From positions 1 through 26,277 of IMG/VR virus record IMGVR_UViG_3300044547_000441: a stretch of 26,277 nucleotides of DNA; one strand, written 5' to 3'. A model generated the notes under the pieces. It saw only the letters and a program-made list of their open reading frames with translations, searched no databases and was not told the origin of the DNA. Below are positions 1 through 26,277 of this stretch, piece by piece (within the stretch, counting starts at the first letter, position 1; every line of letters begins with the position of its first letter). A program made the translations under genes and the position numbers. Origin of the DNA: a virus.

Positions 1-181
1 AACAGGTAGGCGTGAATGCACCTGGAAGAGAGAACAGAATTACTCGCTTGTTGCTGAAGTAATCGAAACTAGTCCGTTCCTGCCAACGATAGGGATTTGG
101 ACCCTCGATGGAGTCATCGCGAACGCGAGTCTTAAATACGACATTGGGAACAATGTCAGGTTGTGATTTCCAATTTTCCAT
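1..181 (-). CDS. Peroxiredoxin, Prx5/AhpC-TSA type (3' part beyond window)
   Basis: This is the first 60 residues of a thioredoxin-fold peroxiredoxin that runs off the left edge. The visible part contains the segment VILFSLPGAFTPTC at residues 47-60. It holds the Prx5-type active-site motif PGAFTPTC, whose Cys60 would be the peroxidatic cysteine and is the last codon seen. Upstream, VFKTRVRD and GPNPYRWQ are typical of bacterial Prx5 proteins fused or related to glutaredoxin systems. Members reduce H2O2 or alkyl peroxides with thiols from glutaredoxin or thioredoxin in the cytoplasm. The start is set by AAGGAG 8 nt upstream of ATG at 181. It follows the small gene at 205-378 and is probably cotranscribed with it. 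A phage copy may protect the infected cell from oxidative damage (inference). Confidence 0.9.
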   Translation of the reverse strand, partial: MENWKSQPDIVPNVVFKTRVRDDSIEGPNPYRWQERTSFDYFSNKRVILFSLPGAFTPTC

Positions 182-204
182 AATATTCTCCTTAAAATTT
201 ACCA

Positions 205-378
205 TTACTCTTCAACCCATTCAATCTGATGAAATGCTACCACTCGCTCAGATATATTACCATCTTCGTCTTCCAGATTCAGAGTGACCCCAGTCGAGTT
301 TGGTCGAGACTTGAGAGAGTGCACAAAGTATATCTTACCCGCATCTTCCCAATTATCACTGTCAATTCTGCATCGCAT
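205..378 (-). CDS. Small hypothetical protein, 57 aa
   Basis: This 57-residue acidic protein starts MRCRIDSDNWEDAGKIYFV and ends HQIEWVEE. The ATG at 378 has a strong GGAGG-type Shine-Dalgarno sequence 7 nt upstream, which decides the start. The gene overlaps the end of the preceding gene by 17 nt in another frame and ends 23 nt before the peroxiredoxin start. I do not recognise a family. The strong ribosome site, the tight packing and a coding-like composition make it likely to be real. No membrane segment or cysteine motif is seen. Confidence 0.7.
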   Translation of the reverse strand: MRCRIDSDNWEDAGKIYFVHSLKSRPNSTGVTLNLEDEDGNISERVVAFHQIEWVEE

Positions 379-538
379 GTTCTTCCTCCGTATCTACAAT
401 ATGTAATAGGTTCGGTTCACTGGATGCGAAAAATGCACGATTAAACTGCTGGTTAATTGCACTGTAATCATCGGACTTTTGTCTGACTACAAACGAAGAT
501 CTAGACTGATCAGTCCAGCGGCGGAGTTCGTACCTCAT
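362..538 (-). CDS. Small hypothetical protein, 58 aa
   Basis: This is a 58-residue polar protein beginning MRYELRRWTDQSRSSFVVRQ. Its ATG overlaps the stop of the upstream gene as ATGA (positions 538-535), the usual translational coupling arrangement in this genome. The last 17 nt overlap the start of the next gene. No domain is recognised. The confidence that it is coding comes from the ATGA junction and the absence of another gene in the interval. Confidence 0.65.
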   Translation of the reverse strand: MRYELRRWTDQSRSSFVVRQKSDDYSAINQQFNRAFFASSEPNLLHIVDTEEEHAMQN

Positions 539-747
539 GCGCGACGATAAACTCCCAGATCTTCCTCAAGTCGATTTAGAATCCACTCATCTGGTGTATC
601 AGATCGTGCCTTGGCAACACTATATGGCATGTCAGGTGCATAGTATGCGAACAACTTATTATAATACCCAGCATCAAATATGTTGGCATCACCACAAATT
701 AGATCAACTGCAATAGAACGTGGAACAATATCAAATACACTACTCAT
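535..747 (-). CDS. Hypothetical protein, 70 aa
   Basis: This 70-residue protein begins MSSVFDIVPRSIAVDLICGD. It has no predicted membrane segment and I recognise no family. A GAAGGA Shine-Dalgarno sequence sits 8-13 nt upstream of the ATG at 747, inside the end of the preceding gene, which stops 2 nt before this start. The C-terminal half (DEWILNRLEEDLGVYRR) looks helical. It belongs to the run of small, tightly packed early-type genes at the left side of the window. Confidence 0.7.
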   Translation of the reverse strand: MSSVFDIVPRSIAVDLICGDANIFDAGYYNKLFAYYAPDMPYSVAKARSDTPDEWILNRLEEDLGVYRRA

Positions 748-749
748 AT

Positions 750-1298
750 TCAGTTTCCTTCAGTTTTCGCGACTTGTTCATCTTGCCACAGGTAGATACT
801 GTCAAAGATATTTTCTTGCATCATGTCAAAATACTCATCACCATCTTCGTCGAGATCTGCCAGTTCAGTGATGCGTTGTTCAGTCAATCTGACAAGATCA
901 TCATAATCAATGCAATCGCTTCGTTCGCCGAGATTAGTGTAGATATGATACCCAGTAAAATTGGCACCGTCATCTTCATATGTCACTGTGATGGTAGCAT
1001 CTTCATCAATCGCCAGAATCTGTTGCGATACCCAATCTGTAAATTTAATAGGGAAATCCCACGCAGATACTAAGACCAGCGTGTTGTCATAAACTTCTTC
1101 AACATAACACCACTTGGTGCCAATGTTAACAGTGGTCCACTCATATGTTACTTCATCAGGAACATTTTCCATCAAATTCCATACCATCTTGTGGTCTTCA
1201 TCACTCATTGCATCAACAGTAGTTATCCACTGGTCAACGAGGACTTGTGCTGCGTCATTACACTTAATTTCAACACGCGATGTAACATGATTCGCCAT
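750..1298 (-). CDS. Api92-like ferredoxin-fold phage protein (tentative), 182 aa
   Basis: This acidic protein of 182 residues opens MANHVTSRVEIKC, has a central WDFPIKFTDWVSQQ segment and an Asp/Glu-rich C-terminus. The opening 'MANxVxxRxxI' and the later Trp/Pro segment resemble the Api92-like/DUF1281 family. That family is found in phages and plasmids, adopts a ferredoxin-like fold and has no established function. The assignment rests only on this resemblance. The start has AAGGA 8-12 nt upstream of ATG at 1298, and the preceding gene stops 16 nt before it. It is probably cotranscribed from the promoter at 1496-1524. Confidence 0.7.
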   Translation of the reverse strand: MANHVTSRVEIKCNDAAQVLVDQWITTVDAMSDEDHKMVWNLMENVPDEVTYEWTTVNIGTKWCYVEEVYDNTLVLVSAWDFPIKFTDWVSQQILAIDEDATITVTYEDDGANFTGYHIYTNLGERSDCIDYDDLVRLTEQRITELADLDEDGDEYFDMMQENIFDSIYLWQDEQVAKTEGN

Positions 1299-1313
1299 AG
1301 TATAATTCCTTAA

Positions 1314-1469
1314 TTAACGAGTAGTAGTTGGTTCATTGATAAGAGCGGCGGCACCCAGCGCAAAAATACCGAGACCGACAATCCCTTGAATTGCGAAGTG
1401 TATAAAACCTGAATATTCAGGGATAAGAACCAGAGTAATCAAACCAACGAACATCAAAAAATATGGCAT
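1314..1469 (-). CDS. Small membrane protein, 51 aa
   Basis: This 51-residue, very hydrophobic protein has two likely transmembrane segments (about residues 2-17 and 21-43) joined by a short PEYSG turn, and a polar tail NEPTTTR. It is too short to be obvious by length alone. It does have an AAAGGAAA ribosome site just upstream of ATG at 1469, and it is the first gene after a strong sigma70-like promoter at 1496-1524. No family is recognised. Small early membrane proteins of phages often modify the host envelope or exclude other phages, but nothing here shows that specifically. Confidence 0.72.
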   Translation of the reverse strand: MPYFLMFVGLITLVLIPEYSGFIHFAIQGIVGLGIFALGAAALINEPTTTR

Positions 1470-1495
1470 TTCATTTCCTTTCAAACTATAATATC

Positions 1496-1524
1496 ATTAT
1501 ACCCTAAAACGCAACAAAAGTCAA
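1496..1524 (-). promoter_or_regulatory. Sigma70-type promoter, TTGACT-17-TATAAT
   Basis: On the minus strand the -35 box TTGACT occupies 1524-1519 and the -10 box TATAAT 1501-1496, with exactly 17 nt between. The -35 lies in the phrase GGGGCTTGAC, shared with six other promoters in the window, and TAGGG precedes the -10. The TGA stop of the upstream gene (1523-1521) is inside the -35 box. It should drive the gene at 1314-1469 and those following. Confidence 0.85.
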
Positions 1525-2081
1525 GCCCCTAAATTCCATTTACGTGAAATAAATTTCTCGATCCTGTGCTTAGATATCGTTTGTTGATGCGCAGGATTCT
1601 TGACAAGTTGCTTCCGCTTAATGCACTCATACTGCGCACGTGAAATAAACAACTGCTGTGTCTTCATGTCAAAGTATGGCATGCAATGCACAAAGTCGAA
1701 TGTCTCGCGATGTTTCTTATCAGTCTTGATGATGACCTGTAGTCCATTCTTAAACGTAATGGCATTGGCAGTCACTAACTTACCGTCAACATTGGTTATA
1801 GTCATGTATCCAGAAGTAACATCTGCAACCTCATTTAGAGTGGGAGTATCACTCATCACGAATGATTCAAATCGAGATATAGTCACAGAATCCCGTAGAT
1901 AGACATCCCAGTCGTGGACCTCTTCGTGGAGGAATAGTGATGCAAAACACCCACCAGTCAGGATGGATTCCTTGAAGAAGGGATAGTTGTCGGTTGGCAG
2001 ATCAGATAGCAGTTCGCGCAGTTTCTTCTGTACGATATCTTTTATAGATTCGATCTCAGCACGTTCATCATCAGAGAACAT
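1521..2081 (-). CDS. Putative nucleotidyltransferase-fold protein, 186 aa
   Basis: The 186-residue protein carries a GG(x)12DWD pattern (LTGGCFASLF at 41-50, then HDWDVYL with Asp57 and Asp59). This is the signature of the minimal nucleotidyltransferase (DNA polymerase beta-like) fold: a GG motif followed by two metal-binding acidic residues. Family members transfer nucleotides to RNA, proteins or small molecules. The substrate here is unknown. The C-terminal part has the pattern HCMPYFD...FISRAQYECI, which I have seen in related phage proteins of unknown function. The start is ATG at 2081 behind AAGGA. The stop codon is embedded in the -35 box of the next promoter. Confidence 0.75.
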   Translation of the reverse strand: MFSDDERAEIESIKDIVQKKLRELLSDLPTDNYPFFKESILTGGCFASLFLHEEVHDWDVYLRDSVTISRFESFVMSDTPTLNEVADVTSGYMTITNVDGKLVTANAITFKNGLQVIIKTDKKHRETFDFVHCMPYFDMKTQQLFISRAQYECIKRKQLVKNPAHQQTISKHRIEKFISRKWNLGA

Positions 2082-2090
2082 AACAAATCC

Positions 2091-2291
2091 TTAAAATTGA
2101 CTTCCTACGGTTTTCAATGCAGCACGTAGGTGACCATAATGATCATCAAGAATGCGACGGATTTCTGCTCGCTCACTAGGTGTTGCACCACGAGCATCAA
2201 CATAGATGTTGCCAGTTAGCGACATCTCACCTGCTTCTTCTTGCCTGTCGTCAACCATTTCATTGGTCAGAATTTGTGTATTAATGATCAT
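2091..2291 (-). CDS. Hypothetical protein, 66 aa
   Basis: This 66-residue soluble protein has a C-terminal helical segment (ATPSERAEIRRILDDHYGHL). The start ATG at 2291 is preceded by GAAGGGA about 9 nt upstream and overlaps the end of the upstream membrane-protein gene by 11 nt. No domain is recognised. The gap to the nucleotidyltransferase-like gene is 9 nt, which implies one transcript. Confidence 0.7.
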   Translation of the reverse strand: MIINTQILTNEMVDDRQEEAGEMSLTGNIYVDARGATPSERAEIRRILDDHYGHLRAALKTVGSQF

Positions 2292-2496
2292 TATTCATTC
2301 CCTTCAGTTTTTTTACTATTTCAATTGCATCAATAAGTTTGACTGTTACCGACAACATGGTGCCGCCAACAAACCAGATAAGAAAAATCATCTCACCAAT
2401 GTGCTCGCCAGTAATGAAAAACTTGGCAGCAGCATACAGCAGCGCGAATAGAAATCCTCGTATTGCATTCTCTACTAGAAATTTAGCAATCAGCAT
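2281..2496 (-). CDS. Small membrane protein, 71 aa
   Basis: This 71-residue protein has two hydrophobic stretches (about residues 12-29 and 36-56, IFLIWFVGGTMLSVTV) and a basic C-terminal tail. This suggests a hairpin in the inner membrane. It overlaps the upstream SWIM-finger gene by 7 nt and the downstream gene by 11 nt, so it is embedded in a coupled run. No family is recognised. Confidence 0.72.
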   Translation of the reverse strand: MLIAKFLVENAIRGFLFALLYAAAKFFITGEHIGEMIFLIWFVGGTMLSVTVKLIDAIEIVKKLKGMNNDH

Positions 2497-2759
2497 GTTG
2501 CGTACTTTGGTTCATAACTGTCACCTGTCAGTTGATTGTGGAATTTGTGGACATGCTTGCACTTACCATGAAATGAGAATCCAGGACAGTCACACTTCCA
2601 CCCACGATCGGTGAGTTCACTGTGATAATCCTTGCCATTACAGTTGGTGTATGTCCACACAAAACCTGCGTAGAATGATTTTTGGTAATTGTATCCTGGA
2701 ATCTTCAGGACTTTGTCCCACTTAGAACGGCGAACTTTTGGGTTTCTTCTATCAGTCAT
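2490..2759 (-). CDS. SWIM zinc-finger protein, 89 aa
   Basis: This basic 89-residue protein has the SWIM zinc-finger pattern CxCx8CxH (Cys56, Cys58, Cys67, His69) after WTYTNCNGKDY. SWIM domains bind zinc and mediate DNA or protein contacts. In small phage proteins the target is unknown. The N-terminus (MTDRRNPKVRRSKW) is strongly basic, which fits nucleic-acid binding. The ATG at 2759 lies only 7 nt past the -10 box of the promoter at 2766-2794. The transcript would therefore start at or within a base or two of the start codon, and no Shine-Dalgarno sequence is possible. Confidence 0.82.
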   Translation of the reverse strand: MTDRRNPKVRRSKWDKVLKIPGYNYQKSFYAGFVWTYTNCNGKDYHSELTDRGWKCDCPGFSFHGKCKHVHKFHNQLTGDSYEPKYATC

Positions 2760-2765
2760 GTTACC

Positions 2766-2794
2766 ATAATACTATATTATGGGATAAATGTCAA
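2766..2794 (-). promoter_or_regulatory. Sigma70-type promoter, TTGACA-17-TATTAT, probably leaderless
   Basis: The -35 box TTGACA at 2794-2789 and -10 box TATTAT at 2771-2766 are separated by 17 nt. The TGA stop of the methyltransferase gene (2793-2791) lies inside the -35. The start codon of the SWIM-finger gene is at 2759, where the +1 nucleotide is expected, so the mRNA should be leaderless. Confidence 0.8.
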
Positions 2795-3408
2795 GCCTTT
2801 TTCCAACAAGTCCATACTGCCTCTTGAAAATCTTCAGTTAAAACTGGTTCAAGATTATTAGTTTCCACCGCCAATGCGATGTCTTTATACTGGATTTCAC
2901 ACCAGCGCCAAACATGGTTTTTGATATATGCTTGGAATAAGTCCTCGTCACGAGAGTAATCATGCGCCATGATAATATCCCCAGACTTTAACAATTTAGA
3001 GAAAACATCAAATTCTTTGATTTTGTTTCCTCCGTCACAAAGGACAAGAACCTGCCCTTTTTTGGAGATATATTCTTCTACGACTTCATAATCTTCGAAT
3101 ACGCTTTTAACGTTTACAGTAATATTATTCTCTTCCAGAGTCGCTTTATGCTTAGTTTCTATTACATCATACGTAATAATCTCTGCATTTGTTAAATCCC
3201 TCACTGCACGAGTAAAACCACCAGTTGCGGTACCTATCTCTAGCACACGAACAATATTCTCCCCTACAAACAGTTTTTCGAAAACAGGGTAAAAGTTCTT
3301 ATTTTGTTGGGTAAAGATGCCTTTGTATAGACCACCGCCCCATTTGTGATCCCACAGTGGAAACTCATTGGTAGGGTCAAATGCTTCTTTGGGGACTTGA
3401 AATGCCAT
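2791..3408 (-). CDS. Class I SAM-dependent methyltransferase, 205 aa
   Basis: This 205-residue protein contains motif I VLEIGTATGG (55-64) for S-adenosylmethionine binding. It is followed by an acidic strand-2 (ITYDV) and the segment VLVLCDGGNKIKEFDVFSKLL...GDIIMAHDYS. The latter arrangement resembles the CmcI/rhamnosyl O-methyltransferase and Methyltransf_24 groups, which methylate sugar or hydroxyl groups. The acceptor here is unknown. The start ATG at 3408 shares one base with the upstream stop (TAATG), so translation is coupled. It could act on glycans or small molecules together with the glycosyl- and sulfotransferases elsewhere in the window (inference). Confidence 0.85.
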   Translation of the reverse strand: MAFQVPKEAFDPTNEFPLWDHKWGGGLYKGIFTQQNKNFYPVFEKLFVGENIVRVLEIGTATGGFTRAVRDLTNAEIITYDVIETKHKATLEENNITVNVKSVFEDYEVVEEYISKKGQVLVLCDGGNKIKEFDVFSKLLKSGDIIMAHDYSRDEDLFQAYIKNHVWRWCEIQYKDIALAVETNNLEPVLTEDFQEAVWTCWKKA

Positions 3409-3716
3409 TACATGAAGTCTCTATATTGTTTACGAATACTGGCATAATCTGTCTCTTTTTCCACATCAGTAGCAAAGGTTGTGATTGCATTTCTCCAATC
3501 ATCTTTGGGCATGACTGTTGTAAGAATGTCTTTAGAAAGGATTTGTAACACAGATCCGAGTGCAATCATTTCTTCTTCGTCATCACAATATAGGATTGTT
3601 TCTTTAATGTAGTCACTGACATCTTCCATCAAAGCCATGCGTTTCTGCTGTCTCTCTTGGAAGTTAAGTCTCAATTTGGGTTCTTTAACAGGTTCAATCA
3701 TAAACTTATTTATCAT
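3408..3716 (-). CDS. Hypothetical protein, 102 aa
   Basis: This acidic, largely helical soluble protein has 102 residues and no recognised domain. The start at 3716 is supported by an ATGA overlap with the upstream stop. A second in-frame ATG five codons later (3701) is an alternative. The first codons, ATG ATA AAT AAG, contain an ATAAATAA string identical to the core of the late-promoter-like boxes in this window, but its position inside the coding region makes a promoter role unlikely. It is coupled through TAATG to the methyltransferase downstream. Confidence 0.72.
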   Translation of the reverse strand: MINKFMIEPVKEPKLRLNFQERQQKRMALMEDVSDYIKETILYCDDEEEMIALGSVLQILSKDILTTVMPKDDWRNAITTFATDVEKETDYASIRKQYRDFM

Positions 3717-3892
3717 GATTGAATACGACCCAATCTGTGTATCAGGTTAGAAATAATTGCCACATCTGGATGCGGATCTCGTTCACTAACACCTTCTGTT
3801 CGCATACATTCAATAAGATACGAGTGCAGTGCACGTTTAATTACAGGGTAATCTGCTGGCGCAAATGTTCCGCCTTTTGATTCTTTAACCAT
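3713..3892 (-). CDS. Hypothetical protein, 59 aa
   Basis: This small soluble protein of unknown function has the segment DYPVIKRALHSYLIECMRTEG. Two starts are possible: ATG at 3901, which is only 2 nt from AAGGA, and ATG at 3892, which shares a base with the preceding stop (TAATG). I chose 3892 because TAATG junctions recur in this genome. The 3' end overlaps the next gene as ATGA. No family is recognised. Confidence 0.66.
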   Translation of the reverse strand: MVKESKGGTFAPADYPVIKRALHSYLIECMRTEGVSERDPHPDVAIISNLIHRLGRIQS

Positions 3893-4452
3893 TAGTCCCA
3901 TAGTCCTTGATAATATTTACCGAACAACATTGTTCCACGCTGAATACGATCTTCATGTTTTGCATGACCTTCTCTATCAAACACATATGGAGTAACAGAG
4001 TTATCATAAAACTGCTCATTGCTAGTATCATCGACAATCTGTTCAAATGCCCATATCATTTCACCGAGCACCCACTCCCATCTCTTATGGTAGTTATCGT
4101 CGATATCATAATCCACGGCAGCAGGAACAGCAGTAGAGCGAAGTTCCTCGGGAACATCAAAATCATCGACTAGACAAGAACTCTGTGCTGATTGTTGCAG
4201 TTGCTTTAGCATGGGCAGAATGATCAGAGCAAGAGTGTGGTCCATACTCCATGTGTCATGTGGATCGATACGAATTTCAACTTTTCTCTTGTTGAAAAAC
4301 CATTGAGATACTCTGGCAATTGGTGTATACTTGTCTAACCATTCTCCTAATGCATAGACTTCATCAGAATGCTCGTCTTTCCAGAACAGAATTTTTTCTG
4401 CCAACTGGTATGGACCGAACCAACGTGGATATGGACCAATGTTAATCTTCAC
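3892..4452 (-). CDS. Conserved T4-like phage protein (INIGPYP / DTWSMDHTLALIILPML family)
   Basis: This 186-residue protein begins at GTG 4452. That start puts the conserved segment VKINIGPYPRWFGPYQLAEK at the N-terminus, as in related marine T4-like phage proteins I recall. A longer ATG-started frame would add 32 residues read from the upstream gene. Highly characteristic blocks are DPHDTWSMDHTLALIILPML, VPEELRSTA, WEWVLGEMIWAFE and the C-terminal RGTMLFGKYYQGLWD. It is frequent in large phages but, as far as I know, has no experimentally defined function. It is rich in aromatic residues and has no membrane segment. The start overlaps the upstream gene by 11 nt. Confidence 0.82.
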   Translation of the reverse strand: MKINIGPYPRWFGPYQLAEKILFWKDEHSDEVYALGEWLDKYTPIARVSQWFFNKRKVEIRIDPHDTWSMDHTLALIILPMLKQLQQSAQSSCLVDDFDVPEELRSTAVPAAVDYDIDDNYHKRWEWVLGEMIWAFEQIVDDTSNEQFYDNSVTPYVFDREGHAKHEDRIQRGTMLFGKYYQGLWD

Positions 4453-4630
4453 GAGAATTCTTACAAAGTTCAACCAGATATGCATCTTCTCCCCAATCAA
4501 GTGGAATGTCCATACCATCGAGTGATTGCACAATCTTGGTGATACCATATACTGCTAGTGCTGCGATACCGAACACCGCGACATATGGAATTGCTTCAAT
4601 TGCTCGTTCTTTTAGATTATCAGGCATCAT
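4442..4630 (-). CDS. Small single-pass membrane protein, 62 aa
   Basis: This protein has one strong transmembrane helix (IPYVAVFGIAALAVYGITKIV) and an acidic C-terminal tail. The open frame extends to 4666, but AGAGG lies 9 nt before the ATG pair at 4630/4627, within the end of the preceding gene. I therefore place the start at 4630. The exact choice among 4636, 4630 and 4627 is uncertain. No family is recognised. Confidence 0.68.
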   Translation of the reverse strand: MMPDNLKERAIEAIPYVAVFGIAALAVYGITKIVQSLDGMDIPLDWGEDAYLVELCKNSRED

Positions 4631-4859
4631 CGCCATACACCTCTTTAATTTGTTCTGGTGTTCCAAACCACTTGATCAGTTGATCAACAGAATCAATGTG
4701 CTTCTGAATCTCAACATCATCTGCTTCTTGGTCGCCCCAGACAAACACATGATTGTTTGCGCCGAGATCATTGAGAAATGTCTGACGAGTTCTGATCAAT
4801 TCTTCTACTACCAGCGTATCGAATTGATCAACATCAAGTTCTACCGAAATCTTAGTCAT
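4620..4859 (-). CDS. Conserved hypothetical phage protein, about 79 aa
   Basis: This acidic protein begins MTKISVELDVDQFDTLVVEE and includes FVWGDQEADDVEIQKHIDS, followed by LIKWFGT. The pattern looks like a conserved marine-phage protein of unknown function, helical with a beta N-terminus. An AAGGTG ribosome site fits ATG at 4859 better than the ATG two codons upstream (4865). It overlaps both neighbours by 8-11 nt. Confidence 0.72.
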   Translation of the reverse strand: MTKISVELDVDQFDTLVVEELIRTRQTFLNDLGANNHVFVWGDQEADDVEIQKHIDSVDQLIKWFGTPEQIKEVYGDDA

Positions 4860-5253
4860 TTTCATTCACCTTCTTATAACGATTAAAAGATCCATCTGCC
4901 TCGACTACCATAATTTCATCAAGATTTTGTGCCATCACACGCTGCTCGCCTTCTGCGGCGATGTATTCATGTTCACGCAATTTACGCAAAACCGCATTGG
5001 CAATACCAAACTTGTTACGATTGGTATCCACCGCTTCCTCTACTGCATCAGCACATGCCTCATATAATTCTTTGGGGAGTTCCCAAGAGTGATCAACGTA
5101 AGAACCTGGAGTCAAACTACCAGCACGGCGAAGATATGATTGCCCACCATCTACAGAGATAGCACCACATGTGCAAGTTACAAAGTCATGACGGTGCTTG
5201 GAGACAATGAAGTCCCCGCAACCGAGACAGGTTACTGCATTCTGAATAATCAT
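4852..5253 (-). CDS. Zinc-ribbon protein, DUF7695-like, 133 aa
   Basis: The N-terminus carries a four-cysteine ribbon, CxxC (Cys9, Cys12) and CTC (Cys27, Cys29), with the characteristic stretch SKHRHDFVTCTCGA followed by VDGG and YLRR. This HDFVTCxCGAxxVDGGxxYLRR pattern is shared by many small phage and bacterial proteins (I recall the family as DUF7695). It probably binds zinc and its function is unknown. The C-terminal half is an acidic helical extension (YEACADAVEEAVDTNRNKFG). The start overlaps the upstream stop as ATGA. Confidence 0.8.
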   Translation of the reverse strand: MIIQNAVTCLGCGDFIVSKHRHDFVTCTCGAISVDGGQSYLRRAGSLTPGSYVDHSWELPKELYEACADAVEEAVDTNRNKFGIANAVLRKLREHEYIAAEGEQRVMAQNLDEIMVVEADGSFNRYKKVNEND

Positions 5254-5537
5254 GCTGCGACACCATCCTCATAGTTCAGCACATTCACGAAATCGAGTTT
5301 CTGGTCTTCATCCCAGTCTTTCAGATAAACATTATCCTCATCAAACATGCGAAGATATTCTTTTTTATCAATCTTGCGTGTAGATGTAATCATCTCGTCG
5401 ACATGGAGTTGCGAGAACTCCTTAAAGTCATCACCAACACTCATGGTGACCTCATCCCTAGCATCAGATGCATTCTTTGCCTCGACGACATACCGCATGC
5501 GGAATACACTGACAGTTTCTACAAGATATTTTGGCAT
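5250..5537 (-). CDS. Hypothetical protein, DpnD/PcfM-like N-terminus, 95 aa
   Basis: The first 40 residues (KYLVETVSVFRMRYVVEA then KNASDARDEV) resemble the DpnD/PcfM-type beta-beta-alpha motif seen in small mobile-element proteins. The remainder is acidic and unrecognised. The start at 5537 shares a base with the upstream stop (TAATG). A perfect-consensus promoter lies upstream at 5648-5676, inside the preceding gene, so this gene is probably its first complete target. Confidence 0.68.
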   Translation of the reverse strand: MPKYLVETVSVFRMRYVVEAKNASDARDEVTMSVGDDFKEFSQLHVDEMITSTRKIDKKEYLRMFDEDNVYLKDWDEDQKLDFVNVLNYEDGVAA

Positions 5538-5707
5538 TAATTCAACTTTCCATCATAAGTTTGCAACCATGGTTGCCCAAAAACATACTTCGTTTCGAGG
5601 TCATCAGCAACCTTGTGCCAATAATCCTTGAACCATTCATTATTAGCATTATACGCTATTTGACGACATTTGTCAATAGATTTAAATATCTTTGCGTAAT
5701 TAGTCAT
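5537..5707 (-). CDS. Hypothetical protein, 56 aa
   Basis: This small protein begins MTNYAKIFKSIDKCRQIAYN. The start at 5707 is preferred to 5728 because it forms a TAATG junction with the upstream oxygenase stop and has GGAG 7 nt before it. The protein is aromatic-rich (EWFKDYWHK, QPWLQTY) with no recognised domain. Its coding sequence contains a sigma70 promoter with perfect consensus boxes. Confidence 0.66.
   Translation of the reverse strand: MTNYAKIFKSIDKCRQIAYNANNEWFKDYWHKVADDLETKYVFGQPWLQTYDGKLN
5648..5676 (-). promoter_or_regulatory. Perfect-consensus sigma70 promoter TTGACA-17-TATAAT inside a gene
   Basis: The -35 box TTGACA (5676-5671) and -10 box TATAAT (5653-5648) are both perfect with a 17-nt spacer. 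It lies inside the 56-aa gene at 5537-5707 and lacks the GGCTTGAC/TAGGG context of the other promoters. It should supply extra transcription to the genes from 5537 downward. Confidence 0.8.
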
Positions 5708-6267
5708 TAGAATTCTCCATAAGACCATGAAACAAGACTATAGCGAACACCCGACTCAACTGGGTCTACTTTGTGTTGAACGTAGGATGGAAACAAAATA
5801 ACATCTCCTGCAGCAAACGGGAAACTATATCTACCACCCTTATACCACAATGCCAGTTTCCCACCAGTAAAGTCATCATTGAGGAGTGTTATGCATGATA
5901 GTTTGCGAACAGGTTTTGTGTTCAAGTCAGCAACATCTGCATTCCATATGGTATCTGTGTGTTGTTCAAATTTGCCACCACTGTCGTATTGAATAAAATG
6001 ATTCTCTTTAGAGTACTGTGAAATGTTAATCTTAAAGTAATTCTCATTCGCAAACTTAGATATTTCACGAATTTTTTCAACTACAGGATTATTGTGATTA
6101 ACATTGACTTGGGTTGATTCGCGAGAGTTTTTATCATAAGCATTGTTGTTTGCGCGACTTACACCACTTTCTATTAGTGGTTTTTGGGTTTGGTTTTCGA
6201 TGAATGCTGAGAGATCTTTGATTGCATCCCGAAACACAATGGCATTCTGTAATACATCAAACTTCAT
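5707..6267 (-). CDS. 2-oxoglutarate/Fe(II)-dependent oxygenase (prolyl 4-hydroxylase-like)
   Basis: This 186-residue double-stranded beta-helix protein has the iron triad His103-x-Asp105 (KFEQHTDTIW) and His165 (YVQHKVDPV). Arg175 (GVRYSLV) is in place to bind 2-oxoglutarate. The order HxD...H...R with GGKLALWY and GDVILFP matches the P4H-like 2OG-Fe(II) family, very common in marine T4-like phages. The family hydroxylates protein side chains or small molecules. The target here is not known. The start at 6267 is set by the ATGA overlap with the dCMP deaminase stop. The longer frame to 6321 would read through that gene. Confidence 0.88.
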   Translation of the reverse strand: MKFDVLQNAIVFRDAIKDLSAFIENQTQKPLIESGVSRANNNAYDKNSRESTQVNVNHNNPVVEKIREISKFANENYFKINISQYSKENHFIQYDSGGKFEQHTDTIWNADVADLNTKPVRKLSCITLLNDDFTGGKLALWYKGGRYSFPFAAGDVILFPSYVQHKVDPVESGVRYSLVSWSYGEF

Positions 6268-6683
6268 ACCAGTTTCAATTCCACACCTGCCTCTTGGAAC
6301 ATGGTTTTTGTAATATCCCAATTGAATCCTGTACCATCCCGTTCAGGAGTATACGCAACAACCTTCTTTATGCCACGCTGAATTATGCTCTTGGCACATT
6401 CATTGCAGGGTAAGAGTGCAACATACATCGTGCACCCCTCTACTGAATGTGGAGAGTTGTCTAATGCATTTCGTTCGGCATGCGCAACAAACAGATGCTT
6501 CGTGGGTCTATCCCTGTAACGGAATGGATCATCCTCGACACCACGTGGGAATCCATTGTATCCAACAGAGAGAATACGATTACGGTCATCTACAATGACA
6601 CAACCCACCTTGGTGCTTGGGTCATAAGACCAAGATGAGATGTGGTCTGCGAGTTCCATGAATCGCTTGTCCCACTTATTCAT
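6264..6683 (-). CDS. cd: dCMP deaminase
   Basis: The 139-residue protein has the zinc-dependent cytidine/deoxycytidylate deaminase signature: HAE (68-70) with catalytic Glu70, and PCNEC with Cys93 and Cys96 as zinc ligands. The surrounding text (DPSTKVGCVIVD, GYNGFPRGV, THKL-like FVAHAERNAL) is typical of T4-like dCMP deaminases. It converts dCMP to dUMP and so feeds thymidylate synthesis for phage DNA. It is coupled by ATGA to both neighbours and works in the same pathway as the ribonucleotide reductase genes at the right of the window. Length is normal for the family. Confidence 0.95.
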   Translation of the reverse strand: MNKWDKRFMELADHISSWSYDPSTKVGCVIVDDRNRILSVGYNGFPRGVEDDPFRYRDRPTKHLFVAHAERNALDNSPHSVEGCTMYVALLPCNECAKSIIQRGIKKVVAYTPERDGTGFNWDITKTMFQEAGVELKLV

Positions 6684-7096
6684 TTCAATTTTACTGCTTG
6701 CACAATACGCTCGCGCAGAATCGACGAACTGTAATCATGCTTCCTGGCAAGAAATTTAATTGGAATGTCCAATCCATAACCAGTATAATCGGTGCGACCA
6801 TAGTAATCATCACCGAGGAATCGAACATCCCAATCATAACCAGTCAGCAGGTTCAGTAGATCTGCTTCTGTATCATATGGAATTATCTGATCAACATACT
6901 TACATGCATTGACCTGAACATAACGTTCAAACAAATTCTGCACAGGTTTGTTCTTCTCAGGGCGATCAAGAGTAGGGTCAGACTGCAGTGCTACTACAAG
7001 TCGATCACAATTCTCTTTTGCTTCATATAATGCCAAGACATGTCCTGCATGAAACAAGTCAAAACAACTGGCAATAACACCCACACGTTCAGTCAT
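6680..7096 (-). CDS. Cytidylyltransferase-like nucleotidyltransferase (TagD-like)
   Basis: This 138-residue HIGH-superfamily nucleotidyltransferase starts MTERVGVIASCFDLFHAGHV, with the HxGH ATP/CTP-binding motif at residues 16-19. A late YSSSILRERI segment corresponds to the (I)STSxL loop. Length and pattern fit glycerol-3-phosphate or related cytidylyltransferases (TagD, RfaE C-terminal domain), which make CDP- or ADP-activated alcohols and sugars. The substrate cannot be told from sequence. It may supply an activated precursor for the glycan-type genes in this window (inference). The start is ATG 7096, overlapping the upstream gene by 8 nt. Confidence 0.88.
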   Translation of the reverse strand: MTERVGVIASCFDLFHAGHVLALYEAKENCDRLVVALQSDPTLDRPEKNKPVQNLFERYVQVNACKYVDQIIPYDTEADLLNLLTGYDWDVRFLGDDYYGRTDYTGYGLDIPIKFLARKHDYSSSILRERIVQAVKLK

Positions 7097-7301
7097 AATT
7101 TACACCCTCGTCCTGCTTACGACCCATGTAGTGGTCATCGCTTACGCAATGAAACTGTGCCTGAATCTGACTGTTGATAATAGTCCGAGTGACATCACCC
7201 GCGAACTTTTCACATTGCTCTTTGCTGGCAGTCTCATAGACATCCTTCGCTACGAACTCGCCCTCAGCAGTGAACAGGAATACAATCAACCAATAACTCA
7301 T
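7089..7301 (-). CDS. Conserved T4-like phage hypothetical protein, 70 aa
   Basis: This 70-residue protein begins MSYWLIVFLFTAEGEFVAKD, with a short hydrophobic N-terminus and two cysteines (Cys29 and Cys52, in KEQCEKF and FHCVSDDHY) that could pair if exported. The pattern 'FTAEGEF...KEQCEKFAG...HCVSDDHY' looks like a conserved small phage protein family of unknown function. It is coupled by ATGA to the membrane protein upstream and overlaps the cytidylyltransferase. Confidence 0.72.
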   Translation of the reverse strand: MSYWLIVFLFTAEGEFVAKDVYETASKEQCEKFAGDVTRTIINSQIQAQFHCVSDDHYMGRKQDEGVNYD

Positions 7302-7531
7302 ACTACAACTCCCACAAGTAGAATACCAACCACAAACGCATTGACTGCGATCAATGCCTTATCCTTCATGGCAATACCAGCCCATCCCCAGAGACCAGCA
7401 CCAGCGATAGAGATCAACAGATCTGCCGTGTGATAATCAAACGCACGACAAGTCGCTGCGACGATGACACATGCGGTGCCAGACCACTTCACGATTTCGA
7501 GAAAATTATTCTTTGTCTTATCTTCAGTCAT
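7298..7531 (-). CDS. Small membrane protein, 77 aa
   Basis: After a short polar N-terminus (MTEDKTKNNFLEIVKW) the protein has three hydrophobic segments (SGTACVIVAATCRAF, LLISIAGAGLWGWAGIAM, LIAVNAFVVGILLVGVVV). It is likely an inner-membrane protein of unknown function. The start is placed at 7531, not 7591, because AAGGAT lies about 8 nt upstream of this ATG and the preceding gene ends 10 nt before it. Confidence 0.78.
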   Translation of the reverse strand: MTEDKTKNNFLEIVKWSGTACVIVAATCRAFDYHTADLLISIAGAGLWGWAGIAMKDKALIAVNAFVVGILLVGVVV

Positions 7532-7541
7532 AATCAAATCC

Positions 7542-7868
7542 TTAAATTGCATGAAATCCAAGGGGAGCACAATAGTATAGAGTTCCATCAACCTCTAGGA
7601 TGTCGCCAACCGACATTGAGGAGCAGGGAGCGAGTTTGAAAATGTCTTCGAAATATATGCTTTCTTCCCAGAGATTCATTGCTTCGAACGCTTCTTCCAT
7701 ATCTTCAACGTCAACGTTAGCAACGTGGGTGTAGTACTGGAAGTTTTCAGCTTTGAAATTACCTTCGAAACTACGATCGAAGTACGCTTTGATGCGATCA
7801 CTAGTTTCACCGTTGTTGACAGCGGCGACTTCAGCGTCAGTCAATTGAATTTGGTAAACTTTAATCAT
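7542..7868 (-). CDS. YodL-domain-like conserved protein, 108 aa
   Basis: This acidic protein begins MIKVYQIQLTDAEVAAVNNG and ends in the block SSMSVGDILEVDGTLYYC with GFHAI after it. The 'SMSVGDIxExxGxxYYCxxxGF' ending is the pattern of the YodL-like domain found in small mobile-element and phage proteins, function unknown. AAAGGAAAAG upstream of the ATG at 7868 decides the start. The longer frame to 7901 would begin in the promoter leader. It is the first gene behind the promoter at 7900-7928. Confidence 0.8.
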   Translation of the reverse strand: MIKVYQIQLTDAEVAAVNNGETSDRIKAYFDRSFEGNFKAENFQYYTHVANVDVEDMEEAFEAMNLWEESIYFEDIFKLAPCSSMSVGDILEVDGTLYYCAPLGFHAI

Positions 7869-7899
7869 TTTCACTTTTCCTTTTCTCATCTTATATTTC

Positions 7900-7928
7900 A
7901 TTCTACCCTAAAAATGAGAAAAAGTCAA
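7900..7928 (-). promoter_or_regulatory. Sigma70-type promoter TTGACT-17-TAGAAT with shared leader
   Basis: The -35 box TTGACT (7928-7923) and -10 box TAGAAT (7905-7900) have a 17-nt spacer ending TTTTTAGGG. The leader reads AATATAAGATGAGAAAAGG after a divergent base, almost identical to the leaders after the promoters at 14326-14354 and 15795-15823. It starts the run of genes from 7868 downward. Confidence 0.85.
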
Positions 7929-7940
7929 GCCCCTAAATTA

Positions 7941-7958
7941 AAATAATTGAAATTATTT
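7941..7958 (-). terminator. Weak AT-only hairpin after the biosynthetic operon
   Basis: An inverted repeat AAATAATT / AATTATTT with a 2-nt centre lies directly downstream of the sulfotransferase stop at 7963 and is followed by a short T run on the minus strand. It contains no GC pairs, so termination would be inefficient. The next promoter begins just beyond it. Called on position and symmetry only. Confidence 0.35.
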
Positions 7959-7962
7959 TTGC

Positions 7963-8736
7963 TCATATTAACTCGTCTGCAAGTTTGATCAATTTTGGAT
8001 AGAAAATTGTAAAGACTTCCCTTACCTCGTCGGCATTTATGATTTGCTCATATGGATCGAGGGGTAATTGCTTTTCCTTGAAAATACCAAATGCCGACTC
8101 CTTCTCAAAGTCAGAGAGGTGTTCCGCCATGGAAACGAGAGAATCGTACTCAACAGTGTCATAGGAAACAAGTTTGTTCATAACTTTTTTGTTTTGTTCT
8201 TCTAGCAGGTAGCGTGAGATTATTTGCAACTTGAGTTCTTCGATATCAATATGCAACATCATTGTATTCTTCTCGCAATTGAATATAAAACTCTTTTTTG
8301 CAAACATAAAACTCAGCATCTTTTGTTCGAAACCACGATTTACGTAGATAAAGTGGAATCCAATATCTTTTAGATAATTCAATCCCTCTTGAAATCCTTT
8401 GAAAGAAAGAGTGTCATCCAGGAAAATGCGACAGGTCATTGCTTGCTCTTGCCCTGCCTTGGAAACCAACTCAAATCTTTCGTTATTTTTAGAATATAGT
8501 TCTCGGTGAGTGATTACACCAGTAGGTTCAAGATAGAGTTTATTGTCTTTTAATGTGAGCGTATTGAACAATGCTGTGTGCACTGCAAGTATCTCTTGCA
8601 ACGAAACAACATCATCAAACTTTTTGCTTAAAGAATAATTGACGAAGGATTCAGTCAATTGAGTCCCAGATCTGGGAACACCTAGAATGGCATATCTATT
8701 GTGCGATAGATTCCATGGCAAAGACTCTTGTATCAT
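7963..8736 (-). CDS. Sulfotransferase-like P-loop protein, 257 aa
   Basis: The N-terminal segment NRYAILGVPRSGTQLTESFV contains GVPRSGT at about residues 19-25. It matches the 5'-phosphosulfate (PSB) loop of PAPS-dependent sulfotransferases. A later strand-helix region (FHFIYVNRGFEQKMLSFMF) could correspond to the 3'-phosphate-binding part, with an Asn-Arg in place of the usual Arg-Asp. Such enzymes transfer sulfate from PAPS to sugars, peptides or small molecules. The start at 8736 comes 2 nt after the upstream stop. An open frame to 8817 reads through the upstream gene. It is the last gene of the coupled biosynthetic operon, and the acceptor is unknown. Confidence 0.78.
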   Translation of the reverse strand: MIQESLPWNLSHNRYAILGVPRSGTQLTESFVNYSLSKKFDDVVSLQEILAVHTALFNTLTLKDNKLYLEPTGVITHRELYSKNNERFELVSKAGQEQAMTCRIFLDDTLSFKGFQEGLNYLKDIGFHFIYVNRGFEQKMLSFMFAKKSFIFNCEKNTMMLHIDIEELKLQIISRYLLEEQNKKVMNKLVSYDTVEYDSLVSMAEHLSDFEKESAFGIFKEKQLPLDPYEQIINADEVREVFTIFYPKLIKLADELI

Positions 8737-8738
8737 GT

Positions 8739-9374
8739 TTAGTAAACTCTCATTTTTCTGACTAGTCGATTCATCGTATCTTCGGTCGCGCTCACATTCA
8801 ACACTAGCATGGTGCATCCATCAACATATGAAAATAGCGAGTGCGCCTTGGTCGTATTCATGAAATATGTGATACCTTCTTTTAGTTCAACAACCTTACC
8901 ATCAAACACCCAAGTCATATTCGATGCATGAAAATTGTAGAACGGTATGATGATTCTAAACATGTCATTGGGCCGACCGAAGTTGTGATCTCTGTGCGGT
9001 GGAAAGAATCCGCCCTTGTCTAATCGCAGGAAATGCGATCGAGAAAGATCTGCGCCGAAGAAATCGCAGAGTTCCGCGATAGCAGGTATCTCATATGAGA
9101 GCGGAGTTCTGACTTTGAAGTCTCTATCATAATAGAGTTCTTTTGTATGCACGTAGTATTCCATCAGACTTTCTAGGTCGGGAACACCCGAGTATCCACC
9201 ATCCAAACTGGTAATGGATAACCCATATCGATTATACCCATCTTTATACGAATTATATTGCCTCCAACCTGGATGGTTTAGAATGAGATCTTTGTATGCA
9301 TTTACATCGACCGTATCAAACCCCAGTTCTATTAAATCTCCATATGAGACGACAAATTCAGTAAGCGGATTCAT
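8739..9374 (-). CDS. Aspartyl/asparaginyl beta-hydroxylase-like dioxygenase, 211 aa
   Basis: The segment LRLDKGGFFPPHRDHNFG carries the HxD iron ligands (His127, Asp129) and KAHSLFS the distal His178. Arg140 (MFRIIIPFYN) matches the co-substrate arginine of the AspH group. Together these point to the cupin-type Asp/Asn beta-hydroxylase family, which hydroxylates side chains using 2-oxoglutarate, Fe(II) and O2. I do not see the usual Arg about ten residues after the distal His (here CTML), which is a mild oddity. The ATG at 9374 directly abuts the upstream TAG stop. Its substrate is likely the product of neighbouring enzymes in this operon (inference). Confidence 0.82.
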   Translation of the reverse strand: MNPLTEFVVSYGDLIELGFDTVDVNAYKDLILNHPGWRQYNSYKDGYNRYGLSITSLDGGYSGVPDLESLMEYYVHTKELYYDRDFKVRTPLSYEIPAIAELCDFFGADLSRSHFLRLDKGGFFPPHRDHNFGRPNDMFRIIIPFYNFHASNMTWVFDGKVVELKEGITYFMNTTKAHSLFSYVDGCTMLVLNVSATEDTMNRLVRKMRVY

Positions 9375-10046
9375 CTAATTGACTCCTGGATCAATTTTAC
9401 CGAGTTGATCAAATGCCCACTGTCTTTCGTGACAATGATAACACTTATTGCATCGACCTGCATCTAGTTGCGTGCAGGAGTGCGATAACTCTAGTAGTCG
9501 TTCTGTGTTGAACATGAAGTGTAAATCTATTGTGTGAGATTTATAGAGATCGTTAAATGGTAAACTTATAATCTCTGGATATGGATTTTCCGATACCCGA
9601 AATGGATTGGCTGTCTCATCCATTTCAAACGGCCAAGGTTGTGGTACTGCTCTTTGGTCTGCTAAGAAAATATGGAAGGATTCGAACGTAGGATCGTACT
9701 TAGCGAAAACTGCTCGAACACTTTCGCTAATTTGTTTGGAGTGATGTAAATCTTGCACATTTTCTGCGCCGAAGATTATTGGTTGCGGTAGGTTGATGTC
9801 AAGTTTTTGGTTTATCCAATCCACGATACCTGCACTATGCAGTTCTGCGCCATCTGTTTTCGGGACAGTAAAAATATATTTAATCTCGTCGACAGACCGT
9901 CCAGTTTGCATCAACTCAAGACACAGCAGATACAGCAATATTGCACTGTCAGCACCACTGCTCAGCATTATGCCAATGCTTTTGTTCTCAGGGATCTTTA
10001 ATTCAAACGAATCTAGATTGTTATCTGGTCCACATGTAATTATCAT
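9375..10046 (-). CDS. QueC-like PP-loop ATPase, 223 aa
   Basis: The N-terminal SIGIMLSSGADSAILLYLL contains the N-type ATP-pyrophosphatase loop (SSGADS, 29-34, a variant of SGGxDS). The C-terminus has a zinc site Cys191-x7-Cys199-x2-Cys202-x2-Cys205 like that of QueC. QueC makes the nitrile preQ0, and relatives amidate or adenylate carboxylates. No other queuosine genes are visible here, so a role in activating a carboxylate in a dedicated pathway is at least as likely (inference). The start is ATG 10046, with GGAG 6 nt upstream and an ATGA overlap. The TTG codon at 10058 is less likely. Confidence 0.82.
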   Translation of the reverse strand: MIITCGPDNNLDSFELKIPENKSIGIMLSSGADSAILLYLLCLELMQTGRSVDEIKYIFTVPKTDGAELHSAGIVDWINQKLDINLPQPIIFGAENVQDLHHSKQISESVRAVFAKYDPTFESFHIFLADQRAVPQPWPFEMDETANPFRVSENPYPEIISLPFNDLYKSHTIDLHFMFNTERLLELSHSCTQLDAGRCNKCYHCHERQWAFDQLGKIDPGVN

Positions 10047-11644
10047 GTATTGCTCCAATTAAGTTTTTGTTTCTTATAATCTTCAATAAACTCCACCTTT
10101 GTTTGCACAGGTGGGCGGATGCCACCCAAGTCGCGATATGATCCCAACATTTCCTGATCAGTTTTACCAGCAACATACCACTCGTCCATTCTCCAATGAT
10201 CTACACCATAGTCCATATAATCATCTTTACCCCATACATTGTTTGCAATCCACAACAATGCACTTTTCTCTGTCATTCCCGTGTTACTTTTCCAATGATG
10301 GATCAACACAGTTGGTTTAAGAGTGCGAACAAACATATTGATATAATGTTTCAATTCAGGAACAATACTATTGCTCTGTGATATTCGCTTTAAATCTGGA
10401 TGAGAGTCATCTAACGCAATCTCTTGCATATCCACAAGACTATATCCTTGTTGTTTATATGTCGAGGACAATGTACTTTGTTTAACATTATTGTGAGTGC
10501 TTGCTATAATCAATGGGGCGAATACTAAATGGTTCGTTCTCCAGTGTTCATCACACCACTTCTTGGAGTCATTAAGTGTTTCTTCCGTTTCATGCGACAA
10601 CCCTGCAATAAGACTAATCGTTCCTCTGTAATATCCATTGTGCTTCATGAAGTAATCTTTGGTGTCAAGAATTGCTTGCTGAATCTTAGCAGGTTCCATT
10701 CCTTTACCGATAGCAGCAGCACTGGGACGATTGAAAGACTCAACTCCATAAAAATGCCCATTAAACTGCATACGAGCAAGATGCTCAATATCCTGCGGTC
10801 TAGTATGCAATAAGTCTGCTCGGATGTATCCACCAAAATTTGGTTTAAAAGGTAGAGTTTCTACTGCATCTGCATACTTTATAATCTTTTCGCTGTGATC
10901 ATTGAACGTTTCGTCTGAGATAGAATAGCGATAGATACCATAATTATCATAGTTCCGCATAAGATTGTCGCGGAAATCATCGGAGCATCTAGTATGATCA
11001 TCTTTTACGCCTAGAATACTGTATGTGCAAAAAGAGCATTTGAATCTACACCCCCGACTTGTCTCCATTGTGACAGATTCGAATGATTGTAGGAAATCTC
11101 TTTTCTCATAATCAATAGAAAGATTGCGCATTGGATATGCAGGATATTCTTTAAGCGCATGCACAGTTCTGCGCGTGTTACCTTCCTTGTCGATAACTTC
11201 TTCGGTATATTTTGCAGTTCCAGATAGAATTTCCAGGATAGCGAGTTCGCCATATCCTACTACCATATAATCTACGGGAATGAAATGGAGATTGTAGAAA
11301 TCAGTCGATCCCGTTACCACCAACACATCTGGATAAGTTTGCTTCAACCAAGCGAATGATCTGTATAAAGTCTCGGTATTCATATTGAACACTGCTCCGA
11401 GACCAACAAACTTCATTGCTGGTGTCATTCTTGAACGAATCAACTCTTGAAATTCTTCGAATTTCCAAGATGGAGCAAAGTCTATGACTTCAATGTCGAA
11501 CCCATGTTGACGTAAAAACGAGGCAATTCTATGAGAACCTGCGCTTCTGTGAACAGAACTGTAACTTATTCCAGCAAAATCCTGTGGTCGCATGGGTTCA
11601 TCTGAATTGATCATTCCGCCAAAAATTAGACCATCCAACGCCAT
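10043..11644 (-). CDS. B12-binding-domain radical SAM enzyme, 533 aa
   Basis: Residues about 28-165 form a cobalamin-binding-like Rossmann region (GSHRIASFLRQHGFDIEVID, FVGLGAVFNMNT, DVLVVTGS, MVVGYGE). The radical SAM core follows with Cys199-x3-Cys203-x2-Cys206 (SRGCRFKCSFC), the 4Fe-4S ligands. The order and the wording 'VTMETSRGCRFKCSFC' fit class B radical SAM proteins, which typically methylate unactivated carbons or perform complex rearrangements. The C-terminal 200 residues are unassigned. No other gene here reveals the substrate. The gene sits mid-operon, joined by TAATG to the gene upstream and ATGA to the PP-loop gene downstream, so the proteins are probably made in matched amounts. 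Confidence 0.93.
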   Translation of the reverse strand: MALDGLIFGGMINSDEPMRPQDFAGISYSSVHRSAGSHRIASFLRQHGFDIEVIDFAPSWKFEEFQELIRSRMTPAMKFVGLGAVFNMNTETLYRSFAWLKQTYPDVLVVTGSTDFYNLHFIPVDYMVVGYGELAILEILSGTAKYTEEVIDKEGNTRRTVHALKEYPAYPMRNLSIDYEKRDFLQSFESVTMETSRGCRFKCSFCTYSILGVKDDHTRCSDDFRDNLMRNYDNYGIYRYSISDETFNDHSEKIIKYADAVETLPFKPNFGGYIRADLLHTRPQDIEHLARMQFNGHFYGVESFNRPSAAAIGKGMEPAKIQQAILDTKDYFMKHNGYYRGTISLIAGLSHETEETLNDSKKWCDEHWRTNHLVFAPLIIASTHNNVKQSTLSSTYKQQGYSLVDMQEIALDDSHPDLKRISQSNSIVPELKHYINMFVRTLKPTVLIHHWKSNTGMTEKSALLWIANNVWGKDDYMDYGVDHWRMDEWYVAGKTDQEMLGSYRDLGGIRPPVQTKVEFIEDYKKQKLNWSNT

Positions 11645-12273
11645 TAATCAACCCATTCCAAACTTTTTAAATTCGCATATAATTGATCTTTATAAGAAGG
11701 ATCCCACAAATGGTATATGATCCACTGTTTTACGTGATTCAATTTAATCGGAGAATGATACGGTACAGTTGGAGAGATTTTTCTATCTTTTCTCGCCCAC
11801 CACTGACCATTCTCGTCACAAAAAGATGTTTTGAAATTGGCAGGATCATTAATTTTATTATATCCATCGACAAATCGTTTATTATATTCGTTCATCGAGA
11901 TAAAAAACCCTGCCATGCCATTTTCTCTGGCAACTTCAAAGGTAAAGTCCTTAATGTCACCATGTATTGCATAACAATTAATACCTATATTTTGCACAGT
12001 ATAACTACGAGATCCCATGCATACCATTCTATCTATTTCTGATGCATAAAATCCCTGCCCGCAAATAATTCTTCCATCTTTTTTGTATATCACATAACCA
12101 TTTGCAGGTCCATCAAATCTTTTCTCCTTGTATAGAAGATGGAGTAGAGTATGTGGTTTATTTTCCCAATCAATAAAATCCATGTTAGCAGCACCCTCTC
12201 GTGGATCATCCTGAGACTCTCTGCAAAATTCCAATATTTCTTCTATCGGGTAACTACTGTCAATCCGAATCAT
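11644..12273 (-). CDS. Unassigned operon protein, possibly GNAT-like, 209 aa
   Basis: I do not recognise this protein with confidence. The middle part (ANGYVIYKKDGRIICGQGFYASE, then IGINCYAIHG and FEVARENGMAGFFISMNEYN) has the strand pattern of a GNAT N-acetyltransferase core. The C-terminus is aromatic-rich (WIIYHLWDPSYKDQLYANL). No clear acetyl-CoA pyrophosphate loop (Q/RxxGxG/A) is evident. It is embedded between the Coq4-like and radical SAM genes with a 4-nt ATGA overlap upstream and a 1-nt TAATG junction downstream, so it almost certainly belongs to the same pathway. Confidence 0.75.
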   Translation of the reverse strand: MIRIDSSYPIEEILEFCRESQDDPREGAANMDFIDWENKPHTLLHLLYKEKRFDGPANGYVIYKKDGRIICGQGFYASEIDRMVCMGSRSYTVQNIGINCYAIHGDIKDFTFEVARENGMAGFFISMNEYNKRFVDGYNKINDPANFKTSFCDENGQWWARKDRKISPTVPYHSPIKLNHVKQWIIYHLWDPSYKDQLYANLKSLEWVD

Positions 12274-12911
12274 AGACCCAACCGTGTTCTTGCTGCGATT
12301 AAATCCTCACTAAGTAGCAAATCATAATTCTCTGCAAGTAAGAACTTGGCATTCTTTCCTCGTAGATATGCTTGTTTGACCATAGAGATAATTTCAGGTT
12401 TAAAGATACCGTATTTGATCATAGCAAGCAAACATATCATCAACCAACCAAGCGACCTTGTCTGTGCAAACGAAAACATTGCGAGACACATTTCACCGAT
12501 TTCAACTGCAGGATAACCTGTCAACGTATGCCAAGTGTCATGTGTGTCGCGATACCTGCGTGCCATCCAATTATATGGATGCTTCGCTTCGATCCATTTG
12601 CTGTTATTTGATTTTCTTCTGCTAAATTTCAGCAGAGTTTGTTGATTTGGAAATAGTTTGTGGCATTCTCTGCCAACAGAACCTTCTGGTCTTTCGGAAA
12701 GTGTCGAGAAGTAATCTGAAACCTCTTCGGAATTGTATGCTATTTCTCCGCCAGATTCAGTTTCTAATAACTTGTTGAAACTCCAACGCAATGATGGAGG
12801 ATTTAATGCATGTAGAATCTCAAATATAAAGATTGTATTTGATACGTTTTTGCGTAGTTTCTTCGCGGCATTATATGCACGACGATAGTCAATTTTGTAT
12901 TCTAGATTCAT
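12270..12911 (-). CDS. Coq4-family protein, 213 aa
   Basis: The segment RRYRDTHDTWHTLTGYPAVE contains His124-Asp125-x2-His128, and Glu140 lies exactly 11 residues after His128. This is the HDxxHx11E metal signature of Coq4. The N-terminal part (SNTIFIFEILHAL ... SVGRECHKLFPNQQ) also follows the Coq4 layout. Coq4 acts in ubiquinone biosynthesis and has been assigned a role in oxidative decarboxylation of the ring precursor. No other ubiquinone gene is present here. The family is unusual in a phage and may act on another prenyl- or ring-containing substrate with the adjacent radical SAM enzyme (inference). It overlaps the glycosyltransferase gene by 23 nt and the next gene by ATGA. Confidence 0.85.
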   Translation of the reverse strand: MNLEYKIDYRRAYNAAKKLRKNVSNTIFIFEILHALNPPSLRWSFNKLLETESGGEIAYNSEEVSDYFSTLSERPEGSVGRECHKLFPNQQTLLKFSRRKSNNSKWIEAKHPYNWMARRYRDTHDTWHTLTGYPAVEIGEMCLAMFSFAQTRSLGWLMICLLAMIKYGIFKPEIISMVKQAYLRGKNAKFLLAENYDLLLSEDLIAARTRLGL

Positions 12912-13647
12912 TTACAATAACCTTTAATTCACGAAGAACCTTTTTTATTTCATTCGAATTATTTAAAAATTCGTGGAAATTACCATCCTCTTCTAAGTCA
13001 TAGACATAAAGATGTTCATCTGTTAAAATAAATTTTATGTCTGGATTATAATATAATTTATATGCTGCAACTACATCTTCTGAACCGACAAAAGTTTCAT
13101 CGAAATTAAAAGCATTGACAAGTTTGTTAGAATACAACAGCATTCGAGTTTGTTCTAGATTTGATGCTAGAAATTTACCAAGTTCGATTAATCGCAATCC
13201 ATGCGCACCTCTGGCATTTGCGAATTTGTATATTTCACTACTCTCAAAAAACTTTCTACCAGTCGTTGTGATACCATTATATGTCATACATCCACCTGTA
13301 AGACCAATAACATCAACATCTAGATTTTGTTGAACGATCGCGGCAATCTTAGATAATGCATCAGGAGCAAGATAATCATCCGCATCGATTTGCATGTAAT
13401 ACGCATGCGAACGAGATCGGAAAATCTCTAGAACAGAGTTTTTTCCTTTCGCTGGTGTGCCATTAGATTCAGTTACTAGAAACTCCAGATTGTATGCCTC
13501 TGCGACAGATCTCGCTTGCTCTACAAATGAAAAATCGAGAGTGTTGCATACCACAACCACATCACTGGTTTGAGGCAGAACACTCTCGATACATCTCTTT
13601 AATTTTTCAACATCCTTCGAAGTAAGGACTGCAACCAAAAGATTCAT
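12889..13647 (-). CDS. Glycosyltransferase family 2-like, 252 aa
   Basis: This GT-A fold protein starts MNLLVAVLTSKDVEKLKRCI, has VVVCNTLD as the second strand, and has Asp88-Ala-Asp90-Asp91 (MQIDADDYLAPDAL) as the nucleotide-sugar/metal-binding DXD site. A GS-ED segment (VGSEDVVAAYKL) resembles the acceptor-side ED motif. Family 2 enzymes transfer sugars from UDP-, GDP- or dTDP-sugars to glycans, lipids or proteins. The start overlaps the FmdB-like gene by ATGA, and the end overlaps Coq4 by 23 nt. It is shorter than many GT2 proteins but the catalytic core is complete. The acceptor is unknown. Confidence 0.87.
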   Translation of the reverse strand: MNLLVAVLTSKDVEKLKRCIESVLPQTSDVVVVCNTLDFSFVEQARSVAEAYNLEFLVTESNGTPAKGKNSVLEIFRSRSHAYYMQIDADDYLAPDALSKIAAIVQQNLDVDVIGLTGGCMTYNGITTTGRKFFESSEIYKFANARGAHGLRLIELGKFLASNLEQTRMLLYSNKLVNAFNFDETFVGSEDVVAAYKLYYNPDIKFILTDEHLYVYDLEEDGNFHEFLNNSNEIKKVLRELKVIVNESRIQN

Positions 13648-13961
13648 CCGATCAATGAACCTCCTGCTTTTTTCCTGATTCTATCTACTGCATCACGAGT
13701 CTTCACATCCTTGGTGGACTTAGAACCATATTCCTGTGCCAATGCAGAATTGGGATTGGCATCAGCGACGCGAGACATGACTTCCTTGAAGTGATCAGGA
13801 ACCTTACCGCCACCATCAGAACCAGGAGCATGCAAGAAGTTAATCTTCTTGTATAGAATTTTAACTGTTCCATCATCTGTGAGTGTTTTCATGTCATCAT
13901 ATGACATGGTCTGTTCCCACTCATCACCTGTTTCTGTGTTTATAAAATCATATACTGGCAT
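13644..13961 (-). CDS. FmdB-like phage protein, 105 aa
   Basis: The N-terminus MPVYDFINTETGDEWEQTMS follows the FmdB-type 'MPxYxFxCxxCGxxxE' start, but the zinc cysteines are replaced (Asn/Thr/Gly), so no zinc site remains. Such proteins are common in T4-like marine phages, with unknown role. The C-terminal half is basic and helical (KSTKDVKTRDAVDRIRKKAGG), and a GSDGGGK stretch lies in the middle. The ATG at 13961 has AAGG about 10 nt upstream. It is the first gene of the biosynthetic operon and may or may not be functionally part of it. A TATAAT at 13988-13983 lies upstream but has no good -35. Confidence 0.78.
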   Translation of the reverse strand: MPVYDFINTETGDEWEQTMSYDDMKTLTDDGTVKILYKKINFLHAPGSDGGGKVPDHFKEVMSRVADANPNSALAQEYGSKSTKDVKTRDAVDRIRKKAGGSLIG

Positions 13962-14015
13962 CGGTAAACCTTTTTTGTTATCATTATAATACTTATAAGT
14001 GGTAACCTCAGAGAC

Positions 14016-14091
14016 TGGTGGACACTCTGGGGCTCGAACCCAGGACCTACAGGTTAAAAGCCCGTTGCTCTACCTACTGAGCTAAGTGTCC
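14016..14091 (-). tRNA. tRNA-Lys (anticodon UUU), CCA encoded
   Basis: The cloverleaf has acceptor GGACACT/AGTGTCC, D-arm AGCTCAGTAGGTAGAGC, anticodon loop CTTTTAA with anticodon TTT, T-arm with GGTTCGAGCC, discriminator A and an encoded CCA (14018-14016). It is 76 nt and the last tRNA of the array in transcription order. Confidence 0.97.
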
Positions 14092-14099
14092 GTTAAACT

Positions 14100-14297
14100 T
14101 TAGAGATAGATCCGAGTACCGTCGGAATCTACAGGGAAACCAAGTACACGACGTTCGATGTAGTATTCATCGATAAAATGATCACCGTCGCGAGTATACA
14201 CGCTATGGGCATTCCGTGCTTCTTCTTCAGATGCATAAACACCCAACAGCAACGAACCTTCGTAATCAAACTCACCTAATAATGCAAAAACTTCCAT
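14100..14297 (-). CDS. Hypothetical protein, 65 aa
   Basis: This small protein begins MEVFALLGEFDYEGSLLLGV, with the segment YASEEEARNAHSVY and C-terminal DSDGTRIYL. The pattern looks like a small phage-type beta-alpha-beta domain but I cannot name it. AAAGGAA lies 7 nt before the ATG at 14297, and the frame open to 14327 is just the promoter leader. It lies between tRNA-Lys and a terminator/promoter pair, so it is transcribed from the promoter at 14326-14354 together with tRNA-Lys. Confidence 0.76.
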   Translation of the reverse strand: MEVFALLGEFDYEGSLLLGVYASEEEARNAHSVYTRDGDHFIDEYYIERRVLGFPVDSDGTRIYL

Positions 14298-14325
14298 AAT
14301 CATTTCCTTTCTCATCTTATATTCC

Positions 14326-14354
14326 ACTCTACCCTAAAAATGAGAAAATGTCAA
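14326..14354 (-). promoter_or_regulatory. Sigma70-type promoter TTGACA-17-TAGAGT with shared leader
   Basis: The -35 box TTGACA (14354-14349) and -10 box TAGAGT (14331-14326) are separated by 17 nt. Its spacer (TTTTCTCATTTTTAGGG) is the same as that of the promoter at 7900-7928, and the leader is near-identical. It sits directly behind the terminator at 14364-14399, restarting transcription for the 65-aa gene and tRNA-Lys. Confidence 0.85.
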
Positions 14355-14363
14355 GCCCTAAAA

Positions 14364-14399
14364 TAAAAAAAGTACCAAGTTTTTTTCTTGGCACTTTTT
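14364..14399 (-). terminator. Rho-independent terminator after tRNA-Ser
   Basis: On the minus strand, GTGCCAAG (14394-14387) pairs with CTTGGTAC (14379-14372) around an A-rich 7-nt loop, followed by seven T residues. Flanking A and T runs extend the stem. It ends the transcript containing tRNA-Ser and most of the tRNA array. The flanking A/T runs make it potentially bidirectional. Confidence 0.85.
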
Positions 14400-14401
14400 C
14401 A

Positions 14402-14489
<88 letters not shown>

Positions 14490-14496
14490 TATTTAA

Positions 14497-14679
14497 TTAC
14501 TTTGGTTTTTCATTTTCGCCAAGAGCAGGTTCTGCTGCAGGTTCTACTGCTTCAGCGGCAGCAAGTGCTTCATCTGCTGCTGGACCAGCGGCTTCTGATA
14601 CAGTTGGTGTTTCCTCGCTGGGAGTACACGCTGCGGTAAGTGCAATAACTGCTGCTGCCATAAAAGTCTTGATATTCAT
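14497..14679 (-). CDS. Small secreted lipoprotein, 60 aa, inside the tRNA array
   Basis: The protein starts MNIKTFMAAAVIALTAAC, a typical signal peptide ending in a lipobox-like LTAAC with Cys18 as the candidate lipidated residue (Thr at -3 is slightly unusual). The mature part is Ala/Glu/Pro-rich and unstructured-looking, ending GENEKPK. AAGGAATTAATT precedes ATG at 14679. A frame open to 14796 would run through tRNA-Gly and is rejected. It lies between tRNA-Gly and tRNA-Ser. Such phage lipoproteins may act at the outer membrane in superinfection exclusion or lysis (inference). No family is identified. Confidence 0.8.
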   Translation of the reverse strand: MNIKTFMAAAVIALTAACTPSEETPTVSEAAGPAADEALAAAEAVEPAAEPALGENEKPK

Positions 14680-14703
14680 AATTAATTCCTTGGTTGTTAA
14701 ATG

Positions 14704-14720
14704 GTACCCGAATTGGGTAA
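14704..14720 (-). other. Small hairpin next to the tRNA-Gly 3' end
   Basis: The sequence TACCC-GAATT-GGGTA (about 14705-14719) can form a 5-bp hairpin immediately 3' of the CCA end of tRNA-Gly and upstream of the lipoprotein gene. It has no T run, so it is not an obvious terminator. It may guide 3' processing of the tRNA or protect the end. Called only on symmetry. Confidence 0.4.
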
Positions 14721-14794
14721 TGGAGCGGATAGTGAGACTCAAACTCACCTCTTTAGCTTGGAAGGCTAAGGCACAATCTCTATACCATACCCGC
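14721..14794 (-). tRNA. tRNA-Gly (anticodon UCC), CCA encoded
   Basis: This is a 74-nt cloverleaf with acceptor GCGGGTA/TATCCGC (one G-U pair), anticodon stem TTAGC/GCTAA around loop CTTCCAA (anticodon TCC), T-arm GTGAGTTTGAGTCTCAC, discriminator T and an encoded CCA. Confidence 0.96.
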
Positions 14795-14808
14795 ATTAAA
14801 CTTATTTA

Positions 14809-14893
14809 TGGTGGGAAGGTGAGGTATCGATCCTCCCCCGAAAACGGATGAGATTTACAGTCTCACTGCCAGAGCCACTGACTTTACCTTCCC
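14809..14893 (-). tRNA. tRNA-Tyr (anticodon GUA), CCA encoded
   Basis: This is an 85-nt type II tRNA with acceptor GGGAAGG/CCTTCCC, anticodon stem TGAGA/TCTCA around CTGTAAA (anticodon GTA), a long variable arm, discriminator A and an encoded CCA. An ATAAATAA box begins at the last base of the CCA end (14809-14802). Confidence 0.95.
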
Positions 14894-14898
14894 TTAAA

Positions 14899-14981
14899 TG
14901 GTACGCCTAGAGGGACTCGAACCCCCACGCTTTCGCACTGGTACCTAAAACCAGCGTGTCTACCAATTCCACCATAGGCGC
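14899..14981 (-). tRNA. tRNA-Leu (anticodon UAG), CCA encoded
   Basis: This is an 83-nt type II tRNA with D-arm TGGTGGAATTGGTAGACA, anticodon stem CTGGT/ACCAG around TTTAGGT (anticodon TAG), a variable arm, T-arm GGTTCGAGTCC, discriminator A and CCA. The first acceptor pair is G-U. Confidence 0.95.
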
Positions 14982-14991
14982 ATAAAAGAGT

Positions 14992-15102
14992 GACCACCTA
15001 AGTGTGCCTTGATTGCTTACTTCGCGACGTTGCAATCTTCCCAGATAAAGAATACGGTTGCAACCGTATTTTTACCCCTTCACGGGTTCAGCATAGGTGG
15101 TC
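14992..15102 (-). ncRNA. Unassigned structured RNA in the tRNA array, 111 nt
   Basis: The 126-nt gap between tRNA-Leu and tRNA-Asn is closed by a perfect 9-bp stem (GACCACCTA at 15102-15094 with TAGGTGGTC at 15000-14992). It encloses three hairpins on the minus strand. The first is ACCC/GGGT with loop GTGAAG (15087-15074). The second is the 20-nt palindrome AATACGGTTGCAACCGTATT (15070-15051), whose hexanucleotide loop TTGCAA is self-complementary. The third is GATTGC/GCAATC (15037-15011). It has no T-loop, no anticodon and no encoded CCA, and no open frame with a ribosome site, so it is not a tRNA or a gene. Its place recalls the stable non-tRNA RNAs C and D of the T4 tRNA cluster. It matches no ribozyme or riboswitch motif I can recall. 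Strand is inferred from the flanking tRNAs. Confidence 0.7.
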
Positions 15103-15117
15103 TATTCGTATTCAAAC

Positions 15118-15192
15118 TGGCTCCCTAAGATGGATTCGAACCACCGACCAATTGATTAACAGTCAACTGCGCTACCGCTGCGCCATTAGGGA
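15118..15192 (-). tRNA. tRNA-Asn (anticodon GUU), CCA encoded
   Basis: This is a 75-nt cloverleaf with acceptor TCCCTAA/TTAGGGA, D-arm GGCGCAGCGGTAGCGC, anticodon loop CTGTTAA (anticodon GTT), T-arm GGTTCGAATCC, discriminator G and an encoded CCA. Confidence 0.97.
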
Positions 15193-15199
15193 ATAAAAC

Positions 15200-15275
<76 letters not shown>

Positions 15276-15280
15276 AAATC

Positions 15281-15355
15281 TGGCGAAGGTGGTAGGAATT
15301 GAACCTACTTCTCAAGGTTTTGGAGACCTGCGGATTACCGTTTTCCCTCACCGAC
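15281..15355 (-). tRNA. tRNA-Trp-like (anticodon CCA), degenerate acceptor stem
   Basis: The 3' half is canonical: anticodon loop CTCCAAA (anticodon CCA), T-arm GTAGG-TTCAATT-CCTAC, 3' strand CACCTTC, discriminator G and CCA. The 5' half is not. GTCGGTG pairs with CACCTTC at only five of seven positions, position 8 is A instead of the nearly invariant T, and the anticodon stem has a C-T mismatch at its base. The upstream AAG-TC-GGTG would pair if two bases (TC) were removed. It may be a decayed tRNA or one needing unusual processing. Confidence 0.7.
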
Positions 15356-15367
15356 TTATAAACTTAT

Positions 15368-15763
15368 TTATTCTTCCAACCACTTCTTGATAGAACCATA
15401 CTTGAGATCGAGACGATACTCAAGAGATTCCCAACCATAGAAGCGCATTTCTTCATCATCAATGCCTTCTGCTTCACAGATAATGGCGACTGCTGCCGCA
15501 TTATCAAAGCAGTTCTTGACCAACCCCATGATACCGTCTACACGGCAAACGAACTCAGAGAAGTTACGATCCTGACGAATCTTGTCTTCATCGATCTGCT
15601 CCGAGAGTTTCCCCACGAGACGCTCATACTCAGCATCAAACTCTTCAGCTGAAGAGAAGGTGATGCCACGAGGACGGAAACCATACACATCTTTGTGCAG
15701 GTCTGAAAAGATGTCGCCATCGCGGCTATTGGTAGCGACATTAATATCAGCAAGAGTCAACAT
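15368..15763 (-). CDS. Conserved phage protein with HKDVYGFRPR motif, 131 aa
   Basis: This acidic soluble protein of 131 residues has the N-terminal block DLHKDVYGFRPRG, then FSSAEEFDAEYERLV. I recall this from many phage-encoded hypothetical proteins. No enzymatic motif is visible. The start is ATG 15763 behind AAAGGAAG. The TTG two codons upstream is rejected. It is the first gene behind the promoter at 15795-15823 and immediately precedes the tRNA array, so the tRNAs may be cotranscribed with it. Its stop codon overlaps an ATAAATAA box. Confidence 0.8.
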   Translation of the reverse strand: MLTLADINVATNSRDGDIFSDLHKDVYGFRPRGITFSSAEEFDAEYERLVGKLSEQIDEDKIRQDRNFSEFVCRVDGIMGLVKNCFDNAAAVAIICEAEGIDDEEMRFYGWESLEYRLDLKYGSIKKWLEE

Positions 15764-15794
15764 AATCAAACTTCCTTTTCACATCTTATATTCC

Positions 15795-15823
15795 AATATA
15801 CCCTAAAATGTAATAAAAGTCAA
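15795..15823 (-). promoter_or_regulatory. Sigma70-type promoter TTGACT-17-TATATT ahead of the tRNA array
   Basis: The -35 box TTGACT (15823-15818) and -10 box TATATT (15800-15795) have a 17-nt spacer ending TTTTAGGG. The leader AATATAAGATGTGAAAAGGA matches the leaders at 7868-7899 and 14297-14325 closely. It drives the 131-aa gene and probably the tRNA array up to the terminator at 14364-14399. Confidence 0.85.
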
Positions 15824-15846
15824 GCCCTAATTTTGTTTTTTTAAAA

Positions 15847-16350
15847 TTAATTTCGTGGACGATATGGGTCATATTTCATACCCCACAACCAACCTCCTGG
15901 TAATATGAAAGTCAGAGGGTCAACAAGGTGGCATTTACCATTCGGTTCAACACACCACTTGCGACGTCTCATACTTGCCTTGATTGCCATGAGTCGGCGA
16001 GTTTCCCAAGTATGCCTCCTAGCATACATCGGATTACCATCTCGTCGCCTAGTCCCCCGCATGGTTCGACTTATCGATGCTTTATGCTCTGGTGATAGTC
16101 CGCCCCAGTTTGGATTCTTTTCGCCAGTTAGTGCTTCTGAAATCTTTTTACGAGTTTCCGGAGTATGCCCTGCAGATTTCTTTCTGGTAACTTTATCGAC
16201 AAGCGTCAAACCTTTTCCGAGAACTTCTGCTTTATCTCGGAGGATTTCTATCTTGCTGTTTTGTAGCAAGAGTTCTCTTGGTTTCGGAACCTTGTTTGGA
16301 TTATTGACAATCCACAGTTCTTTCTTATGTTGAAATAGAAAGAACCTCAT
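15847..16350 (-). CDS. NUMOD3-type DNA-binding protein (homing-endonuclease remnant?), 167 aa
   Basis: The centre (about 57-125) contains NUMOD3-like repeats: GHTPETRKKISEAL followed by GEKNPNWGG, then LSPEHKASISRTMRGTRRR with DGNPMYARR and ETRRLMAIKAS. These modules give sequence-specific DNA binding to phage GIY-YIG and HNH homing endonucleases. A C-terminal KWCVEPNGKCHLVDP segment is also found in such proteins. No GIY-YIG, HNH or PD-(D/E)xK catalytic motif is visible in the N-terminal 56 residues. It may therefore be a nuclease-less remnant or a DNA-binding protein in its own right. AAAGGAACGG precedes ATG 16350, which overlaps speD by 26 nt. Confidence 0.8.
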   Translation of the reverse strand: MRFFLFQHKKELWIVNNPNKVPKPRELLLQNSKIEILRDKAEVLGKGLTLVDKVTRKKSAGHTPETRKKISEALTGEKNPNWGGLSPEHKASISRTMRGTRRRDGNPMYARRHTWETRRLMAIKASMRRRKWCVEPNGKCHLVDPLTFILPGGWLWGMKYDPYRPRN

Positions 16351-16735
16351 TCACCGTTCCTTTATCCAGTAGTGTCAGATTATGCTCTCTGTCAATATAT
16401 GTAAATTCCACATGTCGTGGTTCAAATTCCTCCAGAGCAGCGAATACATCAGCAGTATTAAGAGCACTGCAGGTATACACATCCAGTTGCATGAGAGCAG
16501 GAGAAACCTCATCCCAAACATGCATAGCAATGTGCGATGTTTCGATAATGGTAACTGCAGTCAAACCACGATTACCAACCATGTCACTGTAAACAGCATA
16601 TGGACCCATTAGTATCTTCATACCAATTTTATCAACCAGAGTCTTCATCCAATCTTGGATTGCCTCTGCACATTGTGGCGGATTGTTAAGTTCTGCTCGC
16701 ACAATGAGATGCTTGTGCTCTAAAATTGCTCCCAT
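16325..16735 (-). CDS. speD: S-adenosylmethionine decarboxylase-like protein, SpeD type
   Basis: The 136-residue protein has the SpeD core AVTIIETSHIAMHVWDE and LDVYTCS. Ser67 (the pyruvoyl-forming serine), His68, His72 and Cys89 align with the cleavage and catalytic residues of prokaryotic AdoMet decarboxylases. The residue before Ser67 is Thr rather than the usual Glu, a change I recall in other phage SpeD proteins, which may alter self-cleavage. The enzyme would decarboxylate AdoMet for spermidine synthesis, which could help condense DNA or stabilise ribosomes. The start is ATG 16735 with AAGGAA 6 nt upstream. The TTG codon before it is rejected. A TATAAATA late-type box lies upstream. Confidence 0.87.
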   Translation of the reverse strand: MGAILEHKHLIVRAELNNPPQCAEAIQDWMKTLVDKIGMKILMGPYAVYSDMVGNRGLTAVTIIETSHIAMHVWDEVSPALMQLDVYTCSALNTADVFAALEEFEPRHVEFTYIDREHNLTLLDKGTVNEVLSIST

Positions 16736-16764
16736 CAAATTTCCTTACTTCTTTCACGGAAATA

Positions 16765-16773
16765 TTATTTATA
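16765..16773 (-). promoter_or_regulatory. T4-late-type -10 box TATAAATA upstream of speD
   Basis: The minus strand reads TATAAATAA at 16773-16765, a perfect match to the T4 late -10 element. A +1 about six bases further leaves a leader of roughly 20 nt containing AAGGAAA before the speD ATG at 16735. The box overlaps the stop codon of the sulfotransferase gene, so chance from coding sequence is possible. Confidence 0.6.
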
Positions 16774-17757
16774 TGGGTTCCACCATATGCTGTTTATAAA
16801 CTCCTGACCAAAACGGTCGACTGCAAAGTCGTAGTTTTCGCGCATAAATGGATAACTATCATATAATTCACGTTTCTCTTCATCACTAAATTCTGGATGT
16901 TCACCAAAACTCCAAATCTTACGGGAAAAATTTATTTTATCAGGGGGTATCCATATTTTATCAATAATTTCTTTACTGAAACGAGAAACTGCATCAGCAT
17001 AATTTTCCTGCTTAAACGGATATAATGTTAGCAATTCTGCAATTTGACTCTCGTTCAGTTGCAAACTCAAACCTATGTTGGTGGGTTCTACAGTACCAGT
17101 ATATGGTAGTTCTAGATACGAGAAAAAATTAGAAAAAGATTCATTCGTGAACAATGTTTCATAGAAATTAAAATGAATTTTCCCGAACACTTCAGTAACA
17201 TTATCTACTGTTTCTCTCCACGAGAGAGAACTTTCCTCGAAGTCAGGTCTTCCTGACTCCAGTATGTCTGCCACTGACTCTGGAGTTTCACCTGGAGTGT
17301 TGGTTATCAGTTGATTTATATACCAAGATTTAACGTCATCCATAGAATTGACCGACCCCGTAGAATCAAATTCTGGGATTCTGTTTATTGTCATCTTCAT
17401 CATTGTATGTGATATGACTTGCGAGAGAGGATCTCTTAGTGTCATAACGGGCAGAACGTTAAGTCCAACATTATCTGCATTAGTTTTAAACCAGCGAAGT
17501 TGTTCTTTTGTGGCGTGTGCGTTTGTAGGCGAGAGATCACCAGTTAATGTAACATGCTCGTCATTTGCCAATAGTGCCATGTTCTCGAAGTATTTTGTTT
17601 TATCAAAACATTCTGGACCCGATACTATGTTGTGATCTTGAAAGATAAAAATCTCTTTTTGCGTTGGAAAATTACAGTCGGTTCTTCTGCTTAACTCCCC
17701 ATGCAACCACGTGCTTCCTGCTCTCGCGTTTCCGAAATATAGAAGAAAGTTTTTCAT
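16765..17757 (-). CDS. Sulfotransferase with duplicated C-terminal repeat, 330 aa
   Basis: The N-terminus MKNFLLYFGNARAGSTWLHG carries the PAPS 5'-phosphosulfate loop (GNARAGST), and PVMTLRDPLSQVISH (104-117) the 3'-phosphate-binding Arg/Ser motif. The catalytic domain is thus complete (about 1-225). The last 100 residues hold two copies of a 32-residue unit, about 241-272 and 297-328, each ending in YPF..ENY..AV.RF..E.I..IW. Sulfate would be moved from host PAPS to a glycan or small molecule. The repeats may bind the acceptor (inference). It is the second sulfotransferase of the window, and the two are not close in sequence. ATG 17757 has only a weak AAAGTTAG upstream. Confidence 0.88.
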   Translation of the reverse strand: MKNFLLYFGNARAGSTWLHGELSRRTDCNFPTQKEIFIFQDHNIVSGPECFDKTKYFENMALLANDEHVTLTGDLSPTNAHATKEQLRWFKTNADNVGLNVLPVMTLRDPLSQVISHTMMKMTINRIPEFDSTGSVNSMDDVKSWYINQLITNTPGETPESVADILESGRPDFEESSLSWRETVDNVTEVFGKIHFNFYETLFTNESFSNFFSYLELPYTGTVEPTNIGLSLQLNESQIAELLTLYPFKQENYADAVSRFSKEIIDKIWIPPDKINFSRKIWSFGEHPEFSDEEKRELYDSYPFMRENYDFAVDRFGQEFINSIWWNPYK

Positions 17758-17766
17758 AACTAACTT

Positions 17767-18270
17767 TTATACTACTAAGGATTTTTTTGGCGCTTTCTTC
17801 TTCTTAACCTCTGGCGCTTTCCAACCTGTCAGGAAACTTTCAAGAACTTCCGCGAGACGAGGATATGCTTCAAGCAAAGTTTGATCCTTAATGTGATCAA
17901 GCAATTTCGCTTCTTTAATTTGCAACCCCTGACATGTCTGCATCCAAATTTCCTCGCGGCGGAACTGCGGTACTTTACTGGCGCTGCCTTCTGGTAAGAG
18001 AGTCAAAATTCGACGGAACTCTTGGGTGATGGTTGTATCTGCCATGTTAGCAGGTAGTCCCTCATCCTTATATGGAGTTGGACCATCGGGAAGATTAATT
18101 GGACCTTGCTCATATCCGACGCCCCATGCAACAAATCGCATGAGAACAGAATTGCCGAGCGAGATTGCTCTCACACGTTCGCGCAATTCGTCAGTCGTGT
18201 CTGCCTCGCATGCCCAATCAAGTGCCTCATCTATCTGCTTAAATTTCTTTGGTGGTAGTCTTTGTGCCAT
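17767..18270 (-). CDS. Conserved T4-like phage protein, DUF6433-like, 167 aa
   Basis: This helical protein has the pattern ADTTDELRERVRAISLGNSV then LMRFVAWGVGYEQGPINLPDG and PTPYKDEGLP, followed by EFRRILTLLPEG. It resembles a family (DUF6433) common in marine T4-like phages near rnh and replication genes, function unknown. The C-terminus is a lysine-rich tail (KKKKAPKKS) that could contact nucleic acid. The start at 18270 is 15 nt after the RNase H stop. Confidence 0.75.
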   Translation of the reverse strand: MAQRLPPKKFKQIDEALDWACEADTTDELRERVRAISLGNSVLMRFVAWGVGYEQGPINLPDGPTPYKDEGLPANMADTTITQEFRRILTLLPEGSASKVPQFRREEIWMQTCQGLQIKEAKLLDHIKDQTLLEAYPRLAEVLESFLTGWKAPEVKKKKAPKKSLVV

Positions 18271-18284
18271 TTCAAGTCTTTCTT

Positions 18285-19166
18285 TTAAAATTCATCAACG
18301 AGTTCAATCATCTGCTTCATACGATTGGCGATAAAATAGTTCAACAGACCTGAGCGATCTCCACCCAGTTGTTTCTCATAACTATCTATAATCGCTACTT
18401 TGATGTCCTCAGGAATACGCGACAGGTCAACCAGTTCACGGTTACGCTGGAAATTGCGCCACATTTCATCACTGGTGATAAACTCTTCTGGTTTCTGCGT
18501 TTTCCATTCAGCAAGTTTATCTTTGCGAATAGGACGCTGACGCTGACCATTGATGAAAGTATCATCATCAGATAGGAGGTTCGGAACACCGTCACCCTTA
18601 TCCCCCATGATAATGTGTTCCATGAGCACTGCTTCAGGTGATTCCTTCAACTTACAGAACTTCTTCTGAACAGGAGCATACTGTTTAACATTGCTCCACT
18701 TCTGTAGTTGCTGAAAGTCATGGTCACCAGACAGAACAAGGAATGGTTCAGCACTAGGTATGAGACCATCAGTGTTCATGGTCTGACTATATTCGGCGAG
18801 TACTGCAATAACATCATCTGCCTCTGCCCCATCAACGTCGATTACAGGATACGGAAAGTGTTCTTGCAACTCGCTACGAATTTGGTGTAGTGCTTCGAAG
18901 ATAGCAGACCAATCAAACCCAGACTCCTGCCGTGCTTTCTTACGATTCGCCTTATAGTTAGGAAAATACTGACGACGCCAGTAGTGACGGTTATCACAAG
19001 CAATCACAATGCTGCCAAACTCAGCACCAAACTTCCGCTTATATGAACGAATGGCATTGATGATCATGTGCCGAATCAGCGGAAGATTGACTTCCACATC
19101 ACGACGACCACCTAGTTCTGCCATCATACTGCTGATAGCAGTCTGGTTAAAATCAACAACAATCAT
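18285..19166 (-). CDS. rnh: T4 RNase H-type 5'-3' exonuclease / flap nuclease
   Basis: The 293-residue protein has the FEN/T4 RNase H metal-site order: Asp5 (MIVVDFNQ), Asp58 (VIACDNRHYWRR), Glu115 with Asp117 and Asp118 (DGAEADDVIAVL), Asp148 and Asp150 (VLSGDHDFQQL) and Asp189/Asp192 (MGDKGDGVPN). The YWRRQYFPNYKANR segment is characteristic of the T4 enzyme. It removes RNA primers and short flaps from lagging-strand fragments at the replication fork. Length is close to that of T4 RNase H (about 305). It overlaps the upstream gene by ATGA. Confidence 0.95.
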   Translation of the reverse strand: MIVVDFNQTAISSMMAELGGRRDVEVNLPLIRHMIINAIRSYKRKFGAEFGSIVIACDNRHYWRRQYFPNYKANRKKARQESGFDWSAIFEALHQIRSELQEHFPYPVIDVDGAEADDVIAVLAEYSQTMNTDGLIPSAEPFLVLSGDHDFQQLQKWSNVKQYAPVQKKFCKLKESPEAVLMEHIIMGDKGDGVPNLLSDDDTFINGQRQRPIRKDKLAEWKTQKPEEFITSDEMWRNFQRNRELVDLSRIPEDIKVAIIDSYEKQLGGDRSGLLNYFIANRMKQMIELVDEF

Positions 19167-19495
19167 TCTATGTCTTCTTTCGTAACAGTTAATGCTTCAC
19201 GAACGTCATCAAGCATGTTAATCTCAGGACATTCAACTCCTGCTTGCCGCATGTATAAACCAGTGATCATAACAGCGATAACGGCAGCATCAGAATGAAA
19301 GTTCTCATTCTTAAGACCAATCTTTTTCTCTGCCGCCATAAGAATACCCCGCAGACAGGCTTGTGCGAATGCCTCCGCCTCTTGATATGCTGCATATTCT
19401 GTAGCACCTTCAAGGAAATAACTTAGAGATTCTTTGTCGATCTCCTTAACTACATTCGTCTTCAGGTAAGTAATATTGTCACTTTTATCGGTCAT
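19163..19495 (-). CDS. Conserved hypothetical phage protein, 110 aa
   Basis: This soluble helical protein contains EGATEYAAYQEAEAFAQACL, then RGILMAAEKKIGL and AVIAVMITGLYMRQAGV. It is coupled by TAATG (1-nt overlap) to the upstream gene and by ATGA to RNase H. The position between them suggests a replication-linked transcript, but no domain or motif shows a function. The C-terminus is acidic (VTKEDIE). Confidence 0.75.
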   Translation of the reverse strand: MTDKSDNITYLKTNVVKEIDKESLSYFLEGATEYAAYQEAEAFAQACLRGILMAAEKKIGLKNENFHSDAAVIAVMITGLYMRQAGVECPEINMLDDVREALTVTKEDIE

Positions 19496-20619
19496 TAAAA
19501 CACTTTCAAAATTAATGTAGTTGGAGTCAATCGTGCACGAACAGGCGCACTCTTACTTTTAACGGCTGAGTACCATTTAGTCAAGTCTTTTTTCGCTAGT
19601 TCAGAAAATTCTTTTACTTGAGTCTCTGGTTTACGAAGAAGTCGTGAGTTAGAGAAGTTCGCATCAAATCCTACAAGACTTGCACCCTTTACAGTAATGC
19701 TTCCACTGACTGGGCTGAAGAATTTAGAGATCTTCCGAGTCTTGGTATCGAATGTCCATACTTCACTACAGTTTAGTAGATTAATAGGTTCGACGCTGGT
19801 GACACCAAGTGCAGTATCTTCCACGAGGAACTTTAGATTCTGAACCAACTTGGACTTATCCTTTGGTTTCTTCTTGCGAACCTTAGCAACCTGCTTGCTG
19901 ACATAGGATTTCTTAAGATCACTGATATATGTTTCGAGCAGTTTAACAATATCTTTAACAGACTTCATGCTCGTCAGATGAGCATAACTTTCTAGTAGTT
20001 GTTCCTGCCCATCAGTCATCTGACTCTTGGATAGACGACGAACTTCTACAAGTTCTGCAAACTCGGCAAGGATAGGTTCAATCTTTTCAACACAGTCAAG
20101 ATAGTTCTTATCTGACAAACGATAAGGCATTAGAATCTGTGCAATGTTACGAGTATCTTCGCCAGCGATCAAATTCTCAATCTCATCATTGACTTCAGAT
20201 ACAACGAAGGCAGACGCAACCAGCGGTTTCTTCACTACTTTAACAACAGGGTCGGGCACAGTGGAGTCATCTTCAATCAGAACAGTTTTCTTATTGACAC
20301 GTTCTTCCACCTTTTCCCAGATGCGTGCCTTATTCTCATCGGTGAGTGGAAATCCACGCATAGCGATACGTGCACTGTTAGCATATGTCCGAGGGAGCAT
20401 CTTGTCGGATAACTGACTGATTGCTTTGAGTTTGGTAGCATCACCCTTGAACCAGTCAACAAGAAACGCACGACAATCTTTCTGGTCAACGATGAAGTTA
20501 TACCAATTTAATGCCTTGCCATATTCTGACTGGTAATCTGCGGGTGCATAGTCTTCAACCCAGATTGGTTCTACACCCATGACCTTAGAATCAGCAACAG
20601 GAACTTTCAACTTATACAT
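19495..20619 (-). CDS. Conserved phage hypothetical protein, 374 aa
   Basis: Beginning MYKLKVPVADSKVMGVEPIW, this protein has an N-terminal domain (ALNWYNFIVDQKDCRAFLVD), a middle helical part rich in Lys/Asp (KSVKDIVKLLETYISDLKKS, then KVRKKKPKDKSKL), and a beta-rich C-terminal part (VWTFDTKTRKISKFFS). I recall similar proteins in large marine phages, without an assigned role. No nuclease, ATPase or helicase motif is seen. The start 20619 fits the AAAGG 10 nt upstream better than the ATG at 20637. It is the first gene behind the promoter at 20647-20675. Confidence 0.8.
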   Translation of the reverse strand: MYKLKVPVADSKVMGVEPIWVEDYAPADYQSEYGKALNWYNFIVDQKDCRAFLVDWFKGDATKLKAISQLSDKMLPRTYANSARIAMRGFPLTDENKARIWEKVEERVNKKTVLIEDDSTVPDPVVKVVKKPLVASAFVVSEVNDEIENLIAGEDTRNIAQILMPYRLSDKNYLDCVEKIEPILAEFAELVEVRRLSKSQMTDGQEQLLESYAHLTSMKSVKDIVKLLETYISDLKKSYVSKQVAKVRKKKPKDKSKLVQNLKFLVEDTALGVTSVEPINLLNCSEVWTFDTKTRKISKFFSPVSGSITVKGASLVGFDANFSNSRLLRKPETQVKEFSELAKKDLTKWYSAVKSKSAPVRARLTPTTLILKVF

Positions 20620-20646
20620 AGATTCACCTTTCTTCATAATATATCC

Positions 20647-20675
20647 ACTATACTATAATTTGTGGGAAAAGTCAA
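20647..20675 (-). promoter_or_regulatory. Sigma70-type promoter TTGACT-17-TATAGT
   Basis: The -35 box TTGACT (20675-20670), in the GGGCTTGAC context, and -10 box TATAGT (20652-20647) have a 17-nt spacer. The leader GGATATATTATGAAGAAAGG resembles the leader family of the other promoters. It drives the gene at 19495-20619 and the coupled genes after it. Confidence 0.85.
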
Positions 20676-20678
20676 GCC

Positions 20679-20936
20679 CTAAAATTTAACGGAGGTGATG
20701 CGGTCGTAACGAAATGCTCGCCACTCACCTTTTTCTAGATCCCAAACTGCGAGGGTTTCACCGCTGGGCGGTTTTGTCTTTGTTCCCTTTTCACTGTATG
20801 GGGGAACAACACTCTCTTGTAGAGTGCAGCGCATCACACGTTCTTGACCATTCAGTTTCGTAAAACTGACAGTCGCTTCACCCTGAGCAAGAGTTACCTT
20901 CAGACCGTCGCGCCATTCTTGATTCATAATATCCAT
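20679..20936 (-). CDS. SH3-barrel-like protein, DUF2693-like, 85 aa
   Basis: The pattern VTLAQGEATVSFTKLNGQER followed by VMRCTLQESVVPP and then ETLAVWDLEKGEWRAFRYDR matches small SH3-type beta-barrel phage proteins of the DUF2693 group ('vTFTKKDGtERVMRCTL...iaVWDlekg.WRsFr'). They are presumed to bind nucleic acid or protein, and the role is unknown. The start is ATG 20936, which overlaps the upstream TGA as TGATG, with AAGGAAA 7 nt before it. A GTG one codon upstream (20939) is less likely. A promoter-like element at 21156-21184 could give it separate transcription. Confidence 0.82.
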   Translation of the reverse strand: MDIMNQEWRDGLKVTLAQGEATVSFTKLNGQERVMRCTLQESVVPPYSEKGTKTKPPSGETLAVWDLEKGEWRAFRYDRITSVKF

Positions 20937-21904
20937 CACATTTTCCTTATATTGTTTTCATCAATAATAATCTTACCATCCCTCCAGGATCTCCTCGGAG
21001 GATCTGGCGCTGGTATGTCATGCGTCGAAAGAGATTTATTCTCATGTTTTTCGAACGTAAAGAAGTCTGGTGTTTCAACAACAGGTTTCTTCTTCGGTTT
21101 CTTAGCAGTTCGAACAACTTTCTTTGGTTTAACCTCATCAACGACGACATAGTCTACTATACCTGATTCTTCTCTTTTTGTCAAGCCTAATAGTGTCATG
21201 TTGGCAGCAATAATCAATAAAATTGCTAAAGGATCGAATACGAAGATAAGCATGATAATCATCAGACGCACTGCTTTATCCACGGTAGCGGTATCACCAC
21301 TACCATAGAACAGTTCTGCGATGTATTTTATTGGACCTACTTCTGCTTCGAGTTTGAGGTTTTCTGTTTTGAGCGGTATGAGATCAGTCTCAATAGTCTC
21401 AATGTCTGCAGTCGCACTCTTAATTTCATTATCGAGGGACGCACGTTCTCTTTTCTGTCTGTTTCTAATAAAATTAGCATCGAGCACATCCTCTGCAGTA
21501 GTGAGTCTGTCCAAAGTATCCAAAGATGTTTGTGCATTTTTGAGTCTCCTTTCGGCAGATGCCTTCTTGCTTTCGAGTTGTTCTACTTTAAATACTGCTG
21601 AACCACCAACAGTAGTGTGTTCAATGTGCGATCGACTAAGATAACCGAACACGCCCATACTTGTAATAAATGACAACACACAAACTGCAATCGTGAAGTA
21701 TGTCTTCAACAGTTTGTTTGCACTTTTCCAGTTGCGATACACCCAACTGGCAGTAATGAGTTTGGCGACTTCAAGCACACCACCCATCACTGCAACAGCG
21801 ATCGGAGATGCTGGGAAAATTGCCATCAACCCAAGTATTGAAAAATACCCAGCGACACCAGTAATCGCAAGTGCAGTTAGCATCAAGAGTGCTGCGAAAA
21901 ACAT
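20936..21904 (-). CDS. Four-helix membrane protein with coiled coil, 322 aa
   Basis: Hydrophobic segments lie at about 1-23, 26-52 and 68-88 (TYFTIAVCVLSFITSMGVFG) and again at about 212-238 (LMIIMLIFVFDPLAILLIIA). Between the third and fourth is a 90-residue coiled coil (EQLESKKASAERRLKNAQTS ... IETDLIPLKTENLKLEAEV), followed by a lysine-rich cytoplasmic tail. I recall a protein with this layout in marine T4-like phages, without a known function. It could be a membrane anchor or stress-type envelope protein (inference). The start is ATG 21904, 10 nt after GGAG. The TTG upstream is rejected. Confidence 0.82.
   Translation of the reverse strand: MFFAALLMLTALAITGVAGYFSILGLMAIFPASPIAVAVMGGVLEVAKLITASWVYRNWKSANKLLKTYFTIAVCVLSFITSMGVFGYLSRSHIEHTTVGGSAVFKVEQLESKKASAERRLKNAQTSLDTLDRLTTAEDVLDANFIRNRQKRERASLDNEIKSATADIETIETDLIPLKTENLKLEAEVGPIKYIAELFYGSGDTATVDKAVRLMIIMLIFVFDPLAILLIIAANMTLLGLTKREESGIVDYVVVDEVKPKKVVRTAKKPKKKPVVETPDFFTFEKHENKSLSTHDIPAPDPPRRSWRDGKIIIDENNIRKM
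21156..21184 (-). promoter_or_regulatory. Internal sigma70-type promoter TTGACA-17-TATAGT
   Basis: The -35 box TTGACA (21184-21179) in AGGCTTGAC context and -10 box TATAGT (21161-21156) have a 17-nt spacer. It lies inside the coding region of the membrane-protein gene at residues ~243-250. It could produce a shorter transcript for the DUF2693-like gene at 20679-20936. Confidence 0.7.
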
Positions 21905-22239
21905 CCAGGTCTCCAATCAGGCAATTTTAATTCTTTCAGATGATCAAGTCTCAGACGCACATTCCACATTTGATTGATACAATTATTGTTGAGTCTATGC
22001 TCCCATTGCAGGATATGCTCGACTGCTTTGGCATGCGATTTGCTGTCATATTCTGCGACAACTTCTTTGCGCATCTCGCCAGTGTAATTGGTCACATAAG
22101 AAGAACTGCCGAAATATGCTTCGAAAAGTTTCTCTGTCTTACATGAATACCCAATATAAAATTTGCCGTCGTCGAAGTAAGTGCAATATACTCTATGCAC
22201 CTTCTTCGGCAACGGCTTACGTTTTTTCTTAACAATCAT
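21883..22239 (-). CDS. GIY-YIG-like nuclease fold protein, 118 aa
   Basis: After a basic N-terminus (MIVKKKRKPLPKKVHR) the protein has VYCTYFDDGKFYIGYS. This is a GIY-YIG variant in which VY..(x)n..YIG replaces GIY..YIG. It is followed by a helix AYFGSSSYV and later EHILQWEHRLNNN, where a Glu typical of the metal site would fall. The catalytic Arg usually found after YIG is not obvious. Phage GIY-YIG proteins are homing endonucleases or DNA repair-type nucleases, and this one is small and may be non-catalytic. The start ATG 22239 directly abuts an 8-bp hairpin (22240-22260) that contains the ribosome site. The end overlaps the next gene by 22 nt. Confidence 0.76.
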   Translation of the reverse strand: MIVKKKRKPLPKKVHRVYCTYFDDGKFYIGYSCKTEKLFEAYFGSSSYVTNYTGEMRKEVVAEYDSKSHAKAVEHILQWEHRLNNNCINQMWNVRLRLDHLKELKLPDWRPGCFSQHS

Positions 22240-22260
22240 AATCTACTCCGTAAGTAGATT
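22240..22260 (-). promoter_or_regulatory. Hairpin enclosing the ribosome-binding site of the GIY-YIG gene
   Basis: An 8-bp perfect inverted repeat AATCTACT/AGTAGATT with a 5-nt loop lies between the late-type box and the start codon. The GGAG Shine-Dalgarno sequence straddles the loop and the stem, so folding would block translation from any transcript containing the whole hairpin. This resembles hairpin-gated late genes of T4 (for example gene e and soc), where the transcript start changes access. Confidence 0.7.
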
Positions 22261-22266
22261 ATTTAT
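22259..22266 (-). promoter_or_regulatory. Late-type -10 box ATAAATAA before the GIY-YIG gene
   Basis: The minus strand reads AATAAATAAT at 22267-22258, a match to the NATAAATA late-promoter motif of T4-like marine phages. A +1 about six bases on (near 22253) would fall inside the 5' arm of the hairpin at 22240-22260 and disrupt it, freeing the ribosome site. The box overlaps the stop codon of the zinc-ribbon gene. Confidence 0.55.
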
Positions 22267-22427
22267 TCGTCCTCTTCCCAACCATCCCAAGACAAATCTT
22301 CTTCGTCTTCGGTTACTTTTGTCCCGCAGAAGGGACAATGTTTGACTATGTAATAGTCGTCATCTAAGTCATGATCGACTTTGAAGACTGCGTCACAATT
22401 ATTACATTCATGTTCTTCGTCAAACAT
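22263..22427 (-). CDS. Small zinc-ribbon protein, 54 aa
   Basis: This 54-residue very acidic protein has two CxxC pairs, Cys8/Cys11 (HECNNCDAVF) and Cys31/Cys34 (HCPFCGTKV), spaced as in a zinc ribbon, and an acidic C-terminus ending WEEDE. It probably binds zinc, and its target is unknown. It lies 5 nt after the gene at 22433-22735 with no strong Shine-Dalgarno sequence, so it may be translated by coupling. Similar small zinc-ribbon proteins are found near nrd genes in large phages, as I recall. Confidence 0.8.
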   Translation of the reverse strand: MFDEEHECNNCDAVFKVDHDLDDDYYIVKHCPFCGTKVTEDEEDLSWDGWEEDE

Positions 22428-22432
22428 GTATA

Positions 22433-22735
22433 TTACACATCAGTAATGGTTTGAGTTGATGTAATGCCTACGGAAGTATTATACTCCTCCATTGCACCAC
22501 TTAGATTACCTGATGCAACAAATGCCGAAAACTCTTGAGCGACTACATCATCTGTAAACGTAAACTCTAAGACCTGAACAAGTGCATCATTTTGGATATC
22601 GAAATCAAATGTAACTTTATCGATATTATTTTCTAACCATTCCCTTACTGCACTATTTTGTGTTGAATTCGCTTCAAAATACCATAAAGTTTCATATGAA
22701 GGTCTCGTATTTCTAATAGTAAGTTTCTTCGCCAT
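22433..22735 (-). CDS. Hypothetical protein, 100 aa
   Basis: This soluble protein begins MAKKLTIRNTRPSYETLWYF, with a central beta-rich part (KVTFDFDIQNDALVQVLEFT) and the C-terminal SVGITSTQTITDV. AAAGGAA lies about 8 nt before ATG 22735. No family is recognised. It follows nrdB by 23 nt and is probably on the same transcript. Confidence 0.75.
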   Translation of the reverse strand: MAKKLTIRNTRPSYETLWYFEANSTQNSAVREWLENNIDKVTFDFDIQNDALVQVLEFTFTDDVVAQEFSAFVASGNLSGAMEEYNTSVGITSTQTITDV

Positions 22736-22758
22736 TTTAGTTCCTTTCTCGTTTAATT

Positions 22759-23733
22759 TTATGCTGCTACGCCCCAGACGTCATCCCACTTACCTGATAG
22801 TGCACCCTTAGCATAGTCGGTAGCACGATTCTCAAAGAAGTTGGTATGCGTTGGTGCGTTGATCATTTCTTCGACCCATGGTAGTGGATTCTTCTTTACT
22901 TTAAAGATGCCTTTCATACCAAGACTAATCAGTCTACGGTCGCAGATATAACGAATATACTTTTTCACGTCATCCTGTGTTAGATTTTCCATCTCACCCA
23001 TCGAAAATGATAGTTCGATAAACTTGTCTTCAAGATCTACCATTTTCTCAGCAATTGTATAGATCTTAGACTTTAGATCGTCATTCCACAATTCACGGTT
23101 TTCTTCAACGTATGAACGGAACAGTTTAATCATACCTTCAGCGTGTTGAGTTTCATCAACAATCGACCAAGTAACGATCTGTCCCATTCCCTTCATCTTT
23201 CCGTGACGAGGGAAGTTGAGGAGCATAATGAAGGATGAGAACAGTTGCATACCCTCAGTGAATGCACTAAATGCAGCGATATTGGTCGCGACTGATTCAG
23301 GAGTTCCATTTGCATTCGACAAATCTGTAAAGTAGTCGTGCTTTGCACGCATTGAGTCATATTCGAGGAATTCTTGATATGTCGTTTCTGGCATACCCAG
23401 TGTTTCAATAAGATGAGAATACGCTGCAACATGTAGTGCCTCCCTTGCCGCAAACCCCATCAACATCATACGAACTTCAGGTTGTGGGAAATATGGCAGA
23501 TAGTTCTTCACATAACCACCAGCAACATCGATGTCACCCTGTGTGAAGAAACGGAAAATGTTAGTAAGGAAATGTTTTTCACCGTCATTTAGTCGCTTCT
23601 TCCAGTCATTGACATCTTCCGACATCGGGACTTCAGTGTGCAACCAATGTGACTGCTCATGTTTCAACCATGCGTCATATGCCCATGGGTAGTTGAATGG
23701 TTTAAAATATGCTCGTTCTGTCATTAAAGTCAT
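22759..23733 (-). CDS. nrdB: Ribonucleotide reductase class Ia beta subunit
   Basis: The 324-residue protein has the diiron/tyrosyl-radical ligand pattern of class Ia NrdB: Glu98 and His101 with Tyr105 (REALHVAAYSHL, corresponding to E115-x2-H118-x3-Y122 in E. coli), Glu160 (AFTEGMQLF), and Glu194 with His197 (VDETQHAEG). It forms the complex with NrdA and generates the radical that starts ribonucleotide reduction to deoxynucleotides for phage DNA. The start 23733 forms an ATGA overlap with the glutaredoxin stop. An ATG three codons later (23724) is also possible. Confidence 0.97.
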   Translation of the reverse strand: MTLMTERAYFKPFNYPWAYDAWLKHEQSHWLHTEVPMSEDVNDWKKRLNDGEKHFLTNIFRFFTQGDIDVAGGYVKNYLPYFPQPEVRMMLMGFAAREALHVAAYSHLIETLGMPETTYQEFLEYDSMRAKHDYFTDLSNANGTPESVATNIAAFSAFTEGMQLFSSFIMLLNFPRHGKMKGMGQIVTWSIVDETQHAEGMIKLFRSYVEENRELWNDDLKSKIYTIAEKMVDLEDKFIELSFSMGEMENLTQDDVKKYIRYICDRRLISLGMKGIFKVKKNPLPWVEEMINAPTHTNFFENRATDYAKGALSGKWDDVWGVAA

Positions 23734-23966
23734 ACGGTTTCTGCCCATTTTACTAGATCGTCGTATCCGCCAACATGCTCGCCATTCACCCAGATCTGGG
23801 GAACAGTCTTCACATCAGGCAACTGTGCGGTAATGTCTTCCCAGAGACAATCTTCACCGACTACCATTTCTGTATACTGAATATCCATCCCCTGCATAAA
23901 CTCTTTTGCAAGATCGCAGTAGGGACAATCAGGTTTTGATACTATTTGTGCAAAATAACTTGTCAT
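23730..23966 (-). CDS. nrdC: Glutaredoxin (NrdC/NrdH-like)
   Basis: The 78-residue thioredoxin-fold protein has the redox motif Cys-Pro-Tyr-Cys (CPYCDLAKEFM), the cis-proline TVPQIW and GGYDDL that binds glutathione or partner proteins. It reduces the disulfide formed at the NrdA C-terminus after each turnover. It lies between nrdA (3 nt downstream of its stop) and nrdB (ATGA overlap), the usual operon arrangement for phage reductases. It may also serve the peroxiredoxin at the left edge (inference). Confidence 0.95.
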   Translation of the reverse strand: MTSYFAQIVSKPDCPYCDLAKEFMQGMDIQYTEMVVGEDCLWEDITAQLPDVKTVPQIWVNGEHVGGYDDLVKWAETV

Positions 23967-23969
23967 TTC

Positions 23970-25772
23970 TTATCCTTCGCATGCAACACAGTTATCACCA
24001 TCGATCATTGCCTTGAAGTCAATTTCTTTAATTGCTTCACGCTCAATTCGCTTAGAAACCTTGTCTGCTTTTCCTATTTTTTCTGAACGACAATAATATA
24101 AAGTCTTCAACCCCTGCTTCCATGCGAGGAAGTGGACAGCATGAAGATATTTGATATTTGCATCAGGACGGAAGAATAGATTGAGGGACTGTGCCTGATC
24201 AATAAACTTCTGTCTGTCTGCCGCATGCTCAATAACCCAACGTTGATCAATTTCCATTGAAGTCTTGAACACTTCCTTGGTGATTGCATCCATCCATGTA
24301 AGGTGCTGCACCGAACCATCATTGGCGATAATCGAGGACCAAACCTCATCATACCACCCTGCAGGTCTGCCGATTGCTGCTTCTTCTAGAATAATCGCGT
24401 CAAGGTATTTATTCTTATTGAGAAATGAACCCGATAGTGTATCTTGACGATATGCATTTGCTCGCCATGGTTCAATCGACGGACTGGTATTGCCCATGAT
24501 GATTGATGAAGATGCATTCGGTGCGATTGCCTGTGTATGTGAGAATCGGCGACCAGTTCCTGTAGCATCAGGTGCTTCACCACGTTCAGCACCAAGTTCT
24601 AGATTTGCCACATCAAGACGTTGCTTGATTAGTTTGAACATACGCATGTTCGTTCCCTTGGCAACTGCCGACTCCCATGCAATACCCTTGCGCTGAAGAT
24701 AAGCATGGAAACCAAGCGCACCAATACCAATTGACCGTTCACGCATTGCTGCATACTTGGCACGTTTCACTGTATTGGGAGCATTTTCAATAAAGTACTG
24801 TAGAACATTGTCAAGCATCTCTGCCATGTCCTTGAGGAACAATGGATCTTTAGACCATGCATCATAATATTCTAGATTGACTGAAGACAAACAACAAACA
24901 GCAGTACGCTTCTTGTCAGTTGGTAGAATGATTTCTGAACAGAGATTTGACTGATGAATCTTTAGACCGAGATCCTTCTGGAACTGTGGCATCATACGAT
25001 TAGATGTATCAATGAAGTGCAGATATGGTTCACCCGTCATCATACGCAGTTCTAGAATCTTCTGCCAGAGTTCCTTCGCAGAAACTGTATCGCGAACTAC
25101 TCCAGAATGTGGATCTTTCAGATCCCAACTGTCGTCTGCATCTTGGTCTGCCATGCATCGTTGGACGATTTCCATGAAGTCATCTGTAATGTTGATTCCG
25201 TGGTGTAGATTGAGGCATCGTATGTTGGGGTCACCAGTAGGTTTACGCATCTCAAGAAATTGTCCCACGTCAGGATGACTAATGTCAAGATAAGCGGCAT
25301 AACTGCCACGACGAGTGCGACCCTGACGATACGCCATGGAACTAGAGTCATAAGTTTTAAGATGTGGCATAACACCAGTAGACTTATCATCAGCAGCACG
25401 GATTCCAAAACCAATTCCAACTCCACCCCCAAGCATCGACAACCAACTGGTTTCGCTGAGATTCTCAACTAGACCTTCTGCTGTGTCATCAATGAAATTT
25501 AAAAAACAACTAATTGGCATTCCACGCTTGGAACGACCGAATGAAAGAATGGGTGTTGCATAGGACAACCAATGCTTAGATGAATACTCATATAAACGCT
25601 GAGCATGCTCAAGATTCGATGCGAACGTAGTAGAAACATAGGCGAATCTATGCTGCGGAGAAGTTTCGTCCTCGCGCATGTATGATTCTTCTAGTCGCTG
25701 GATACCAAGTTTATCAAATAGAGCATCGCGTGAATAATCTATTTCTATACCCAGATATGTTTCTTTTTTCAT
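23970..25772 (-). CDS. nrdA: Ribonucleotide reductase class Ia alpha subunit, no ATP cone
   Basis: The 600-residue catalytic subunit has the barrel residues Cys89 (ISCFLNF), Asn276-Cys278-Glu280 (NLCSE, radical cysteine flanked by catalytic Asn and Glu) and Cys293/294 (VCCLSSVNL), the radical-transfer Tyr559-Tyr560 (LYYCRSEK), and the C-terminal shuttle pair Cys595/Cys598 (NCVACEG). It is about 150 residues shorter than E. coli NrdA and begins directly at the catalytic domain. The N-terminal ATP-cone that gives dATP inhibition is therefore absent. A phage enzyme released from dATP feedback would keep making dNTPs (inference). ATG 25772 abuts the preceding TAA. Confidence 0.97.
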   Translation of the reverse strand: MKKETYLGIEIDYSRDALFDKLGIQRLEESYMREDETSPQHRFAYVSTTFASNLEHAQRLYEYSSKHWLSYATPILSFGRSKRGMPISCFLNFIDDTAEGLVENLSETSWLSMLGGGVGIGFGIRAADDKSTGVMPHLKTYDSSSMAYRQGRTRRGSYAAYLDISHPDVGQFLEMRKPTGDPNIRCLNLHHGINITDDFMEIVQRCMADQDADDSWDLKDPHSGVVRDTVSAKELWQKILELRMMTGEPYLHFIDTSNRMMPQFQKDLGLKIHQSNLCSEIILPTDKKRTAVCCLSSVNLEYYDAWSKDPLFLKDMAEMLDNVLQYFIENAPNTVKRAKYAAMRERSIGIGALGFHAYLQRKGIAWESAVAKGTNMRMFKLIKQRLDVANLELGAERGEAPDATGTGRRFSHTQAIAPNASSSIIMGNTSPSIEPWRANAYRQDTLSGSFLNKNKYLDAIILEEAAIGRPAGWYDEVWSSIIANDGSVQHLTWMDAITKEVFKTSMEIDQRWVIEHAADRQKFIDQAQSLNLFFRPDANIKYLHAVHFLAWKQGLKTLYYCRSEKIGKADKVSKRIEREAIKEIDFKAMIDGDNCVACEG

Positions 25773-26162
25773 TTATAGTCCCTGTTCCTTCAACACTCGT
25801 TCGATGTCTGGTTTAAAGTACGATTCTGGTTTCAGAATCTTACCGTCTTGACGCTTTTTAATCTTGCCGTTATCAGAAACCTTGCTCATGTTTGACGCAC
25901 GGACTTCTTCCCAAACCTTATTGAAGTCAATACCAAGAGTTGTAAACAATCCTTGGACAACCCAGACTAGGTCTGCGCCACCATCAGCAATGTCTCCGAT
26001 ATGGCGACGAAGAAATCCATCGCAAAGTTCACGGAATTCTTCATCGATCAGGTCAATATATAGTCGTGCTTGTTGTTCGTTTTTCTCGTTCAAATGTGGA
26101 GTTGTTCCCACATACTGATCAGCAGCAGTCATAAATTCAGTAACGTCTTTTTGGTTATTCAT
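25773..26162 (-). CDS. MazG/HisE-like NTP pyrophosphohydrolase
   Basis: The 129-residue protein has the all-alpha pyrophosphohydrolase pattern: EEFREL (in LYIDLIDEEFREL) as the ExxE metal motif, a following DGGADLVWVVQGL with the EA/DxxxD-like second acidic pair, and the C-terminal VRASNMSKVSDNGKIKKR with KPESYFKPD that is typical of PRA-PH/MazG-like phage proteins. It would hydrolyse nucleoside triphosphates or a related nucleotide. AAGGAAG lies about 9 nt before ATG 26162, which is the usual N-terminus for such proteins (MNNQKDVTEFM). The frame is open without a stop to the right edge, so a longer fusion is possible. Confidence 0.85.
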   Translation of the reverse strand: MNNQKDVTEFMTAADQYVGTTPHLNEKNEQQARLYIDLIDEEFRELCDGFLRRHIGDIADGGADLVWVVQGLFTTLGIDFNKVWEEVRASNMSKVSDNGKIKKRQDGKILKPESYFKPDIERVLKEQGL

Positions 26163-26277
26163 AATATTTTCTTCTTTCCTTAATGTAAAACTGCCATCTT
26201 CATTTTCAATCCAGACGATGTCATCTCCTGGTTCCCACCCCATCTGTTCAAACACATCAGACTCTAGATAATAAAAA
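26163..26277 (-). CDS. In-frame upstream segment, possible separate gene or fusion (partial)
   Basis: The reading frame continues upstream of the MazG-like start to the window edge without a stop. It encodes FYYLESDVFEQMGWEPGDDI then VWIENEDGSFTLRKEENI. The text 'GWEPGDDxxWxxNEDGSFTLRK' is the C-terminal ending of a small phage protein family with an AbrB-like look, which I know as a standalone protein. Here it reads directly into the MazG-like gene. It is either a real fusion, a gene whose stop was lost, or a sequence in which the shorter protein starts internally. The segment has no start in view. Confidence 0.55.

Follow-up and report, generated by a model that had tools for sequence, protein, structure and literature searches.

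Organization of the operon

The DNA analysed here, referred to as the window, is a 26,277-nt record from an uncultured aquatic phage (IMG/VR record IMGVR_UViG_3300044547_000441). It was found to contain seven intact minus-strand genes between positions 7963 and 13647, with neighbouring genes overlapping or abutting. From the upstream end, these encode a GT2-like glycosyltransferase of 252 aa (12889..13647), a Coq4-like protein of 213 aa (12270..12911), a putative GNAT-fold acyltransferase of 209 aa (11644..12273), a B12-binding-type radical SAM enzyme of 533 aa (10043..11644), a QueC-like PP-loop ATPase of 223 aa with a zinc site (9375..10046), an AspH-like 2OG-Fe(II) oxygenase of 211 aa (8739..9374), and a P-loop sulfotransferase-like protein of 257 aa (7963..8736). 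We refer to the first three as core genes and to the other four as occupants of tailoring slots. On the basis of homologues, the start of the QueC-like gene was revised to the ATG at 10046, replacing an upstream TTG, and that of the sulfotransferase-like gene to the ATG at 8736, replacing 8817.

A small FmdB-like gene (13644..13961, minus strand; phrog_385, 2.7e-11) lies directly upstream, and with it eight of eight ORFs were present in the same direction without interruption. The preliminary description of this DNA had counted this gene as part of the set, a view that we abandon: it lies upstream of the module in the window and in loci L010, L021, and L037 and downstream in L002 and L014, and is not a fixed module member.

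The FmdB-like/GT2 and Coq4-like/GNAT pairs overlap by 4 nt (ATGA), the radical SAM/QueC-like pair by 4 nt, the GT2/Coq4-like pair by 23 nt, and the GNAT/radical SAM pair by 1 nt (TAATG), with 0 nt at the QueC-like/AspH-like junction and 2 nt at the AspH-like/sulfotransferase-like junction. The tight junctions to which the preliminary description had drawn attention are confirmed, but their tightness is weak evidence for a pathway and was rejected as proof of one, because about half of the 40 same-strand neighbour pairs in the window overlap or touch, and close spacing is normal throughout. The seven-gene operon is real, and its genes are under selection, dN being well below dS in every comparison tested (dN 0.05 to 0.60; dS 0.4 to 3.7 where it could be estimated). 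There was no T4 late promoter immediately ahead of the operon; TATAAATA occurs once in the window, ahead of the SpeD gene. The module in the window is not beside tail fibre genes.

Core proteins

The GT2-like protein matched Pfam Glycos_transf_2 (2.8e-8), and its D-x-D motif was conserved in the alignment. The Coq4-like protein scored 43.1 bits against Pfam Coq4 (PF05019; 3.9e-11), above the curated cut-off of 22.9, and the residues of its HDxxHx11E motif (H124, D125, H128, and E140) were invariant in six homologues. Its profile matched that of the solved Coq4-like protein Alr8543 at 5.3e-11, over about half of the length. There are 60 Coq4-like loci in IMG/VR, and because in many phages the gene is unaccompanied by GT2 and GNAT, the Coq4-like protein may have a separate job; in many T4-like phages, the gene is located between TerL and the tail sheath gene. 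Our literature search found no report of Coq4 in the context of phage AMGs.

The 209-aa protein, left unassigned in the preliminary description, was evaluated by structure comparison. An AlphaFold model (pLDDT 90.9) gave 155 Foldseek matches in the PDB at E<=0.001, and the best 50 of the 155 were all GNATs or LuxI-type synthases. The top matches were acyl-homoserine-lactone (AHL) synthases (7.7e-7), the CoA-dependent enzymes BjaI, MesI, and RpaI, followed by other GNATs. The TM-scores were about 0.43 to 0.55, and diverged members of the family reached Pfam GNAT models at 0.04 to 0.07. On this predicted structure, the protein is a putative GNAT-type acyltransferase. The possibility that it is a true LuxI was rejected: an hhalign comparison with the LuxI family, using PDB sequences from structures fetched partly with an approximate query sequence, was not significant (probability about 1%, E 0.055), and there was no match to Pfam Autoind_synth (PF00765) among 18 GNAT family members. 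Because the LuxI profile match was not significant and the TM-scores were only in the range given above, it is the gene neighbours described below that would point to a long-chain acyl specificity.

Between the window and locus L020, the identity was 88% for the Coq4-like protein and 91% for the QueC-like protein, and 45% for the GNAT. Two deep allele classes of the GNAT gene replace each other, whereas the neighbouring genes remain similar, which is the pattern expected of a locus that is diversifying chemically.

Tailoring enzymes

The CxxxCxxC motif of the radical SAM enzyme (C199/C203/C206) was invariant, and the protein scored 30.7 bits against Pfam Radical_SAM (4.2e-7; cut-off 29.5) and 26.3 bits against Pfam B12-binding (7e-6), below the cut-off of 32.1. 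The nearest NCBIfam models were B12-domain radical SAM families, all far below their cut-offs, the closest being TIGR04072, 'lipid biosynthesis B12-binding/radical SAM' (4e-13, well below cut-off). The QueC-like protein matched phrog_1550 (QueC-like; 1.2e-7) and Pfam QueC (1e-4), and its SSGADS and C-x7-C-x2-C-x2-C motifs were invariant in four homologues. We call it QueC-like and not QueC because it scored 14.1 bits against the equivalog model TIGR00364, far under the cut-off of 150.3.

The HRD and distal H of the AspH-like protein were conserved in six homologues; the window protein itself had no Pfam match, and its profile matched Mosig_00081, annotated as Asp_Arg_Hydrox in Pelagibacter phage Mosig, at 5e-46. 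The GVPRSGT loop of the sulfotransferase-like protein was invariant in three homologues, and the assignment rests on this motif because no family in Pfam, PHROG, or NCBIfam matched significantly; by the same motif, a sulfotransferase-like gene is present in the window, L014, and L020. The alignments thus bear out the preliminary description in that all of the motifs named there, from HDxxHx11E to the sulfotransferase loop, are intact.

Among sister phages, these slots are occupied by a desaturase, other radical SAM proteins, an AMP-binding enzyme, a methyltransferase, and SGNH-like or SDR-like proteins. A desaturase occupies the B12-radical SAM slot of the window in one sister phage, and L161 has an AMP-binding enzyme (acyl-activating superfamily) and a methyltransferase within the module. 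PADLOC returned a QueC model (0.0018), one candidate radical SAM model (6.7e-14), and nothing else; these matches make no known system, and a defence system was rejected.

Distribution of the module and linkage to fatty acid genes

At least four of the seven families occur together in nine phage lineages in IMG/VR, the degree of co-occurrence that the preliminary description had proposed as support for a module. Twelve lineages, a jumbo phage among them, share the order GT2-Coq4-GNAT despite changes in the flanks, and in all 12 GT2 is the core partner of the Coq4-like and GNAT genes. For the module, neither a scatter of single homologues nor decay of the motifs was seen. The Coq4-like, GNAT, QueC-like, and radical SAM genes were each also found apart from the full module, as were GT2 homologues. 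Five of the window's seven proteins were compared by tblastn with 50,697 deposited phages, which gave one match, for the AspH-like protein in Pelagibacter phage Mosig. A bacterial source of the module was considered and set aside: a pattern scan of 84,980 GTDB genomes, of a kind that misses distant homologues, found no relative of the radical SAM enzyme or the GNAT.

Relatives of the GNAT gene were found beside fatty acid genes in several contexts. A desaturase gene is in the same operon as GNAT in L020, in the order nrdA-desaturase-GNAT-nrdB in L024 and L032, and paired with GNAT in another context in L029 (PF00487, 8.9e-18). There is a ketoacyl synthase (KAS)-GNAT pair in L034, GT2-KAS-desaturase-GNAT operons with a FabF-like KAS in L179/180 and L183-185, and the order GT2-GNAT-desaturase in L157-160. 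In L167, GT2 is fused to GNAT, with both domains found by profile, and the fusion lies beside a desaturase gene. The nrdA/nrdB site takes up GNAT and desaturase genes, and insertion side by side can look like a functional link. There was no desaturase or KAS gene in the window itself, no PF00487 desaturase in the module-bearing contigs tested, and no match to an acyl carrier protein (PP-binding) in 12 contigs, so that a host ACP would be needed.

T4-like phages with the Coq4-like gene were found to have a second operon, GT-sulfotransferase-desaturase-GNAT-sulfotransferase-2OG, adjoining gp13, the GNAT family of which resembles acetyltransferases. This second operon is close to the region termed the host recognition cluster in pelagimyophages (PMC7029224). 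In the cultured phage Mosig, the AspH relative adjoins a desaturase gene and is near a different GNAT gene and tail fibre genes.

Proposed pathway and alternatives

Because GNAT relatives lie beside desaturase and KAS genes in several unrelated contexts, GT2 and GNAT are fused in one locus, and a desaturase takes the radical SAM slot in another, we read the seven genes as a module by which the phage would make an acylated glycoconjugate, with exchangeable tailoring enzymes and working in the manner of the Nod-factor toolkit, and give this reading an even chance. In the following scheme, we infer the acyl donor and acceptor, the order of the reactions, the product, and the biological role. GT2 would attach a sugar, and the GNAT-fold protein would acylate the acceptor at an amine or hydroxyl; as the 12 contigs gave no acyl carrier protein, the donor would probably be host acyl-ACP or acyl-CoA. 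The Coq4-like protein may bind or process a lipid-bearing intermediate. Tailoring could include C-methylation or oxidation by the B12-radical SAM enzyme, hydroxylation by the AspH-like enzyme, and an ATP-dependent ligase or amidase reaction by the QueC-like protein, with the sulfotransferase as a further product-diversifying step. The product would most likely change the envelope of the infected cell (LPS or glycolipid), for example so as to block other phages, or might instead decorate the virion.

The decoration or small-molecule pathway suggested in the preliminary description is well supported, because at least four genes co-occur and the scattered or decayed pattern is absent, but the chemistry appears to be that of acyl or lipid groups plus sugar and not of peptide, with a product that we propose. 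It is rather unlikely that a phage structural protein or host surface polysaccharide is instead glycosylated, acetylated, hydroxylated, and sulfated without lipid chemistry, the GNAT being an ordinary acetyltransferase. GT2, GNAT, 2OG, and sulfotransferase enzymes are typical glycan- or protein-tailoring classes, the second GNAT family is acetyltransferase-like, tail fibre or neck genes are close to both the related operon and the cluster in Mosig, and the place of the Coq4-like gene between TerL and the tail sheath would also fit; however, recurrent desaturase and KAS partners of GT2 and GNAT would be hard to explain if no acyl chain were involved. We consider it unlikely that there is no single pathway and that a hypervariable island has gathered unrelated auxiliary genes in operon-like order. 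Such islands are known in aquatic T4-like phages (PMC7029224), and four of the gene families occur apart from the module, but the GT2-Coq4-GNAT order is kept despite changing flanks in lineages that include a jumbo phage, and the GT2-GNAT fusion and repeated fatty acid partners are non-random.

A diffusible N-acyl signal or antimicrobial, made by a GNAT acting like an AHL or N-acyl-amino-acid synthase and tailored by the other enzymes, is quite unlikely. The best Foldseek matches, an AdoMet decarboxylase gene often near the module, and the lone KAS-GNAT or desaturase-GNAT pairs would suit it, whereas there is no LuxI profile or Autoind_synth match, and GT2, the most constant partner and one fused to GNAT, points to a sugar-bearing product. 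Known phage systems for modifying DNA include enzymes of the QueC-like, GT, GNAT (as in Mom), 2OG oxygenase, and radical SAM classes. The match of enzyme classes and a dCMP deaminase-like gene near the operon in the window are what recommend hypermodification of DNA (a deazaguanine or a glycosylated or acylated base), which we regard as very improbable and which was disfavoured after tests of incomplete contigs: nine related contigs lacked a TGT/DpdA-type transferase, QueD was found only in the jumbo phage G016, and no thymidylate synthase/dCMP-hydroxymethylase family was found in the T4-like contigs; furthermore, desaturase, KAS, and sulfotransferase would be out of place in such a pathway. 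We give hardly any credence to an auxiliary metabolic role of the Coq4-like gene in ubiquinone synthesis, with the other genes incidental. The Pfam score and intact metal motif, and the role of human COQ4 as an oxidative decarboxylase in CoQ synthesis (PMC11495197), speak for it, but the neighbourhoods examined contained no further gene recognisable as one for ubiquinone, the partners are GT2 and GNAT, and the phage family is far from solved Coq4-like proteins, as the half-length match indicates.

To return to the acylated glycoconjugate, the phage carries a conserved yet continually re-tailored set of genes for enzymes that handle sugars, acyl groups, and sulfate, and this set probably builds a decorated lipid-sugar molecule. 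If this is right, phages keep and shuffle a multi-step pathway, with acyl and tailoring parts exchanged like cassettes, which goes beyond single metabolic genes or borrowed O-antigen enzymes. It would also open the way to new lipid-sugar compounds, give the Coq4-like, QueC-like, and B12-radical SAM families functions beyond the pathways they are known from, and explain, in a form that can be tested, the 'hypothetical' islands in T4-like phages of aquatic habitats. With a related AspH-desaturase cluster and a GNAT in the cultured phage Mosig, the idea is partly testable now. Tentatively, we suggest that aquatic T4-like and jumbo phages might encode their own modular lipo-glycan pathway, the product being an acylated, hydroxylated, sulfated sugar, a diversifying natural product for envelope remodelling or as a signal. 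To our knowledge, no such pathway is known for any bacteriophage. The literature and phage records searched contained no description of a comparable phage biosynthetic cluster, in agreement with the earlier remark that no described phage pathway has this combination of genes.

Comparison with known systems

The phage QueC-like protein shares the PP-loop and C4 zinc site with QueC and QueC-like defence proteins, but it differs from QueC in falling far below the equivalog cut-off and in the absence of QueD or TGT from the tested QueC-bearing contigs, and from both in its place in an acyl/glycan operon. The host recognition cluster of pelagimyophages and cyanomyophages (PMC7029224) is a variable, GT-rich island with radical SAM cassettes, freshwater members having speH, fabF, stearoyl-CoA desaturase, and a 2OG enzyme. 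As a variable island of aquatic T4-like phages with glycosyltransferases and radical SAM cassettes it resembles the present locus, but the sections of PMC7029224 consulted list genes without describing a GT2-Coq4-GNAT core, an acyl-glycoconjugate logic, or a QueC-like or B12-radical SAM module, and the module in the window does not adjoin tail fibre genes.

LuxI-type AHL synthases have a GNAT-related fold and are the nearest solved structures by Foldseek, but the phage GNAT lacks a sequence-profile or Autoind_synth match to them. In the ornithine-lipid pathway, the N-acyltransferase OlsB and an OlsC/LpxO-type 2OG hydroxylase act on an acyl lipid. The likeness lies in an acyltransferase together with an AspH/LpxO-family hydroxylase; the differences are that GT2, the Coq4-like protein, and the sulfotransferase have no counterpart there, and that four related phage contigs had no match to Acetyltransf_5 (OlsB-type, PF13444), with no OlsA seen.

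In the rhizobial Nod-factor toolkit, NodC is a GT2, NodA an N-acyltransferase, NodE a ketoacyl synthase, and NodH a sulfotransferase. The functions of NodA and NodH have been described (PMC4619719). The phage proteins have no demonstrated Nod homology, no NodB-type deacetylase or ACP was found, the KAS lies outside the window, and the module adds Coq4-like, B12-radical SAM, QueC-like, and AspH-like proteins. GT2 and GNAT are always present, KAS or desaturase occurs in relatives, and the sulfotransferase is recognised by its motif, with all four Nod-type classes together in 0 loci. The likeness is that a GT2, a GNAT-type acyltransferase, a FabF-like KAS (in phage relatives only), and a sulfotransferase recur together, and the proposed lipo-glycan may be likened to Nod factors, or to the glycosphingolipids whose synthesis the algal virus EhV encodes.

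Gene Integrity and Family Assignment

The main ORFs of the 26,277-base virus record lie almost all on the minus strand. Other genes in the window encode a class I ribonucleotide reductase, a glutaredoxin-like protein, and a phage exonuclease. Six tRNA genes (Lys, Ser, Gly, Leu, Asn, and Thr; 14016-15275, minus strand) lie a short way upstream of the seven-gene module (7963-13647, minus strand), and a terminator-like hairpin is located at 14400-14366 in this tRNA region. The ORFs named in the preliminary description were all found and are uninterrupted, with the starts of the QueC-like and sulfotransferase-like genes moved by homologues to the ATGs at 10046 and 8736, respectively. The motifs listed there were intact, being invariant in homologue comparisons, and dN was far under dS in each comparison of module genes with homologues that had an estimable dS; therefore, the module genes are under purifying selection. 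The tight junctions from which joint expression had been argued do exist, but about half of 40 neighbouring same-strand pairs overlap or touch, and so they are not diagnostic.

Pfam matches were obtained for GT2 (2.8e-8), Coq4 (3.9e-11), and Radical_SAM (4.2e-7), whereas the B12-binding match (7e-6) was under the cut-off. The QueC-like protein matched Pfam QueC (1e-4) and missed the QueC equivalog threshold (14 vs 150 bits). No family match was found for the AspH-like and sulfotransferase-like proteins; the former is a putative assignment from its motif and homology to an annotated protein of the cultured Pelagibacter phage Mosig, and the latter from its motif. The radical SAM (rSAM) protein (10043-11644) also matched the PADLOC candidate model PDC-M51A (6.7e-14), which may point to a defence role or may simply reflect a common superfamily.

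The 209-aa protein previously left unassigned was confidently predicted (pLDDT 90.9) to have a GNAT fold. The top Foldseek matches were acyl-homoserine-lactone synthases (BjaI, 7.7e-7; MesI and RpaI), followed by acetyltransferases; identification as a LuxI was rejected, as it was not supported by sequence comparison.

A Conserved Core with Exchangeable Slots

Relatives in IMG/VR numbered 19 for the rSAM, 20 for the GNAT, 60 for the Coq4-like, 13 for the QueC-like, and 67 for the GT2 protein, from scans with short conserved peptides that miss distant homologues. The phages are called aquatic from resemblance to aquatic T4-like phages, not from sample records. In tblastn searches of 50,697 deposited phages, the rSAM, Coq4, GNAT, and QueC queries had no match, and the AspH query had a single match, in Mosig; a distant GT2 relative used as query had no match in deposited phages.

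Lineages were counted by hand as contigs differing in sequence and gene content, with near-identical contigs counted once. Contiguous GT2-Coq4-GNAT genes were present in 11 lineages (window, L002, L009, L010, L012, L014, L020, L021, L043, L161, and L163); L037 brings the number to twelve, but there a SPASM rSAM gene separates Coq4 from GNAT. Nine lineages (window, L002, L009, L010, L014, L020, L021, L037, and L161) each have four or more of the seven families in a single operon, which supports the proposal of a module.

The slots behind this core differ between lineages. They hold a B12-rSAM (window, L002, and L010), a desaturase and a SPASM-like rSAM (L020), a small rSAM (L021 and L009), QueC followed by rSAM (L014), an SDR-like protein with another AspH (L002 and L009), an SGNH-like protein (L009, L043, and L163), or a methyltransferase, a sulfotransferase-like protein, and an AMP-binding enzyme (L161); the SGNH-like, SDR-like, and several sulfotransferase-like proteins were assigned by visual inspection of their sequences and matched no family. 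The phage-encoded AMP-binding (ANL) enzyme (L161:9195-10514; PF00501, 2.8e-13) is within the GT2-Coq4-GNAT module. Of the sulfotransferase ORF, L010 has only a fragment that matches the first 31 residues, which we interpret as a remnant of gene loss. GNAT alleles form two deep classes (support 100/100) that do not track neighbour genes; between the window and L020, Coq4 is 88% and QueC 91% identical, but GNAT only 45%. Contig L007 carries an ATP-grasp-like gene followed by a second B12-type rSAM gene of 638 aa (L007:13746-16598), and its first rSAM is about 20 kb away from GT2-Coq4-GNAT.

An AdoMet decarboxylase (SpeD) gene (16325-16738, minus strand; AdoMet_dc, 1e-14) is close to the module in many module-bearing contigs. 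The T4-type late-promoter octamer TATAAATA, whose sole copy in the window is at 16766-16773 (minus strand), is about 35-42 nt upstream of SpeD in four lineages (window, L010:5287, L020:4490, and L037:4056). A second sulfotransferase-like protein of 330 aa (16765-17757, minus strand) has a GNARAGST loop and a Sulfotransfer_3 match at only 0.11, and is conserved in L020 at 72%.

Association with Acyl-Chain Enzymes

Genes for fatty-acid enzymes adjoin those of GNAT relatives in several distinct arrangements: nrdA-desaturase-GNAT-nrdB (L024 and L032), desaturase-GNAT (L029 and L030), FabF-like ketoacyl synthase (KAS)-GNAT (L034), a desaturase within the module (L020), GT2-GNAT-desaturase (L157-L160), and GT2-KAS-desaturase-GNAT (L179/180 and L183-L185). 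The L020 desaturase has no Pfam match itself and is homologous to that of L024, which has one. A single 458-aa ORF adjoining a desaturase gene (L167:5992-7368) contains GT2 (residues 4-255) and then GNAT (260-436) in a profile scan; similar ORFs occur in L166 and L168-L171, the GNAT domain being profile-checked in L167 only. These arrangements link GT2 with GNAT in making a single product, and link that product with an acyl chain. Mainly because of this link, an acyl-glycoconjugate is preferred over a purely glycan or peptide target, the kind of decoration considered in the preliminary description.

A Second, Related Operon

About 44 further contigs of T4-like phages (L048-L090 and L093) carry a Coq4-like gene (about 47-58% identical). 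In most of them it sits among the structural genes, between those for the terminase large subunit and the tail sheath. Upstream, where the contig reaches, the order GT-sulfotransferase-like-desaturase-GNAT-sulfotransferase-2OG (2-oxoglutarate-type oxygenase) is directly ahead of gp13, and the predicted fold of this GNAT (pLDDT 88) matches GNAT structures of the acetyltransferase kind. The VrlC-gp14 interval of pelagimyophages is described as the host recognition cluster (PMC7029224). Mosig has an AspH relative, then a desaturase of the L020 desaturase's family and, further on, a different GNAT and tail fibres.

Proposed Pathway

In the acyl-glycoconjugate pathway that we propose, GT2 would carry out glycosylation and GNAT an acylation, the order of steps being provisional. 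A phage ACP (acyl carrier protein) was looked for in the related contigs, which are metagenomic and mostly incomplete, making absence tests weak, and none was found; therefore, host acyl-ACP or acyl-CoA is proposed as the likely donor. The eukaryotic relative of the Coq4-like protein is an oxidative decarboxylase acting on a lipid (PMC11495197), and the phage protein may bind or process the lipid intermediate, with the other module enzymes possibly serving in tailoring. Cassettes are exchanged often, and the related operons are located close to genes for structural proteins and tail fibres; both features suggest an envelope or host-recognition function. Across the window and its relatives, the enzyme classes as a set resemble the Nod-factor toolkit.
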